From contig NZ_NQKZ01000011.1 in the NCBI RefSeq assembly GCF_002252665.1, positions 1 to 64,000 on the forward strand: DNA of 64,000 nucleotides. The letters run 5' to 3'. Within the stretch, counting starts at the first letter, position 1. Every line of letters begins with the position of its first letter. Both the position numbers and the translations under genes were made by a program. The stretch comes from Synechococcus sp. 8F6. Lineage in GTDB: Bacteria > Cyanobacteriota > Cyanobacteriia > PCC-6307 > Cyanobiaceae. This document shows, piece by piece, positions 1 through 64,000 of this stretch. Below the pieces are notes generated by a model. The model was not told the origin of the DNA. It saw nothing but the letters and a program-made list of their open reading frames with translations, and made no database searches.

Positions 1-120
1 GGCGGTGGGGAACAGGAGCAGACCCGACCAACCCACAAATACGAAGCGGTCGCGCTTGAGCCAGTCATCGAGGATGTCGAACCATCCCCGCTGCGGCATG
101 CGCCCTACAGCGATCGTCAT
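1..120 (-). CDS. psbD: Photosystem II D2 protein, N-terminal fragment (cut by window edge)
   Basis: The reverse strand from 120 encodes a protein beginning [20 protein letters not shown] and continuing through [20 protein letters not shown]. This is the highly conserved stromal N-terminus and the start of the first membrane helix of D2, the reaction-centre subunit that with D1 binds the P680 chlorophylls, pheophytin and plastoquinone QA in the thylakoid membrane. Only 40 codons lie inside the window; the rest runs off the left end. The gene is divergent from ycf4, a common cyanobacterial arrangement. Identification is by recalled family sequence and is secure. I see no convincing -35/-10 pair in the 193-bp divergent spacer. 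Confidence 0.95.
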
Positions 121-313
121 GGTGATGAAACGGAGCGGAAAACCCGCGGAAGCTGAGGGATTACCGGGCAATGGTAACAATGTTGAAGGGGATCGCGAGG
201 CCGTTTGATACGGGCTGACATGGGCCGCTCTGGCTGGGATTTCGGGATCCGTGCCGGCGTTGCATCCAGGCGCTGCGACCGGTCAGGATGACAGCCATTG
301 TTTGTGCGTTCCC

Positions 314-862
314 ATGGTCTCCTCCCCCGCGATCGAGTTGCTCGAGCTGCCGGTGCTGGGGTCGCGGCGGCTCTCCAACGTGTTGGTGGCCGTGGTGGTG
401 ACCACCGGCGGCCTCGGCTTCCTGCTCACCAGTGCGTCCAGCTATCTGGGCACCGACCTGCTGCCGATCGGCCACCCGGCTGAGCTGGCCTGGTTGCCCC
501 AGGGGCTGGTGATGGGGCTGTATGGCCTGGCGGCCATGGCCCTATGCGCCTATCTCTGGGCCGTGATCGGCATCGATGTGGGAGCCGGCAGCAACCGCTT
601 TGACCGGCAGGCCGGCACGGCCACGATCAGCCGTCGCGGCTTCCGCCAGATGATCACAGTGGACATCCCCCTGCGTGATATCCAGGCGGTGAAGGTGGAG
701 GTGCGCGATGGTCTCAATCCCCGCCGCCGCCTGGCGCTGAAGGTGCAGGGACGCCGCGACATGCCCCTCACCCGGGTCGGCGAGCCGATGCCCCTGGCCG
801 ACCTGGAGCTCTCCGGCGCCCAGTTGGCCCGCTTTCTGGGTGTTCCCCTGGAGGGCGTCTGA
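314..862 (+). CDS. ycf4: Photosystem I assembly protein Ycf4
   Basis: This 182-residue protein has two hydrophobic helices near the N-terminus (about residues 21-40 and 64-88) followed by a soluble domain with the Ycf4-type stretch [15 protein letters not shown]. Ycf4 is a thylakoid factor that helps assemble photosystem I; its usual length is about 185 residues. The open frame extends upstream to 251, but the ATG at 314 gives the family length and places [19 protein letters not shown] at the start. Its TGA overlaps the next ATG by one base (TGATG), so the downstream cyclophilin is probably translationally coupled. It lies divergent to psbD, which fits a photosystem biogenesis role. Confidence 0.9.
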
Positions 863-1575
863 TGGCTCGGATCTGGTTGAGCCGCCTGGTGCTGGGCGGG
901 CTGTTGCTGCTGGCGCCGTTCACTCTGGTGGCTTGCGCCGCCGATAGCAGCAGCCGTCAGCTGGGTTGCAGTGCTGCGAGTACCCCCTGCCTGAGTGGTT
1001 CGGCCACCGTGGCCCTGCAAACCAGCAAGGGCGAGGTGCAGCTCCAGCTCGAGGGCGCCGCGGCGCCGCTGACCGCCGGCAATTTTGTCGATCTCGTCAA
1101 ACGGGGCGTGTACAACGGCACGGTGTTCCACCGGGTGGTGCGCGAGCCGGTGCCGTTTGTGGTGCAGGGAGGGGATCCCGGCAGTGCTGATCCGAAGGTG
1201 CCAGCCAGCCAGTACGGCCTGGGCAGCTATGTGGATCCCGTCAGCGGTGAAGCCCGCCTGATCCCTTTGGAGATCAAGCGCAGCGATGAGCCCGAGCCCC
1301 GTTACGGCGAACCGGTGACGGCGCCGGGGGTGACCCGGCAACTAGCCCTGGCCCACCAGCGCGGGGCGGTGGCCATGGCCCGCTCCGCCGATCCCAATTC
1401 CGCCAGTGCTCAGTTCTATGTGGCTCTGCAGGCTCTGCCTGAGCTCGATGGCCGCTATGCCGTGTTTGGCCGGGTGAGCAAGGGGATGGAGGTGATCGAC
1501 CAGATCCGCCAGGGGGACAAGATCGTCAAGGCCACGGTGGTGGAAGGCGGCACCCTGGTGCAGGGCAAGCCCTAG
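862..1575 (+). CDS. Lipoprotein cyclophilin-type peptidylprolyl isomerase
   Basis: The 237-residue product starts with a lipoprotein signal: basic start, hydrophobic run, then the lipobox L22-V-A-C25. The rest is a cyclophilin-like domain (about residues 48-235) with [14 protein letters not shown] and SAQFYVAL blocks. Cyclophilins catalyse cis-trans isomerisation of X-Pro bonds and act as foldases. The lipid anchor predicts attachment on the lumen or periplasm side of a membrane. The start codon overlaps the ycf4 stop by one base. The stop overlaps that of convergent ilvH by four bases. Substrate and true activity are unknown, since many cyanobacterial cyclophilins have diverged active sites. 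Confidence 0.85.
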
Positions 1576-2102
1576 GCCGGCACCCGTTTGTTGGAGGCCG
1601 TCACCTTCAGGAAGGCGGTGTTGACCCCGGAGGCCCGCTCCAGGGCCACCTTGCCGGTGCGGGCGATCTCGAGGATCCCGTAGCTCTCCATCACCTGTTC
1701 GAGGGCCACCAGCTTGCCCGGATCTCCCACCACCTCCAGGGTCAGGGCGTCATCGGCCACGTCCACGACATTGGCTCGGAACACCTGCACCAAATCGAGG
1801 ATGGCGCTGCGGGTTTCGGCCGGGGCCGACACCTTGAGCAGCATCAGTTCGCGCTCCACGGCGGGAATGCGCGAGAGGTCGATCACCCCGAGCACGTTGA
1901 CCAGCTTGTCGAGCTGCTTGGTCATCTGCTCGAGGGTGTGGTCGTCGCCCTCCACCACCATCGTCAGCCGGGAGATGCCGGCCTGCTCGGCCGGCCCCAC
2001 CGCCAGGCTCTCGATGTTGAAGCTCCGGCGGGCGAACAGGCCGGAAATTCGGCTCAGGGCCCCGGATTCGTCTTCCACCAACACCGAGAGGGTGTGTTTC
2101 AT
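1572..2102 (-). CDS. ilvH: Acetolactate synthase small (regulatory) subunit
   Basis: This 176-residue protein is full length for IlvH/IlvN. It begins [20 protein letters not shown], an ACT domain (about residues 3-75), with the characteristic [14 protein letters not shown], followed by the small-subunit C-terminal domain ([10 protein letters not shown] onwards). It binds the large catalytic subunit IlvB and confers valine feedback inhibition and full activity on the first common step of branched-chain amino acid synthesis. It stands alone here; the large subunit is not in the window. Start is the ATG at 2102. Confidence 0.95.
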
Positions 2103-2138
2103 CGCCTGAGGAACCCGCTGCGGTGGCTTTGCCCCAAA

Positions 2139-3119
2139 TTACCGCCCGGGGCTGGGAATGGGGCCGGTCGCCGGCAGCTGCTCCAGCCAGGCGAGCAGGG
2201 CGCCGTTGAAGGCCTCGGCCTGTTCGTCGTGGGGGCAGTGGCCACTGCCATCCAGCAACACCAGGGGCAGATCCGGACGCAACCGTTGCACCTGCTGGGC
2301 CACCTGCACCGGCACCAGCCGATCGCGCTGGCCCCAGATCAGCAGCAGCGGCTGCTGGAGCCGTTGCAGCAGAGCTGGCGCGGTGGCGGCATGGGGGCGT
2401 AGCGCCATGGCGATGCTCATGGCCCTGAGGGCGCGAACGGCGCCGGGGCGCCTGGCCGGCCTGGCGATCACCCGGTGCAGGTCGCGGTCGCCGATCACGG
2501 GCGTGTTGTAGGCCGACTGGATGCCCAGGTCCAGCAGGGGCGAGTGGGCCAGCAGCGGCACCAGCAGCTCCAGCGGCAGCAACCGGCAGAGCAGGGTCAC
2601 CAGCCAGCGCTGCAGCCGCCGCCACCACGGTGGCCGGCGGGGGGGTCTACCCCGGCTGGTCAGCATCAAGGTGGGGTCCGGCAGGGGGGCGGCCACCACG
2701 GCCCGCACCCAGCGGGGGAACAACACGGCGCAGCTGAGGGTCACCAGGCCCCCGAGGGAGTGGCCCACCAGCACCGCCGGCCCCTGCACCACCTGCTCGA
2801 GGAAGGCCTGCAGCTGCCGGGCCCAGAGGCGGTTGTCGAGGCGCAGGGCCGGCTGACTGGAAGCCCCGAAGCCGATCAGATCCAGCCCGTAAACGCGCCA
2901 GCCCGCGGCGGCGAGCACCGCCGCGTTGCGACGCCAGTGGCCGCTGCCGGCGGCAAAACCATGCACCAGCACCAGGGCCGGCGCCGCTGCATCCCCCAGC
3001 GCCCGCCAGTGGCAGCGCTGCCCGCGCCAGAGCCACTCGGCATGGACGCCCCAATCGGTGTCGTTGCCAGCGGCCCCATCGGCCGGAGCTGGGGGTGCAG
3101 GCTGGATTGTGACCGCCAC
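2139..3119 (-). CDS. Alpha/beta-fold hydrolase
   Basis: This is a 326-residue alpha/beta hydrolase. It shows the oxyanion HGF (residues 53-55), the nucleophile elbow G-H-S121-L-G-G, an acid-loop candidate in WGQRDRLVP, and a late catalytic His in DGSGHCPHDE. A basic, proline-rich cap lies between. The frame is open far upstream, but GTG at 3119 is preceded by AGGAG eight bases away, so I chose it. That places its 5' end against the divergent Trm1-like gene, with overlapping leader regions. Related cyanobacterial proteins are annotated as lysophospholipase-like or chlorophyllide-related hydrolases; the substrate cannot be read from the sequence. Confidence 0.85.
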   Translation of the reverse strand: MAVTIQPAPPAPADGAAGNDTDWGVHAEWLWRGQRCHWRALGDAAAPALVLVHGFAAGSGHWRRNAAVLAAAGWRVYGLDLIGFGASSQPALRLDNRLWARQLQAFLEQVVQGPAVLVGHSLGGLVTLSCAVLFPRWVRAVVAAPLPDPTLMLTSRGRPPRRPPWWRRLQRWLVTLLCRLLPLELLVPLLAHSPLLDLGIQSAYNTPVIGDRDLHRVIARPARRPGAVRALRAMSIAMALRPHAATAPALLQRLQQPLLLIWGQRDRLVPVQVAQQVQRLRPDLPLVLLDGSGHCPHDEQAEAFNGALLAWLEQLPATGPIPSPGR

Positions 3120-3130
3120 CTCGGGATCTC

Positions 3131-4297
3131 CTGACAGCACACACCGACGATCACTATTGCGAAGGGCGGGCCCGGCTGGAGCCCGGCAGCGGCTTTTTCC
3201 GGCCGGAGTCGCGCCCCTCCCGCGATCTGGGGGTGCTGCTGGCGGCCTCCCTGGCGGCCCGCGGCCCGCTGCGGGTGCTCGATGCCATGGCTGGCTGTGG
3301 CATCCGCGCCCTGCGTTATGGGCTGGAGGGGGGAGCCGAGGCGGTGTGGGCCAACGACGCTGATCCCGATCGGCTGCCCCTGCTGGAGCGCAATCTCGCG
3401 GGCCTGAAGGGTTTGCGCTGCAGCGCCCGCACGGCCCAGCACCTGCTGGCGGAGTGCCTGCAACGCCAGGAGCGCTTCGAGCTGGTGGATCTCGATGGCT
3501 TCGGCTGCCCCACGGCCCTGCTGCCGCTGGCCCTGGAGGCGGTGGCCTTCGACGGCGTGCTCTATCTGGCCAGCACCGACGGCCGCTCCCCCACCGGCCA
3601 CGACCGGCCGGCCGCAATCCGGTTGCTGGGGGCAGCGGCCCGTGCCCATCCGGCCAGCTGGGAGCTGGCCCTGCGTCTGCAGCTCGGCACGGTGGCGCGG
3701 GCAGTCTGGGCGATGGGGCGTGGGGTGGAGCTCCTGTTCAGCTTCAGTGAGGGACGCACGTTTCGCACCGCGGTGCGGTTGCGGCGCCGAGCTGGATGCG
3801 GTGAGGAGCAGCAGCTCGGCCTGCTGGCCCACTGCCATGGTTGCGGCGCTCAGGAGGTGCAGCCGTTGCTGCGGCTGCGCCAGTGGCTGCCCTGTCTCTG
3901 CCCCGCAAGCCAGGCCCAGCCCAGGGTTGCCCAGCCCCTAGCGATCAGTGGGCCCCTCTGGATCGGCCCGCTGCAGGATCCGGCGCTGCTGGCAGCGATG
4001 GCCAGCCTCGGCGACACCCTGCCCGGCAGCCTCGGCGCTGCGGGTGCCCGCTTGCTGGGCCAGCTGGCGGCCGATCCAGGGGTACCGCCCGTCTGCTGGC
4101 CAACCGCTGAGATCGCCCGCCGGCTCAGTTGCGGCCCGCCGCCCTTGGCGGCCCTGGTGGCCGCCTTGCAGGCCGAGGGCTGGGTGGCGCTGGCCAGCGG
4201 CGTGATGCCGGCTCAGCTGCGCAGCGACGCGCCCTGGAGCGTGATCCTGCAGATTGCCCAGCGGTTGGCCGCCCCGGCCGCTGGCGCTGCTAAATAG
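3131..4297 (+). CDS. Trm1-like tRNA (guanine-N2-)-dimethyltransferase, start unresolved (CTG?)
   Basis: The product resembles Trm1, the SAM-dependent enzyme that dimethylates N2 of a guanine in tRNA (G26 in eukaryotes and archaea). Visible features: [13 protein letters not shown] near the N-terminus, the SAM-binding block [15 protein letters not shown], the acidic block [15 protein letters not shown], and C-terminal CHGCG and CLC pairs that could bind zinc. The frame opens after a TGA at 3110. From there to the first standard start (GTG at 3233) there is no ATG, GTG or TTG, yet [13 protein letters not shown] lies before 3233. CTG at 3131 is the only near-cognate codon upstream of HYCEGRARL, so the start given is tentative. 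The stop lies 23 bp before petM. Confidence 0.8.
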
Positions 4298-4320
4298 GAG
4301 GGCCTTTCGCCCACCGGCCC

Positions 4321-4422
4321 ATGGCCTCTGAAATCTTCGGCACCGCAGCCCTGTTCTGGGTGCTGATTCCCGTGGGGCTCGCCGGTGGTGCCCTGTTGCT
4401 GAAATTGGCCGACAAAGACTGA
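4321..4422 (+). CDS. petM: Cytochrome b6f complex subunit PetM (subunit VII)
   Basis: A 33-residue single-helix protein, [20 protein letters not shown] followed by [13 protein letters not shown]. This closely matches the PetM consensus ([27 protein letters not shown]). PetM is a small peripheral subunit of the thylakoid cytochrome b6f complex, which passes electrons from plastoquinol to plastocyanin or cytochrome c6. It sits between the Trm1-like gene and ycf39, all on the plus strand. An AGGAGG lies 18 bases before the ATG, too far to be an ideal ribosome site. Confidence 0.93.
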
Positions 4423-4500
4423 CGACTGCCTGTCGAAGCGGCCTCTGCTCCCGGCTCGACCCAGCCGACGCCTAGGCTCAGGCCCGCTTGAGCGTTGGCG

Positions 4501-5463
4501 ATGCAGGTTCTGGTGGTTGGCGGGACGGGCACTCTGGGGCGTCAGGTCGCCCGCCGAGCCCTCGACGCCGGCCACCAGGTGCGCTGCATGGTGCGCTCGC
4601 CCCGCAAGGCGTCCTTCCTGCAGGAGTGGGGTTGTGAGCTCACCCGCGGCGACCTGCTGGAGCCCGAGAGCCTGGCCTATGCCCTCGAAGGGCAGGACGC
4701 GGTGATCGACGCGGCCACCGCCCGGGCGACCGATTCCGGTAGCTCTTACGACATCGACTGGAGAGGTAAACAGAACCTGTTTGCGGCCTGCCAGACCGCC
4801 GGTGTGAAGCGGGTCGTGTTTGTGTCGCTGCTGGATGCGCATCAACACCGTGATGTGCCCCTGATGGACATCAAGGCCTGCACAGAAGACTGGTTGATGG
4901 CCTCTGATTTCGACTACACGATCCTGCGTGGCGTGGCCTTCATGCAGGGCGTGATCAGCCAGTTCGCCATTCCCGTGCTGGAAAGCCAGACGGTGTGGGT
5001 GAGTGGTTCGCCCACCCCCATCGCCTACATGAACACCCAGGACATGGCCCGCTTTGCCGTGGCTGCCCTGGAGCATCCCCAGACCGTGCGTCAGGCCTTT
5101 CCGGTGGTGGGTCTGCGCGCCTGGACCACCAGCGAAATCACCCAGTTGTGTGAGCGCTTCACCGGTAAGGAGGCCCGCACGTTCCGCGTGCCACCGGCCC
5201 TGCTTGGCCTGATGCGGTCGGTGACCGGCTTCTTCGAAGCCAGTTTGAATGTGGCCGAGCGGCTGGCCTTTGAGGCGGTTACCGGCGGCGGTACGGCCCT
5301 CGACGCACCGATGCAGGCCAGCTACGAGGCGTTTGGTCTCGACCCAGCCGAAACCACAGGCCTGGAGGCCTATCTCAAGGAGTACTACGACACGATTCTC
5401 CGGCGCCTGCGGGAGATGGAATCGGATCTCGACAAGGAAGCCAAGAAGAAGCTGCCCTTCTGA
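4501..5463 (+). CDS. ycf39: Ycf39-like NAD(P)-binding photosystem II assembly factor
   Basis: This 320-residue atypical short-chain dehydrogenase has the Rossmann motif G7-G-T-G-T-L-G13 and family blocks DIDWRGKQNLFAAC, KRVVFVSLLDA and DFDYTILRGVAFMQG. Ycf39 (plant HCF244) works with Hlip proteins in early photosystem II assembly, during delivery of chlorophyll to nascent D1. Family length is about 320-325 residues, which supports ATG at 4501; a TTG two codons earlier is also open. The C-terminal tail is highly charged (ESDLDKEAKKKLPF). It lies downstream of petM. Related NmrA-like proteins exist, but length and motifs favour Ycf39. Confidence 0.88.
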   Translation: MQVLVVGGTGTLGRQVARRALDAGHQVRCMVRSPRKASFLQEWGCELTRGDLLEPESLAYALEGQDAVIDAATARATDSGSSYDIDWRGKQNLFAACQTAGVKRVVFVSLLDAHQHRDVPLMDIKACTEDWLMASDFDYTILRGVAFMQGVISQFAIPVLESQTVWVSGSPTPIAYMNTQDMARFAVAALEHPQTVRQAFPVVGLRAWTTSEITQLCERFTGKEARTFRVPPALLGLMRSVTGFFEASLNVAERLAFEAVTGGGTALDAPMQASYEAFGLDPAETTGLEAYLKEYYDTILRRLREMESDLDKEAKKKLPF

Positions 5464-5514
5464 AGCTCGGGCGCCAGTGCGCCTGTACTATTGGGCTGTC
5501 GCTCGGATGCGTGC

Positions 5515-5730
5515 ATGTCGGTTGCCCAGATCAAAAACCTGCAGCGCCGTCTGGCGAACCTTGAAGCCGAGGCGATTGAAGAGCTCAACCGAGCCTGCGG
5601 CCACGAGCTCTGGCAGGCCCTGGGTTTCGATGCCTTCGACACCCTCGAGGATGGCGACCGTCGTGCTCGGGCGAATTACTACTACGGTCAGTTGCAGACC
5701 GTGCGCGAACTCAAGGATGTGGTCGGCTAA
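5515..5730 (+). CDS. Conserved small hypothetical protein
   Basis: A 71-residue soluble protein, MSVAQIKNLQRRLANLEAEA, then a helical acidic region and the end YYYGQLQTVRELKDVVG. The first about 30 residues could form an amphipathic or coiled helix. I recognise no catalytic motif. It reads in the same direction as ycf39, 51 bp downstream, and ends just before the convergent pseudouridine synthase. ATG at 5515 was preferred over an upstream TTG at 5491 because the added residues (MGCRSDAC) look like leader sequence. Function unknown. Confidence 0.7.
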   Translation: MSVAQIKNLQRRLANLEAEAIEELNRACGHELWQALGFDAFDTLEDGDRRARANYYYGQLQTVRELKDVVG

Positions 5731-5736
5731 GCCGCC

Positions 5737-6420
5737 CTATCCGCCTCCCCCGGCTCGGCCGGATTTCCCGCCCCCCGCCCGGCCGCCCCGTCCGGGTGAG
5801 CTCCAGCCCACGCCTGCTCGGCGCTGCAGCAGATGCTCCAGGCGGGCCGCTTCCATTGCCGTCACCTCGCGCCATTCACCCGGGGCCAGGCCCGCAAGGT
5901 CGAGCGGGGCGTCCCCATCCATCAGGTCGATGGCCACCCGCAGCAGCCGCAGGGTGGGCAGGCCCACGGCGGCGGTCATGCGTCGCACCTGGCGATTGCG
6001 ACCCTCCCGCAGCTCCAGCTCGATCCAGCTGGTGGGAATGGCGGCGCGCTGACGGATCGGGGGGGTGCGCTCGGGCAGGGCTGGATCGGCGATCACCTGG
6101 GCGCGTGCCGGCATGGTGCGTTGGCCCTGGATCAGCACGCCGCTGCGCAACTGCTCCATCGCTTGGGGCTGGTTGGCTGCCTGCCCTTCCACTTGGGCCC
6201 AGTAGCGGCGCCAATGGCCGCAGCTGGGATCGGTGAGGCGCTGCTGCAGCCGGCCGTTGCTGGAGAGCAGCAGCAGCCCCTCGCTGTCGGCATCAAGTCG
6301 GCCGGCGGCGTACACCCCAGGCACCTTGATGAAGGTCGCCAGGCACTCCCAGTGGCTGCCCGGTTCGGGAGTGAACTGGCTCAGCACCCCGTAGGGCTTG
6401 TGGAAGAGAAGGGTGGTCAG
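5737..6420 (-). CDS. RsuA/RluE-type pseudouridine synthase, start probably CTG
   Basis: The protein carries the RsuA/RluB/E/F signature GRLDADSEGLLLL (catalytic Asp within GRLD), the N-terminal LLFHKPYGVLSQF and the C-terminal RNRQVRRMTAAVGLPTLRLLR. These enzymes isomerise uridine in rRNA. The first standard start (GTG at 6387) falls inside the conserved KPYGVLSQF motif. Between an in-frame TGA at 6447-6445 and that GTG, the only near-cognate start is CTG at 6420, giving TTLLFHKPYG and 227 residues. The C-terminus is a low-complexity Gly/Arg tail (GRGGRAGGGKSGRAGGGG). No N-terminal S4 domain is present, as in RluE. rRNA target unknown. Confidence 0.8.
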   Translation of the reverse strand: MTTLLFHKPYGVLSQFTPEPGSHWECLATFIKVPGVYAAGRLDADSEGLLLLSSNGRLQQRLTDPSCGHWRRYWAQVEGQAANQPQAMEQLRSGVLIQGQRTMPARAQVIADPALPERTPPIRQRAAIPTSWIELELREGRNRQVRRMTAAVGLPTLRLLRVAIDLMDGDAPLDLAGLAPGEWREVTAMEAARLEHLLQRRAGVGWSSPGRGGRAGGGKSGRAGGGG

Positions 6421-6444
6421 GGGAGGCTGATGAGGAGCCTGGCC

Positions 6445-6534
6445 TCAACTGGCCTGGCGGGCTTTCCAGAGGTTCACCACGCCGATGGAGATCAGCAGCA
6501 GCCCCAGATCTATTGACAGAGGCGGCAGAAGCAT
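6445..6534 (-). CDS. Putative small single-pass membrane protein
   Basis: A 29-residue frame, MLLPPLSIDLGLLLISIGVV then NLWKARQAS. It has one hydrophobic helix followed by a basic end, the design of small thylakoid-complex subunits. It ends 24 bases before the CTG proposed for the pseudouridine synthase and lies in the same frame, separated by its TGA. It starts about 97 bases from divergent infA. I do not recognise it as PetG/L/N, PsbX/Y/M or PsaI/M. It is too short for statistical support; homologues in related genomes would decide. Confidence 0.4.
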   Translation of the reverse strand: MLLPPLSIDLGLLLISIGVVNLWKARQAS

Positions 6535-6631
6535 GGCGATGCCGGAGCGGCACAAGTACCAGAGACCCTATCGCCTGTCGGGCGGCAATTAAGCTGTTGG
6601 CAGCGATTGATTCCCAAGACAGCCTCCCCGC

Positions 6632-6898
6632 ATGATCGAGACCTCCGGTGTGATTGAAAAGGAACAGGGCAACGGGTTTTACCTGGTGACCCTGGAGCAG
6701 CCGGCTGGTCACCAATGCCTCTGCCGGGCGGCGGGCAAGCTCACCAAGTTCCGGATCAAGCTGCTGGCAGGCGACAAGGTGCTGGTGGAGATCAGCCCCT
6801 ACGACCTCACCCGCGGGCGCATCACCTACCGGGAGCGCAATGCGGCCGCTGGTCCCCGTCCCGGCGGCAACCGTCCCGGCGGTCCGCGTCGCCGCTGA
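6632..6898 (+). CDS. infA: Translation initiation factor IF-1
   Basis: An 88-residue S1/OB-fold protein with the IF-1 blocks SGVIEKEQGNGFYLVTLE, GKLTKFRIKLLAGDKVLVEISPYD and LTRGRITYRER. IF-1 binds the ribosomal A site and assists IF-2 and IF-3 in initiation. It is longer than the usual 71-73 residues because of a Gly/Pro/Arg-rich tail (AAAGPRPGGNRPGGPRRR). The gene stands alone rather than in a ribosomal-protein operon. Its stop directly abuts the stop of convergent ntrC-type trxB. Confidence 0.9.
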   Translation: MIETSGVIEKEQGNGFYLVTLEQPAGHQCLCRAAGKLTKFRIKLLAGDKVLVEISPYDLTRGRITYRERNAAAGPRPGGNRPGGPRRR

Positions 6899-8278
6899 TC
6901 AGGCCGGCACTCCGATCAGGGCTTCGATGGCGGCCTTGAACTCGCTGCGTTGCTTCACGCCCCGGAAGGTCTGCTTGAGCTCCTTGTTGTGGAACAGCTG
7001 CACCGTGGGCGTACCGGTGACCCCGGCCTGCACAGCGATCTCCTGATCGGCTTCGATGTTGATCTCCACGCCCTGGGCCGCACCGCCGAGCTCATCGAGC
7101 ACGCGCTTGAGTTGGGGCTTGAGCACGTGGCAGGGTCCGCAGCTCGGTGAGGTGTACACCACCAGCAGGGGCCTGGTGCTGTCGTGATACAGCTTGCGCA
7201 GCGCAAATCCACCTTTCTGCCAGAGAGCCTGGGGGTCGTAGTTGCTCTCATCGCTTTCGGCGGTGCGCTTGGGTTCGCCCACCTCGGCGGGGTCCACCGG
7301 CTCGTGGCTGACGGTGACTGCCAGGTTGTGGTGGGTCAGCCAGCGCTCGGCGGCGAGGGCTGCCTGGCAGCCGCTGCCCGCCGCGGTGATGCCCTGACGC
7401 CACTCGGCATCGGCCACGTCACCGGCGGCGTAGACGCCTTCGCGGCTGGTTTCGGGTCGGCCGGGCTGGGTTACCAGGTAGCCATGGCCATCCACCTCGA
7501 GTTGGCCCTTCACCAGACGGGTGTTGGGGGTGTGGCCGATGGCATAGAAGAGGCCTTTGATGGCCAGCTCCTCGGTGGCGTCGCTGTGGGCATCCCGCAG
7601 GGTGATGGCCTCCAGCCAGTCCCCGCCGCTGGCATCAGCCAGCTGACGGTTCCAGTGCACGGTGATGGCTGGGTTGGCCAGCACGCGGTCGGCCATGGCA
7701 CCGCTGGCCCGCAGCTTGTCGCCGCGCACGATCAGGTGCACATGGCTGCCGTATTTGGTGAGATAAACCGCCTCTTCACAGGCCGAGTCGCCACCGCCGA
7801 CGACGGCCAGTTCGGCCTGTCGGAACTGGGGGGTGGCGCCATCGCAGATGGCGCAAGCGCTGATGCCCCGGCTCCAGAACTGTTCCTCACTGGGGAGACC
7901 CAGCCGGTTGGCGCTGGCGCCCGTGGCCAGAATCACAGCCTGGGCTTCGATCGTCTGGCCTTCCGCGGTGATGCGGTAGGGCCGCTGGGCGAGGTCGATG
8001 GCGGTGGCATCAGCCTCCACCAGGCGGGTGCCCCAGCGCACGGCCTGGGCCTTCATCTGGTCCATCAGCTCCGGGCCGAGGATGCCGTCGGGAAAGCCGG
8101 GAAAGTTTTCAACGTGGGTGGTGGTCATCAGTTGACCGCCGGGAATGCCGCCGTCCTGGAAGCCGGTGATCAGCAGGGGGCTGAGGTTGGCCCGCGCCGC
8201 GTAGATCGCGGCCGTGTAGCCGGCGGGGCCCGAGCCCACGATCACCAGATTTTCGACAGCCAGCCCCGGAGCGGTCAT
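6899..8278 (-). CDS. ntrC (trxB-trx fusion): NADPH-thioredoxin reductase with fused thioredoxin domain (NTRC)
   Basis: The 459-residue protein fuses two domains. Residues about 9-320 are a flavoprotein thioredoxin reductase with FAD motif GSGPAG, redox pair C142-A-I-C145 and NADPH motif GGGDSACEEA. Residues about 350-459 are thioredoxin with active site C380-G-P-C383. NTRC reduces targets such as 2-Cys peroxiredoxin and tetrapyrrole or Calvin-cycle enzymes with NADPH, linking carbon status to redox control, including in the dark. ATG at 8278 is chosen because the conserved sequence starts there; the frame remains open upstream to 8371. Note that the symbol ntrC here is not the nitrogen regulator. 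Confidence 0.93.
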   Translation of the reverse strand: MTAPGLAVENLVIVGSGPAGYTAAIYAARANLSPLLITGFQDGGIPGGQLMTTTHVENFPGFPDGILGPELMDQMKAQAVRWGTRLVEADATAIDLAQRPYRITAEGQTIEAQAVILATGASANRLGLPSEEQFWSRGISACAICDGATPQFRQAELAVVGGGDSACEEAVYLTKYGSHVHLIVRGDKLRASGAMADRVLANPAITVHWNRQLADASGGDWLEAITLRDAHSDATEELAIKGLFYAIGHTPNTRLVKGQLEVDGHGYLVTQPGRPETSREGVYAAGDVADAEWRQGITAAGSGCQAALAAERWLTHHNLAVTVSHEPVDPAEVGEPKRTAESDESNYDPQALWQKGGFALRKLYHDSTRPLLVVYTSPSCGPCHVLKPQLKRVLDELGGAAQGVEINIEADQEIAVQAGVTGTPTVQLFHNKELKQTFRGVKQRSEFKAAIEALIGVPA

Positions 8279-8384
8279 GACGTAATCGGATCGACTATGA
8301 GTTGAGCCTAAGGGATGGGCTGCTCGGGCGTGTTGGCCCGGGGCGTGCAGCAGCAAAGGCCAAGGCTGCAATCTTCGAAATTTT

Positions 8385-8400
8385 TTTGAGTTAACTCAAA
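8385..8400. promoter_or_regulatory. Perfect 16-bp palindrome at the 3' end of a small gene
   Basis: TTTGAGTTAACTCAAA reads the same on both strands. It overlaps the stop codon of the small gene ending at 8396 and lies in the 117-bp spacer before divergently placed NTRC. Its AT richness is unusual for this genome. With no loop it is a poor hairpin, so an operator for a dimeric regulator is as likely as a terminator. No known cyanobacterial consensus (LexA, NtcA, Fur) fits well. Confidence 0.35.
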
Positions 8401-8632
8401 TTTCCAGGAGTCCGTCGCTTTCCGGGCAAATGCCCTGGCCCAGGTCGTTGGGCACCATCAACACGCTGGCGGCCAGGAGTTCGGGATGCTCCTCCAGGCA
8501 GAGCAGCCACTCACGGAATTCTTCTGTGACCGCAAAGCTTTCTTCGTAGTGCTCGAGGCAGTCGAGGGTGGCTCGACGGGCCAAAGCCCAGCTGACGGCA
8601 ACGGTGAGACGGCGATTCACTGCGGCGTTCAT
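8396..8632 (-). CDS. Small hypothetical protein
   Basis: A 78-residue acidic protein from ATG at 8632: MNAAVNRRLTVAVSWALARR, then CLEHYEESFAVTEEFREWLLCLEEHPEL and an acidic end. It looks helical and soluble. The frame is open up to an ATG at 8755 that abuts the helicase TAA (TAAATG). I prefer 8632 because GGGGGAGAGCGGAGC precedes it, while the extra 41 codons are less typical in composition. It follows the helicase on the same strand. No recognised domain. Confidence 0.65.
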   Translation of the reverse strand: MNAAVNRRLTVAVSWALARRATLDCLEHYEESFAVTEEFREWLLCLEEHPELLAASVLMVPNDLGQGICPESDGLLEI

Positions 8633-8755
8633 GCTCCGCTCTCCCCCTTGGTTGAAACCACGCTGCCGGGGCGTGCGCCCGGATGAGGTATTGGTTGACA
8701 CAACGTCGCGTATTTGCAGTAAATGCTTGTATTTCTGCAGCACGGATAGCGCCAT

Positions 8756-10207
8756 TTAGTGCAGAAAACCCGGCAGCTGCGGTCCGCCCATGCGGATCAC
8801 TTCTCCCAGGTGCTCATCCACCGCTTCCAGGGGGAGCTGGCCGCCCCGGGCAAGGCCGCCGGCATCGCTCAGTGGGGCCACCAACTTGGCGCGGATCAGA
8901 TAGGGCTCGCTGAGCGACCAGCTGCGGGCGTAGCGGATCAACAGCGGGTCGGCGGGGGCAAACACGAAGGAGGCATCCCGCGGCACCCCTTCCACTGCGG
9001 CTCGGTGGCCATCCATGCGCACGGCCCGGGTGATCGCCTGCACAAAGCGGCTGCGGGTGACCACGGTGGTCAAGTAGGCCACCACCCGCAGCCGCGGGGC
9101 ATCGAAGCCTTCGGCGCACATGTCGATGCTCACCAGCCAATCGGCTTCCCCGGCCTGGAAGGCAGCCAGGCGCGCGGCGGCGTCCGGATCCTGGGAGTGC
9201 ACCAGGTGGACCCGATCGCCCTCCTCCTCCAGGAGCCCTGTGATGCGGCGGGCGTGGGCGATGTCGCGGGCGATCACCAGCCCTCCCGCCTCGGGATGAC
9301 TGGTGCGCACCCGCTCCAGCCGCTTGCGGGCATTGAGCAGCAGCCGCAGGGCAATGCTGCTGCTGTCGCCCAGTTGGATCGCCCGGCGCAGATTGCGGGC
9401 CCGCCAGCTCTCGCGCACTTCGGCGGAGAGGGGCGAGGTTTCGGTATCGGCGCTGGCCTGGGGCCGGCCGTGCTCCACCCAGCCGTCCTGAAAGCGGAAT
9501 TCCAGCGGCCGCACGTCTCCGGCCAGGATCAAGTGGCGCGGTTCGACGCTCAGGTCGGGGACGATCCGCTCGATCACGTCATCACCCTCCTGCACCCGCA
9601 CCCGGCGGGCGGCGCAGAAGGCCAGGTTGTCGGCCCGGAAGGGGGTGCCGGTGAGCCCCAGTCGCAGCTGGGCTCCGGCGGTGAGCTGGCTGAAGGCGAA
9701 TCCCCAGGCGGCGGCTTCCGGTTCGTCCGGATCGAGGCCCAGGTGGTGCACCTCATCGGCAATGGCCAGCCAGCGGCCGAGCCCGGCCTCGGGCAACCTG
9801 GCTTCGAGATGGCTGCGGTGCCGGCCGGCGCTCTGGTAACTCAACAGCAGTCCATCCCAGGCGCTGGGGGCCCCCAGGGCGGCCAGCCCCTGCTCGGGGT
9901 CCCACTCCCGCAAACGCAGGTTCAAGCGTTCTGCGGCCGCCAGCCACTGGCGGGCGATCGAGCTGCGGTGGCAGAACACCAGAAAGCGATCGAGCCGTTG
10001 CTCCCGCTGCAGGGTGTGGAAGCTGAGCAGGGCGCCCAGCGTCTTGCCGGCTCCCGGGCCGGCGTGAATCAGCACGTCGTGACCGCCCGGCTGGCTATTG
10101 ACCAGGCGGGCTCGCAGCAACTGGATCAGGCGGCTCTGCCACTGCCTGGGCCGGATCCCAGGAGTTGCCGGCGCCTTGATGCCCAGATCAAACGAGGGGA
10201 AGGCCAT
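8756..10207 (-). CDS. Superfamily 2 DEAD/DEAH-type helicase
   Basis: This 483-residue protein has all core SF2 motifs: Walker A GPGAGKT (residues 50-56), Walker B DEVH (151-154), motif III-like LTGTPF, and motif VI QAITRAVR. The layout resembles type III restriction-subunit/UvrB-like helicases (DEAD/DEAH box helicase plus C-terminal helicase domain). It should use ATP to move on or remodel nucleic acid. No nuclease or methyltransferase partner is adjacent, so a restriction system is not supported. Start ATG at 10207. The small gene at 8396-8632 follows closely and may be co-transcribed. Biological role unknown. Confidence 0.82.
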   Translation of the reverse strand: MAFPSFDLGIKAPATPGIRPRQWQSRLIQLLRARLVNSQPGGHDVLIHAGPGAGKTLGALLSFHTLQREQRLDRFLVFCHRSSIARQWLAAAERLNLRLREWDPEQGLAALGAPSAWDGLLLSYQSAGRHRSHLEARLPEAGLGRWLAIADEVHHLGLDPDEPEAAAWGFAFSQLTAGAQLRLGLTGTPFRADNLAFCAARRVRVQEGDDVIERIVPDLSVEPRHLILAGDVRPLEFRFQDGWVEHGRPQASADTETSPLSAEVRESWRARNLRRAIQLGDSSSIALRLLLNARKRLERVRTSHPEAGGLVIARDIAHARRITGLLEEEGDRVHLVHSQDPDAAARLAAFQAGEADWLVSIDMCAEGFDAPRLRVVAYLTTVVTRSRFVQAITRAVRMDGHRAAVEGVPRDASFVFAPADPLLIRYARSWSLSEPYLIRAKLVAPLSDAGGLARGGQLPLEAVDEHLGEVIRMGGPQLPGFLH

Positions 10208-10255
10208 CGCGCCATTGTGGCCAGGGTGGCCGGGCCGTCAGCAGGCTTGCGGCAA

Positions 10256-10522
10256 ATGAGTGATGTGGCCTATGGGTTTGGGCCCAGCCGTGCCTACGTT
10301 CGGGCCATTCACAAGGTCTGCGCTGCGCTCGCCATGGCCCATCCCTGCTCCGATCCCAATGGCTGGGCCTGGCCCCTCGCCCAGCAGCAACGCCATCTCA
10401 ACCAGTGCTGGGCCCTGGAATGCGACATCGATCCGATGATCCTGCGGGCCCGCCACCTGCGTCACCAGGGCGCCCTGCCCCAGGCCAGTTGCGTGGAACA
10501 GGAGCTCTTGCCCCTGTTCTGA
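10256..10522 (+). CDS. Small conserved-type hypothetical protein
   Basis: The frame from ATG 10256 gives 88 residues. A second ATG at 10334 gives a 62-residue version beginning MAHPCSDPNGWAWPLAQQQR, which has the more protein-like composition (helical, two Cys in CWALEC). I cannot choose the start from ribosome sites, as neither has a good one. It is divergent from the helicase and upstream of the pnt genes. No domain recognised. Confidence 0.55.
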   Translation: MSDVAYGFGPSRAYVRAIHKVCAALAMAHPCSDPNGWAWPLAQQQRHLNQCWALECDIDPMILRARHLRHQGALPQASCVEQELLPLF

Positions 10523-10552
10523 CTCCCTGCCGGGTTGGCCGGGCAGCTGCTA

Positions 10553-10578
10553 GATGGGCAACTGCGATGGGCAACTGC
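10553..10578. repeat. Tandem duplication of a 13-bp unit
   Basis: GATGGGCAACTGC occurs twice head to tail (10553-10565 and 10566-10578) in the 133-bp spacer between the small hypothetical gene and pntA1. It is followed by C-run/G-run/C-run blocks at 10603-10624 that could pair in two alternative ways. Could be a slippage duplication or part of a pnt leader. Confidence 0.5.
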
Positions 10579-10655
10579 GCACATTTTCCTTCAGTGTGTT
10601 GCCCCCAGTAGGGGCATTCCCCCCTAATAGAACGAGAGGGCCTCTGGGGATCCAC

Positions 10656-11801
10656 TTGGCTGATGTCTTGATCCTGCGGGAGCGCAGTGCTGGGGAGTGC
10701 CGAGTGGCGGCTACCCCAGAAACGGTGCGGCGCCTGCGGGCCCGCGGCCTGAATGTTCGATTGGAACAGGGGGCGGGCCTGGCTGCCGGGTTTGCCGACG
10801 CCGACTACGCCGATGCCGGCGCCCAGCTGGTGGAGTCTGGGGCCGGCCTTGGCGGGGGAGTTGATGCGGTGCTCTGCGTTAACCCGCCAGCTGCCGAGGT
10901 GCTCGATCAGCTCAAGCCCGGCGCCTTGGTGGCCGGGCTGCTGGCTCCTTACGGAGCGGCGGCGATGGTGGAGCAGCTCCAGGCCCGCCGCGTTTCGGCT
11001 CTGGCCCTGGAGCTTTTGCCCCGAATCAGCCGGGCCCAGAGCATGGATGTGCTGTCGTCGCAGGCCAACATCGCCGGCTACAAGGCGGTGCTGCTGGCGG
11101 CGGCGGCCCTCGATCGCTACGTGCCGATGCTGATGACGGCCGCCGGCACGATCCAGCCAGCCCGGGCCCTGATCCTCGGTGCTGGGGTGGCCGGTCTGCA
11201 GGCCCTGGCCACGGCCCGGCGGTTGGGAGCGGTGGTGTACGTGAGCGACGTGCGGCCGGCGGCCAAGGAGCAGGTGGAATCGCTGGGTGGGCGTTTTCTG
11301 GCGCCGCCCGAGCAGGAGGAGCGCCCGGCCGAGTCGGGCGGCTATGCCAAGGCGGCCAGTGAGGCTTTCCTGGCGGCCCAGCGGCAGCAGCTGGCCGAGC
11401 AGCTGGCCCTGGCCGACATGGTGATCTGCACTGCCCAGGTGCCGGGCCGGCGGGCACCACGGCTGATCTCCGAGGAGATGCTGGCGGGCATGCGGCCCGG
11501 CTCGGTGGTGGTGGACCTGGCGGTGGCCCAGGGCGGCAACTGCGCCGGCACGGTGTGCGGCCAGACCGTGGAGCGCCATGGGGTGCTGCTGATTGGTGGC
11601 GACGGGTTGCCCAGCTCCGTGGCCAACCACGCCAGTGCCCTTTATGCGCGCAACCTGGCTGCCCTGGTGGAGCACTTGCTCGGTGAGGGCGGCTTCCAGC
11701 TCGACGAGCTGATCACCCAGGAGGACCCGATCGTGGCGGGTTGCCTGCTCACCCACGCCGGCGCTTGCCGTTTCCCCGACCTCGTTTCCGGAGCCAACTG
11801 A
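10656..11801 (+). CDS. pntA: NAD(P) transhydrogenase alpha subunit, part 1 (NAD-binding)
   Basis: A 381-residue soluble domain I of proton-translocating transhydrogenase, homologous to alanine dehydrogenase. Blocks visible are RSAGECRVAATPETV, LLPRISRAQSMDVLSSQANIAGYKAV, the Rossmann motif ILGAGVAGLQA and GGNCAGT. It binds NAD(H); with PntA2/PntB it transfers hydride between NAD(H) and NADP(H) coupled to proton flow. TTG at 10656 is chosen because GGGGA lies five bases upstream and the conserved sequence begins immediately. Its stop overlaps pntA2 by one base. A split alpha subunit (three genes) is the common cyanobacterial form. Confidence 0.9.
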   Translation: MADVLILRERSAGECRVAATPETVRRLRARGLNVRLEQGAGLAAGFADADYADAGAQLVESGAGLGGGVDAVLCVNPPAAEVLDQLKPGALVAGLLAPYGAAAMVEQLQARRVSALALELLPRISRAQSMDVLSSQANIAGYKAVLLAAAALDRYVPMLMTAAGTIQPARALILGAGVAGLQALATARRLGAVVYVSDVRPAAKEQVESLGGRFLAPPEQEERPAESGGYAKAASEAFLAAQRQQLAEQLALADMVICTAQVPGRRAPRLISEEMLAGMRPGSVVVDLAVAQGGNCAGTVCGQTVERHGVLLIGGDGLPSSVANHASALYARNLAALVEHLLGEGGFQLDELITQEDPIVAGCLLTHAGACRFPDLVSGAN

Positions 11802-12106
11802 TGAGTGCCCTGACCCAAGCCCTGTGGGTGCTGCTACTCGGCAGCCTGCTGGGCCTTGAATTGATCGGCAAGGTGCCGCCCACCCTGCACACGCCGCTGA
11901 TGAGTGGCGCCAATGCCATCAGTGGCATCACGATGCTGGCGTCGCTCACCCTGATCGGCCAGGCCAACGGCCAGGTGCCCTTGTTGGTGTTGGGTTCCCT
12001 GTCGCTCGGCTTCGCCCTGTTCAACGTGGTGGGCGGCTTCCTAGTCACCGACCGCATGCTCGCGATGTTTTCTCGTAAAAAGACCCGCTCCGGGGGGGCA
12101 CGCTGA
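11801..12106 (+). CDS. pntA2: NAD(P) transhydrogenase alpha subunit, part 2 (membrane)
   Basis: A 101-residue membrane segment with three or four hydrophobic helices: ALWVLLLGSLLGLELIGKVP, the conserved PLMSGANAISGIT, and two later helices. This is the C-terminal membrane part of the alpha subunit encoded separately. It forms part of the proton channel together with the PntB membrane domain. It is joined to its neighbours by one-base overlaps on both sides (TGATG), so the three genes are translated as a unit. The tail SRKKTRSGGAR is basic and probably cytoplasmic. Confidence 0.92.
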   Translation: MSALTQALWVLLLGSLLGLELIGKVPPTLHTPLMSGANAISGITMLASLTLIGQANGQVPLLVLGSLSLGFALFNVVGGFLVTDRMLAMFSRKKTRSGGAR

Positions 12107-13530
12107 TGGCCGGACTGAATCTGTTGCCCGCCCTGATCGACCTGGTGGCGGTGTTGCTGCTGGCCCTGGGCATCAAGGGCCTCTCCAAGGTGAGCACGGC
12201 CCGCTCCGCCAATGGCCTGGCCGCCCTGGCCATGGGTCTGGCGGTGCTGGGCCTGCTGATTCAGCAGCCCCTCAGCCCCCAGGCCTGGCTCTGGATTGCC
12301 ATTGGCACCACCGTGGGCGGGTTGCTGGGGCTGGTCACCGCCCGGCGGGTGCCGATGACAGCCATGCCCGAAACCGTGGCCTTGTTCAACGGCTGCGGCG
12401 GCATGGCGTCGCTGCTGGTGGCCCTCGGTGTGGCGCTCTACGGCTCGGGAGGCTCCCCGGGGTTGGTGGAGCAGATCTCGATCGTGATCTCCGTGTTTGT
12501 GGGCGCGATCACCTTCAGCGGCTCGATCGTGGCGATGGGCAAGCTGCAGGGCTGGATCGACACCCCCGGCTGGACCCAGAGCTCCCTGCGCCACGGCGTC
12601 AACATCGCCCTGGCGGTGGCCTGTCTGGTGGGGGCTTTGGCCCTGCCTGGGGCGATGGCCGGCTCTCCCCTCTGGCTGCTGGTGGTGGCCTCGAGCTTGC
12701 TGGGCATTGGCGTCACCCTGCCGATCGGCGGGGCCGACATGCCCGTGGTGATCTCCCTGCTCAACTCCTATTCCGGGGTGGCCGCTGCCGCTGCCGGCTT
12801 TGTGGTGGGCAGTCAGCTGCTGATCGTGGCCGGCGCCATGGTGGGCGCAGCGGGCCTGATCCTCACCCAGGTGATGTGCACCGCCATGAACCGCTCCCTG
12901 GTGAGCGTTCTGTTCGGCGGCGCCCTCGGGGGTTCTGCGAGCGTGGGCGGTGGCGGCGACGAGGCGGGCTACACCCGCATCACCAGCTGCAGCGCCGAGG
13001 AATGCGCCCTGGCGCTTGAGGCCGCTGAGCGGGTGGTGTTCGTGCCGGGCTACGGCCTGGCCGTGGCCCAGGCCCAGCACGCTCTACGGGAGCTCTCCAA
13101 GCTGCTGGAGGCCCATGGGGTGGAAGTGAGCTATGCGATTCACCCGGTGGCCGGCCGCATGCCGGGCCACATGAATGTGTTGCTGGCGGAGGCCGACGTG
13201 CCCTACGAGCAACTGCTCGAGATGGACACGATCAACCCCGAATTCCCCCGCACCGATGTGGTGATCGTGCTGGGCGCCAACGACGTGGTGAACCCCGACG
13301 CCAAGAGCGATTCCAGCAGTCCGCTGTACGGCATGCCCGTGCTCGAAGTGGATCAGGCCCGCCAGGTGTTTGTGGTCAAGCGCAGCCTGGGAGCGGGCTA
13401 CGCCGGCATCAAGAACGCCCTGTTTGAGCTGCCCCAGACGGCCATGGTGTTTGGCGATGCCAAGGTGGTGCTGAATGGCCTGCTCAGCGAGCTGCGCAGC
13501 ATGGGCGCGGGCAAGAAGGCGGCCGCCTGA
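12106..13530 (+). CDS. pntB: NAD(P) transhydrogenase beta subunit
   Basis: A 474-residue protein: about eight or nine membrane helices (residues about 1-265) followed by the NADP(H)-binding domain III with the conserved GYGLAVAQAQH, HPVAGRMPGHMNVLLAEA and ANDVVNPDA. It makes the rest of the proton path and the NADP site. In cyanobacteria the complex is thylakoid-located and supplies NADPH mainly under low light or mixotrophic conditions. The start overlaps the pntA2 stop by one base. Five bases separate its stop from the next hydrolase gene. Confidence 0.95.
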   Translation: MAGLNLLPALIDLVAVLLLALGIKGLSKVSTARSANGLAALAMGLAVLGLLIQQPLSPQAWLWIAIGTTVGGLLGLVTARRVPMTAMPETVALFNGCGGMASLLVALGVALYGSGGSPGLVEQISIVISVFVGAITFSGSIVAMGKLQGWIDTPGWTQSSLRHGVNIALAVACLVGALALPGAMAGSPLWLLVVASSLLGIGVTLPIGGADMPVVISLLNSYSGVAAAAAGFVVGSQLLIVAGAMVGAAGLILTQVMCTAMNRSLVSVLFGGALGGSASVGGGGDEAGYTRITSCSAEECALALEAAERVVFVPGYGLAVAQAQHALRELSKLLEAHGVEVSYAIHPVAGRMPGHMNVLLAEADVPYEQLLEMDTINPEFPRTDVVIVLGANDVVNPDAKSDSSSPLYGMPVLEVDQARQVFVVKRSLGAGYAGIKNALFELPQTAMVFGDAKVVLNGLLSELRSMGAGKKAAA

Positions 13531-13535
13531 AGCGG

Positions 13536-14582
13536 GTGACGCCGGTGCTGGTGCAGGGCCTGGGGCTGGCTCCATTCCAGCAACGCTGGCCCTGGATCGG
13601 CCCCGACCTGCAGACCCTGCGGGACACCCTCAAGCCGCCCCTGTTGCCGCCGGATCAGGGGGAACCCCTGGCCCTGGCGGTGGGGGATCAGGCCTCCCTG
13701 CTGGCCATGGTTGACCCGCCGCGGCCGGTTGCCCCTGGCCAGCGGGCGGAGCCGCGGGGCTTGGTGGTGTTGCTGCATGGGCTGGGGGGATCCAGTGAGC
13801 GGGAAGGCCTGCGGCGGATGGGTCTGAGTCTGCAGGCTGCAGGTTTTGGGGTGTGGCGGTTGAATCTGCGTGGGGCGGGCCCGGGCCGGCCCCTGGCGCC
13901 GGGCACCTATGCGGCCCGCTGCGATCGCGATCTCTTGCCGGTGCTGCTTCGAGCGCGCGAGCAGGCCGGAAGCCGGCCGCTGCTGGGGGTGGGGATTTCG
14001 CTGGGGGGCACGATGCTGCTGAACGCAGCCCTGGCCGCCCCGGGGGCGTTGGATGCACTGGTGTGCACCAGCAGTCCGCTGGATCTGGCCCGCTGCTCCC
14101 AGCAGATTGAGCAGCCCCGCAACCGCGTCTACCAGCGCTGGCTGCTGCGCCGGCTCTGTGCCCAGACCCTCGCCGATCCCTTCGGGGTGAGCGCCGCCGA
14201 GCGCTGGGCGCTGGAGGGTCCGGATCGCCCCCGCACGATCCGCGCCTTCGACGCCGCCATCACCGCCCCCCGTTGGGGCTACCGCTCAGTGGAGCACTAC
14301 TACCAGGAGGCCTCGCCCCTGCCCCGGTTGCTGGGTGCCCATGGGGACGGCAGCAGCGACCCACCGGCCCTGCCGCCCACCCTGTTGCTGCATGCCCTCG
14401 ACGATCCCTGGGTGCCGGTCAGCGGTGCCCAGGCCCTGGCGGCCCAGTCGCTACCCGGGGTGGAGGTGGAGTTCACGGCCCGTGGTGGCCACAACGGCTT
14501 CCATGGCGTCGGCGATGCCCCACTGAGCTGCTGGGGCGATCAGCTCACGGTGCGCTGGCTGAACCGGCTGCTGGTGCGCTGA
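13536..14582 (+). CDS. YheT-type alpha/beta hydrolase
   Basis: A 348-residue hydrolase of the YheT/ABHD1-3 group: LLHGLGGSSER (residues 80-90), LNLRGAGPG, the nucleophile elbow G-I-S155-L-G-G, a long helical insert with SAAERWALEGPDRPRTIRAFD, the acid HALDDPWVP and the catalytic His in ARGGHNGFHG. Family members are esterases or lipid acyl hydrolases of uncertain substrate. GTG at 13536 lies five bases after pntB, suggesting co-transcription. Its last 38 bases overlap the 3' end of the convergent ferredoxin gene. Confidence 0.85.
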   Translation: MTPVLVQGLGLAPFQQRWPWIGPDLQTLRDTLKPPLLPPDQGEPLALAVGDQASLLAMVDPPRPVAPGQRAEPRGLVVLLHGLGGSSEREGLRRMGLSLQAAGFGVWRLNLRGAGPGRPLAPGTYAARCDRDLLPVLLRAREQAGSRPLLGVGISLGGTMLLNAALAAPGALDALVCTSSPLDLARCSQQIEQPRNRVYQRWLLRRLCAQTLADPFGVSAAERWALEGPDRPRTIRAFDAAITAPRWGYRSVEHYYQEASPLPRLLGAHGDGSSDPPALPPTLLLHALDDPWVPVSGAQALAAQSLPGVEVEFTARGGHNGFHGVGDAPLSCWGDQLTVRWLNRLLVR

Positions 14583-14904
14583 AGGACATGCGATTGAGGA
14601 TCCAGGCCTCAATCGGGGTGCCGCCCAGCACGTGCTCCCGCAGGATCCGCTCGATGCGTTCGGGGGTGACGCCGCCGTAGACGGTGCCCTCGGGCCAGAT
14701 CAACAGGATCGGGCCCTCGGCGCAGATGCGCAGGCAGTCGGCCTTGGTGCGCAGCACGATCCCCTCGGCGCGTTGCGGATCCTCCAGCCCCAGCTCGCGC
14801 ACCAGGCGCTTGAGGGTGTCCCAGCTGGCGGCCCCCACGGCTGGATCAGGGCAGCAGAGCGCTTTGCTGGGGGTGGCGCAGAGCAGCAGGTGGTGGGAGA
14901 TCAC
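14545..14904 (-). CDS. Thioredoxin-like [2Fe-2S] ferredoxin
   Basis: A 119-residue protein of the thioredoxin-fold ferredoxin family. Candidate cluster ligands are C9 in LLLCATP, C17/C18 in ALCCPD, C57 and C61 in KADCLRICAEGP, matching the spaced four-cysteine pattern of these proteins. They carry electrons, but partners vary. The gene lies just downstream of dxr on the same strand (24 bp). IspG/IspH downstream in this pathway need ferredoxin electrons, but a direct link here is only suggested by position. The C-terminus overlaps the convergent hydrolase gene. Confidence 0.82.
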   Translation of the reverse strand: MISHHLLLCATPSKALCCPDPAVGAASWDTLKRLVRELGLEDPQRAEGIVLRTKADCLRICAEGPILLIWPEGTVYGGVTPERIERILREHVLGGTPIEAWILNRMSFSAPAAGSASAP

Positions 14905-14928
14905 GAAGTTTTCACCACTGGCGCTGGC

Positions 14929-16179
14929 TCAGGCGGGGAGTGCGGCGGTGGTGCGAGCGTTCAACCGGGCTGCAGCCTCACGCACCGCCTGACGGGACCA
15001 GGCGTCCACGGCCAGCACGTCGGACAGGGAGGGGTTGGCGGTGAGGTCGGCCTGGTGGCGATCACACACCACGTCGATCAGTTTCGGAATATCGAGGAAG
15101 TGGATCTGCTCCTCGAGGAAGAGGGCCACGGCCTGCTCGTTGGCGGCGTTCATCACCGCCGGCATGGTGCCGCCGGCGCGGCCCGCCGCGTAGGCCAGCT
15201 GCATGCAGGGGTATTTGGCCGGGTCGGGGGCGCGGAAGGTGAGCGAGCCCACTTCGGTGAGATCGAGTCGGCGCCAGGGGGTGTTGAGCCGCTCGGGCCA
15301 GCTGAGGCAATAGAGGATCGGCAGCTTCATGTCGGGCCAGCCGAGCTGGGCCAGCACCGAGGAATCGGTCAGCTCCACCATCGAGTGGATGATCGATTGC
15401 GGGTGGATGACGATCTCAATGGCGTCGTAATCCAGGCCGAACAGGTAGTGGGCTTCGATCACTTCGAGGCCCTTGTTCATCAACGACGCGCTGTCGACGG
15501 TGATCTTGCGGCCCATGCTCCAGTTGGGGTGGCTGGTGGCATCGGCCACGGTGGCCTTGACCAGATCAGCCGCATCCCAGTCGCGGAAGGCGCCGCCGCT
15601 GGCGGTGAGCTGGATGCGGCGCAGGCCCGGGGTGGGCACGCCGGTGGAGAGTCGCGCGGTTTCGGCGTAGGGGGTGCCCTGCAGGCACTGGAAGATGGCG
15701 GAGTGCTCCGAATCGGCCGGCAGCAGCCGCGAGCCTGATTTCGCCAGCTCCGGCAACACCACCGGGCCGGCGGCGATCAGGGTTTCCTTGTTGGCCAGGG
15801 CCAGGTCTTTGCCGGCGCGGATCGCCGCCAGGGTGGGCAGCAGGCCGGCGCAGCCCACAATTCCCGTCACCACCAGATCGGCCGTGGGCCAGGCGGCTGC
15901 TGCGCAGAGGCCGTCGGAGCCGCCCAGCAGTTCAGGCAGCTGGGCCGGCCGGGCGGCGGGCTCGAGGGCGTTGAGCCGCTCGCGCAGCTCGGCCACGCGT
16001 TCGGGATCGGCCAGCGCCACCGCCTCGGGGGCGTGGCGGCGGATTTGCTCCACCAGCAGATCGAGGTTGTTGCCGGCGGTGAGGGCCACCACCCGGAAAC
16101 GATCGGGAAACTCCTCGGCCAGCTCCAGGGTTTGGGTGCCGATCGAACCAGTGGAGCCCAGCACGCTGATGGCTTTCAC
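14929..16179 (-). CDS. dxr: 1-deoxy-D-xylulose 5-phosphate reductoisomerase
   Basis: A 416-residue enzyme with N-terminal NADPH motif [24 protein letters not shown], the metal/substrate block [26 protein letters not shown] and [25 protein letters not shown]. It converts DXP to MEP with NADPH, the committed step of the plastid-type isoprenoid pathway that feeds carotenoids, phytol and quinones. Length and motifs are normal. Start ATG at 16179. It is divergent from the DUF368 gene with a 51-bp spacer. Confidence 0.96.
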
Positions 16180-16230
16180 GGCGGGTCCCCTTAAGGTTTC
16201 GGCGACTCAGTCTCCCATTGCCCCCTGCCG

Positions 16231-17172
16231 ATGACCGAAGCGCCTTTGCAGGCTGCCCAGCCTTCGCGGCCCTACGTGCTGCTGTGCGGCTTGGCCATGG
16301 GTGCCGCCGATGTGGTGCCCGGCGTCAGCGGCGGCTCGATGGCCTTCATCCTGGGCATCTACGCCACCCTGCTGGAGGCCATCAGCGGTTTTGATCTCGA
16401 GCTGCTGAACCTGCTCGGCCAGGGCAGCTGGGCGGCGGCGGCGGCCCGCGTGCGACTCGGTTTTCTGCTGCCGCTGCTGGCCGGCGTGGCGGCCTCGGTG
16501 CTGCTGCTGGTGCGGCCGATCACCTGGCTCTATGAGGATCACCCGGTCTTTTTGTTTGCCTTTTTCTTCGGCCTGATCGTGGGGTCGATCGTGTTGATCG
16601 CCCGCCAGGCCCATTGGGGCGCCAGCGGGCTGGTGGCGATGGCGATTGGGGCGGCGGCGGCGCTGGTGTTCGTCACGCGGGTGCCGGTGACCATGCCCCA
16701 CGACCCTTTCACTGTGTTTTGGAGCGGGGCTGTGGCGATCATGGCGATGATCCTGCCGGGGATTTCCGGCTCCTTCCTGCTGCTGATCCTGGGCCAATAC
16801 CAGCACGTGATGGAGGCCGTCAAAGGACTCGACCTGCCGACCCTGCTGCCCTTCGCCCTGGGCTGCGTGGTGGGCCTGCTCAGTTTCGTGCGGCTGCTGC
16901 GTTGGTTGCTGCAGCGCTGGCACGGCCAGACAGTGGCCCTGCTGGTGGGTGTGATGGCCGGCTCGCTCTGGAAGATCTGGCCCTTCCGCACCGTTCTGGA
17001 CAGCGCCACCAACGCCAAGGGCAAGCTGGTGGTGCTGCGCGATGCCCTGGCGGCTCCCCCCGATGCTGGGGCCCTGGTGGTGGCGCTTCTGCTGGGGGCA
17101 CTCGGCGTGGCCCTGGTGGTGGGCCTGGAGTGGCTGCAGCAGCGCGTTGGCGTGGCCGAGATGGGTGGCTGA
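16231..17172 (+). CDS. DUF368 multi-spanning membrane protein
   Basis: A 313-residue protein with about eight membrane helices and the DUF368 signature GAADVVPGVSGGSMAFILGIY repeated later as MMAMILPGISGSFLLLILG-like sequence (at about residues 171-188). These two related blocks indicate an internal duplication. DUF368 proteins occur in bacteria and archaea and resemble polyprenyl-phosphate translocases; transport activity here is inference. ATG at 16231 directly follows the divergent spacer from dxr. It overlaps the next pseudouridine synthase gene by eight bases. Confidence 0.85.
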   Translation: MTEAPLQAAQPSRPYVLLCGLAMGAADVVPGVSGGSMAFILGIYATLLEAISGFDLELLNLLGQGSWAAAAARVRLGFLLPLLAGVAASVLLLVRPITWLYEDHPVFLFAFFFGLIVGSIVLIARQAHWGASGLVAMAIGAAAALVFVTRVPVTMPHDPFTVFWSGAVAIMAMILPGISGSFLLLILGQYQHVMEAVKGLDLPTLLPFALGCVVGLLSFVRLLRWLLQRWHGQTVALLVGVMAGSLWKIWPFRTVLDSATNAKGKLVVLRDALAAPPDAGALVVALLLGALGVALVVGLEWLQQRVGVAEMGG

Positions 17173-17896
17173 GCTCCTGGGGCAGGACCTGGCTGACGTG
17201 GAGCTGGTGTTTTGCGACTCCTGGCTGCTGGCGCTGGCCAAGCCGTCGGGCCTGCTGAGCCAGCCGGGGCTGGGGCCCGAGTTGGCTGATTCGCTGATCA
17301 GCCGCGCCCAGCGCCGCTGGCCCGAAGCCCGGCTGGTGCACCGCCTCGATCGCGACACCTCGGGCCTGATCCTGCTGGCCCGGGATGCCGACACCCACCG
17401 ACTGCTGAGTGGCGCCTTTGCCGATCGGCGCGTGCACAAGACCTACCTGGCGCGGGTGCAGGGGGTGCCGGCGGCCTGTGGCGGCCTGATCGATCAGCCC
17501 CTGGCGCGCCTCGCCACCCGGCCGCCCCGCTATGGCGTGGTGCCGGTGGCGGCCGGCGGCAAACCGGCCCTCACCCGCTGGCGGCGGCTGGATCCTTGCC
17601 GGTCTGGCAGCACCCTGCTGCTGCAACCCCACACCGGCCGCTCCCACCAGCTGCGGGTGCACCTCGCCTGGCTGGGGCATCCGGTGCTTGGCGATCCGCT
17701 CTATGGAGATCCGGCCTCAGCACCACGCCTGCTGCTCCATGCCGCCGGCCTGCGGCTGCGCCATCCCGTTACGGGGGCGCCGCTGCGCTTGCGGTGTGCC
17801 GGACACTGGGGCAACTTCGGCAGCCCCCTGGATGGTCCGCCCCCGTTCAAGCCAGCCAGCCCCGAGCCCCTCAGCTCCAAACCCTGCTGCCGTTGA
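17165..17896 (+). CDS. RluA-family pseudouridine synthase
   Basis: A 243-residue catalytic domain with the family motif H59-R-L-D62-R-D-T-S-G (catalytic Asp62), KTYLARVQG, and the C-terminal LLLQPHTGRSHQLRVHLAWLGHPVLGDPLYG. RluA enzymes modify uridines in rRNA or tRNA. There is no S4 domain. GTG at 17165 gives the normal family N-terminus and overlaps the DUF368 stop by eight bases. The last 65 bases overlap the proposed start of the transporter gene in another frame. Exact RNA target not readable. Confidence 0.88.
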   Translation: MAELLGQDLADVELVFCDSWLLALAKPSGLLSQPGLGPELADSLISRAQRRWPEARLVHRLDRDTSGLILLARDADTHRLLSGAFADRRVHKTYLARVQGVPAACGGLIDQPLARLATRPPRYGVVPVAAGGKPALTRWRRLDPCRSGSTLLLQPHTGRSHQLRVHLAWLGHPVLGDPLYGDPASAPRLLLHAAGLRLRHPVTGAPLRLRCAGHWGNFGSPLDGPPPFKPASPEPLSSKPCCR

Positions 17897-19232
17897 GCGG
17901 GGCCGCCCGCCCGAGAGCTGGGGCTCGGCCCTGAGCTTTGTGCTGGCGGCCGCCGGCAGTGCGGTGGGGTTGGGCAATCTCTGGGGCTTCGCCTACCGGG
18001 CCTCCCAGGGGGGCGGGGCGGCCTTCGTGCTGCTCTACGTGCTGATCGTGGCCCTGGTGTGTCTGCCGGTGCTGGTGGCCGAGATGGTGCTGGGCCGCAG
18101 CACAGGCCACTCCCCACTGCTGGCACCGATCACGGCTGGCGGTCGCCGCTGGGCGCCGCTGGGCTGGTTGTTTCTGGCGGCGGCCGTGGGGATCCTGGCT
18201 TACTACGCCGTGCTGATGGGCTGGACCGGCCTGAGCCTGGTGGAGGCGCTGCTGCGCGAGCTGCCGGCTGACATGGCCGCAGCGGAAGCCCATTTCGTCG
18301 GCATCAGCAACGGCGGCCCGGCGGTGCTGGGCCAGGTGCTGAGCATGGGCCTCACCGGCCTGGTGGTGGCGGCCGGGATTCGGCGCGGCATTGAGCGGCT
18401 CACCAGCTGGGGCGTGCCGCTTCTGTTTGTGTTGCTGCTGGCCCTGGCGATCTGGGTGAGCTTCCTGCCGGGCGCCCAGGAGGGCTACCAGGGCTTTTTG
18501 CTGCGCTGGGATCCCAGCAAGCTGATCGATCCCACCACGATCCGCAACGCGTTCACCCAGGCCTTCTTCTCGATTGGTGCTGGCATCGGCTGCATCCTGG
18601 CCTACGCGGCCTACCTCGATCAGCGCAGCGCCCTGCCGCGCGAGGCCGTGAGCGTGGTGGGGCTCGACACGGCCGTGGGCCTGATGGCGGGTTGCGTCAC
18701 CTTCCCCGTGGTGGCCAGCTTTGGCCTGGGCGATGTGGTGAGTGGCAGCACGGTGGGCGCCCTGTTCATTGCCTTGCCCACCGGTCTGGCTTCGCTGGGG
18801 GGAGCCGGGCGGCTGGTGGCGGTGTTGTTTTTCGCCCTGGCCTACATCGCGGCGATCACCTCATCGGTGTCGCTGCTGGAGGTGCCGGTGAGTTCGCTGA
18901 TCGACCGGCTGGGCTGGAGCCGACGCCGCACCACCTGGTTGTGCGTGCTGGCGATCACCCTGCTGGGCCTGCCCGCCGCCCTCAACGTGACGGTGCTGGA
19001 GCGCATGGACGCCCTGTTTGGTGGGGTGCTGCTGATTGCCGCGGGGTTGGCGATGGCGGTGCTGCTGGGTTGGGTGGCCCCCCAGCGCCTGCAGTCCGAC
19101 CTGGCTGGCTGCGACAGCTCGCCGCGGCTGCAGCGGCTGCTGTTGTTTGGCTTGCGCTGGGTGTCGCCACTGGCGATCGCGGTGGGCTTGACCGTGTCGA
19201 TCGCCGATCTGCTGCACAGCTGGACGGGCTAA
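17832..19232 (+). CDS. Sodium-dependent transporter, neurotransmitter:sodium symporter (NSS) family
   Basis: A 466-residue membrane protein with 11-12 helices. The first helix carries the NSS signature SFVLAAAGSAVGLGNLWGFAY, followed by GGGAAFVLLYVL; the sixth-helix region has QAFFSIGAGIGCILAYAAYL. These residues form the sodium and substrate site in LeuT. Bacterial members import amino acids with sodium. ATG at 17832 lies inside the end of the upstream synthase gene; no later ATG/GTG precedes the first helix at a better position. The 20-odd residues before the helix are Pro/Ser-rich. Substrate unknown. Confidence 0.88.
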   Translation: MVRPRSSQPAPSPSAPNPAAVERGRPPESWGSALSFVLAAAGSAVGLGNLWGFAYRASQGGGAAFVLLYVLIVALVCLPVLVAEMVLGRSTGHSPLLAPITAGGRRWAPLGWLFLAAAVGILAYYAVLMGWTGLSLVEALLRELPADMAAAEAHFVGISNGGPAVLGQVLSMGLTGLVVAAGIRRGIERLTSWGVPLLFVLLLALAIWVSFLPGAQEGYQGFLLRWDPSKLIDPTTIRNAFTQAFFSIGAGIGCILAYAAYLDQRSALPREAVSVVGLDTAVGLMAGCVTFPVVASFGLGDVVSGSTVGALFIALPTGLASLGGAGRLVAVLFFALAYIAAITSSVSLLEVPVSSLIDRLGWSRRRTTWLCVLAITLLGLPAALNVTVLERMDALFGGVLLIAAGLAMAVLLGWVAPQRLQSDLAGCDSSPRLQRLLLFGLRWVSPLAIAVGLTVSIADLLHSWTG

Positions 19233-19291
19233 AGCTGCCCCCGGCTCCATCGCTGCTTCGTAGGCTCCGTGGGCTGCCGAGGCTTGGGCCC

Positions 19292-19513
19292 GTGAACGCT
19301 TTTTTCCAGCGCTGGAATTTCATCGAGCGGGCCCGGCTAGAGCGCCAGCTGTGGGATGCCTTCGAGCGCAAGGAAGACCTGGAAGCGCTGGTGGAAACCT
19401 GCCCGCCCGGGTTTCAGAAGGAGGTGTGGATCGCCACCCTGCAGCGGATTCGCAAGATCGAGCGGCTGATGCAGGGCCAGGAGGCGCCGGCAGCCGGCAG
19501 GGGCGAGGACTGA
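19292..19513 (+). CDS. Conserved small hypothetical protein
   Basis: A 73-residue soluble, helical, charged protein from GTG at 19292: VNAFFQRWNFIERARLERQL, then DAFERKEDLEALVETCPPGFQKEVWIATLQRIRKIERLMQG. It lies 59 bp after the transporter and converges on cysS. No domain or catalytic motif recognised. The alternating charge suggests a helical hairpin that could bind another protein. Confidence 0.65.
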   Translation: MNAFFQRWNFIERARLERQLWDAFERKEDLEALVETCPPGFQKEVWIATLQRIRKIERLMQGQEAPAAGRGED

Positions 19514-19533
19514 CGCCTCAGCTGCGCAGCCAC

Positions 19534-20976
19534 TCAGTTCCGCAGCCACTCGGTGACGCCGCCGGGTCGGTCGATCAGCTCGATGCCCTGGGCCTTGAGG
19601 GCGTCGCGGATGCGGTCGGCCTCTGCGAAGTTGCGGGCGGCCTTAGCGGCCTGGCGCGCCTCGATCTGGGCTTGAATCTCATCGGTGCTGGGGCCTTCTG
19701 TTGCGGCTTGGGCGGCATCGCCGGCTTCGGGTTCGAGGCCCAGCACCCCCGCCAGCTCCCGCAGCAGCTCGCCCTGGGCGGCCAGGGATGGGCTGGTTGC
19801 CTCGGCAGCGGCGCTGGTATCGCCCCGCTCCAGCCGGTTGGCGAGCGCGCGCAGCGGTTTGGCCAGCTCAAACAGCACCGCCAGGGCTGCTGAGGTGTTG
19901 AGGTCGTCGTCCATGGCGGCGGTAAAGCGCGCCCGGGCGGCGGCGAGTTCTGGGGTGGCGCCGGGTGCGGCGCTTGCGGTGCTGGCCAGGCCGAGGGCGG
20001 CGTTGAGGCCCTTCCAGCCGGTGGCGGCGGCCTCGAGGGCTTCGGCGGTGAAGTCGAGGGGCTTGCGGTAGTGGGCCTGCAGGGTGAACAGGCGCAGCGT
20101 CATCGGTGAGACCCCCGAATCCAGCAGGGCGCGGATGGTGGTGAAGTTGCCGAGGGATTTCGACATCTTCTGTCCGCCCACATTCACCATGCCGTTGTGC
20201 AGCCAGTAGCGGGCCAGCTGTTGGCCGGTGGCTGCTTCCGACTGGGCGATCTCGTTTTCGTGGTGGGGAAAGATCAAATCGGCACCACCGAGGTGGATGT
20301 CGATCGTGTTGCCCAGCTCCTCGCGCACCATCGCCGAGCACTCGATATGCCAGCCCGGCCGCCCCGGTCCCCAGGGGGAGGGGAAGCTGGGCTCGCCGGG
20401 TTTGGCGCCTTTCCAGAGGGCGAAGTCGAAGGGGTGCTGCTTGCGGGCTTCCTCTTCCGTGCCCACCCGGCCCGCCGCATTGTCCTGCTGTTCGGCCAGA
20501 TCGCGGCCGGAGAGCTTGCCGTAGCCGGCGTGCTTCATCACGGCGAAGTACACATCGCCATCAGCGCTGTAGGCGGCCCCTTTGGCCTCGAGCTCCTCAA
20601 TCAGGGTGCGAATGGCATCGAGCGATCGGGTGGCCCGGGGCATGCGATCCGGCGGCAGGATGTTGAGCCGGGCCATGTCGGCCACGAAGGCCTCGATGTT
20701 GCGCTCGCTCACCGCTTCCATCGAGCTGCCCTCCTCGGCGGCGCGGCCGAGGATCTTGTCGTCGATGTCGGTGTAGTTCTGCACGAACGTCACCCGGTAG
20801 CCGCTCCAGCTGAGGTAGCGGCGCAACACATCCCAGGCGATGTAGCTGCGGGCGTGGCCCAGGTGGCAGAGGTCATAGACCGTCACCCCGCAGCAGTAGA
20901 TGCTTACCTCCCCCGGCACTAGGGGCTCAAACGGCTCGACGCGGCGGCTGAGGGTGTTGGTGAGCTTCAGGGTCAT
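19534..20976 (-). CDS. cysS: Cysteinyl-tRNA synthetase
   Basis: A 480-residue class I synthetase with the HIGH-like [27 protein letters not shown], the zinc/substrate [19 protein letters not shown] and KMSKSLGNF. It charges tRNA-Cys with cysteine. The C-terminal region (after about 390) is Ala/Glu-rich and variable. ATG at 20976 gives the family start [12 protein letters not shown]; a GTG at 20991 overlapping the polA stop is also possible. It follows polA on the same strand, 11 bases after the stop, so the pair is likely co-transcribed. Confidence 0.95.
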
Positions 20977-20987
20977 TAGGCCAGCTG

Positions 20988-23987
20988 TCACTTCGCATCT
21001 ATCCAGTTAGGGCCGACGCCGGTTTCCACCACCAGGGGCACCGAGAGGGTTACGGCCCGCTCCATGGTTTCACGCGTCAGGGTGAGCACCGGCTCGAGCG
21101 CTTCGGGAGCCGCCTCCAGCACCAATTCGTCGTGCACCTGCAGCAACAGCCTTGCCGGACACTGGGCCGCCTCCAGCTCGCGATGCAGCTGGACCATCGC
21201 CAGCTTGATGATGTCGGCGCTGGAGCCCTGGATCGGCGCATTGGCGGCGGCCCGCAGCTGCTGGGCCTCCATGCCGCCGCGGCGGGCCACCTCCAGGTCG
21301 ATCTCCAGGGGATCCTTGCCGCGCAGGCGGCCTAGGCCGTTGGGATCGAAGTGGAACGGCCGGCGCCGGCCCAGGATTGTTTCCACGTAGCCCCTGCTCA
21401 GGGCCAGCCGCTCCTGCAGCTCAAGGAAGGCAAACACCTTCGGGTAGCGCTGTTTGTATTTGGTGAGGAAGTCTTTGGCCTCGGCCTGGCTGACGCCCGT
21501 TTCCCTGGCGAAGCGCTGGGCGCCCATGCCATAGATCACGCCGAAGTTGATCGTTTTGCCCAGGCGGCGCTCATCCGGCGTCACCGTGTCCTTCTCCAGC
21601 AGCAGGCGGGCGGTGAGGGCATGCACGTCATCACCCGTGCGGTAGGCCTCCACCAGCACCTCCTCGCCGCTGAGGTGGGCCAGGATGCGCAGCTCGATCT
21701 GGGAGTAGTCGGCGCTGATCAGGCTCCAGCCTTCCTCCGGCAGAAAGGCCTTGCGGATCCGCCGCGAAAACTCGGTGCGGATCGGGATGTTCTGGAGGTT
21801 GGGGTTGCTGCTGGAGAGCCGGCCAGTGGCCGTCACCGCTTGGTTGAAATCGGTGTGCACCCGCCCCGTTTCCGGCTCCATCAGCACCGGTAGGGCATCC
21901 ACATAGGTGCTCTTGAGCTTGCTGAGGGTGCGGTGCTCCAGCACCAGAGGCACCACTGGGTGGGCGTCTTCGAGTTTTTCGAGCACCGCCGCATCCGTGC
22001 TCCAGCCGGTTTTGGTCTTGCGGGATTTCTTGCGGTCGAGCCCGAGGGTGTCGAACAACAGCTCGCCCAGCTGCTTCGGCGAGGCCAGGTTGAAGTCGAC
22101 CCCAGCGGCCGCTTTGGCCTCGGCATCCAGGCGCTCGAGCGTGGTTTTGAGCTCGCTGCTGAGTTCGCCCAGGTAGGCGGTGTCGATGCGGATGCCGGTG
22201 GCCTCCATCAGGGCCAGCACCGGCTCAAGGGGCAGCTCCAGCTGGTCGAGCAGCTGGAGCAGGGCCTCGCCCATGGCCGTGAGCTCGCGGCGCAGCAGCT
22301 GGGCCAGGCGCCAGGTGAGGTGCACATCCATGCCGCAATACAGGGCGGCTTCGGCGATTGCCACGGCGGCAAAATTGGCGCCCTTGGGCACCAGGTCGGT
22401 GTAGCTGGTGGGGGTGAATTCGAAGTTGCGCGCGGCCATGGCCTCGAGGCCGTGTTTGTCGCCGGCATCGCGCAGGTAATCGGCCAGCAGGGTGTCCATC
22501 ACCACCCCGCCCAGCGGCAGGCCGTGGCGCAGCAGGATCAGTCGGTCGTACTTGGCGTTCTGGAGGGCCTTGGGGTGGGCGGCGCTGGCGAGCCAGGGGG
22601 CCAGGGCGGTGAGCACCGCATCCAGGGGCAGCTGAGGCGGTGTTGCCGGCGGCTCGCTGAGCAGATCGGGCGCCTGCGGGCTGTGGTGGCCGATCGGGAT
22701 GTAAGCGAGCTCGGCCCGGCCGTCGCCCCAGGCCAGGCCGATGCCCACCAGCTCGGCCTGGAAGGGATTGAGGCTGGTGGTTTCGGTGTCCAGGGCCACG
22801 GGCCGCCCGGGGTCGGTGCAGCTGTTGAGCTGGGATACAAGGGTCGCCAGGGCCTCGGGGCTGGTGATCAGCTGGGGCTGCAGGGCCGGTAGCCCAGTGT
22901 TGAGCGGCTGATTGGGATCTGTTGAACGTTCTGTTTCACAACCTGAAACCTGATTTGCGGTGGCTGTGACGGCCGCACCGCCCGCGGGGCTGGATCCCTC
23001 GCTGGGCTGCGGCGGCACGGCCGAGAACAGCTGGGCGAAGGTGGGCACTTGTTTCACCAGGCTGTAGAGCTCCAGTTCCTCGAGGCTGCCGGCCAGGGCC
23101 TCGGCCTTCACGGCCCCCAGTTCCAGCCGCGGCTCGGCGGGCAGGGGAATGTCGATCAGGATTTCGGCCAGCATCCGCGAGCGGTAGGCGTTCTCGCGGT
23201 CGGCGCGCAGTTTGTCGATCAGGGCTCCCTTGAGGGCCCCCTGGGCGGGCTTGGGGCGGGAGGCGTCGGACTCGGCCAGCTGGTCGAGGGCGGCGTAGAT
23301 GCCGTCCACATGCTCGAACTCCTTCAGCAGGTTGATGGCGGTCTTGGGGCCCACGCCCTTGACGCCGGGGATGTTGTCGGAGCTGTCGCCGGTGAGTGCC
23401 TTGAGGTCGACCACCTCCTCCGGGGTGACGCCGAGCTTGGCGATCACGCCGTCGCGGCGGATCTCCGTAGGGCCGCTGTTTTTGGCGTAGGGGCCGCCGC
23501 CCATGTACAGCACGGCGATGTCGCGCTCGTCGTCAACCAGCTGGAACAGGTCGCGGTCGCCGGAGAGAATCCGCACCCGCCAGCCGGCGTTGGCAGCCCG
23601 GTTGGCCAGGGTGCCCAGCACGTCATCGGCCTCGTAGCCCGGCGCCATCGCCAAGGGGATGTCGAGACTTTCGGCAAGGATTTGCTGCAGGTTGGCCAGA
23701 TCGGCAAAAAAGTGCTCCGGCGCCTCGTCCCGGTGGGCCTTGTAGGCCGCGTCGGCCTCGTGGCGGAAGGTGGGCTCGGCCGTGTCGAAGGCCACCACCA
23801 GACCATTGGGCTTGAGTCCCTTGCAGTTGTCAAGCAGGGCCTTGAGGAAGCCGTAGGTGACGCTCGTGGGGATGCCCTCTTTCGTGCTCAGGCCCCCCTC
23901 GCCGCCTTTGGAGAAGGCATAGAAACTGCGAAAGGCCAGGGAGTGGCCATCGATCAGCAGCAGCAGGGGCTTGGTGCCAGGGGCCAC
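20988..23987 (-). CDS. polA: DNA polymerase I
   Basis: A 999-residue three-domain enzyme. Residues about 1-300: 5' nuclease with [16 protein letters not shown] and [18 protein letters not shown]. Middle: 3'-5' exonuclease with intact motif [13 protein letters not shown], suggesting proofreading is retained. C-terminal: polymerase with motif [17 protein letters not shown], motif B region [10 protein letters not shown], and motif [10 protein letters not shown]. It fills gaps and removes RNA primers in replication and repair. A disordered Ser/Thr/Pro linker of about 45 residues (around 330-375) joins nuclease and exonuclease parts. It is upstream of cysS. Confidence 0.97.
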
Positions 23988-24236
23988 GGTGCTGCAAGCG
24001 GTGATGGGTCGAGCCAGCCTGCCAGAGCTCAGGGGGTCAATTCGGATGCCGCGATTGTCACCACGGGGTCAGCCATGCTCAGGCTAGGGATCGGGGCCCA
24101 ATCTGCACTGGGTGTGCCGTGTCGTCGACTGTCCGGGCCCTGTTCTCCTGGCCCTGTTGTCGGGATCCTCTTGTCGACGCCTCTCACAAATGTGGTTCTT
24201 TTTGTGGTCACAATTTTGACAGGAGACGCCGAGACC

Positions 24237-24878
24237 ATGCAGGCGACCACGACCACGGCGACGGCCACCGCCAGCACCACCGCCAGCACCAGCACCGCCA
24301 CCTTCAGCCCCTGCGGCCAGTACCGCTGGTGGCTGGAGCGGGTGTGGGAGCCGGCGGCGCCGCGGCTGATCTTCATCGGCCTCAATCCTTCGCGGGCCGA
24401 CGGCCGGCGCGACGATCCCACCCTGCGGCGGCTGCTGGGCTTTGCCCGCTGTTGGGGCTACGGCGCTTTGGAGGTGCTCAATCTGTTTGCCCGCGTCAGC
24501 CCGTCGCCCGCGATGCTGCGCCTCGCTGCGGATCCGGTGGGGGGCGCCAGCGATGACTGGATCCGGCGGCGCCTGGTGGCGAATCCTGAGGCCACCTTTT
24601 GGCTGGGCTGGGGCAACCAGGGGGCCTGGCGGGGGCGGGATCAGGTGGTGCTTGCGTTGCTGGTGGGTCGCCGTTTGGGGGCCCTGGGGCTCACGGCCGC
24701 CGGCCAGCCCCGTCATCCCCTCTATGTGGCCGGCGATGTTGCGCTGCAGCGCCTGGCATGGCACAACCCTGAGGCTCTGGGGCATCCTGTGGGCATGCCC
24801 GAGTTCTCCGTCCCCCCGCCGCCGGCAGCGACGCCATGTCCCGCATCCCCCGCCGCTACGCCGTGCATCTGCACATGA
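24237..24878 (+). CDS. DUF1643 domain protein
   Basis: A 213-residue protein whose core (YRWWLERVWEPAAPRLIFIGLNPSRADGRRDDPTLRRLLGFARCWGYGALEVLNLFARVS) is typical of DUF1643. Function of the family is not established. ATG at 24237 is supported by AGGAG ten bases upstream. The first about 22 residues are a Thr/Ala/Ser low-complexity run from repeated ACC/GCC/AGC codons. The last 43 bases overlap the next small gene in another frame, and the C-terminal end is Pro/Ala/Cys low complexity, so the true stop region may have drifted. Confidence 0.8.
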   Translation: MQATTTTATATASTTASTSTATFSPCGQYRWWLERVWEPAAPRLIFIGLNPSRADGRRDDPTLRRLLGFARCWGYGALEVLNLFARVSPSPAMLRLAADPVGGASDDWIRRRLVANPEATFWLGWGNQGAWRGRDQVVLALLVGRRLGALGLTAAGQPRHPLYVAGDVALQRLAWHNPEALGHPVGMPEFSVPPPPAATPCPASPAATPCICT

Positions 24879-25078
24879 GCGGCGGCCAGACCGAAACCGT
24901 CCACTTCCAGACCCTGGAGGCCTTCCAGCAGTGGTATGGCGGTGTGCTGACGGCCTCATCGCCCGACACCTTCGTGAACGTGCCGATCAGTGATCTGGAG
25001 GGCGAATACCTGGTGGTGCGACCCAGCGGCGTGATCGGCATCCACGTGGAGCCCAAGTTCAACGCCCTCGATGAATGA
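24836..25078 (+). CDS. Small conserved-type hypothetical protein
   Basis: An 80-residue soluble protein, MSRIPRRYAVHLHMSGGQTE onwards, with the pattern TVHFQTLEAFQQWYGGVL and DLEGEYLVVRPSGVIGIHVEPKF. This looks like a small alpha/beta fold; I know no function. Its start lies inside the DUF1643 gene and its TGA overlaps the antiporter ATG (ATGA), suggesting translational coupling across the three genes. Confidence 0.75.
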   Translation: MSRIPRRYAVHLHMSGGQTETVHFQTLEAFQQWYGGVLTASSPDTFVNVPISDLEGEYLVVRPSGVIGIHVEPKFNALDE

Positions 25079-26325
25079 CACCTGAGCGGCTGGGTCTGCT
25101 CTGGGGCGTCACTGTTTTTTCCGGGGCGATCGCCCAGGCTCTGGCCTGGCTCACGGGTTTGCCCGGGGTGGTCCTGTTGCTCAGCGCCGGCCTGGTGATT
25201 GGCCGCTCTGGCTTTGGTTTGGTGGAGCCCTTGGATCTGGGTCCAGGCCTGGGCACGGTGGTGGGCCTGCTGGTGAGCCTGGTGCTGTTTGACGGCGGCA
25301 TCAACCTGCGCTTGCCCGACGATGGCACCAGGCAGGCGGTGCTGCGCATCGTGCTGGTGCGGCTGGTGCTGGCCCTTGCCGCCGGCCTGCTGGCCGCCCA
25401 CTGGCTGGCCGGGCTCAACTGGTCGTTGGCGGCGGTGTTCAGCGCCATCGTGCTGGCCACCGGGCCCACGGTGGTGAATCCGCTGGTGCGCCAGATCCGC
25501 CTCTCGCCGCCCCTGGGCGAGGTGCTGGACGGCGAGGGGTTGGTGCTGGAGCCGATTGGGGCTGTGCTGGCCCTGCTGCTGCTGGAGCTGGCGCTGGGCG
25601 ATTTGCACGGTTGGCGGGAGCTGGCTCAGGGGCTGCTGCAGCGGCTCGGCGGTGGGGTGGCGATCGGGGCCGTGTGCGGCTGGGTGCTGGCTGAAGTGCT
25701 GCGCCGTATTCCTGCCCAGCCGGCCGGGGCCCTGCGGCTGCAGCTCACGGTAGGCAGCCTGTTCCTGATGTTCAGCGGCTGTGAGCTGCTGCTGCCCGAA
25801 TCGGGCTTGCCGGCGGCCGTGGCGGCCGGGGTGGTGGTGGGTCGCCGTCCTGACACCGACGCCGCCGAGCTCGATGCGCTGATCCGCCAGCTGGCCCAGT
25901 TGGCGATCACGATGCTGTTTCCCCTGCTGGCGGCTGATGTGAGCTGGGCCGAGCTCAGCCCCCTGGGCTGGGGCGGCGTGACCTGCGTGCTGGTGTTGAT
26001 GCTGGTGGTGCGCCCAGTGGCGATCGGCTTGGCCACCTGGGGCCTCGACTTCAGCCTGCCCCAGCGGGCCCTGCTGGCCTGGTTGGCGCCCCGCGGCATC
26101 GTCACGGCTGCCGTGGCCAGCCTGTTTGCGATCCGCCTGGAGCAGGCTGGGGTGGTGGGGGCCGGCCGCCTGCAGGGGCTCGTGTTTCTGACGATCCTGC
26201 TGACCGTGGGCCTGCAGGGCCTCAGCGCCGGTCCCCTGGCCCGCAGGCTGGGGCTCTCAGAGGCAGCGGCTGATGCGGAGCCGGTCGGCGCGGCTGCGGT
26301 GCAGCAGCAGCCAGGTGGCCAGTAG
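25075..26325 (+). CDS. Cation:proton antiporter (CPA1/NhaP-like)
   Basis: A 416-residue membrane protein with about 12 helices. Signature blocks: [10 protein letters not shown] in helix 3 region, [22 protein letters not shown] in the helix 4-5 region, [20 protein letters not shown] (helix 6, normally carrying transport-site acids) and [22 protein letters not shown]. These fit sodium/proton antiporters of the CPA1 type that keep cytoplasmic Na+ and pH in balance. The usual ND or DP pair in helix 6 reads LEP here, so ion choice is uncertain. The start overlaps the upstream stop by four bases; the end overlaps convergent gltX by 69 bases. Confidence 0.85.
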
Positions 26326-27756
26326 GTCGGGACCCTGGAGGCTGCCGAGCAGGGCGGCCCGCAGGCTCTTCATGATCACCCCTTTTTTCACCCCGGCGGC
26401 GGCGCAGGCTTCGCCCAGCAGGGCCTGGGCCTGCTCAGCGTCCAACGCCCCGTCCAGCGCTGCGTTGGTTGCGGGCTCGGGCAACCGCTCCAGCAGCGCG
26501 GCGAGGGCTGGGCGGGCGCCCTCGCTGGCGAGCTGGGCCACGGCGGCCTCCTGCAGCTCCGGGGTGGTGAAGAAGGGGCGCGCCTGCTCCACCCCATCGG
26601 CGAGCAGGCTTAGGGACGGGCCGATCAGGCTGCAGAGATCGATCTGCCAGGCGGGGTCTGAGCTGACCTGGCCGGGCTCCGTGCCCCAGCCATGCTCAGC
26701 CCACAGGGGGGCCAGCTGCTCCCGCAGGGTCTCGGGGCCGAGGCCGTGCAGCACCTGGCCATTGAGCCAGTTGAGCTTGTCCCAGTCGAAGCGCGCACCG
26801 GCCCGGTTGACCCGCTCGAAGTCGAACATTGCCGCGGCCTCGGCCAGGGTGAAGCGCTCGCCCATGCCCTCCGGCGGCGACCAGCCCAGCAGGGTCATGT
26901 AGTTGGCCAGGGCTTCGGCGGTGTAGCCCATGGCTCGAAACTCGCTCACCGAGGTGACGCCATCCCGCTTGGAGAGCTTCTTGCCCTCCTGGTTGAGGAT
27001 CAGCGGGGTGTGGGCAAACACTGGAGGCTCGGCGCCGAGGGCTGCGTAGAGCAGCAGCTGCTTGGCGGTGTTGGCGATGTGGTCTTCGCCGCGAATCACG
27101 TGGCTGATCGCCATGGCGGCGTCGTCCACCACCACCACCAGGTTGTAGAGGGGGTCGCCGATCTGATCGGCGGGGGCGCGCCGGGCGATCACCATGTCAC
27201 CGCCTAGGTCGCTGCCGCTCCAGCGCATCGGGCCGCGCACCAGGTCGGTCCAGGTGATGGTGGCGTCGTCGTCGATGCGGAAGCGGATGGTGGCTTCGCG
27301 GCCCTCGGCGATGAAGGCTTGCTGCTGCTCGGGCGTGAGATCGCGGTGGCGGTTGTCGTAGCGGGGGGCTTTTTTCTCGGCGGCCTGCTGCTCGCGCATG
27401 GCGGTGAGCTCCGCTTCGCTGGCAAAGCACCGGTAGGCCTGGCCGGAATCGAGCAGCTGCTGGATCGCGGCCCGGTGCTCGGCGATGCGGGCGCTCTGGA
27501 TCACTGGATCGCCGTCCCACTGGAGCCCCAGCCACTGGAGCCCGTCGAGGATGTTGGTGGTGTATTCAGCCTTGCTGCGCTCTTTATCGGTGTCCTCAAT
27601 GCGCAACAGAAACTGCCCGCCCTGGCGCCGGGCAAACAACCAGTTGAACACCGCCGTGCGGGCGGTGCCGATATGCAGGGTTCCCGTGGGGCTCGGGGCC
27701 AGTCGCACACGCACTGGACGAGAAGCTTGCCCTGCCACGGACTGCGCAGCACCCAC
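26257..27756 (-). CDS. gltX: Glutamyl-tRNA synthetase
   Basis: A 499-residue class I synthetase with [23 protein letters not shown] (HIGH motif), [29 protein letters not shown] and [14 protein letters not shown]. It charges tRNA-Glu, which in cyanobacteria also supplies tetrapyrrole synthesis through glutamyl-tRNA reductase. GTG at 27756 has AGGAG eight bases upstream and is preferred. The C-terminus overlaps the antiporter gene. It is followed upstream by tRNA-Asp on the same strand. Confidence 0.95.
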
Positions 27757-27782
27757 AGGGACAACTCCTAATTCAGGGGAAA

Positions 27783-27856
27783 CGGGACTGACGGGATTCG
27801 AACCCGCAACTTCCGCCGTGACAGGGCGGTGCTCTAACCGGTTGAACTACAGTCCC
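27783..27856 (-). tRNA. trnD: tRNA-Asp (GUC)
   Basis: The 74-nt reverse-strand sequence folds as a cloverleaf: acceptor GGGACTG paired with CAGTCCC, discriminator G, anticodon GTC in a CCCTGTCACGG loop context, and T-arm GCGGGTTCGAATCCCGT. CCA is not encoded. It lies 26 bp upstream of gltX on the same strand. Confidence 0.97.
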
Positions 27857-28018
27857 AGTCAGCCTTTCGGCGTTCTGTGTCGTGCTCGGGGTTTGACCCT
27901 TGAGCGACTTGAAAAGTATCCGTGATCGCCGGTCCGATCGTCAACCAACTGGGCAAAAGACCAGCGAATGCAAATCAGACCGGCATCCCGAATGGGCATT
28001 GCGCAGCCTTAGGGCTGA

Positions 28019-28207
28019 TCAGGGGCGAAAGCCCGCAGGCTCAATCAGGCGCACCTGATTTCCCCGTGCCGTGAATTCACGACCTTGATCGCTCTGAACG
28101 ACCACACGGCCACCGGATTTCACCCGGATCACCCGCGCCCGAACCCACCCCAGAGCGGCTGATTCGAGCACCTTGACCACATCTCCGGGTTGTAGATCCA
28201 ACTCCAT
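28019..28207 (-). CDS. Small beta-barrel-like hypothetical protein between two tRNA genes
   Basis: A 62-residue protein from ATG at 28207: MELDLQPGDVVKVLESAALG, then WVRARVIRVKSGGRVVVQSDQGREFTARGNQVRLIEP. The alternating strands with DVVKV and GGRVVVQS look like an SH3/KOW-type small beta-barrel that could bind nucleic acid or protein; this is inference from pattern. It sits between tRNA-Trp (36 bp upstream) and tRNA-Asp, on the same strand. The frame is open upstream into the tRNA-Trp, but those residues cannot be coding. Confidence 0.72.
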   Translation of the reverse strand: MELDLQPGDVVKVLESAALGWVRARVIRVKSGGRVVVQSDQGREFTARGNQVRLIEPAGFRP

Positions 28208-28243
28208 GCTCGAAACCTGGAAACTGCAAAATGGGACATCGAA

Positions 28244-28316
28244 CGCGCCGTGGAGGACTTGAACCCCCGACATCAGGTTTTGGAGACCTGCGTTCTACCA
28301 ACTGAACTAACGGCGC
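28244..28316 (-). tRNA. trnW: tRNA-Trp (CCA)
   Basis: A 73-nt reverse-strand cloverleaf: acceptor GCGCCGT paired with ACGGCGC, discriminator G, anticodon CCA in GGTCTCCAAAACC, and T-arm GGGGGTTCAAGTCCTCC. No encoded CCA end. It shares strand with rplS upstream and the small hypothetical gene downstream. Confidence 0.97.
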
Positions 28317-28361
28317 AAGGCCGATGCCCCGTAAACATGAGGCCGCTTTTGTTAAACCACC

Positions 28362-28387
28362 CTGTCTGAAGAATGCTCGTCAGACAG
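28362..28387 (-). terminator. Hairpin downstream of rplS, candidate terminator
   Basis: CTGTCTGA (28362-28369) is the exact reverse complement of TCAGACAG (28380-28387), with a 10-base loop. It lies 21 bases past the rplS stop in the direction of transcription and is followed by a T-containing stretch (GGTGGTTTAAC), not a strong U-run. It may separate rplS from the tRNA-Trp transcript or act as a processing hairpin. Confidence 0.45.
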
Positions 28388-28408
28388 TGAGGAAACATGT
28401 TGGCAACC

Positions 28409-28918
28409 TCAGCGGTCGAAGCGTTGCTTGACCCGTGTGGCTTTACCCACCCGATCGCGCAGATAGAAGAGCTTCGCCCGACGCACCTTACCGCGGCGCT
28501 CCACTTTCACGGAAGCAACCTGGGGGCTGTGCAGCATGAAGACCCGCTCCACACCGATGCCCTGGAAGATGCGGCGCACGGTGATGGTCTCATTGAGACC
28601 GCCGTGGCGCTTGGCGATCACCACCCCTTCGTAGGGCTGCACGCGCTCCTTGTTGCCCTCGCGAATTCGCACACCCACCTTGACGGTGTCACCGACGTAG
28701 ATCTCGGGGAGTTCGTCCTTGAGCTGTTCGGCCTCAAAGGCGCGGATCAGGTCCTGGGCGCTGAGCTTGCCGGTGGTGGCCTTCACGGACGTGGCGGGCT
28801 TGGCCTGCACAGCGGTGGCCGCGCTCGCTTCTGCCGTCTTGGTCTCGGTGGCGCTGGCCTCCTCAGAACCCTGCTCTGCCGGGTTTACGGCTTGATTGTC
28901 TGTCGACTCCGTTGCCAT
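28409..28918 (-). CDS. rplS: 50S ribosomal protein L19, with N-terminal extension
   Basis: A 169-residue protein whose C-terminal part is L19: [58 protein letters not shown] and [24 protein letters not shown]19 lies at the 30S-50S interface. The L19 core is about 115 residues; here about 50 acidic/Ala-rich residues precede it ([24 protein letters not shown]), as seen in cyanobacterial forms. ATG at 28918 begins the extension ([17 protein letters not shown]). It is divergent from map. Confidence 0.95.
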
Positions 28919-29064
28919 CTCAGCTCCGCGACGCCTTGCCAAACCGACAGTGTACCGGCTGAGGTGTCGCTCTTCCCTCAAACGCCATGCCTGAGCCCGC
29001 AACAATCCGGTCCCATTGGTAGCTTGAAGGTGAGCCTTTTCCATCGCTGCCGGCGTCTCCCAGC

Positions 29065-29919
29065 ATGAATCTGTTTGCCGATCTGCTGGCCAGCACCAAG
29101 GGGTCTGCCGGCAGCGCAGTGGTTGAGACCGGCCCCCGCATTCAGAAAGGTCGCCGCGGGGTTGAGATCAAATCGGCCCGCGAAATCGACACGATGCGCC
29201 AGGCCAGCCGCATCGTGGCCACGGTGCTGCGCGAAATCCTGGAGATGGCGGCCCCCGGCATGACCACCGGCGACCTCGACCGCCACGCCGAGAAGCGCAT
29301 CCGCGAGATGGGTGCCACCCCTAGCTTCAAGGGGTATCACGGTTTCCCCGCCAGCATCTGCGCCTCGATCAACAACGAGGTGGTGCATGGCATCCCCAAC
29401 AGCAAGCGCGTGATCCAGGCCGGCGATCTGGTCAAGATCGACACCGGCGCCTACTTCGACGGCTACCACGGCGACAGCTGCGTCAGCCTCTGCGTGGGGG
29501 AGGGCGCCACCGAGGAGGCCCAGACCCTCTGCCGGGTGGCCCAGGAATCGTTGATGAAGGGACTGGCCCAGATCAAGGCCGGCAACACCCTGCTGGACAT
29601 CGCTGGTGCCGTGCAAGACCACGTGGAAGCCCATGGCTTCGCGGTGGTCGAGGACTACACCGGCCACGGCGTCGGCCGCAACCTGCACGAGGAGCCCTCG
29701 GTGTTCAACTTCCGCACCCGGGACATGCCCAACATGAAGCTGCGCCCGGGCATGACTCTGGCAGTGGAGCCGATCCTCAATGCCGGCAGCAAGGCCTGCC
29801 GCACCCTCAAGGACCGCTGGACCGTGGTGACCGTGGATGGCAGCTGGTCGGCCCAGTGGGAACACACCATCGCTGTCACCAGTGATGGCTGCGAAATCCT
29901 CACCGACCGCGAGTTCTAA
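29065..29919 (+). CDS. map: Methionine aminopeptidase, type I
   Basis: A 284-residue enzyme with the five metal ligands in their family blocks: [14 protein letters not shown] (two Asp), [12 protein letters not shown] (His), TLAVEPIL (Glu) and [11 protein letters not shown] (Glu). It removes N-terminal Met from new proteins. The catalytic domain starts near residue 35; the preceding N-terminal stretch ([16 protein letters not shown]) is longer than in the E. coli enzyme and resembles the MetAP1c-type cyanobacterial/plastid form. It converges on the SDR gene at 29928. Confidence 0.95.
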
Positions 29920-29927
29920 GCTCCAGC

Positions 29928-30659
29928 TCAGCGGCTGGGGCGCGTTAATGCCTTGAAGTAGGCCCAGCGGCCCAGGCTGGTGAGCGGCATCAGCACGTAG
30001 GTGAGGGGGTTGGGGGTGACGATGATCAGGTTGAAGCCCAGGCGGGCCTGGGCCAGCACCTGGGAGGCCACGAAATCAGCCCCCATCACCCCGATCGGGT
30101 TGAGGGCGGAGCGGAATGGTCCCAGCACCAGCCGGCGGATCCGCAGGGGCCCTTCGGCTCCGGCCAGATCCAGGGCCCGCAGGCTCACAAGTGTGCCCAG
30201 CAGCCGTTTGCTCAGCTCGTAGAGCGGGCTGAAGGCTGGTTGGATCTCCGCTTCGGAGGTGTTGATCCACACCTCCGCCCGGGGGCGGCCGTTGCTGGGC
30301 CGCTGCTGCACCACCTCGGCAAACAGCTCCAGCAGCCGCCAGCTGCTGAGGGCGTTGACCTCCAGGGCCAGCTCTGTGGTTTCGCGGCTGCGGGCCTGTT
30401 GCTGGTTGACACCGTGGTTGAGCACCAGCACATCGACCCGCTCCAGCAGCGGTCGCAGGGCCTGCTCTTCGCCAATCTGCCATGACACCTGCTCGAGCGC
30501 GATGGTTTCGCCGGCGTCATCGCGCAGGTCGAGGGGCCGGGTGCTGCTGGTGAGGGCCACCAGCTGCGCGCCCTGGCGCGACCACCGGCGCAGCAACGCC
30601 TGTCCGAGGCTGCCGCTGGCGCCGGTCACGGCCACGGTGCACGCATAAGAACTGGACAT
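29928..30659 (-). CDS. SDR-family oxidoreductase
   Basis: A 243-residue protein with Rossmann motif TGASGSLGQALL, NHGVN (the NAG-equivalent), a Ser-bearing strand INTSEAE and YELSK as the Tyr-x3-Lys pair. It is therefore a probable NAD(P)-dependent reductase; substrate unknown. The C-terminus ends with a membrane-like stretch (LTYVLMPLTSLGRWAYFKAL), which may anchor it at the membrane. ATG at 30659 lies on the opposite strand to the ATG of the next gene within one CATG (30657-30660), so the two genes begin back to back with no leader. Confidence 0.78.
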   Translation of the reverse strand: MSSSYACTVAVTGASGSLGQALLRRWSRQGAQLVALTSSTRPLDLRDDAGETIALEQVSWQIGEEQALRPLLERVDVLVLNHGVNQQQARSRETTELALEVNALSSWRLLELFAEVVQQRPSNGRPRAEVWINTSEAEIQPAFSPLYELSKRLLGTLVSLRALDLAGAEGPLRIRRLVLGPFRSALNPIGVMGADFVASQVLAQARLGFNLIIVTPNPLTYVLMPLTSLGRWAYFKALTRPSR

Positions 30660-31116
30660 GGGCCTGGTGCAAACGGCGGCTGAGGTATCACCATGGTGGA
30701 ATTCCGCCGACGGACTGGCCGCCTGGATGGCTCCTGGCACTCCCCCTGAAGCCGTTGTGCCCCTGGTGCCTCTGTTTGCTCCCTACTGCGGGGGCTTGGT
30801 GCATCAGGCGTTGTTGGAGGAGGCGCTGGCCAGCCTGCTGGTGGGCGAGTGGGCCGGCCGGCGGTTGCTGCAGGGCGGCCGCAGCCACGCCCTGCAGCTG
30901 CGTTGGAGTGGCGAAACGGCGCCCCTTGAAGTGCTCCACTGCGACCTCACCTTCCCTGCCCTGCCGCAGGTGGCCTACGCCTTTGATCTGCCCTGCCACC
31001 AGCTGGTGCAGTGGTTGATGGAGCGGCAAGGGGATGAGCTGCCGTCGAGCTTCTGGCATTGGTTGCTGCTGGGGCAGCCTCCCATCGCCACCGAACCGGT
31101 GGGCAGCGCCGCCTAA
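30658..31116 (+). CDS. Conserved-type hypothetical protein
   Basis: A 152-residue soluble protein, Trp- and Leu-rich, with APYCGGLVHQALLEEALASLLVGEWAGRRLLQGG and HCDLTFPALPQVAYAFDLPCHQLVQWLMERQGDELPSSFWHWLLLGQPP. I recognise no domain. The ATG at 30658 overlaps the start codon of the divergent SDR gene; an in-frame ATG at residue 24 (30727) is an alternative. It is followed after 37 bp by the BioD/DRTGG gene on the same strand. Confidence 0.62.
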   Translation: MGLVQTAAEVSPWWNSADGLAAWMAPGTPPEAVVPLVPLFAPYCGGLVHQALLEEALASLLVGEWAGRRLLQGGRSHALQLRWSGETAPLEVLHCDLTFPALPQVAYAFDLPCHQLVQWLMERQGDELPSSFWHWLLLGQPPIATEPVGSAA

Positions 31117-31153
31117 ATTTCACGGTCAAGACATGCCCCAGCGAGGTTGACCG

Positions 31154-32251
31154 ATGGCCCCCACCTTGCTGATCGGGTCCTGCGAAGCCTTCAGCGGCAA
31201 ATCCGCCGTGGTGTTGGGCCTGGCTCGCCAACTCAGCCGTCAGGGCATTCCTGTGCGGTTTGGCAAACCCCTCGCCACCAGTCTTGATGAGGCGTCCACC
31301 GAATCGGGCCAGTCGCCCCTGTTGGATGCGGATGTGCGCTTCATCGGCGCCACCCTGGGGCTACCGGAAGCCCATCTGATCCCCTCCTTGCATGTGCTGG
31401 ATGGGGCGACGGCCCAGCAGCGCTTGGTGCAGGGCGATCTGGAGCCCGGCCCAGGCTTCGCCCTCTTGCGCCAGCAGCTGGCCGAGACCCCCGATGGTTT
31501 GACCCTGCTGGAAGCTGCCGGCAGCCTCCATGAGGGCCTGCTCTATGGCCTCAGCTTGCCCCAGCTGGCCGAGGGCCTCGAGGCCACGGTGGTGTTGGTG
31601 CATCCATGGTTGGACAGCCGCAGCATCGATCCGCTGCTGGCCGCCCAGGCCCAGCTCGGTGAGCGCCTGGCGGGGGTGGTGCTTAACGCCGTCAAACCGG
31701 AGCTGGTGCCCCAGCTGCGGACCGAGTTGATACCGGCCCTTGCCCAGCTCGGCTTGCCCGTGCTGGGGGTGATGCCCCAGAGCCCACTGCTGCGCAGCGT
31801 CACGGTGGAGGAGCTGGCCCTGCGGCTCGGGGCCCAGGTGCTCTGTTGTCCGGAACGGCTCGATCTGTTGGTGGAAACCCTGTCGATCGGTGCCATGAAC
31901 GTGAACTCGGCGATGGAGTTTTTCCGCCGTCGCCGCAACATGGCCGTGGTGACCGGGGCTGATCGCACTGACATCCAGCTGGCGGCTCTGGAGGCCTCCA
32001 CCCAGTGCCTGATCCTTACCGGGGCCGGTGAACCCCTGCCCCAGCTGCTCAACCGGGCCGAGGAACTGGACGTGCCCCTGCTCAAGGTCGAGCACGACAC
32101 CCTCACCACCGTTGAGGTGATTGAGCAGGCCTTTGGTCACGTGCGCCTGCATGAAGCGGTCAAGGCCAGCTTCGCCTTCCGGCTGGTGGAGGAGCATTGC
32201 AATTTCGAACCGCTGTTCAGGCGATTGCAGTTGCCCGCGATGGCGAAATAA
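31154..32251 (+). CDS. BioD-like P-loop protein with DRTGG domain (phosphotransacetylase-like)
   Basis: A 365-residue protein. N-terminal half: a BioD-like P-loop ATPase with GSCEAFSGKSAVVLGLARQL (Walker A-like) and the later VVLVHPWLDSRS. C-terminal half: a DRTGG domain (residues about 215-325) with SIGAMNVNSAMEFFRRRRNMAVVTGADRTDIQLAALE. This combination occurs as the N-terminal part of long phosphotransacetylases and alone in cyanobacteria; no Pta catalytic domain is present here, so acetyl-CoA chemistry is not supported. Likely a nucleotide-sensing protein. The next gene is 36 bp downstream. Confidence 0.82.
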   Translation: MAPTLLIGSCEAFSGKSAVVLGLARQLSRQGIPVRFGKPLATSLDEASTESGQSPLLDADVRFIGATLGLPEAHLIPSLHVLDGATAQQRLVQGDLEPGPGFALLRQQLAETPDGLTLLEAAGSLHEGLLYGLSLPQLAEGLEATVVLVHPWLDSRSIDPLLAAQAQLGERLAGVVLNAVKPELVPQLRTELIPALAQLGLPVLGVMPQSPLLRSVTVEELALRLGAQVLCCPERLDLLVETLSIGAMNVNSAMEFFRRRRNMAVVTGADRTDIQLAALEASTQCLILTGAGEPLPQLLNRAEELDVPLLKVEHDTLTTVEVIEQAFGHVRLHEAVKASFAFRLVEEHCNFEPLFRRLQLPAMAK

Positions 32252-32287
32252 CGCTGCTAGTTTCAAAGCGCAGGCTGCGGGCTACTG

Positions 32288-32800
32288 GTGACCCGGTCCC
32301 TTGATCTTCCGTCGCTCGATCGGATCGACACCCTTGCCCAGGAACTGGCGATGCTCCAGGACAGGAGCAAACGGCGCATTGCCATTTTGGGCAGTCGCCA
32401 CGTTCCAGTCGTGTCCATCCACCTGGTGGAACTGGTGGCCCGCTCCTTGGCCCAGGAAGGCCACAATCTGATCACCTCCGGCGCCCAGGGGGTCAATGCG
32501 GCCGTGATCCGCAGCGTGCTGGAGATCGATCCGGCCCGGCTCACCGTGTTGCTGCCCCAGAGCCTCGATCGTCAGCCGGGTGAATCGCGCGACCAGCTCG
32601 AGCGGGTGCTGCACCTGGTGGAGAAGCCCGAGCACGACGATCTGCCCCTGCCAATGGCCAGCAGCCTCTGCAACCAGGACATCATCAGCCGCTGCGACCA
32701 GTTGATCTGCTACGCCTTCCACGACAGCGAAACCCTGCTGGCCAGCTGCCGCGTGGCCGAGGACATGGGCAAGGTGGTCAGCGTGATGTTCTTCGACTGA
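32288..32800 (+). CDS. DprA-like Rossmann-fold protein
   Basis: A 170-residue protein resembling the Rossmann part of DprA: RRIAILGSRHVPVVSIHLVE, NLITSGAQGVNAAVIRSVLE, and later CNQDIISRCDQLICYAFHDSET. It lacks the N-terminal SAM-like domain of true DprA, so single-stranded-DNA loading of RecA is doubtful. Proteins of this size are often labelled DNA recombination-mediator protein A in cyanobacteria; nucleotide binding (as in LOG-type proteins) is equally possible. Start GTG at 32288. Probably in an operon with the BioD/DRTGG gene. Confidence 0.72.
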   Translation: MTRSLDLPSLDRIDTLAQELAMLQDRSKRRIAILGSRHVPVVSIHLVELVARSLAQEGHNLITSGAQGVNAAVIRSVLEIDPARLTVLLPQSLDRQPGESRDQLERVLHLVEKPEHDDLPLPMASSLCNQDIISRCDQLICYAFHDSETLLASCRVAEDMGKVVSVMFFD

Positions 32801-32810
32801 GGCCTGGTTG

Positions 32811-33230
32811 CTAGGCGCCCAGCACTGCCCTCAGTCCTTCCACGTAGAGCACCCCGGAGCACACCAGGCCGCCAGCCCAGCACAGGCCGCGCACCGCAGG
32901 CACGTTGCCCACGTAGACGCCGATGTAGGCCAGGCGCAGGGCGGGGTGCAGCCAGGCGGCGATCAGGGCCACCGGGCTGCTGACGCCGGCCAGCAAGCAC
33001 AGCAGGGCTGCTGGAGCATGCAGGGTGAAGGCCTCAAAGCAGTTTTGGTGCGCCCAGGCGGCGCGCTTCCCCCAGGCCGGCAGCCGCTCAAACATCGCCC
33101 TCGGGGCGGCCAGGTCGGCCATCTGGAAATTCGCCTGGGAGCGGGCGGCCCCGAGGGGCACGGTGCTGAACACCACCACACCGGCGGCCAGCAGCAGCGA
33201 CCAGGCAAAGGGGGCGAGGGAGGCACTCAT
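32811..33230 (-). CDS. MAPEG-family membrane protein
   Basis: A 139-residue protein with four hydrophobic helices and the MAPEG-type block AAWAHQNCFEAFTLHAPAALLCLLAG (N-x-x-E-x-F). MAPEG proteins are small four-helix membrane proteins including microsomal glutathione transferases; bacterial substrates are unknown. It is interesting that glutathione-breakdown genes lie 0.6-6 kb away, but no direct link is shown. ATG at 33230, divergent from the YajQ gene. Confidence 0.82.
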   Translation of the reverse strand: MSASLAPFAWSLLLAAGVVVFSTVPLGAARSQANFQMADLAAPRAMFERLPAWGKRAAWAHQNCFEAFTLHAPAALLCLLAGVSSPVALIAAWLHPALRLAYIGVYVGNVPAVRGLCWAGGLVCSGVLYVEGLRAVLGA

Positions 33231-33314
33231 GGCGGCAGGCAGCGTGGACGATGGATCCAGGTTGGCAGGCCGCACCTACGATTCGCGCACGTTTCCGCCC
33301 GACCGACCAGCCCC

Positions 33315-33806
33315 ATGGCCGACACCTATTCCTTTGATGTGGTGAGCGATTTCGATCGCCAGGAGCTCGTCAACACGATCGACCAGGTGCGCCGCGACGT
33401 GGGCACCCGCTACGACCTCAAGGACTCCAACACCGAGATCGAGGTGGAGGAGACCAGCCTCACCATCACCACCGCCAGTGACATGACCCTCCAGGCCGTG
33501 GAGGATGTGCTGCGCCAGAAGGCCACCAAGCGCAATCTCTCACTGAAGATCTTTGACTTCCAGACCCCCGAGCCCGTCGGCGGCAACCGGGTGAAGCAGG
33601 TGGTGAAGCTGCGTAAGGGCCTCAGCCAGGAGCTGGCCAAGAGCCTGAGCAAAACCGTCCGTGATGAGCTCAAGAAGGTGACCGTCTCGATCCAGGGCGA
33701 CAGCCTGCGGATCACCGGCAAGAACAAGGACGACCTGCAACAGGCCATCAGCCTGCTCAAGGCCCAGGACGTGGAGGTGCCGCTGCAGTTCGAGAACTAC
33801 CGCTGA
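33315..33806 (+). CDS. YajQ-family nucleotide-binding protein
   Basis: A 163-residue protein with the YajQ signature: MADTYSFDVVSDFDRQELVN, RYDLKDSNTEIE, and KGLSQELAKSLSKTVRDELKKVTVSIQGDSLRITGKNKDDLQ. Some members bind cyclic di-GMP or other nucleotides; here that is family knowledge only. Length is normal. Its TGA is followed with no spacing by the GTG of the 5-oxoprolinase gene, so translation is probably coupled. Confidence 0.92.
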   Translation: MADTYSFDVVSDFDRQELVNTIDQVRRDVGTRYDLKDSNTEIEVEETSLTITTASDMTLQAVEDVLRQKATKRNLSLKIFDFQTPEPVGGNRVKQVVKLRKGLSQELAKSLSKTVRDELKKVTVSIQGDSLRITGKNKDDLQQAISLLKAQDVEVPLQFENYR

Positions 33807-36800
33807 GTGGCGGGCTGGCGGTTCTGGATTGATCGCGGCGGCACCTTCACCGATGTGGTGGGGCGGAGTCCTGCCGGTGAGCTGGTGGTGCGCAAGGTGC
33901 TGTCGGTGCAGCCTGATTGCCCGGGCGATCCGGCCGTGCGTGCCATCGGGGCGGTGCTGGGCCGGCCCTCCGGCGGCGCGCTGCCAGCGGGGTTGGTGCA
34001 GGAGGTGCGGCTCGGCACCACCGTGGCCACCAATGCCTTGCTGGAGCGGCGCGGGGCCGGGGTGGTGCTGCTGATCAACCGGGGCTTTGCCGATCTGCTC
34101 ACCATTGGCGACCAGCACCGCCCGGACATCTTTGCCCTGGCGATCGAGCGGCCCCAGCCTTTGCGCCTGTGGGTGCTGGAGGTGGATGGGCGGCTGGCGG
34201 CCGATGGTGCAGAGCTCGAGCCCCTATCGCTGCCCGAGGGGTTGCGCCAGCAGTTGCGGGCCGCCCAGGCCGACGGCTACACCAGCTGCGCCGTGGCCCT
34301 GCTGCACAGCACCCGCAATCCCTGCCAGGAGCTGCAGCTGGGTGCCTGGCTGCAGCCCCTGGGCTTTGAGGCCGTGGTGCTCTCCCACCAGCTCAGCGGC
34401 CAGCCCCGGCTCGTGCCCCGCGGCCAGACCGCCGTGGTGGAGGCCGCGGTGGCACCGGTGCTGCGGCACTATCTGGGCCAAGTGGGGCAGGCCCTCGGGC
34501 CGGATACCCGGCTGCGGGTGATGCGCTCCAGTGGTGCCCTGGCAGCTCCGGAGGTGCTGCTCGCCAAGGACACGATCCTCTCGGGGCCTGCCGGGGGCAT
34601 GGTGGGGGCCGTGGCGGTGGGCCGTCGGGCCCTGGAGGCTGCCGGCTTGCGGCCCCAGCCGATCGTCGGCTTCGACATGGGTGGCACCTCCACCGATGTC
34701 TTCCATTTCGATGACCGGCGAGGCGATCTCGCCTGGGAGCGCAGCCCCGCCACCGAGATCGTTGGCCTGCAGCTGCAGGCGCCGATGCTGCCCATCCACA
34801 CCGTGGCCGCCGGTGGTGGCTCGATCCTGCGTTTCGATGGCCTGCGGCTGCGGGTGGGGCCGGAGTCGGCTGGTGCCGATCCGGGGCCAGCGGCCTACCG
34901 CCGCGGCGGCCCGCCCACGATCACCGATGCCAACCTGCTGCTGGGCCGGCTGCCCATCGCAGCCCTGCCGGCGCTGTTCGGTCCCAGCGCCGACCAAACC
35001 GCCGATGGGCAGGCCGTGGAGCAGGCCTTTGCCGAGCTGGCGGCCGTGATGGCGGCGGTGGCGCCAGGCATCACACCCGAGCGGGTGGCCGAGGGGGTGC
35101 TGCAGATCGCCATCGAGACGATGGCCGGGGCCCTGCGCCGCATTTCAATCCAGCGCGGCCACGACCTGCGCGAGGCGTTGCTGGTGAGCTACGGCGGCGC
35201 CGGCGGGCAGCACGCCTGCCGTCTGGCCGAGGTGCTGGGCCTATCGCGGGTGCTGCTCCATCCCCTGGCGGGTGTGTTGTCCGCCTATGGGCTCGGCATG
35301 GCCGAGCAGTCGCTGTTGCTGGAGTGCTCGCCAAGGCTGCCGCTGGCGCCTGCCTCGTTGCCCGTGTTGCGCCAGCACTGCGCAGCCCTGGTGTGCCGGG
35401 GCGTGGAGGACTTGCGGCAGGTGGGAGATCTGGGTGACGCCTCCCCTCAGATCCGGGTGCGGCTGGAGCTGCGGGCGCCCGGCAGTGAGCGGGGGTTGGA
35501 GGTGCCCTGGTCGCCCCAGGATTCCGCCCCTGATGCTGCCGCCGATGTGGTCCCCGATGTGGCCGTGTTGGCTGCGCTGCGGCAGGCCTTTGCCGCGAGT
35601 CATCAGCAGCGCTACGGCTACTTCCCGGTTGGCGATGACTGGATTGTGGAGCGGTTGCTGGTCGACATCACCTCCTCCGGTCAGGAGCTGCCCGGTCAGG
35701 AGCTACCCGCTGACGGGACGGAGTCCGGTTGGGCAGCAGGGGGGGATGGGGCTGGGACTGCGACTGGGAAGGGCGCGCCGGCCGCCGCCAGCACACGCCT
35801 TTGGCTGGGTGAGCAGCTCGGCTGGCAGAGGGTGCCCCTCTGGCAGCGCGACCACTTGCGGCCCCAGATGCATCTCCAGGGCCCGGCCCTGGTGGTTGAT
35901 CAAACCACCACCACCGTGCTGGAGCCCGGCTGGCAGGCGTTGGTGCTGCCCGACGGGGCGCTGCTGCTGGAGCGGCAGTCGCTGGCACACCCGGTTTCCG
36001 CTGAGAGTTCTGTTGGCGGTTCCGTTGCGAGTTCTGTTGCACAACCTGTTGAACATCCGGTTTCGAGCCCCGCCGCGCCTGCCGACCCCACTGTTCTGGA
36101 GCTCTACAACCACCGCTTTTCGGCCATCGCCGAGCAGATGGGCGGCCGCCTGCAGCAGAGCGCCCGCTCGGTGAACATCCGCGAGCGGCTCGACTTCTCC
36201 TGCGCTCTGTTTGACGCCGCCGGGTTGCTGGTGGCCAATGCCCCCCATATTCCGGTGCATCTGGGCTCCATGGGAGACAGCGTGGTCAGCCTGCTCAAAG
36301 CGATCGCGCGGGGTGATCGCCCTCCCTTGGCGCCTGGGGATGTGGTGCTCTCCAACAACCCCTACAACGGCGGCACCCATCTGCCGGACATCACGGCCAT
36401 CACACCCGTGTTCGCGCCAGGATCGCTACCTGGGGCCCAGGTGCCCGCGTTTTTTGTGGCCTCGCGGGGCCACCATGCCGATGTCGGGGGCATCACCCCC
36501 GGCTCGATGCCCGCCTTCAGCCGCACGATCGCAGATGAGGGACTGCTGCTCGACAACGTGCCGTTCTTCAGCCATGGCAGCTTCGATGAGGCGTCGTGGC
36601 GGCAACGGCTCGCTGCCGGTAGCCATCCGGTGCGCAACCCCGACCAATTGCTCGCCGATCTCCAGGCCCAGGTGGCCGCGAATCGCCTGGGGGTAGATGG
36701 GCTGGGGCGCCTGATCGATCGCCATGGCCTGCAGGAGGTGCAGGCCTACATGGCCCATGTGCAGGCCCATGGGGCCGCGGCAGTGGGCCAGGCCATGGCG

Positions 36801-37658
36801 CGGCTCCGCAGCGGCCAGGCCCGGGTGGAGCTCGACCATGGCGCCCACATCCAGGTGGCCGTGTCCATCGATGCCCAGGCCGGGCGCGCCCGGGTCGACT
36901 TCAGCGGCAGTTCGCCCCAGCACAGCGGCAATCTCAATGCCCCCCTGGCTGTCACCAAGGCGGTGGTGCTCTACGTGCTTCGCTGTTTGGTGGGCGAGTC
37001 GATCCCGCTCAATGCCGGTTGCTTCGAGCCCATCGAGCTGGTTGTTCCAGAGGGAACCCTGCTGAATCCCCGTTCCCCGGCGGCGGTGGTGGCCGGCAAT
37101 GTGGAGATCTCCCAGGCGGCGACCAATGCCCTGTTTGCCGCCCTGGGCATCCAGGCGGCGGCCCAGGGCACGATGAACAACCTGAGCTTCGGCAATGCCC
37201 AGCTTCAGTACTACGAAACGATCTGCGGTGGCACCGGTGCCGGCCGGCATCCAGGAGGCGTTGGCTATGCGGGTGCTTCAGCCGTGCAGAGCCACATGAC
37301 CAATTCCCGGCTCACCGATCCGGAAATCCTGGAAAGTCGCTTTCCGGTGCGGGTTGAGCGCTTTGCGATCCGCGCCGGCTCCGGTGGGGCTGGCCTGTTC
37401 CGCGGTGGCGATGGGGTGGTGCGCCAGCTGCGCTTCCTCGCGCCAATGGACGTTTCCATGATTTCCGGCTCGCGCCGCGTTCCGCCGGCGGGTTTGGCCG
37501 GCGGCGAGGCGGGGGCCTGCGGCCGCAACAGCTGGATCGGGTCCGATGGCTCCAGCCGGCAGCTGGAGGGCTGCTTTGAGCAGACGCTCGAGCCCGGGGA
37601 GGCGTTGCGCATCGAGACGCCGGGCGGTGGTGGTTACGGCGCGCCGGAGCAACCATGA
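33807..37658 (+). CDS. 5-oxoprolinase-like fused HyuA-HyuB protein
   Basis: A 1283-residue fusion. Residues about 1-690 are a HyuA-type ATPase ([60 protein letters not shown]). Residues about 760-1280 are HyuB-type ([76 protein letters not shown]). This architecture is that of ATP-dependent 5-oxoprolinase, which opens pyroglutamate to glutamate. A Ser/Val/Pro-rich, DNA-repetitive linker ([21 protein letters not shown]) joins the halves. Its stop overlaps the ggt ATG by four bases. A hydantoinase remains the alternative, but the ggt coupling favours oxoprolinase. Confidence 0.88.
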   Translation: [1283 protein letters not shown]

Positions 37659-39469
37659 GCGTTCGCATTCTGGCGCTGGCGATCACGGCGGTGCTGGCCT
37701 CCCCGGCCCAGGCCGAGATCCTGCAGGAGCGCAGCCAGCGCTTCCATCCCCAGTGGTCACCGGGCGGCATGGTGGCCAGCCAGGAGCAGTGGGCCTCCCA
37801 GGCCGGGGCTGAAATTCTGGCCCGTGGCGGCAACGCGGTGGATGCGGCGGTGGCCACGGCCTTCGCCCTGGCGGTCACCCTGCCCCAGGCCGGCAATCTG
37901 GGCGGCGGCGGCTTTCTGGTGCTGTGGCTGCCGGGTCCGTCGCCGGCGGCATCCCGTGGTTGTCTGGCACTCCCTGGAGCGCGGGCTGGGGCCAGCCCTG
38001 AGCTGCGCCTGGGCCGCGGCACGGCCGTGGCGGTGAACTTCCGCGAAACCGCCCCTTTGGCCGCCACGGCTGGGATGTTTCTCGGCGCCGATGGTGAGGT
38101 GGACCGTGCGCGGGCCACCCGCAGCCCCTTGAGCGTGGCCGTGCCGGGAACCCCCGCCGGGCTGCTGCTGACGCACCGTTGTTACGGCCGGCTGCCCCGG
38201 GCTGCGGTGCTGGCGCCGGCCATCCGGCTGGCCAGCCGCGGCTTCCCGGTGGGCAAGGAGCTAGCCGATTCCCTGCAGCAGGCTGCGCCGTTGCTCCGCG
38301 CCGACCCCACCTCCAACGCGCTGTTCCTGGCGCGCCCGCTGCGCCCCAGCGACCGCTGGCGCCAGCCTCTGCTCGCCACCAGCCTGCAACGCCTCGCGGC
38401 CCAGGGTGAGCGCGGCTTCTACCAGGGCCCCATCGCCGAGGCCCTGGTGGCATTGATGCACCAACGGGGCGGGCTGATTCGCCATGCAGATCTCGACGGC
38501 TACCAGGCTCAGCTGGTGCGCCCCTTGCAGGTGCGGTTCCAGGGCCATCCGGTGCTCACCATGCCGCCTCCCAGTGGTGGTGGGGTCACCCTGGTGCAGC
38601 TGCTCCAGGTGTTGGAGCCCATGCCCCTAGCCCAGCTGGGCCTAAACAGTGCCGCCAGCCTGCACCGGATGGTCGAGGCGATGAACCTCGCCTACCGCGA
38701 CCGCAACCACTGGCTCGGCGACCCCGACCAGGTGGCCATGCCCCTGGAGCGCCTGCTCAGTCCAGCCTATGCCAACAGCCAGCGCACCCGCATCCGCAGC
38801 GACCGCCACCGTCCAGCGGCCGAATTGGCTGCGGAGGGCCCTAGCTCCGGCGGCACCAACACCACCCATCTGTCGGTGGCCGATCGCCAGGGGGGGCTGG
38901 TGGCCCTCACCACCACGCTCAACTTCGCCTACGGCAGCGGCATCAGCGTTCCTGGTGCCGGCTTCCTGCTCAACAACGAGATGGACGACTTCACCGCAAA
39001 ACCCGGTGTGGCCAATGCCTATGGCCTGGTGCAGGGAGCCGCCAATGCCATTGCCCCGGGCAAGCGGCCGCTCAGCTCGATGACGCCTACCCTGGTGTTT
39101 CGTGCCGATGGCAGGCCCTGGCTGGCCACCGGCAGTCCTGGAGGCAGCCGCATCATCACTACGGTGTTGCAGGTGCTGCTCAACCGCATGGTGCATGGGC
39201 TGAACCTGGCCTCAGCCGTGGCCAGCCCCCGCATTCACTCCCAGCTCTGGCCCGACCAGATCAGCGTGGAACAGGGCCTCAGCCCCGACACCACCGCCAA
39301 GCTGGAGGCGATGGGCCACCGGCTTGTGATCACGGCGGCGATGGGTTCAGCCAACAGCGTTGAGGTGCTGCGCGAGGGGGGCAGCCTGGGGGTCGCCGAC
39401 CCCAGGCGCCTCGATGCGGCGGCCGTTGGCGACCTGCAACTCAGCTGGCCGGCTGAGTTGGAGCCGTGA
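37655..39469 (+). CDS. ggt: Gamma-glutamyltransferase (gamma-glutamyltranspeptidase)
   Basis: A 604-residue Ntn hydrolase precursor. An N-terminal signal peptide (RILALAITAVLASPAQA) predicts export. N-terminal blocks ILARGGNAVDAAVATAFALAV and LGGGGFLVLW are typical; the self-cleavage site lies before Thr403 in TNT-T-HLSVAD, with the small-subunit blocks ISVPGAGFLLNNEMDDF, RPLSSMTPT and GSPGGSRI. It transfers or hydrolyses the gamma-glutamyl group of glutathione. ATGA overlap with the 5-oxoprolinase gene. The last 29 bases overlap the convergent HdeD-like gene. Confidence 0.95.
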   Translation: MSVRILALAITAVLASPAQAEILQERSQRFHPQWSPGGMVASQEQWASQAGAEILARGGNAVDAAVATAFALAVTLPQAGNLGGGGFLVLWLPGPSPAASRGCLALPGARAGASPELRLGRGTAVAVNFRETAPLAATAGMFLGADGEVDRARATRSPLSVAVPGTPAGLLLTHRCYGRLPRAAVLAPAIRLASRGFPVGKELADSLQQAAPLLRADPTSNALFLARPLRPSDRWRQPLLATSLQRLAAQGERGFYQGPIAEALVALMHQRGGLIRHADLDGYQAQLVRPLQVRFQGHPVLTMPPPSGGGVTLVQLLQVLEPMPLAQLGLNSAASLHRMVEAMNLAYRDRNHWLGDPDQVAMPLERLLSPAYANSQRTRIRSDRHRPAAELAAEGPSSGGTNTTHLSVADRQGGLVALTTTLNFAYGSGISVPGAGFLLNNEMDDFTAKPGVANAYGLVQGAANAIAPGKRPLSSMTPTLVFRADGRPWLATGSPGGSRIITTVLQVLLNRMVHGLNLASAVASPRIHSQLWPDQISVEQGLSPDTTAKLEAMGHRLVITAAMGSANSVEVLREGGSLGVADPRRLDAAAVGDLQLSWPAELEP

Positions 39470-39968
39470 TCAGGTTGATGGCGGAGAACCCCAGGCCGAT
39501 GCCGAACAACATGCCGATGGCCCAGATGCTGTCGGAGGGCCACTCGGCGATCAGCATGCCGCCGAGCACGGCGGTGACGATGCCGTCGAGCAGCACCAGC
39601 GCGCGGGCAGGGCCCTGGCCGGTGGCCGCGGCGGCCAGTTCCATCACCCCCTCAAAGGCGAGCAGGAAGCCCACAAACAACGTGAGGCTTACTTCACTGG
39701 CGATCGGGAAGGCGAGCACCCAAACGCCGCCGCCCAGGTAGAGCAGGCCGGAGAGCAGGCGGAAGATTTTGCCCTTGGTGTCGCCCTCGCCGGTGAGGCG
39801 TAGCAGCTGGGACACCCCCGCGACCACCGACACCCCCCCCACGGCAATGGTGAGCAGGGTGGCCGAGACGAAGGGCAGCACGATCGACAGCCCGGCTGCG
39901 GCAAACAGCAGGGCGGCGGTCACCCAGCGCAGGGTGGGGGAAGCGGGAACCGTCACCGGAGAAAACAC
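39441..39968 (-). CDS. HdeD-like (DUF308) membrane protein
   Basis: A 175-residue protein with six hydrophobic helices in three paired repeats: LRWVTAALLFAAAGLSIVLPFVS, LLYLGGGVWVLAFPIAS and ALVLLDGIVTAVLGGMLIAEWPSDSIWAIGMLFGIGLGFSAINLI. The pattern GxxxxxxG-IAEWPxxSxWAIG is characteristic of HdeD/DUF308 proteins, linked to acid resistance in enterobacteria; role in cyanobacteria unknown. ATG at 39968. Its 3' end overlaps ggt; its 5' end faces the spacer of the oxidase operon. Confidence 0.85.
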   Translation of the reverse strand: MFSPVTVPASPTLRWVTAALLFAAAGLSIVLPFVSATLLTIAVGGVSVVAGVSQLLRLTGEGDTKGKIFRLLSGLLYLGGGVWVLAFPIASEVSLTLFVGFLLAFEGVMELAAAATGQGPARALVLLDGIVTAVLGGMLIAEWPSDSIWAIGMLFGIGLGFSAINLITAPTQPAS

Positions 39969-40032
39969 AGAAGAGCAGCCACCCTAAATCGCCCGCTTGG
40001 CAGGAATTGCAGCTTGATTAAGTGTCGCTGTC

Positions 40033-40063
40033 AGCAAACCATTACCGCCGTGTAGCAAACCAT
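40033..40063. repeat. Paired AGCAAACCAT direct repeats, one copy every 21 bp
   Basis: AGCAAACCAT occurs at 40033-40042 and again at 40054-40063. The copies start 21 bases apart, two helical turns, so both would face one side of the DNA. They lie 67 bases before the first DUF2231 gene and 65 bases after the divergent HdeD gene start, in the 161-bp spacer. This fits two sites for a dimeric or tandem-bound regulator of the oxidase operon. No known motif matches well. Confidence 0.5.
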
Positions 40064-40129
40064 CACAGCTTGCTGGCCTGTTGGTGAGTTCGCTGCAGTG
40101 TGGAGTTCAACCGTGTTGGTTAGGGCCCC

Positions 40130-40627
40130 ATGCTTGAGCTGCTGCCGCCGCTCAACGACCACAACCTTCCCTGGATGGACACCATCCATCCGATCGTGGT
40201 GCATTTTGTGATCGCCATGGGCTTGATCACGTTTGTGTTTGATCTGATCGGTGTGTTGACCCGCCGGCCAGCGCTGTTTGAGGTCAGCTTCTGGAACCTG
40301 CTATTTGCCACCGCAGCAATTTTTGTGGCGATTATGTTTGGCCAGATCGAGGCGGGACTGGCCAATCCCTACGGAGCCTCGCGCGATCTGCTCAACCTGC
40401 ACAGCACGATCGGCTGGTCGCTGGCTGGGGTGTTGTCGCTGATGTCGGGGTGGCGCTACGTGATCCGCAGCAAGGACCCCCAGCAGCTGCCGCTGGCCTT
40501 CCTCGGTGCTGGAGGCCTGCTGACGGCCCTGATCGTGGTGCAGGTCACCCTCGGCAATCAGCTGATCTGGGTGTATGGCCTGCACACGGTGCCGGTGGTG
40601 CAGGCGATGCGGGCGGGGCTGGTGTGA
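40130..40627 (+). CDS. DUF2231 membrane protein 1, oxidase-associated
   Basis: A 165-residue protein with four membrane helices and the DUF2231 start IHPIVVHFVIAMGLITFVFDLIG, then LNLHSTIGWSLAGVLSL. Histidines in the helices (H22 and H26 regions, and HSTIG) could bind heme or metal; this is inference. It is the first gene of a cluster with a second DUF2231 gene and the ctaCDE-type oxidase, a layout known for the cyanobacterial alternative oxidase. Its stop overlaps the next ATG by one base. Confidence 0.85.
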   Translation: MLELLPPLNDHNLPWMDTIHPIVVHFVIAMGLITFVFDLIGVLTRRPALFEVSFWNLLFATAAIFVAIMFGQIEAGLANPYGASRDLLNLHSTIGWSLAGVLSLMSGWRYVIRSKDPQQLPLAFLGAGGLLTALIVVQVTLGNQLIWVYGLHTVPVVQAMRAGLV

Positions 40628-41256
40628 TGGAAGGCGCACCAGAATTCATCCCAGCGGGCTCACCGATCGAGCAGTTGGCAGCCGATCTGGGGTCCAATGG
40701 GCTGCCCTATGGCTTGCCGATTCACCCCAACCTGGTGCATCTCACGATCGGCCTGTTCGTGATCGCCATCGCCTTTGACATCGCCGGTGCCCTCTATCCG
40801 GTGGAGAAGCGGGTGTTCCGCTTTCTGGCGCTACCCGTGACCCGCGGCGGCTTTCACGATGTGGGTTGGTACAACCTGCTGGCCTGCGCCATCGTCACCT
40901 TCTTCACCGTGGCGGCCGGCTTCTTCGAGATGCTGCTGGCGGTGCCCCTGCCAGGGGTCACCAGCACTATCGGACTGCAGAGCATGGAGACGATGCTGTG
41001 GCATGGCGTTGGTGGTGTGCTGATCCTGCTGGTGATCGTCTCGATGACGGTGTGGCGGGGCTATCAGCGCTTTGTCTGGCGCCGCGACATGGGACGCCAG
41101 GTGCAATGGCTTTACCTGCTTGTCGGGCTTGGGCTGTTCCTGGTGATCGGTTTGCACGGCACCCTTGGAGCCGAGTTGGCGGGTGAGTTTGGCGTGCATG
41201 TCACCGCCGACCAGCTGCTTGCCGCCGGTGCCGATCTCAAGGAGGCTCTGCCATGA
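40627..41256 (+). CDS. DUF2231 membrane protein 2, oxidase-associated
   Basis: A 209-residue paralogue of the previous protein with four helices and IHPNLVHLTIGLFVIAIAFDIAG matching the IHPIVVHF block of the first. A 35-residue hydrophilic N-terminus (MEGAPEFIPAGSPIEQLAADLG) is added. TMLWHGVGGVLILLVIVS provides a further His. The two proteins together may form a heterodimeric membrane module serving the oxidase. Joined to the first by TGATG and to subunit II by ATGA overlap, so translation is coupled. Confidence 0.85.
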   Translation: MEGAPEFIPAGSPIEQLAADLGSNGLPYGLPIHPNLVHLTIGLFVIAIAFDIAGALYPVEKRVFRFLALPVTRGGFHDVGWYNLLACAIVTFFTVAAGFFEMLLAVPLPGVTSTIGLQSMETMLWHGVGGVLILLVIVSMTVWRGYQRFVWRRDMGRQVQWLYLLVGLGLFLVIGLHGTLGAELAGEFGVHVTADQLLAAGADLKEALP

Positions 41257-42218
41257 CCAACACGTCAGGGCGCTCCAAACCTCCTGTTGGCTCCCGGCCA
41301 GCCATCAGCCGCCTGGGCCTGGTGGCCTTGATTGGCTGGATCGCCCTGCTGGTGGTGCTGAGCTGGTGGATGTCCCAGGTTGCCTACCGCTGGCTGCCCG
41401 TGCAGGCCTCCAGCGCCGCACCCCTGGTGGATGGGCTGTTCAGCTTTGAAACCGGCGTTGGCACCTTTGTGTTTGGAGGGGTGTTGTCGGTGATGGCGTG
41501 GGTGATCGTGATGCACCGCGCCGAGAAGTACGACGAGAGCGATGCCGAGCCCATCGAGGGCAACACCCGCCTGGAAGTGATCTGGACGGTCATTCCGCTT
41601 CTGTTGGTGATGGCGATCGCGGTGTATGCGATGCGGGTGAACACCAGCCTGGGGGTGTTGGGCCCGATGGAGCACATCCATCTGGCCAATCCGGTCGAAG
41701 ACCAGGGCGGCTACCCAGCCGACCGGCTGCCGGCTGAGCAGGTGGAGGTGATTGCCCGGCAGTGGTCGTGGGAGTTTCGCTATCCCGAGGCCAACGTCTC
41801 CTCCACCGAGCTCCACCTGCCGGTGGATCAGCCCGTCACGTTCCGACTGGTGTCCGACGATGTGCTTCATGGCTTCTACATCCCGGCTTTCCGCCTCAAG
41901 CAGGATGTGATCCCAGGCCGAGCCATTGATTTCAATCTCACCCCCAGCCGCGAAGGTCGCTATCGCCTGCGCGACTCCCAGTTCAGCGGCACCTGGTTTG
42001 CGGCCAACCAGGCCGATGTGGTGGTGGAGAGCCCCGAGGCTTACCAGGCATGGCTCAAGACGGCGGCCGCTCAGCCCCTGCAGCCCGGGCTCAGTGATGC
42101 GGTTGCGGAATTCGGAGCCCGGCAGCAGCTCAAGAACCCCGGCTGGGCCACCGTGCCGCCGGCTCCACCGCCCCAGGTCAACGTTCCCGGATCCAACACC
42201 CTGCCGCACGACGCCTGA
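41253..42218 (+). CDS. ctaCII: Alternative respiratory terminal oxidase, subunit II without CuA
   Basis: A 321-residue subunit II with two N-terminal helices (about 22-46 and 68-88, then 108-128) and a cupredoxin domain (QWSWEFRYP to WFAANQADV). In the aa3-type the CuA site is CxExCxxxHxxM; here the block is D241-S-Q-F-S245-G-T-W-F249, both Cys are gone, His and Met are gone, and the whole protein has no Cys. H206 in DVLHGFYIPAF remains. Loss of CuA means cytochrome c cannot be the donor; quinol is expected. This matches cyanobacterial ARTO subunit II. Start is the ATGA-overlapping ATG; subunit I follows in five bases. Confidence 0.9.
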   Translation: MTNTSGRSKPPVGSRPAISRLGLVALIGWIALLVVLSWWMSQVAYRWLPVQASSAAPLVDGLFSFETGVGTFVFGGVLSVMAWVIVMHRAEKYDESDAEPIEGNTRLEVIWTVIPLLLVMAIAVYAMRVNTSLGVLGPMEHIHLANPVEDQGGYPADRLPAEQVEVIARQWSWEFRYPEANVSSTELHLPVDQPVTFRLVSDDVLHGFYIPAFRLKQDVIPGRAIDFNLTPSREGRYRLRDSQFSGTWFAANQADVVVESPEAYQAWLKTAAAQPLQPGLSDAVAEFGARQQLKNPGWATVPPAPPPQVNVPGSNTLPHDA

Positions 42219-42223
42219 GCCCG

Positions 42224-43900
42224 ATGACCTCCACCACCTTCCCGCCCAGTCCCCCCGAAGATGCGTCCTGGAGCCGTTATTTCGGCTTCAACACCGATGC
42301 CAAGGTGATTGGCATCCAATACATTGTTGTTGCCTTTTTCTTCTTCTTGATCGGTGGCCTGCTGGCCATGATCATCCGCGGTGAGTTGATCACGCCTGCC
42401 GCCGATCTGGTTGATCGCACCGTATACAACGGCATCTACACGATGCACGGAACGATCATGTTGTTCCTGTTCATCTTTCCGGTGCTGAATGGGCTCAACA
42501 ATCTGTTGATCCCCACCATGATCGGTGCCCCCGATATGGCCTTCCCCCGCCTCAATGCGGTGGCGTTCTGGCTGGTTCCCATCTTCGGAACTCTGTTGAT
42601 CGCCAGCTTTTTCGTGCCGGGGGGGCCTGCCTATTCCGGTTGGTGGTCCTACCCACCGGTGAGCACCCAGAACCCTCTGGGGCATTTCGTCAATGGCCAG
42701 GGGCTCTGGCTCACTGCCGTGGCGCTTTCGGGGGTGTCGTCGATCATGGGTGCGGTGAACTTCGTCACCACGATTCTGCGGATGCGGGCCCCTGGTATGG
42801 GCTTCTTTCGCATGCCGGTGTTTTGCTGGACAGCCCTGGCAGCCCAAAGTTTGCAGTTGATCGGTCTGCCGGCGCTCACCGGTGGGGCGATCATGCTCTT
42901 GATGGACCTCAACTTTGGCACCAGTTTCTATCAGCCGGAGGGGGGCGGCGATCCCGTGCTCTATCAGCACTTCTTCTGGTTCTATTCGCACCCGGCCGTG
43001 TATGTGATCATCCTGCCGGTGTTCGGCATCTTCTCCGAGCTGTTCCCCGTTTATTCCCGCAAGCCGCTGTTTGGCTATGTCTATGTCTGCCTGGCCTCAT
43101 TCATTATTGTGGGACTGGGGCTGGTGGTGTGGGTGCACCACTTTTTCTCCAGCGGAGTAGCCCAGTGGATGCGCAATCTGTTCATGTTCACCACCATGTT
43201 GATTGCGGTGCCTACTGGCGTGAAGGTGTTCGCCTGGCTGGGCACCATCTGGCGCGGTAAATTGCGGCTCACCACGCCGATGCTGTTCTGCCTCGGCGGC
43301 CTGTTCAACTTCGTGTTTGCGGGCATCACCGGCATCATGTTGGCCACGGTGCCAGTGGATATTCATGTGTCGAACACCTATTTCGTGGTGGGCCACTTCC
43401 ACTACGTGATCTATGGGGCGGCGGTGATGGGCATCTTTGCTGCCATCTACCACTGGTTTCCCAAGTTCATCGGCCGCATGCCCTATGAGGGCCTTGGCAA
43501 ACTTCATTTTTTGCTCACCTTTGTTGGGGCCAACCTCAACTTCCTGCCGATGCATCCCCTGGGGCTAATGGGCATGCCCCGTCGGGTGTCGAGTTACGAC
43601 CCGGAATTTGCCTTCTGGAATGTGCTGGCCAGCCTGGGGGCTTTCCTGCTGGGGGTGTCGATCATTCCCTTCCTACTCAACATGGTGAGCGCCTGGGTGC
43701 GGGGACCGAAGGCCACCCACAACCCCTGGAATGCCATTGGCCTGGAGTGGTTGCTGCCCTCTCCTCCGCCGGAGGACAACTTTGGTGAGCACGTGCCCAC
43801 CGTGATTAGTCGTCCCTATGGCTATGGCACTGGTGAGCCCCTGGTTGACCATCAGGCCGAAATCGAACGGGAGCTCACCCTTCAGGAGGCCAGCACATGA
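42224..43900 (+). CDS. ctaDII: Alternative respiratory terminal oxidase, subunit I
   Basis: A 558-residue heme-copper oxidase subunit I with about 12 helices. Low-spin heme ligands: H75 (MHGTIM) and H393; CuB ligands H256, H305 and H306; high-spin heme ligand H391 (GHFHYV); Y260 for the His-Tyr cross-link. Block Y254-S-H-P-A-V-Y260 has Ala where A1 oxidases have the proton-path Glu; YSHPxVY marks the A2 subgroup. It reduces O2 to water. Subunit III overlaps by ATGA. Confidence 0.95.
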   Translation: MTSTTFPPSPPEDASWSRYFGFNTDAKVIGIQYIVVAFFFFLIGGLLAMIIRGELITPAADLVDRTVYNGIYTMHGTIMLFLFIFPVLNGLNNLLIPTMIGAPDMAFPRLNAVAFWLVPIFGTLLIASFFVPGGPAYSGWWSYPPVSTQNPLGHFVNGQGLWLTAVALSGVSSIMGAVNFVTTILRMRAPGMGFFRMPVFCWTALAAQSLQLIGLPALTGGAIMLLMDLNFGTSFYQPEGGGDPVLYQHFFWFYSHPAVYVIILPVFGIFSELFPVYSRKPLFGYVYVCLASFIIVGLGLVVWVHHFFSSGVAQWMRNLFMFTTMLIAVPTGVKVFAWLGTIWRGKLRLTTPMLFCLGGLFNFVFAGITGIMLATVPVDIHVSNTYFVVGHFHYVIYGAAVMGIFAAIYHWFPKFIGRMPYEGLGKLHFLLTFVGANLNFLPMHPLGLMGMPRRVSSYDPEFAFWNVLASLGAFLLGVSIIPFLLNMVSAWVRGPKATHNPWNAIGLEWLLPSPPPEDNFGEHVPTVISRPYGYGTGEPLVDHQAEIERELTLQEAST

Positions 43901-44490
43901 CCGCCACCGTTGATTCAAATAGACCCGATTCCAACACCGCCCATCCCAAGCACAACCTCACGGGCTTCATCATCTTTCTGTGCTCTGAAAGCGTCGTTTT
44001 TCTGACGTTCTTCAGTGGGTTCGCCATTCTGAAAACCAGTGCTCTCAATTGGTTGCCTGCGGGCGTGGCGGGTCTGGAGTGGCGTATGCCGCTGATCAAC
44101 ACCGTGGTGCTGGTGTCCAGTTCCGGCACCATCTGGCTGGCAGAGCGCTGCATGGCCAAGGGCAACCTGCTGGGGTTCCGGGCGTTCTGGCTGGTCACCA
44201 TGGCCCTGGGGGCCTATTTCCTTTACGGCCAAGCCGTTGAGTGGAGTGGTCTGCAGTTTGGCTTTACTTCAGGCACGTTCGGGGGCACCTTCTATTTGCT
44301 CACAGGCTTTCACGGCCTGCATGTGGCCACTGGCGTGTTCCTGATGGGCCTGATGCTGGTGAAGTCGTTCATTCCCCAGAATTATGCGGGGGGAGAGCAA
44401 GGGGTGCAGGCCACATCCCTGTTTTGGCACTTCGTGGATGTGATCTGGATCATCCTCTTCGTGTTGATTTACGTCTGGCAGCGCACTTGA
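43897..44490 (+). CDS. ctaEII: Alternative respiratory terminal oxidase, subunit III
   Basis: A 197-residue subunit III with five helices, shorter than the seven-helix mitochondrial type and typical of bacterial CoxC/CyoC short forms. Family blocks are LCSESVVFLTFFSGFAIL, GGTFYLLTGFHGLHVATGVFLMGLMLVKSF and FWHFVDVIWIILFVLIYVW. It stabilises subunit I and the oxygen path. Its start overlaps subunit I by four bases; the GMC oxidoreductase gene begins 27 bp later on the same strand, with no visible terminator. Confidence 0.95.
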   Translation: MTATVDSNRPDSNTAHPKHNLTGFIIFLCSESVVFLTFFSGFAILKTSALNWLPAGVAGLEWRMPLINTVVLVSSSGTIWLAERCMAKGNLLGFRAFWLVTMALGAYFLYGQAVEWSGLQFGFTSGTFGGTFYLLTGFHGLHVATGVFLMGLMLVKSFIPQNYAGGEQGVQATSLFWHFVDVIWIILFVLIYVWQRT

Positions 44491-44517
44491 GCTGCACGTC
44501 CTGTTGAACACCTACGC

Positions 44518-46035
44518 ATGATCATCGACGACCGCCATTACGACGTCATCATCATCGGCAGCGGTGCAGCCGGCGCCACCATGGCGAGGTCCTTGGCCAA
44601 TGCTGGTCACGCGGTGCTGTTGCTGGAGCGTGGCCAGCAGATGTCCTTGGCCGACCAAAACGTGGCCGATGTCGACCTCTTCCGCAAGGACCGCTATCAC
44701 CCCAAGGAGCAGTGGTTTGGTACCGACGGGGACCCGTTCTCTCCCCAGACCATCTACGCGCTCGGTGGCAACACCAAGATCTGGGGGGGCGTGCTGGAGC
44801 GGTTGCGTGAGCAGGAATTGGCCGGCCTCGCGCTGCAGGAGGGCCAGGCGCCAGCCTGGGGGCTCAGCTATAGCGACCTCGAGCCCTGGTACGACCAGGC
44901 GGAAAGCCTGTATCGCGTGCATGGACAGCGGGGTGTTGATCCCACAGAGCCCCGCTCCAGCGGCAATTACGCCCTCGCCCCCAAACCCGTTGAGCCCTTC
45001 TTCGAAGAGCTGCGTTTGGCGTTTGACCGCCAGGGCGTGAATCCCTATCCCCTGCCTCAGAGCTGGTCGGAATCGCTGGCTGATCCCTCCGGTGATGCGG
45101 AGCTGTTCGGGGTGGATCCCGCCCGCGCTTCTGCCGCGGTGGTGGTACGAACCGGCGCCCAGGTGCAGCGGTTGCATGTCAATCCCACCGGCACGGAGGT
45201 GCGGGGTGTGGAGGCCCTGGTGAATGGCCAGAGCTGGTTGTTCATGGGCCATCAGGTGGTTCTGGCGGCCGGGGCCATCAACAGCGCCGCGATCCTGTTG
45301 CGCTCGGCCACCGATCGCCATCCCCGGGGCCTGGCCAACGGCTCCGACCAGGTGGGCCGCAACTTGATGAAGCTGCAGCTCACCTCCATCCTGCAGCTCG
45401 CCACCGAGCCCAATAGCGGTCGCTATGGGCGCAGTTACGGCATCAACGACTATCTCTGGGGCGACAAGAACGTTTCCTTCCCGCTGGGTTCGATTCAGAA
45501 CGGCGGCGGCGTTCTGCAGGATGCCCTGTTTGCTGAGTCGCCGCCCGTGCTCTCGCTGGTGACCAAGCTGCTGCCCAACTTCGGCCTCGAGCAGCTCGCT
45601 TCCCGCTCGATCAGCTGGTGGGCGATGAGCCCGGTGCTGCCCGATCCCCACAACCGCGTCAGCCTGCGTGGGGATCGCATTCAGATCACCTATCAGGCCA
45701 ACAACCGCGAGGCCCATGACCGCCTCGTCTACCGCTGGATCGACACCCTCAAGGCGGTGGAGGCCGATCCTGATTGCCATGTGGTGAAAGAAGCCCCCAC
45801 CCATCCCCGCGGCGAGGCGCCCCTATCGGCCATGGGCTACAGCTGCGGCAGCTGCCGCATGGGCGACAACCCGGCCACCTCGGTGGTGGATCTGCAGGGC
45901 CGCAGCTACGAGGTGTCCAACCTCACCATCGCCGATGCCAGTGTCTTCCCGGCCTGTCCGGCCATGGGCTTCGGTCTCACCGTGATCGCCAATGCCCTGC
46001 GCATCGCCGATGGCCTCAAGGCATCCCTGCGATGA
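44518..46035 (+). CDS. GMC-like flavoprotein with altered catalytic residues
   Basis: A 505-residue flavoprotein with FAD motif IIGSGAAGATMARSL, YALGGNTKIWGG, HPRGLANGSDQVGRN and a GMC C-terminus. Compared with the paralogue at 48783, the usual catalytic His is Tyr441 (GYSCGSC against GHQAGTC) and the VNPS Asn position reads MGFG (483-486). A CxxC (C443, C446) and C480 are new. It lacks the Cys cluster of the paralogue. Thus it may dehydrogenate by another mechanism, act in electron transfer, or be non-catalytic. No signal peptide. Its stop overlaps the glycosidase ATG (ATGA). Confidence 0.82.
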   Translation: MIIDDRHYDVIIIGSGAAGATMARSLANAGHAVLLLERGQQMSLADQNVADVDLFRKDRYHPKEQWFGTDGDPFSPQTIYALGGNTKIWGGVLERLREQELAGLALQEGQAPAWGLSYSDLEPWYDQAESLYRVHGQRGVDPTEPRSSGNYALAPKPVEPFFEELRLAFDRQGVNPYPLPQSWSESLADPSGDAELFGVDPARASAAVVVRTGAQVQRLHVNPTGTEVRGVEALVNGQSWLFMGHQVVLAAGAINSAAILLRSATDRHPRGLANGSDQVGRNLMKLQLTSILQLATEPNSGRYGRSYGINDYLWGDKNVSFPLGSIQNGGGVLQDALFAESPPVLSLVTKLLPNFGLEQLASRSISWWAMSPVLPDPHNRVSLRGDRIQITYQANNREAHDRLVYRWIDTLKAVEADPDCHVVKEAPTHPRGEAPLSAMGYSCGSCRMGDNPATSVVDLQGRSYEVSNLTIADASVFPACPAMGFGLTVIANALRIADGLKASLR

Positions 46036-48722
46036 CGTCAACCCCCCCGGTGACCACCATTCCCGAGGCCGCCCGCATCCTGGAGCGCGACCAGGGCCTC
46101 CAGCCCTGGACCCTTTGGGGCAGTTACCTGCCCGATCGCCAGTGGGGCACCGTGCGGGAGGACTACTCCGCCGATGGCGATGCCTGGCGCTCCTTCCCCC
46201 ACGATCAGGCCCGCTCGCGGGTCTATCGCTGGGGAGAAGACGGACTGCTGGGCATCTGCGATGAGCAGTGTCGGCTGTGTTTCTCCCTGGCCCTCTGGAA
46301 TGGGGTCGATCCGATCCTCAAGGAGCGACCCTTTGGCCTGAGCAACCCCGAGGGCAACCATGGCGAAGATATCAAGGATTACTACTACCACCTCGCCAAC
46401 ACTCCCACCCATAGCTTCATGCGGGGGCTGTACAAGTATCCCCAGGCTGAATTCCCTTACCAGCAGCTGGTGGATGAAAACGGCCGCCGCAGCCGCAGCG
46501 AGCCGGAATACGAGCTGGTGGATACGGGCATCTTTGATGCCAGCCGCTACTTCGACGTCGTCATTGAATACGCCAAGGCCTCAGCCACCGACCTGCTGAT
46601 CCGCATTCGCGTCACCAACCGCGGGCCTGATCCTGCCCCCCTCACCCTGTTGCCCACCCTGTGGTTGCGCAACACCTGGGGCTGGGGCTACCCCGACGAG
46701 CAGCGCCAGCCGATGGGCCTGGACGGTGACGCACTGGTTACCGGTGACGTTCCAAATTTGGGGGCCTACGAGCTGCTCTGCCGGGATGGGGGCACCTGGT
46801 TGTTCACCGACAACGAGACCAACCACCAGCGCCTCTACGGCCAGCCCAATACCACCCCTTTTAAAAAGGATGGGTTTCACCGTTATGTGATCGGCGGTGA
46901 GGTAGAGGCGATCAATCCAGCCCAGTGCGGCACCAAGGCGGCCCGCTTGTTGCAGCGCACCCTCGCTCCGGCAGAGGAGTGGGTTGTCGAACTGCGCCTG
47001 CGGAAACGGTTGGATGGGCGCGTGCCCAATGCCGATGCTGAACCACCTTTCGGGCCCGCTTTTGATGCGCTGTTCCAGGTGCGGGAGGCGGAGTGTGTGC
47101 AGTTCTTTGAGCACACCTTGCCGGGGCTAGACCCCGAGGATCGCTTGATTCACAGCTCCGCCCTGGCGGGGTTGCTGTGGTGCAAGAAGTACTACGGCTG
47201 GAGCGTGCTGCGCTGGCTCGAGGGGGATCCCACCCAGCCCACGCCACCGGCCAACCGCTGGCACACCGATACGGCTCTGTGGAGTCGACTTCACGCCCAC
47301 CATGTGATCTCGATGCCGGATGCCTGGGAGTACCCCTACTTCTGCCAGTGGGATCTGATGTTCCACGCCGTCGCCTTCGCCATCTTCGATCCAGAGATGG
47401 CGAAGCAGCAGGCGATGTTGCTGCGCAGCCCCCACTACACAGCCCCCAGCGCCCAAACCCCCGCCTATGAGTGGGCTCTCTCCGATCCCAATCCGCCGAT
47501 CGGCGCCTGGGCGGCGATGCGGATTTACCAGATCGATCGCAAGCAGAGCGGCCAGGCCGATCAGCCCTTCCTGCGGGCCGCCCTGCGCAAGCTGTTGCTC
47601 GAATACGGCTGGTGGGCCAACCGCAACGATCGCTCCGGCGACAACGTGTTTGAGGGGGGCTTTCTGGGTCTCGACAACATCGCCGTGTTTGATCGGCGTT
47701 TTCCACTGGCCGATGGCAGCCGCATTGAGCAGTGTGATGGCACGGCCTGGATGGCGTCCCTCAGTCTCAATTTGCTCAACATCTCGGTGGAGCTGAGCCG
47801 TGAGGAGCCTGAGTATGCCGACACCTGCGAGCGCTTCGTTTACGACTTCACGCAACTGGCCATCACCCTCAACACGCGTTCAGAAAGAGGCTTCCTGAAC
47901 TGGGATGAGGACGATGGCTTCTACTACGACGTGATCAAGAGGCCGGACGGCAGCACCGACTACCTGCGGACCCGTACCCTTTCGGGTCTGGTTCCCCTGC
48001 TGGCGGTGGCAAGTTTCGACCGTGAAACCGTCGGTCGCCTACCGGTGCTCGATGTGCTCAAAAGCATGGCCTGGTTTGTGCATGAGCACACCACGCCCAC
48101 CTGGTTGGAACACAACCTCGGCCAGTGGCATAACGACCGCATCCTCTACACCCTGGTGCCGGAGGATCGCCTGCGACGCATCTGTGAGCGTCTGTTTGAC
48201 GAAGAGGAGTTCCTCTCCCCCTACGGGATCCGCTCCCTGTCCAAGGTGTACGGCGACCATCCCTATTCGTTCACGGAGGGCTCCGATAGCCAGATCCTGG
48301 CCTACAGCCCGGGGGACAGTCCTGTGGCGATGTTTGGGGGCAATTCCAATTGGCGTGGGCCGGTGTGGATGCCGATCAACTTCCTGCTGATTGAGTCGTT
48401 GCAGAAATACGCCCATTACTACGGGGACAACTTCAAGGTGGAGTTCCCTACGCGCTCCGGCAACTGGCTCAATCTTTGGGAGGTGTCGCTTGAGCTCGAG
48501 AAGCGCTTGGTGGGCCTCTTCAGGCGGGATGGATCCGGGCGGCGGGCCTTCAATGGTGATGTGGAGTTGTTCCAGACGGATCCCCACTGGATGGATCTGA
48601 TCCAGTTCAACGAATACTTTCACGGAGACAATGGCCGTGGTGTGGGTGCTTCCCACCAGACCGGATGGAGCGCCACCGTCGCCAAGATGGTTAACCAGTT
48701 GAGTCGTTATTCATCTGGTTAA
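46032..48722 (+). CDS. GH63/MGH1-like glycoside hydrolase
   Basis: An 896-residue protein with an N-terminal beta-rich domain (about 1-380; includes DYYYHLANTPTHSFMRGLYKYPQ) and an (alpha/alpha)6 barrel (about 400-880). Barrel blocks DAWEYPYFCQWDLMFHAVAFA, GDNVFEGGFLGLDNI, WLEHNLGQWHN and NSNWRGPVWMPINFLLIESL are typical of GH63/MGH1-like inverting enzymes, with candidate acids in CQWD and in the loop before WRGP. Substrate may be a glucoside, compatible solute or glucan. No signal peptide, so probably cytoplasmic. It is translationally coupled to the first GMC gene; the second GMC gene is 60 bp downstream. Confidence 0.8.
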   Translation: MTSTPPVTTIPEAARILERDQGLQPWTLWGSYLPDRQWGTVREDYSADGDAWRSFPHDQARSRVYRWGEDGLLGICDEQCRLCFSLALWNGVDPILKERPFGLSNPEGNHGEDIKDYYYHLANTPTHSFMRGLYKYPQAEFPYQQLVDENGRRSRSEPEYELVDTGIFDASRYFDVVIEYAKASATDLLIRIRVTNRGPDPAPLTLLPTLWLRNTWGWGYPDEQRQPMGLDGDALVTGDVPNLGAYELLCRDGGTWLFTDNETNHQRLYGQPNTTPFKKDGFHRYVIGGEVEAINPAQCGTKAARLLQRTLAPAEEWVVELRLRKRLDGRVPNADAEPPFGPAFDALFQVREAECVQFFEHTLPGLDPEDRLIHSSALAGLLWCKKYYGWSVLRWLEGDPTQPTPPANRWHTDTALWSRLHAHHVISMPDAWEYPYFCQWDLMFHAVAFAIFDPEMAKQQAMLLRSPHYTAPSAQTPAYEWALSDPNPPIGAWAAMRIYQIDRKQSGQADQPFLRAALRKLLLEYGWWANRNDRSGDNVFEGGFLGLDNIAVFDRRFPLADGSRIEQCDGTAWMASLSLNLLNISVELSREEPEYADTCERFVYDFTQLAITLNTRSERGFLNWDEDDGFYYDVIKRPDGSTDYLRTRTLSGLVPLLAVASFDRETVGRLPVLDVLKSMAWFVHEHTTPTWLEHNLGQWHNDRILYTLVPEDRLRRICERLFDEEEFLSPYGIRSLSKVYGDHPYSFTEGSDSQILAYSPGDSPVAMFGGNSNWRGPVWMPINFLLIESLQKYAHYYGDNFKVEFPTRSGNWLNLWEVSLELEKRLVGLFRRDGSGRRAFNGDVELFQTDPHWMDLIQFNEYFHGDNGRGVGASHQTGWSATVAKMVNQLSRYSSG

Positions 48723-48782
48723 CGCTTGATCTGTTCAGCCTTCAAAGCCTCCTGATTCTTCTCCGATTCTTCCAGCTCAGCC

Positions 48783-50423
48783 ATGACCCACGCCTCCCAT
48801 CACAGCGAGCTTCCCGGTCCTTCCCTGGCCATCTCTCCGTTGCCGGCAGCTGGTCAGTTGGAGGTGGCCGATGGGGCCCACTTTGATGTGGTGATCATTG
48901 GCAGTGGTGCCGGTGGTGGCACCCTGGCGCGCCATCTGGCTCCCAGCGGGCTGAAGATTCTGGTGCTGGAGCGGGGCGATTGGCTGCCCCAGGAGCCCCA
49001 GAACTGGGATGCGGAGGAGGTGTTCCAGAAGGGGCGCTACGTGTCCAAGGATGTGTGGCACGACAAGCACGGCAAGCCGTTTCAGCCCGGCAGCCATTAC
49101 TTCGTGGGTGGAGCCACGAAGATATATGGCGCGGCTCACTTCCGGCTGCGCCAGCAGGATTTTGAGCAGCTCAATCATTTCGACGGCATTTCGCCAGCCT
49201 GGCCCCTGCGTTACAGCGACTTTGAGCCCTATTACCAGCGGGCCGAGGAGATGTACCACGTGCACGGCCAGCGGGGGGAAGATCCAACCGAGCCCCCCTG
49301 CAGTGGTCCGTACCCCCATCCGCCGGTGGCCCATGAGCCCCGCATCCAGCAGTTGGTGGATGATCTGCGATTGGCCGGATTGCATCCGTTCCATGCCCCC
49401 AGTGGGGTGATGCTGGATGAGGCCAACATGCCCTTCAGCCGCTGCCGCAAGTGCAATTGCTGCGATGGCTTCCCCTGTTTGGTGCACGCCAAATCCGATG
49501 CGGAGGTGCTGGGGATGCGGCCGGCCCTGGCAGCGCCGAACGTGTCGCTGCTGACCCGGGCCCATGTGCGCCGTCTGCAGACCGACCCCTCCGGCCGCAG
49601 CGTGCAGGCGGTCGAGCTGGAGCGCGATGGCCAACCGATGACCGTGCGTGGGGATGTGGTGGTGGTGAGCTGTGGGGCTGCCAACAGCGCCCGGCTGCTG
49701 TTGATGTCAGCCAACGACAAGCATCCCCGCGGGCTGGCCAACAGCTCCGACCAGGTGGGGCGCCATTACATGTTCCACAACAGCAAGGCCATGGTGGCCC
49801 TGGCCCATGAGCCGAACACCACCGTGTTTCAGAAAACCATCTCGATCAATGATTGGTATCTCGGTGATGCCGACTTTGACTACCCGATGGGCAACATCCA
49901 GATGACGGGGAAGACCAACGGCACGATCATGAAGGGCTATGCGCCGCTGGAAACCTTTCTGATGCCGGGTTGGTCGATGGACAAAATCGCCGAACATGCT
50001 CTCGATTTCTGGATCTCCTCCGAAGACCTCCCCGATCCCAACAACCGCGTGACCGTGGATGGCGAGGGTCAGATTCATCTGGCCTACACGCCCAACAACC
50101 AGACGGCGGCCCAGCGACTCTACGGCCGGCTTACGGGGATGCTCGACCGGCTCTATCTCAAAAATCACCTGGTGGAGCGGCAGTTTTATATCAAGAACGA
50201 CATGTCGATCGCGGCGGTGGGCCATCAGGCTGGCACCTGCCGCTTCGGCAGTGATCCGGCCACCTCAGTGCTCGATCTCAACTGCAAGGCCCACGACCTC
50301 GACAACCTCTACGTGGTTGATACCAGCTTCATGCCGACCATCGGCGCGGTGAACCCTTCGCTCACTGCCATCGCCAATGCCCTGCGGGTGGGCGATCATC
50401 TGCGCGAGCGGCTCAGCCGCTGA
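48783..50423 (+). CDS. GMC-family oxidoreductase with Cys cluster
   Basis: A 546-residue flavoprotein. FAD motif VVIIGSGAGGGTLARH (about 36-51), FVGGATKIYGAAHFRL, HPRGLANSSDQVGRH, catalytic His481 (VGHQAGTC) and Asn524 (AVNPS) as in active GMC dehydrogenases. An extra cluster C221-R-K-C224-N-C226-C227-D-G-F-P-C232 could hold an iron-sulfur centre or zinc, as in some long-chain alcohol dehydrogenases of this family. A Pro/Ser/His-rich N-terminus of about 30 residues precedes the FAD domain. Likely oxidises a sugar or alcohol and passes electrons on; quinone is a candidate acceptor given the oxidase upstream. Confidence 0.86.
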   Translation: MTHASHHSELPGPSLAISPLPAAGQLEVADGAHFDVVIIGSGAGGGTLARHLAPSGLKILVLERGDWLPQEPQNWDAEEVFQKGRYVSKDVWHDKHGKPFQPGSHYFVGGATKIYGAAHFRLRQQDFEQLNHFDGISPAWPLRYSDFEPYYQRAEEMYHVHGQRGEDPTEPPCSGPYPHPPVAHEPRIQQLVDDLRLAGLHPFHAPSGVMLDEANMPFSRCRKCNCCDGFPCLVHAKSDAEVLGMRPALAAPNVSLLTRAHVRRLQTDPSGRSVQAVELERDGQPMTVRGDVVVVSCGAANSARLLLMSANDKHPRGLANSSDQVGRHYMFHNSKAMVALAHEPNTTVFQKTISINDWYLGDADFDYPMGNIQMTGKTNGTIMKGYAPLETFLMPGWSMDKIAEHALDFWISSEDLPDPNNRVTVDGEGQIHLAYTPNNQTAAQRLYGRLTGMLDRLYLKNHLVERQFYIKNDMSIAAVGHQAGTCRFGSDPATSVLDLNCKAHDLDNLYVVDTSFMPTIGAVNPSLTAIANALRVGDHLRERLSR

Positions 50424-50425
50424 GA

Positions 50426-50923
50426 TCAGGCCAGCATCGTTTTGAGCAGATCAGCGATCAGCAGGTTGTCGAGGGAGAACAGGCCGCCACCGCAGCTGGC
50501 CAGCACCGCACACATCACCACATACATGGCGGCCTTCTCCCAGCTGGGGGGGTCACCCACCCCCATCGGGCCGGCGTAATCGCCTGGGGGGATCTGGTAA
50601 GGGTCGGGGCCGATGAATGGAAAGCCCGCCTTGAGCTCCACAACCACCGCATAGGCCATCGACACCAGGATGGCCAGGGCCGCCAGGGGGGTGAGCAAGC
50701 CCGGAATCAGGGCGATGCCCGCGCCCCACATCGAAGCAGCGGAGAGAAAGCACAGCCACTCGGGGGTCTGCATCGCCGTGGCCCAGGTTTTGAGGTTGCG
50801 CAGTTTGGGCCAACCGTGGCGAATGAAGCAGATCCCCAGGAACAGCCGCAGGATCAGCAGAGATGCCTGGGCCAGGGTGGATGGTGCCGCCGGCACCAAC
50901 AGCTCCACCACGGTGATCTCCAT
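50426..50923 (-). CDS. DoxX-family membrane protein
   Basis: A 165-residue four-helix protein with the DoxX pattern RLFLGICFIRHGWPKLRNL, SAASMWGAGIALIPGLLTPLAALAILVSMAYAVVVELKAG and WEKAAMYVVMCAVLASCGGG. DoxX proteins include quinol-oxidase-associated subunits and thiosulfate oxidoreductase parts. ATG at 50923 gives MEITVVELLVP; the frame extends to a TTG at 50968. Convergent with the GMC gene with only two bases between stops. Its role with the oxidase is suggested by location only. Confidence 0.8.
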   Translation of the reverse strand: MEITVVELLVPAAPSTLAQASLLILRLFLGICFIRHGWPKLRNLKTWATAMQTPEWLCFLSAASMWGAGIALIPGLLTPLAALAILVSMAYAVVVELKAGFPFIGPDPYQIPPGDYAGPMGVGDPPSWEKAAMYVVMCAVLASCGGGLFSLDNLLIADLLKTMLA

Positions 50924-51004
50924 TGATTCTGGGCTGCAAGGTGGGCTCAACGTACCCAGTTCAGTCAACCCTGGCCATGATCGTCACAGGCTCCAGATCC
51001 GGTC

Positions 51005-53074
51005 GTGCCGGCAGCACCCATGGTGATTTCCGCGCCCCCTGCCCGATGCACGCCTGCCCCTGGATCCAGCGCTCCGCTCGGGGCCACGCCGGGTGATGGC
51101 GGCGTCAACTTCAGCCTCTATGCCAAGGACGCGACCCTGGTGGAGCTGTGTTTGTTTGATCGCCCGGACGATGATGAGCCGGCTGTGGTGGTGCAGCTTG
51201 AAGGAGAGCAGCACCGCACCTCCCACTACTGGCATGCCTGGCTGCCGGGGCTGCAACCGGGCCAGGTGTACGGCTACCGCGTGCATGGCCCCCAGGATCC
51301 ATCGCGGGGTTTGCGCTTTGATCCCTCCCTGCTGCTGATCGATCCCTACGGATTAGCTCTGGCGATGCCGAGCGACTCCGCCGGTGCCATGAAAAGTGTG
51401 GTGGTCGATCCCGATGGCTACGACTGGGAGGGGGACCAGCCCCTGCGCCGTCCGGCCCGGGAAACGGTGATCTACGAGTTGCATGTGCGGGGCTTCACGG
51501 CTGATCCCAGCTCGGGAGTGGCCGCGCCGAAGGCCGGTACCTATGCCGGTCTGATCGACAAGATTCCCTATCTGCAGGAGCTGGGCATCACGGCGGTGGA
51601 GCTGTTGCCGGTGTTCCAGTTCGATGTCCACGACGCGCCAGCGGGGCTGCCCAACTACTGGGGTTACCAGCCGATCTCCTTCTTTGTGCCCCATCACGGC
51701 TACAGCACCCGCTGCGATCCCCTGGGCCCCCTCGACGAGTTTCGGGATCTGGTGAAGGCGTTGCACCGCGCCGGCATCGAGGTGATTCTCGATGTGGTGT
51801 TCAACCACACGGCTGAGGGTAATGAAACCGGCCGCACCTTCAGCTATCGGGGGATTGCCAATGCCGATTACTACCTGCTGGATCAAGATCCCAGCCGTTA
51901 TGCCGACTACACCGGCTGCGGCAACACCCTCAACGCCAACAATCCGGTGGTGCGGAGGCTGATCCGCCACAGCCTGCGCTATTGGGTGGAACACATGCAT
52001 GTGGATGGATTCCGTTTCGATCTGGCTTCGGTGCTCGCCCGCGACGAAACCGGTCAGCCCTCACCGTTGCCGCCGATTCTCTGGGATATCGACACCGATC
52101 CGGTGTTAGCCGGCATCAAGTTGATCGCCGAGGCCTGGGATGCGGCCGGGCTCTATCAGGTGGGTCGCTTCGTTGGCGACAACTGGCAGGAGTGGAATGG
52201 ACGCTTCCGGGATGATGTGCGCCGGTTCCTCAAGGGCGATGGGGGAATGGTGCCCCAGGTCAGCCAGCGGTTGATCGGCAGTCCCGACATCTACGGCTAT
52301 GAGCATCGCCGGGCGGAGACCAGCGTCAACTTCATCACCTGCCACGACGGCTTCACCCTGGCGGATCTGGTGAGTTTCAACGCCAAACACAACGAAGCCA
52401 ACGGCGAGGCCAATCGTGATGGTAGTAGCGATAACGCCAGCTGGAACTGTGGCGTTGAAGGGCTGACGCAGGATCCGGATGTGCTGGCCCTGCGCCAGCG
52501 GCAGATGCGCAACTTCTTCACCCTGTTGTTGCTGGCGGATGGCACCCCGATGCTGGGCATGGGGGATGAGGTGTGCCGCAGCCAGCAGGGCAACAACAAC
52601 GCCTACTGCCAGGACGCCCCGATCAGTTGGTTCGACTGGAGCCTGGTGGAGCGCCATGGAGATCTGCGGCGCTTCGTGCAGCAGTTGATCGCCTTCCGGA
52701 GCCGTCGTGATGTTGTGCTCGAGGGGCAGGAGCTGTTGCTCGAGGATCTGCTCCTGCGCAACCAGGTGACCTGGCATGGGGTGGTGCCGGGTCAGCCCGA
52801 CTGGAGCGATGCTTCCCGTTCCTTTGCGGTCACCATCACCAGCAGTTGCCATCGCTACCGCCGGCATCTGATGGCCAATGCCTGGTGGGAACCGCTGGAC
52901 TTTGGGCTGCCCCCCGCCGATGCTGGTTCCCAGCCTTGGCGCCACTGGATCGACACGGCCCAGCCGAGCCCTGGCGATGTTGTGGGCTGGGGCGACGGCC
53001 CGCCCGTGGTTGGGGATCACTGCGAGGTAGCCCCCCGCTCGATTCGGGTGCTGGTGGTGGAGTTACCGGCCTAA
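51005..53074 (+). CDS. glgX: Glycogen debranching enzyme (isoamylase type)
   Basis: A 689-residue GH13 enzyme with CBM48-like N-terminus (GATPGDGGVNFSLYAKDATLVELCLFD) and GH13 catalytic blocks: VILDVVFNHTAEG (region I), DGFRFDLASVLARD (Asp nucleophile), LIAEAWDAAG (Glu acid) and FITCHDGFTLADLV (His-Asp). It cleaves alpha-1,6 branches of phosphorylase-limit glycogen to feed breakdown of storage glucan in the dark. Start GTG at 51005 or ATG at 51020. It is oriented with the GMC genes, with DoxX between on the other strand. Its stop overlaps the convergent VOC stop. Confidence 0.93.
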   Translation: MPAAPMVISAPPARCTPAPGSSAPLGATPGDGGVNFSLYAKDATLVELCLFDRPDDDEPAVVVQLEGEQHRTSHYWHAWLPGLQPGQVYGYRVHGPQDPSRGLRFDPSLLLIDPYGLALAMPSDSAGAMKSVVVDPDGYDWEGDQPLRRPARETVIYELHVRGFTADPSSGVAAPKAGTYAGLIDKIPYLQELGITAVELLPVFQFDVHDAPAGLPNYWGYQPISFFVPHHGYSTRCDPLGPLDEFRDLVKALHRAGIEVILDVVFNHTAEGNETGRTFSYRGIANADYYLLDQDPSRYADYTGCGNTLNANNPVVRRLIRHSLRYWVEHMHVDGFRFDLASVLARDETGQPSPLPPILWDIDTDPVLAGIKLIAEAWDAAGLYQVGRFVGDNWQEWNGRFRDDVRRFLKGDGGMVPQVSQRLIGSPDIYGYEHRRAETSVNFITCHDGFTLADLVSFNAKHNEANGEANRDGSSDNASWNCGVEGLTQDPDVLALRQRQMRNFFTLLLLADGTPMLGMGDEVCRSQQGNNNAYCQDAPISWFDWSLVERHGDLRRFVQQLIAFRSRRDVVLEGQELLLEDLLLRNQVTWHGVVPGQPDWSDASRSFAVTITSSCHRYRRHLMANAWWEPLDFGLPPADAGSQPWRHWIDTAQPSPGDVVGWGDGPPVVGDHCEVAPRSIRVLVVELPA

Positions 53075-54054
53075 CCCTGGATCACTTGCAGCTGGTGGCC
53101 ATCGGGGTCGGCCAGCTGCAGGGCGCGCTCGCTGCCTACCAAGGCGGCCTGGTCGCCCAGCGCAATCACGCCGCCATGGAGCACCTGGCCTCCGAAGGCC
53201 TCCGCGGCTGTGGCGATGCGATCCAGATCGGCAACCCGCAGGCGGATCTGCCAGTGGGCCAGGTCCTGGGCCCCCTGATCCGCGGGCCTGGGTCTGCCGC
53301 TGTTGGGGGGCTGGTAATTGAGGCATTCCACGCCGGCGCCCGTGGGGCAGCGGTGGCCTGTGATGCGCACCCGGGTGTCCTGAAGGCCATCGAGCCCATC
53401 CTGGGTGGGGCCGCTGTTCACTCCATCGCCGCCCAGCTTCAGGCCCAGCAGCGTGTCGTAGAAGCGGCAGCTGCGCGGGGTGTCGGCCACAGAGAGAGCG
53501 CTGTGGTCGATCCCCAGGAAGGGGGCGCTGGCTGGCGGGGGGGCATGCCAGCGGGCCTCGCCCTTATCGGGGGGAAACTGCAGCAGCTCCAGGTTGTGCC
53601 CCTCCGGATCGCGAAACTTGAAGGCCTGGATGCCGGCGGCGGCGGTGTTCCACGCCGGCAGGGTCTGGGGGGCGGTGGACACCTCCACCAGGGAGCCGTT
53701 GGCAATCGCCTGGCGCGCCTTGGCGCTGGCGGCGTCCAGATCGCTCACCACGATGCAGATGTGTTGAAACCAGAGGTCGCAGCTGCGGGAATCGGCCGGA
53801 ATCGGGCGCCCAGGCCGCAGGCCGTCGCCCAGGCTCAGCACCTCGGTGAGCTCGAGGGTGGCGTCGCCCAGGTGCAGTTGCACCAGCTTCAACCGCGAGC
53901 CGGGCAGGCCCACCAGCTGGGCATAGGGGCCTGCTTCCACCAGCAGGCTTTCGCTACGCCTGAAGCCCAGGTTGGTTTCGAAGAAATCGGCAGCCCTTTC
54001 AGCGTTGGCTGTGGTGAAGCCGATGCTGCTGATTTGGGGAGTCTGGAGAGCCAT
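53071..54054 (-). CDS. VOC-family protein with two glyoxalase-like modules
   Basis: A 327-residue protein with two VOC (vicinal oxygen chelate) repeats: about residues 6-165 (HICIVVSDLDAAS, FRDPEGHNLELLQF) and about 182-325 (GIDHSALSVADTPRSCRFYDTLLGLK, LADPDGHQLQVIQ). Metal ligands normally come from His and Glu in each module; H184/E-type positions are present in part. Such tandem proteins include dioxygenases and glyoxalases; reaction unknown. ATG at 54054. It is the last gene before the GlcG-like gene on the same strand (20-bp gap). Confidence 0.8.
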   Translation of the reverse strand: MALQTPQISSIGFTTANAERAADFFETNLGFRRSESLLVEAGPYAQLVGLPGSRLKLVQLHLGDATLELTEVLSLGDGLRPGRPIPADSRSCDLWFQHICIVVSDLDAASAKARQAIANGSLVEVSTAPQTLPAWNTAAAGIQAFKFRDPEGHNLELLQFPPDKGEARWHAPPPASAPFLGIDHSALSVADTPRSCRFYDTLLGLKLGGDGVNSGPTQDGLDGLQDTRVRITGHRCPTGAGVECLNYQPPNSGRPRPADQGAQDLAHWQIRLRVADLDRIATAAEAFGGQVLHGGVIALGDQAALVGSERALQLADPDGHQLQVIQG

Positions 54055-54074
54055 GGCGCAGGAGCTGTCGATCG

Positions 54075-54494
54075 TTAGGTGTCCAGGGCATGGGCACCAG
54101 CGGCGGCGATGCTGCTGTCGATCTCGGGCGTCATGCCGGACACGCCGACCGCTCCCAGGCAGCTGTTCTCCTGCAGCAGGGGCAGGCCACCAGCCATGGC
54201 GGCCGCTGGTTGTCCGAAGAGCCCTGCGAGTTGCAGCAGCGCCGGCCGCTCACCGTTGATGCTGGCCTCCAGGGCCGCGGTGGGCTTGCCGTTGAGGGCT
54301 GCCATGCGGGCCTTGGCGACGGCGGCCTCGGCGCTGGCCGGGCTGGATCCATCGCGGCGCTCGAGCACCAGCAGGTGGCCGCCAGCATCAACGACGGCGA
54401 TCGACACGCAGGCCTGATGCTGGTCGGCCGCCAGGTGGCTGGCCGCGACAATCGAGCGGCAGTCGGCGAGCTCGAGGTGGGGTTGGTGACGCAT
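54075..54494 (-). CDS. GlcG/HbpS-family heme-binding-type protein
   Basis: A 139-residue protein, MRHQPHLELADCRSIVAASH, then VSIAVVDAGGHLLVLERRDGSSPASAEAAVAKARMAA and NSCLGAVGVSGMTPEIDSSIAAAGA. This is the DUF336/GlcG/HbpS fold, octameric proteins that bind heme or act near glycolate oxidase. ATG at 54494 overlaps the Nif11 stop by one base (TGATG), which decides the start over a GTG at 54521. It is the last member of the RidA-cupin-SMP30-Nif11 operon. Confidence 0.83.
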   Translation of the reverse strand: MRHQPHLELADCRSIVAASHLAADQHQACVSIAVVDAGGHLLVLERRDGSSPASAEAAVAKARMAALNGKPTAALEASINGERPALLQLAGLFGQPAAAMAGGLPLLQENSCLGAVGVSGMTPEIDSSIAAAGAHALDT

Positions 54495-54751
54495 CAGCTC
54501 CAGACGATTTTTGCCAGCCACAGGTGCCCCTGAAGTTCAACGCCAGCGGCGGCGGCCTCCAGGTCGGCTTCTGAGAGCTTCAGGGTGGCTTCGGCCTGGT
54601 GCTGGACCAGCTCCACGCCGCTGAAGCTGTAGCCCATGGTCGCCCCCAGCTCGGCGATGGCGTTGAGGTTGGGGCAAGTGCTGAAGCGCTCCAGCAGGGC
54701 TGGATCCCCCTTGACGGTGGTCAGAAAGGCTTCGAGTTGGTCGCGGGCCAT
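54494..54751 (-). CDS. Nif11-domain protein
   Basis: An 85-residue protein: MARDQLEAFLTTVKGDPALL, then ERFSTCPNLNAIAELGATMGYSFSGVELVQHQAEATLKLSEADLEAAAAG. This is the Nif11 leader-peptide pattern (helix 1, D-x-x-L, A-x-x-x-G-Y-x-F). In lanthipeptide precursors a GG site and a Cys/Ser/Thr-rich core follow; here the site reads AAAAG and the tail VELQGHLWLAKIVWS has no Cys, so it is not an obvious precursor. ATG at 54751. Coupled to the GlcG gene by a one-base overlap. Confidence 0.82.
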   Translation of the reverse strand: MARDQLEAFLTTVKGDPALLERFSTCPNLNAIAELGATMGYSFSGVELVQHQAEATLKLSEADLEAAAAGVELQGHLWLAKIVWS

Positions 54752-54765
54752 GGTGGGGAAGAACG

Positions 54766-55683
54766 TCAGGGCGCCTGGGCGCCACGGGTATTGGTGAACA
54801 GGGCGTAGATCGCCTTGGAGGCGCACAGGAACAGGCGGCTGTGGTGCCGATCGCCGAAGCAGAGGTTGGAGACCCGGTGGGGTACCAACACCTTGCCCAG
54901 CAGGGTGCCATCTGGGGCGATGCAGTGCACCCCGTCGGCGGCACCGCACCAGAGGTTGCCGTGTTCGTCGACGCGGAAACCGTCGGCCCAGCCAGGGGTG
55001 ACCTTGTGGAAGATCTCCCCACCAGAGAGGCTGCGGCCGTCTGCAGCTACATCAAAAACCCGGATGTACTGCCGCGGTTCGGCGACGCCAGCGGCGCCCG
55101 ATTCAGCCACGTACAACTTGCGCTCATCCGGCGAGAAGGCGAGGCCATTGGGGCCATCGAAGTCGCTGGCCATCACGGTGACTGCACCGGTGCTGGGATC
55201 GAGGCGGTAGAGGGCGGGTGGTTGCTCCGACGGTTGGCGACCGCCTTCGTAGTCGTTGAGCAGCCCATAGAGGGGATCGCTGAACCAGATCGAACCGTCG
55301 CGCTTCACGACGACATCGTTGGGGGCGTTGAGGCGCTTGCCATGGGCCTGGTTGGCCAGCATGGTGACCGTGCCATCGGTCTCCAGGCGCGTGAGGCAGC
55401 GGCTGGCGTGGTGGCAGGTGATCAGGCGGCCCTGGCGATCACGGATCTGACCGTTGCCGTAATCGGAGGGTTCCCGAAACACGCTCACCCCGTGCTCGGG
55501 GCTCCAGCGCATGGTGCGGTTGTTGGGGATGTCACTGAACAGGAGACAGTTGTGGTCGCCGAACCACACCGGGCCCTCCACCCAGCGAAAGCCGTCGGCC
55601 AGCAACTCCAGATCGGCGTTGAACAGCACCAGCGCGTCGAAGCGCCGATCGAAGCTCACCGTGCATTCAGAGGGTTGGCTCAC
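54766..55683 (-). CDS. SMP-30/gluconolactonase-family protein
   Basis: A 305-residue six-bladed propeller enzyme. Metal-site blocks are visible: FRWVEGPVWFGD (Glu), NAPNDVVVKRDGSIWFSDP (Asn), DGPNGLAFSPDE (Asn/Asp) and WADGFRVDEHGNLW (Asp). The family hydrolyses sugar lactones such as gluconolactone with Ca2+ or Zn2+. GTG at 55683 overlaps the cupin stop (GTGA), which decides the start. The substrate may be the product of a sugar dehydrogenase nearby, either a GMC protein or the SDR at 56682; that is inference. Confidence 0.86.
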   Translation of the reverse strand: MSQPSECTVSFDRRFDALVLFNADLELLADGFRWVEGPVWFGDHNCLLFSDIPNNRTMRWSPEHGVSVFREPSDYGNGQIRDRQGRLITCHHASRCLTRLETDGTVTMLANQAHGKRLNAPNDVVVKRDGSIWFSDPLYGLLNDYEGGRQPSEQPPALYRLDPSTGAVTVMASDFDGPNGLAFSPDERKLYVAESGAAGVAEPRQYIRVFDVAADGRSLSGGEIFHKVTPGWADGFRVDEHGNLWCGAADGVHCIAPDGTLLGKVLVPHRVSNLCFGDRHHSRLFLCASKAIYALFTNTRGAQAP

Positions 55684-56135
55684 GCGAAATAGCCGGGCCG
55701 CACCCCGGTCCATAGGTTGTCGTTGCGCTGAATGATCAGCTGCAGACAGGGTTCATCGCCCACCTGGGCCGAGAGATGACCCTTGGCTCCCGAAGCGATG
55801 GCGATGCATTGCTGGTCGCCGCCGAAGGAGAACTCCCCGGGGCCGAACACCTGCTTCTGGCCATCCATGCTTTCCACCGACCAGCTGCCGCGCAACACGT
55901 AGATCCACTTGGGGATGTGGTTTTCGTGCCAGTCGGCAGTCCAGCCCACCGGCAGCAGGGTGAGAAAGGCATTGCCTTCCTTGATCAGGTCCAGGCTCCA
56001 CTGGGGGGAGTCATTCGGACCCAGCACCCCCAGGGTGTACGGAGCCATGGTGCAGAGGGTCTGCCGGCTGATGCCGTTGTCGTCGGTCCAGAGGTGCCAG
56101 TAGGGCAGCGAGGCTGGCTGGTTGGGATCCGGCAT
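55680..56135 (-). CDS. Cupin-domain protein
   Basis: A 151-residue protein with cupin core WTADWHENHIPKWIYVLRGSWSVESMDGQKQVFGPGEFSFGGDQQC. Ligand-type residues are H71-like in WHENHIPKW and others at the second motif, though the usual second His is replaced around GGDQQC. Cupins include isomerases and dioxygenases; enzymatic role unclear. It starts 12 bp after the RidA gene and its stop overlaps the SMP-30 start. Confidence 0.8.
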   Translation of the reverse strand: MPDPNQPASLPYWHLWTDDNGISRQTLCTMAPYTLGVLGPNDSPQWSLDLIKEGNAFLTLLPVGWTADWHENHIPKWIYVLRGSWSVESMDGQKQVFGPGEFSFGGDQQCIAIASGAKGHLSAQVGDEPCLQLIIQRNDNLWTGVRPGYFA

Positions 56136-56147
56136 GGGAGGTGACGA

Positions 56148-56549
56148 TCAGTCTTTGATGGCGATGGCGGAGATTTCCAGCTGGATGCCCAGCACCAGGG
56201 CTGACACCTCCACCACGGCCCGCGACGGGTAGGCCTGGGGGTCGGTGAAGAACTCCTGCCAGACGGCATCCACGGTGTCGAGCGTGTCGATGTCGGTGAG
56301 GTAGACGACGGCACTCACCACATCTCCGGCCGAGAACCCCGCCTCCTCCAGCACCGCCATCATGTTGCGCATCACCTGCCGGGCTTCCAGGGTGATGTCG
56401 CCGTCGCCAACCTTGTTGCTGGTGAGCGGATCCACCGGCAACTGACCGGTGATGAACAACGTGTTGCCCACCTGGAATCCCTGGCTGTAGGAGGCCACAG
56501 GCTTCGGGAATCGATCACTGTGAATCGCCCTGCGAGCAAGCGGGGTCAT
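56148..56549 (-). CDS. RidA-family protein
   Basis: A 133-residue protein with the RidA pattern GNTLFITGQLPVDP, NMMAVLEEAGFSAGDVVSAVVYLTDID and YPSRAVVEVSALVLGIQLEISAIA, including the conserved Arg before VVEV. RidA enzymes hydrolyse reactive enamine/imine intermediates of pyridoxal enzymes. ATG at 56549 gives normal length; ATG at 56570 is an alternative. First gene of the five-gene reverse-strand operon, divergent from the SDR at 56682. Confidence 0.88.
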   Translation of the reverse strand: MTPLARRAIHSDRFPKPVASYSQGFQVGNTLFITGQLPVDPLTSNKVGDGDITLEARQVMRNMMAVLEEAGFSAGDVVSAVVYLTDIDTLDTVDAVWQEFFTDPQAYPSRAVVEVSALVLGIQLEISAIAIKD

Positions 56550-56681
56550 GGTGAGCGGTCGGTGTGCCATTCACCGTAGTGAAGGCGCTCCTTCTGTCAC
56601 CCACTTGTGATGGACGTGTTTCAGCCTGCGGCGCGAGCGCGCCGAGCTGCTTACCCTGCAACCATTCCACCGATTCCTTCC

Positions 56682-57497
56682 ATGACTGCCAGCTCCAGCA
56701 CCAATCCCCTGGCTGGCCAGAGCCTCTCCACTTTCCTGCAGGGCAAGGTGGCCATCGTGACCGGTGGCAACAGCGGCATCGGCAAGGCGATCGTGGAAAA
56801 CCTGGCTGAACTCGGCGCCAAGGTGGTGATCGACTACCGCTCCCATCCAGAGGCGACAGAGGGGCTGGAGCGCGAAATCGGCAGCTATGGGGGCAGCAGC
56901 TTTGGCGTTCAGGCTGATGTGTCGAACCTGGATGATTTGCAGCGGCTGGTGCAGGCGGCAGTCGACAAATACGGCCGCCTCGATGTGATGGTGAACAATG
57001 CCGGCGTCGAGACCCGCACCTCGATCCTCAACACCACACCCGATGATTTCGACAAGGTACTTAACGTCAATTTGCGCGGTGTCTTCTTTGCCTGTCAGTA
57101 CGCCGCCAAGCAGATGATTGCCCAAGGCGGCGGCGGCCGGATCATCAACATCTCCTCGGTGCACGAGGACTGGCCCATGCCGGAGAACACTCCTTATTGC
57201 TGTGCCAAGGGAGGGGTGCGCATGCTGACGCGTACCGCCGCGCTGGAACTGGCTTCCCATGGCATCACGATGGTGAATGTGGGCCCCGGCGCCGTGGCCA
57301 CGCCGATCAACGACTCCACCATGAACAATCCGGAGTTGCTGGCCAAGCTCGATGCGGCCATTCCCTTGGGGCGGATGGCCCAGCCCGAGGAGATCGCTCG
57401 GGTGGTGGGTTTCCTGGCCAGCGATGCCGCCAGCTACATCACGGCCACCACGATCTTCGCCGACGGCGGCATCATGCAGAGCAGCCCGGGTCTGTGA
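56682..57497 (+). CDS. SDR, glucose 1-dehydrogenase-like
   Basis: A 271-residue classical SDR: cofactor motif TGGNSGIGKAI, NNAG (residue ~100), catalytic Ser in NISSVHEDWPMPEN, Y-C-C-A-K, and PGAVATPIN. The Tyr-x3-Lys pair, VHEDWPMPEN and the overall pattern are those of glucose 1-dehydrogenases, which make gluconolactone from glucose with NAD(P). Substrate is not proved. It is divergent from the RidA operon containing the SMP-30 lactonase, so the two may act in sequence. Confidence 0.85.
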   Translation: MTASSSTNPLAGQSLSTFLQGKVAIVTGGNSGIGKAIVENLAELGAKVVIDYRSHPEATEGLEREIGSYGGSSFGVQADVSNLDDLQRLVQAAVDKYGRLDVMVNNAGVETRTSILNTTPDDFDKVLNVNLRGVFFACQYAAKQMIAQGGGGRIINISSVHEDWPMPENTPYCCAKGGVRMLTRTAALELASHGITMVNVGPGAVATPINDSTMNNPELLAKLDAAIPLGRMAQPEEIARVVGFLASDAASYITATTIFADGGIMQSSPGL

Positions 57498-57523
57498 GCT
57501 GCCGCTGAACCGGAGAGGTCAGG

Positions 57524-58234
57524 ATGCGCCTGACACGAGCCGACATCTCGCGACTGCGCAACCGGCATCGGGGCTATCTGATCACCCTGGCGGTGGAGGT
57601 GGCCCTGCTGCTGCTGTTGCCACTGGCGCAGGTTCATCTCTGGCTGCTGTCAGCGATGTTGATCGTGCTGGCGTTGGTGTTGATGGTGTTTGTGAGCCGT
57701 TATTCACCGCTGCGCCAAACCCGTCCGCTGATCTATGGCCTCGGTGGACTGGCGATCGCTCTTGAAGTGGTCTGGCATGTCGCCCTGAATGGGATGCCGC
57801 TGCTGGGCCGTGCGTTCACCATCCCCCACGTCATCGTGTGGCTGGTCTTTCTGTTGCTTGCGGTGATCCGCAAGGTCAAGACCCTGATCCGCGAGCCGTT
57901 TGTGACGGTGTCGGTGGTGATGGGGGCAGCATCGGGCTATCTGCTGGTGGGGCTGGCGGGGGGGCTGCTGCTCACGGCCCTGTGGGTGCTGCATCCGGCA
58001 GCGTTCGACCTCACGTCCCTGCCGCCGGTACTGCCGTCGTCGGGGGCGAACGTGGCGGTAGCCCCAGCGCTGATGGCGGCCTCCTTCACCATGCTCACCA
58101 CCATCGGCACCACGGTGCTCAAGACCAGCCATGTGGCCGGTCAGGTGGTGACCACAGTGATCACCGTGGTGGGCCAGCTCTATGTGGCCATTTTGATTGG
58201 CCTGATTCTTGGACGTTTCCGCTGGAGGGCCTGA
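57524..58234 (+). CDS. Ion-channel-like membrane protein with degenerate selectivity filter
   Basis: A 236-residue protein with about six hydrophobic helices. Its C-terminal third aligns without gaps to the potassium channel in the next gene: LTTIGTTVLKTSH at 191-203 stands where that gene has LTTVGYGDIIPGT, and GQLYVAILIGLILGRF matches GPLYLAIVMGLLISRY. The TVGYG filter is replaced by T-I-G195-T196-T197, so K+ selectivity should be lost or changed. It may form a mixed channel or be regulatory. It is joined to the next gene by one-base overlap (TGATG). Confidence 0.75.
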   Translation: MRLTRADISRLRNRHRGYLITLAVEVALLLLLPLAQVHLWLLSAMLIVLALVLMVFVSRYSPLRQTRPLIYGLGGLAIALEVVWHVALNGMPLLGRAFTIPHVIVWLVFLLLAVIRKVKTLIREPFVTVSVVMGAASGYLLVGLAGGLLLTALWVLHPAAFDLTSLPPVLPSSGANVAVAPALMAASFTMLTTIGTTVLKTSHVAGQVVTTVITVVGQLYVAILIGLILGRFRWRA

Positions 58235-59031
58235 TGCGGCGCCGCCACCGCTTTTATCGCCATGTGTTTGTGGTGTCCCTGCTGGTGATGGCCTCCATGC
58301 CGTTGCCCTATCCGTTCCGCCGTCTGGCGCTGTCCGGTACGGCCGTGCTGATCGGGCTGTTGGCCGTTGAATTGGGCCAGCCCGTTCGCCCACACCAAAC
58401 CCGGCGCCACTGGAGCGACACCCTCTACCGCTGGAGCGGCCTGGCCGGGATTGTCTTTCAGCTCATCTGGATGGCCAGCCCCACCACCTTTGCGTTCGTT
58501 GGATTTCCGGTGTTGCTGGTGATCACGCTCTTCATCTTTTGGAGCCTCAAACGGCTGCTGATCTGCCTGGCCCAGGAAACCCGCATCGGCATGCCCGTGC
58601 TGTCGGGTGCGGTGGCGGGCTACCTGTTGCTCGTTATTAGTGGTGGGTTGCTGTTTGGCGTGATGGAAACGGTGGCGCCGGGCAGTTTTCTTAACGAGTC
58701 GCAAGGAGGGCGGGAGCTGGTGCTCAGTCAGCTGCCTCTGAATGCCGCGGGGCTGCAGGTGTGGAGCCTCGACTTCACCCGAATCCACTACTTCGCGTTC
58801 GTCAGCCTCACCACCGTTGGCTACGGCGACATCATTCCAGGCACCCCACCGGCCCAGATGGCGAGTGTGGCGCTCAGCATCTGTGGCCCGCTGTATCTGG
58901 CGATCGTGATGGGTCTGTTGATCAGCCGCTACACCCTGCAGAGTGAGGAGGAGCAGGCCCTGCTCACGGAGCGAGAGTCTGCTCCTCCAGCCCCACCTCC
59001 ACGTTCAGGTGCTGATTCGGACGGCCCGTGA
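58234..59031 (+). CDS. Two-helix pore potassium channel family protein
   Basis: A 265-residue protein with about six hydrophobic helices and a P-loop with intact filter S191-L-T-T-V-G196-Y-G-D199 followed by the inner helix PLYLAIVMGLLISRYTLQ. This is the K+ channel signature TVGYGD. There is no C-terminal RCK domain; the tail is short, acidic and Pro-rich. ATG at 58234 is coupled to the preceding paralogue. The last 68 bases overlap the convergent NDH-2 gene. Confidence 0.86.
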   Translation: MRRRHRFYRHVFVVSLLVMASMPLPYPFRRLALSGTAVLIGLLAVELGQPVRPHQTRRHWSDTLYRWSGLAGIVFQLIWMASPTTFAFVGFPVLLVITLFIFWSLKRLLICLAQETRIGMPVLSGAVAGYLLLVISGGLLFGVMETVAPGSFLNESQGGRELVLSQLPLNAAGLQVWSLDFTRIHYFAFVSLTTVGYGDIIPGTPPAQMASVALSICGPLYLAIVMGLLISRYTLQSEEEQALLTERESAPPAPPPRSGADSDGP

Positions 59032-60337
59032 TCAGCATCGAGGCCCGTTGACGGGTGGCGATCGCCCACAACCATTTGGTGAGCAGGGTCAATCGATTTT
59101 CATTGGCGGGCATGAACATCAGGTGGGCCAGGCCCCAGAGAATCCAGCCCGGCAGGCCGCTCACCTTGAGGCCGCGGAGGTCGGCGACGGCATGGAGTGG
59201 ACCAAGCACCGCCATCGTGCCGAAATCGGTGAACGCAAACGCCTTGTGGGAGCGGCCCTGGATCTGGGCCACGATGTCGGCTGCCACCCAGCCACCCATC
59301 TGCACGGCGGGCCCGGCCATGCCGGGTAGAGGTTTGCCGTCAGCTGTGTGGCTGTAGGCGCAGAGGTCGCCGATCACCCGGATTTCCGGATGGCTCGGCA
59401 CCGAGAAGTCGGGCTCCACCACCACACGGCCGCCCCTGTCGACGGTGCAACCGCTGGCATCGGCCAGCACCTGGCCCAGATGGGAGGCCCGCACGCCGGC
59501 GGTCCAGCAGATGGTGGCGGCCTCCAGGTTGCGGGGGCCGTCGGCGGTGTTCACCACCACCTTGCCGGCCTCGATCGTTTGCACCCGCCCGCCCAGCAGC
59601 AGCTCCACCCCGGCCGACTGCAGGTAGCTGCCGGCGGCTGCCGACAGGCTGGGGTCCATGGCCCGCAGCACCCGGTCGCCCGGGTCCACCAGGGTGACCT
59701 TGCACAGGCGAGGATCCAGCTGCTTGAAGTCGCGGCCCAGGGCATGGGCCATCAGCTCCATCAGGGAGCCGGAGAGTTCGCAGCCCGAGGGCCCGCCCCC
59801 CACGACGACGGCCGATTGCAGAAAGGCCCGCCGGGCCGGATCGGGGGTTTGCTCGGCTTCTTCAAGGGCCAGCAGCACCCGGCGGCGGATCTCATCGGCG
59901 TGCTCGAGGATCTTCATCGGCGGCGCCGACTCGCGCCACTCGTCGTGGCCGAAGTAGCTGCTGCCGGAGCCCGCCGCCAGGATCAGGTGGTCGTAGGCCA
60001 GTTGGCGGTCGTTGAAGACAATCTGGTTCGCCTGGGTGTCGATTTCCTTGACCTCACCCAGCAGCACCTGCACATTCGGGGCCTGGCCCACCATTTGGCG
60101 CAGCGGCGAGGCCACGTCGCCCTCCGACACCAGCCCTGTGGCCACCTGGTAGAGCAGCGGCTGGAACAGGTTGAAGTTGCGCTTGTCAACCAGGGTGACC
60201 CGCACCGGTTGATTGATCAGGGCGTGGCAGGCCTTGAGCCCGGCGAAGCCGCCGCCCACGATCACCACATGGGGAAGGGTTTTCAGCCTCTGATCGGGGG
60301 GCTCGAGTTCCAGGAAGAAGCGTTCGCGGGCCATCAT
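58964..60337 (-). CDS. Type-2 NADH dehydrogenase-like flavoprotein
   Basis: A 457-residue protein with two Rossmann motifs: FAD VVIVGGGFAGLKACHAL and NAD(P) VVVGGGPSGCELSGSL, plus FQPLLYQVATGLVSEGDVASPLR and VIGDLCAYSHTADGKPLPGMAGPAVQMGGWVAADI. These are NDH-2 family marks. NDH-2 passes electrons from NADH to quinone without pumping protons; in cyanobacteria some copies are regulatory. A C-terminal amphipathic stretch (LPGWILWGLAHLMFMPANENRL) probably binds the membrane. ATG at 60337. It could supply quinol to the alternative oxidase. Confidence 0.9.
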   Translation of the reverse strand: MMARERFFLELEPPDQRLKTLPHVVIVGGGFAGLKACHALINQPVRVTLVDKRNFNLFQPLLYQVATGLVSEGDVASPLRQMVGQAPNVQVLLGEVKEIDTQANQIVFNDRQLAYDHLILAAGSGSSYFGHDEWRESAPPMKILEHADEIRRRVLLALEEAEQTPDPARRAFLQSAVVVGGGPSGCELSGSLMELMAHALGRDFKQLDPRLCKVTLVDPGDRVLRAMDPSLSAAAGSYLQSAGVELLLGGRVQTIEAGKVVVNTADGPRNLEAATICWTAGVRASHLGQVLADASGCTVDRGGRVVVEPDFSVPSHPEIRVIGDLCAYSHTADGKPLPGMAGPAVQMGGWVAADIVAQIQGRSHKAFAFTDFGTMAVLGPLHAVADLRGLKVSGLPGWILWGLAHLMFMPANENRLTLLTKWLWAIATRQRASMLITGRPNQHLNVEVGLEEQTLAP

Positions 60338-60414
60338 TCCCAAAACAGTGGCTTCAAGGTATCGATCCCGGGCCGGTTTGGCCTGCTAGAGGTGGGCTGA
60401 TTGTGGACACCGAC

Positions 60415-60669
60415 ATGTCTGTTGCATCGATCCAGGCTTTTGTGGCCCGCGTGGCTGATGACGTCGCCCTGCGCGACAAGCTGCATGCCGCTGCCGGGGT
60501 TGATGACATCGTTGCCCTCGCCTCGGAGCATGGCCACGCCATCGACAAAACCGTGCTGCTGCGCGAGCACGCCAAGGCCCTGGGCAGCGCCAAGGACCAT
60601 GAGCTCGCCGGGATCAACAGCTGGGGCGATGCGCTGATGCATTGCTTTGGTGCCAGCGATAACGAGTGA
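60415..60669 (+). CDS. Nif11-domain protein
   Basis: An 84-residue protein: MSVASIQAFVARVADDVALR, then DKLHAAAGVDDIVALASEHGHAIDKTVLLREHAKALGSAKDHELAGINSWGDALMHCFGASDNE. The N-terminal pattern fits Nif11 leader peptides, and ELAGINSW resembles the ELxxVaGG end of the leader. A possible core GINSWGDALMHCFGASDNE holds one Cys and two Ser; too poor for a typical lanthipeptide. ATG at 60415 is chosen; a GTG at 60403 is in frame. No lanthipeptide synthetase is nearby. Confidence 0.8.
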   Translation: MSVASIQAFVARVADDVALRDKLHAAAGVDDIVALASEHGHAIDKTVLLREHAKALGSAKDHELAGINSWGDALMHCFGASDNE

Positions 60670-60693
60670 CGACAACCTGCTTGGGCGCGACCT

Positions 60694-61409
60694 TTACGGC
60701 GCGCCCAGGTAGGCCGCTCTGAGGCTCGGGTTGGCCAGCAATTCGCGCGCGGGCCCCTCCAGGGTCAGCTGGCCGGCTTCGAGCACATAGCCTCGGTCGG
60801 CGATCTCCAGGGCCGCCTGGGCGTTCTGCTCCACCAGCAGCAGGGTGAGGCCGTCCTGGTGGAGTTGTGCCAGCACCTGCATCACCTCGCCCACCAGCTT
60901 GGGTGCGAGCCCCAGGCTGGGTTCATCCAGCATCAGCAGCGCGGGCCGGCCCATCAGCGCCCGGGCAATCGCCAGCATCTGCTGTTCGCCGCCGGAGAGG
61001 GCTCCGGCCAGCTGCTGGCGGCGCTCTGCCAGCCGCGGGAACAGGCCGTAGCAGCGCTCCAGGTCGGCGGCGATGCCGGCGCGATCACGGCGGAGGTAGG
61101 CGCCCAGGATCAGGTTGTCGGCCACGCTTTGACGACCGAGCACCCGCCGGCCCTCGGGGCAGTGGCCGATGCCCAGCTTCAGCAGGCGATGGGCGGGCAC
61201 CCCCGCCAGTGAAGCGCCGCGCCAGAGGATCTGCCCTGCGCTGGCCGGCACCAGGGCCGAGATGGCCAGCAGGGTGGTGCTCTTGCCGGCGCCGTTGGAG
61301 CCCAGCAGGGTCACCAGCTCGCCCTGGTGCACGGTCAGATCGATGCCGCTGAGGGCCTGCACGCTGCCGTAGCGCACGCGCAAGCCCCGCAGTTGCAGCA
61401 GCGGCGTGC

Positions 61410-61413
<4 letters not shown>
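60694..61413 (-). CDS. livF: ABC importer ATPase, branched-chain/neutral amino acid type (LivF)
   Basis: A 239-residue ATPase with Walker A GSNGAGKST, the LivF-type stretch GIGHCPEGRRVLGRQSVADNLILGAY, signature LSGGEQQMLAIARAL and Walker B LLMLDEPSLGL. It pairs with LivG to drive import of branched-chain or other neutral amino acids, or short-chain amides. ATG at 61413 overlaps the livG stop (ATGA). It is last in the operon livH-M-G-F; no binding protein gene appears before the window ends. Confidence 0.9.
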
Positions 61414-62185
<772 letters not shown>

Positions 62186-62189
<4 letters not shown>

Positions 62190-63100
62190 GGTTTGACCTC
62201 CTCGGCTGGGCTACCACCACGGCGCTCGCCCCAGCGGCCCAGCCGCTCCAGCAGCCCCGGGGTGATCAGCCCTTGGGGGGCCAGCACCGGCCCCAGCAGG
62301 ATCACCAGGCCGAACAGCACCAGGCGCACATCGCCCACGGGCCGCAGCAGCTCCGGCAGGGCCGTGAGCAGCAGGCCGCCCACCACCGGGCCCAGCCAGG
62401 TGCGCGAGCCGCCCAGGATCACAAAGGCCAAGGTGGTGATGCTGGCGTCGAAGGAGCCCTGGCGGGCATTCCAGGTGTTGAGGAAGTGGGCGGCCAGGGC
62501 GCCGGTGCTGCCGGCCAGCACAGCGCTGAGCACGAAGGCGGTGAGCTTCACCCGGGTGGTGTCGATGCCCATGCAGCGGGCGGCCAGTTCGTCGTCGCGG
62601 ATGGCGGCCATGGCACGGCCCAGGGGCATCCCCTCCAGCCGCTGGCAGAGCCAGCCCGCCAGCGCCAGCAGGGCCAGGGCCGGCAGCAGGTAGCCGGCGG
62701 CGGTGGCGAAGGGCTGGGGGATGGCGAAGATCCCCACCGCTCCGCCGGTGAAGGGCAGATTCAGGATCGCCACCCTCACGATCTCCACCAGGGCGATGGT
62801 GGCAATGGCCAGGTAGATCCCCTGCAGCCGCAGCACCAGCCGCCCCACCAGCAGGGCCAGCAGCCCGGCCAGCAGGCCCCCCAGCACCAGCTCCAGCAGC
62901 AACGAGGGCACCGGAAACCCGCCAGAGGCGGTGGCCCCGAGGGCGCTCCAGCGGGTGGAGAGCAGAGCCGCCAGGGTGCCGCCCACCGCATAGAAGGCTG
63001 GCGTGGCCAGCGACAGCTGCCCTGCCGCCAGCGGCAGGTACACCGAAAGGCCGAGCAGGGCGCCCAGCAGCATCTGCACCAGCAGGCCGTTGTCGATCAC
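62186..63100 (-). CDS. livM: ABC importer permease, branched-chain/neutral amino acid type (LivM)
   Basis: A 304-residue permease with about eight helices and the LivM pattern GQLSLATPAFYAVGGTLAALLS, GIYLAIATIALVEIVRVAI, GRAMAAIRDDELAARCMGIDTTRVKLTAFVLSAVLAGSTGAL and TLAFVILGGSRTWLGPVVGGLLL (the ATPase-contact EAA-like region). GTG at 63100 with AGGAGG eight bases upstream decides the start. It is 13 bp after livH. Confidence 0.9.
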
Positions 63101-63113
63101 GGGGCGGCCCTCC

Positions 63114-64000
63114 TCACACCTTCTCCACCGTGCGGCGGCCCAGCAGACCGCTGGGGCGCAGCAGCAGCACCGCAAACAGAATCGCGAAGGCCAGGGCATC
63201 GCGCCAACCGGAGGCCGCACTGGGCACCAGCGCTTCTGCTAGGCCCATCAGCAGCCCGCCGGCGATCGCGCCGGGCACGCTGCCCAGCCCGCCCAGCACC
63301 AGCACCGCCAGCCCCTTGAGTCCGTAGCTGATGCCGAAGTAGGGGCCCGGCAGGCTCACGCTCACGCCGATCAGGCCGCCGCCCAGCCCCGCCAGAGCAC
63401 CACTGAGAAAGAACGCCAGCCGCACCATCGCCGCGCTGGGGATGCCGAGCAGCTGGGCGGTTGTGGCGTCTTCCGCCACGGCCCGCAGGGCTCGGCCGCC
63501 CTTGCTGCGCTCCAGCCAGAGGCTGAGCACGAGCACGGCGGCGGCGGAGATCAGCAGCAGCAACAGCTGGATGGTGCGGATGCGGGCGCCGCCGATCACC
63601 AGCACATCCGGCAGCCCGGCCAGGGCATCGGTGCTCTGGGGGAAGGCGTAGCCCTCGGCCCCCATCAGCAGTTGCAGCAGGTTCACCAGCACCACGCCAG
63701 CGCCGAGGCTGGTGATCAGGGCCAGCAGGGGCTCGGCGTTGCGGCGTCGCAGCGGCGCGAAGGCCACCTGCTCCACCAGCAGGCCGATCAGGCCCGAGCC
63801 AGCCGCCGCCAGCAGCAGCGCCAACCAGAAGGGCAACCCGCTCGGCAACCCCCAGCCCGGCAGGGCGCCGTTGACGCCGATCTTGCCGCCCATCAATAAA
63901 AACGTGAGATAGCCCCCCACGGAAAACAGGGCGCCCTGGGCGAAGTTGATCACCCCGAGCACCGAGAACACCAGCGTGTAGCCCAGGGCCACCAGGGCAT
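63114..64000 (-). CDS. livH: ABC importer permease, LivH type, N-terminus cut by window edge
   Basis: A permease fragment with the LivH blocks ALGYTLVFSVLGVINFAQGALFSVGGYL, LLALITSLGAGVVLVNLLQLLMG, GRALRAVAEDATTAQLLGIP and GLKGLAVLVLGGLGSVPGAIAGGLLMGLAEAL. The reading frame is open through base 64000, so the true start lies to the right; only a few residues are probably missing. It makes the channel with LivM. Substrate class cannot be decided without the binding protein; a urea (Urt) or NatC/NatD role is possible. Confidence 0.9.
   Translation of the reverse strand, partial: ALVALGYTLVFSVLGVINFAQGALFSVGGYLTFLLMGGKIGVNGALPGWGLPSGLPFWLALLLAAAGSGLIGLLVEQVAFAPLRRRNAEPLLALITSLGAGVVLVNLLQLLMGAEGYAFPQSTDALAGLPDVLVIGGARIRTIQLLLLLISAAAVLVLSLWLERSKGGRALRAVAEDATTAQLLGIPSAAMVRLAFFLSGALAGLGGGLIGVSVSLPGPYFGISYGLKGLAVLVLGGLGSVPGAIAGGLLMGLAEALVPSAASGWRDALAFAILFAVLLLRPSGLLGRRTVEKV

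Follow-up and report, generated by a model that had tools for sequence, protein, structure and literature searches.

Paired DUF2231 membrane proteins encoded with the CuA-less oxidase ARTO of cyanobacteria as candidate electron-entry partners

The stretch of DNA analysed here (64 kb of Synechococcus sp. 8F6, hereafter referred to as the window) harbors a plus-strand gene cluster in which two DUF2231 genes precede the genes for three heme-copper oxidase subunits:

40130..40627, plus strand: duf1, DUF2231 protein 1, 165 amino acids, four transmembrane helices (PF09990, E = 3e-35, 121.6 bits)
40627..41256, plus strand: duf2, DUF2231 protein 2, 209 amino acids, four transmembrane helices (PF09990, E = 4e-37, 127.9 bits)
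41253..42218, plus strand: CoxB2/CtaC2, CuA-less subunit II, 321 amino acids (COX2_TM and COX2 matches)
42224..43900, plus strand: CoxA2/CtaD2, heme-copper oxidase subunit I of the ARTO clade (COX1, E = 3e-151)
43897..44490, plus strand: CoxC2/CtaE2, subunit III, 197 amino acids (COX3, E = 1e-31)
44518..46035, plus strand: GMC-family FAD oxidoreductase (GMC_oxred_C/N)
46032..48722, plus strand: MGH1-like/GH63-type glycoside hydrolase (PF22422 and PF03200)
48783..50423, plus strand: second GMC-family oxidoreductase (GMC_oxred_C/N)

Both DUF2231 proteins score above the curated cut-off of PF09990 (26.4 bits), and Pfam matches and reading frames place the oxidase genes where the first-pass annotation had put them. 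The stop-to-start overlap that it had described for all five genes applies to three of the four junctions (duf1/duf2, TGATG; duf2/coxB and coxA/coxC, ATGA each), but not to coxB/coxA, where a gap of five bases lies between the coxB stop at 42218 and the coxA start at 42224. The first GMC gene starts 27 bases past coxC and is probably the sixth gene of the cluster. Its end is overlapped by the GH63-like glycosidase gene, and the second GMC gene possibly marks the end of the transcription unit. Near the cluster, the minus-strand genes at 54766-55713, 53071-54054 and 58964-60343 are, by sequence resemblance, SMP-30/gluconolactonase-like, VOC and NDH-2-like. Genes resembling these recur near some other ARTO loci, which suggests a role in sugar oxidation.

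Judged by the relatives of the window CoxB, the genome (2.5 Mb) is close to Cyanobium/freshwater Synechococcus. It contains two genes for heme-copper oxidase subunit I, one in the window and one on contig C39, the latter belonging to a CuA-containing aa3 oxidase. When the two subunits II were aligned, the CuA region of the aa3 protein (IVCAELCGPYHGGM) corresponded to LRDSQFSGTWFAANQ in the window CoxB. The CuA ligands C, C, H and M are replaced by D241, S245, F249 and N252, and the whole protein has zero cysteine residues, exactly as read in the first-pass annotation; the first CuA histidine is kept (H206 in DVLHGF). The CuA centre in subunit II, the criterion for an aa3 cytochrome c oxidase, is absent from the window CoxB. 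All complete or readable ARTO-type CoxB proteins examined have D-x3-S in place of the cysteine pair, together with an SG[TAV] signature, and a CoxB profile run against 244 cyanobacterial genomes gave 308–567 bits for ARTO-like CoxB versus at most 234 bits for CuA-containing CoxB. The Mg site of subunit I is a second site, next to CuA, that was lost in ARTO: its His-Asp pair is changed to Asn-Asn or Ser-Asn in 19 of 20 ARTO CoxA proteins (Ser-Asn in the window), whereas it is intact in cyanobacterial aa3 CoxA. The aa3 oxidase on contig C39, about 52% (subunit I), 33% (subunit II) and 38% (subunit III) identical to the window enzyme, accordingly differs from it in retaining both the CuA motif and the Mg-site His-Asp.

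In a maximum-likelihood tree of subunit I, which contains no named Synechocystis CoxA, 20 ARTO CoxA proteins including that of the window form one clade (97/95 support), and 15 cyanobacterial aa3 CoxA proteins fall outside it. The proposed quinol-type alternative oxidase is therefore borne out as far as the ARTO type is concerned, by the loss of CuA and by the clade; the grouping with CuA-containing aa3 oxidases that would have spoken against it was not seen. The window CoxA also carries the predicted YSHPAVY (A2-type YSHPXV replacing the Glu of GHPEV), but this motif had to be discarded as evidence for ARTO or a quinol oxidase, since it is found likewise in the CuA-containing aa3 CoxA of the same genome and in all cyanobacterial CoxA proteins checked. 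By its sequence, the window enzyme is a type 1 cyanobacterial ARTO, which is an A-type heme-copper oxidase that descends from the aa3 lineage of cyanobacteria.

In the literature, ARTO is classed as a bo3/Qox-type quinol oxidase on account of CuA loss, and it is stated to be unclear whether it has further subunits (PMC6616624). According to such a reading, plastoquinol would be oxidized in subunit I, and the DUF2231 proteins would be structural accessories or serve localisation. The CoxB alignment agrees with it with respect to CuA, and E. coli bo3 (CyoABCD) resembles ARTO in being an A-type, CuA-less enzyme with conserved heme and CuB ligands in subunit I. However, quinol binding in E. coli bo3 involves a polar cluster of Arg71, Asp75, His98 and position 101 (PMC10256718; printed there as Glu101, Gln101 in the K-12 sequence), and in the alignment with ARTO subunit I none of these four residues is kept. 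The corresponding positions are I, L, V and G in the window CoxA and I/V/F/L, L/F, V/L and G/A/S in the ARTO CoxA set. Therefore, if ARTO oxidizes plastoquinol, it does so elsewhere than at that site; another quinol site may be present within subunit I, which would be compatible with the loss of the bo3 site. Further differences to bo3 are the missing Mg-site His and a cyo operon without DUF2231. A bo3 origin of ARTO was rejected, as ARTO CoxA groups with cyanobacterial aa3 and the branch leading to E. coli CyoB is very long, although the placement of CyoB is unsure. Taken with the histidines described below, this makes a bo3-like quinol oxidase with merely accessory DUF2231 proteins improbable.

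The operon type of the window is already known, since the ARTO operon of Anabaena (alr2729-alr2730-coxB3-coxA3-coxC3) was described with the same arrangement; for its first two genes, the annotation goes no further than putative membrane proteins (PMC6616624, PMC7065334). In Anabaena sp. PCC 7120, this Cox3/Qox (ARTO type 1) has two membrane protein genes before coxBAC, as in the window, and by gene order duf1 and duf2 occupy the orthologous positions of alr2729 and alr2730. Nostocales relatives of the window cluster, a comparison set without the alr2729 and alr2730 sequences themselves, carry DUF2231 at both positions. Unlike the Anabaena operon from alr2729 to coxC3, the window cluster runs on into the GMC, GH63 and GMC genes. 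The ARTO of Synechocystis sp. PCC 6803 (ctaCII, ctaDII, ctaEII) has a CuA-less subunit II, as has the window enzyme.

The association of DUF2231 with ARTO extends over all relatives investigated. In a search with CoxB, a query that does not select for DUF2231, the DUF2231 pair was located directly upstream of coxB in 80 of 80 CoxB relatives, which is far beyond chance. ARTO CoxB was detected in 57 of 244 cyanobacterial genomes and DUF2231 in each of these 57, while DUF2231 of any kind occurs in 79 of the 244, 22 of them without ARTO. The co-occurrence has a naive hypergeometric P of 8e-38, which ignores relatedness, and the underlying counts are inflated because the genomes are phylogenetically related. 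Genomes with aa3 only are mostly devoid of DUF2231, and the only two DUF2231 genes in the genome of the window are those in the ARTO operon. Both partners are retained even where they are dispersed: in three genomes of a Synechocystis-like genus (named by resemblance), coxB for a CuA-less subunit II and the DUF2231 pair are found at separate loci instead of in one operon, and the genome of one ARTO cluster without the pair in cis has pairs elsewhere. The presence of DUF2231 in 57 of 57 ARTO genomes supports the view in the first-pass annotation that these proteins look like partners dedicated to the oxidase.

The pair is not restricted to A-type oxidases. Two cyanobacteria without detected ARTO possess an operon of the order ccoN-ccoO-duf1-duf2-NDH2-like (L122:1008-6135 and, on the minus strand, L121:3578-8657). 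The DUF2231 pair in this C-type (cbb3-like) cluster is orthologous to that of ARTO and has the same order, whereas the oxidase is of a different class, with a c-type cytochrome subunit in place of CoxB. Because the pair also occurs in these operons, it is tied to CuA-less oxidases rather than to one oxidase type.

Within ARTO loci, four histidines of duf1 (H20, H25, H91 and H152) and four of duf2 (H33, H38, H126 and H191) are invariant, and H177 of duf2 is present in 77 of 79 sequences. From the loop charges, the N-terminus, loop 2 and the C-terminus are predicted to be outside, so that all four histidines of each protein would be at the P (periplasmic/lumenal) face, where CuA would be located. 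The same orientation is indicated by homologues in which a signal-like sequence at the N-terminus and a Met/His-rich segment come before TM1. H20 and H91 recur in all DUF2231 classes that were aligned; H25 and an acidic residue close to E74 are found in most of them. Such invariant polar histidine clusters would be unusual in a purely structural subunit, which argues against the accessory role in a bo3-like oxidase discussed above.

The AF2 model of duf1 is a bundle of four long helices (pLDDT 81), and that of duf2 is of low confidence (pLDDT 64). With the duf1 model, Foldseek found generic four-helix bundles at best (top E 0.46) and VIA gave Z scores up to 14 for helical bundles, which are not diagnostic; the matches (subunit III, designed bundles, cytochrome b561 and 4D2) are generic, and a similarity to heme or metal families outside this match list may exist. 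A sequence search for solved DUF2231 structures had no result at E ≤ 1. In hhalign comparisons, DUF2231 matched the heme-binding CtaA with sub-threshold probabilities of 9–42%, compared to mostly <2.5% and in one case 14% for reversed and unrelated controls. Two DUF2231 proteins from copper loci (see below) match COX15-CtaA at E 0.006, below the cut-off. Homology between DUF2231 and CtaA is suggestive, but at a sub-threshold level.

Dehydrogenase genes distinguish the neighbourhood of ARTO from that of aa3. A GMC FAD oxidoreductase, an enzyme that oxidises sugars or alcohols, is encoded within 10 kb of coxB in 16 of 20 diverse ARTO clusters versus none of 19 aa3 clusters, and NDH-2 in 7 of 20 versus none of 19. 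The GMC gene is situated just downstream of coxC in 82 of 95 ARTO loci. The GH63-type glycosidase was found in 47 of 95, a count limited by the available flanks, and is kept mainly in Cyanobium relatives. A surface metal reduction, with DUF2231 as the P-side reductase of Fe(III) or Cu(II) and the oxidase as an alternative electron sink, would be in line with the P-side histidine clusters, with the impaired iron reduction and uptake reported for a Synechocystis ctaD2/ctaE2 mutant and with the reported enrichment of ARTO in low-iron picocyanobacteria (both PMC10119275). Yet the ARTO clusters examined revealed no genes for iron transport or a reductase; their surroundings encode GMC, NDH-2 and sugar enzymes, and we regard this function as very improbable.

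The absence of the bo3 quinol residues, the linkage to GMC and NDH-2 genes and the ccoN-ccoO-duf1-duf2-NDH2-like operons together argue for a role of DUF2231 in electron entry. We infer that the pair serves CuA-less oxidases as a dedicated module for electron entry or for a cofactor; cofactor binding, electron transfer and a physical complex of the pair with ARTO are predictions of the same kind. The pair would substitute for CuA as the electron-entry module of ARTO, with each four-helix bundle binding a redox cofactor (heme b or a metal) by its four histidines and a glutamate at the P face. Its electrons would come from plastoquinol, or straight from a flavin dehydrogenase, and would move on to the low-spin heme in subunit I. 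The cluster itself would encode the dehydrogenases that supply them, here the GMC-family FAD oxidoreductase and elsewhere NDH-2. For the complete route from the dehydrogenase (GMC or NDH-2) via plastoquinone, the DUF2231 pair with its P-side cofactor and the low-spin heme to heme/CuB, we estimate a probability of about 45%. A wider and more doubtful proposal is that paired DUF2231 proteins represent an electron-entry module not recognised before, redox-active and equipped with a cofactor, which A-type (ARTO) and C-type (ccoNO) oxidases could use interchangeably, and that ARTO clusters with GMC or NDH-2 encode a compact dehydrogenase-to-oxygen chain.

Copper handling is a serious rival to electron entry because of DUF2231 genes found apart from oxidases. 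Outside cyanobacteria, where the sample consisted of plasmids only, DUF2231 was found on five alphaproteobacterial plasmids, in all cases in copper-resistance loci with genes for CueR, a CopA-type ATPase, multicopper oxidase, CopB, CopC/CopD and DUF411, and several of these proteins carry Met/His-rich N-terminal segments. On a plasmid of Gloeothece verrucosa (L154:4986-6097), an ARTO-type pair without adjacent oxidase lies next to a cupin gene and the gene for a four-helix copper-binding protein. The P-side histidines might thus bind copper and load or protect CuB, a site that A-type and C-type partner oxidases share, and the pair would be a copper-handling or assembly module that carries no electrons in turnover. 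On the other hand, the aa3 oxidase of the same genomes needs CuB too, yet DUF2231 tracks ARTO and not aa3, and the copper-type proteins differ at Q72/E74. The DUF2231 proteins of the window have no Met/His-rich segment at the N-terminus, and cop genes were not observed next to their genes. We consider a function confined to copper rather unlikely, though it has to be taken seriously.

Literature searches yielded no paper that connects DUF2231 with an oxidase and, among the hits listed, none that ties a GMC oxidoreductase to ARTO, and a full-text search returned essentially no functional literature on DUF2231. New here are the DUF2231 co-occurrence in 57 of 57 genomes, the P-face histidines, the loss of the bo3 residues, the GMC linkage, the pair in ccoN-ccoO operons and the relatives in copper loci. 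The co-occurrence, the residue loss and the GMC/NDH-2 linkage single out specific genes, open to deletion, as candidates for the electron path of ARTO, and the partner genes together with the dehydrogenase linkage make the question of its electron donor testable. A role in electron entry, if true, would be the first function for the DUF2231 family.

A third cyanobacterial class of DUF2231 has a GHPLHP motif and has lost H25. It accounts for many of the 22 genomes with DUF2231 but without ARTO, and several of its genes examined adjoin LmeA-like genes and have no relation to oxidases. Second ARTO copies in Dulcicalothrix/Calothrix (L082:7047-7505 and L084:7030-7437) consist of an intact duf1-duf2-coxB and a truncated coxA remnant. 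On plasmid pNe_5 of Nostoc edaphicum, the ARTO cluster adjoins BlaI/M56 regulator genes and genes for cytochrome c6 and a cytochrome bd-type protein.
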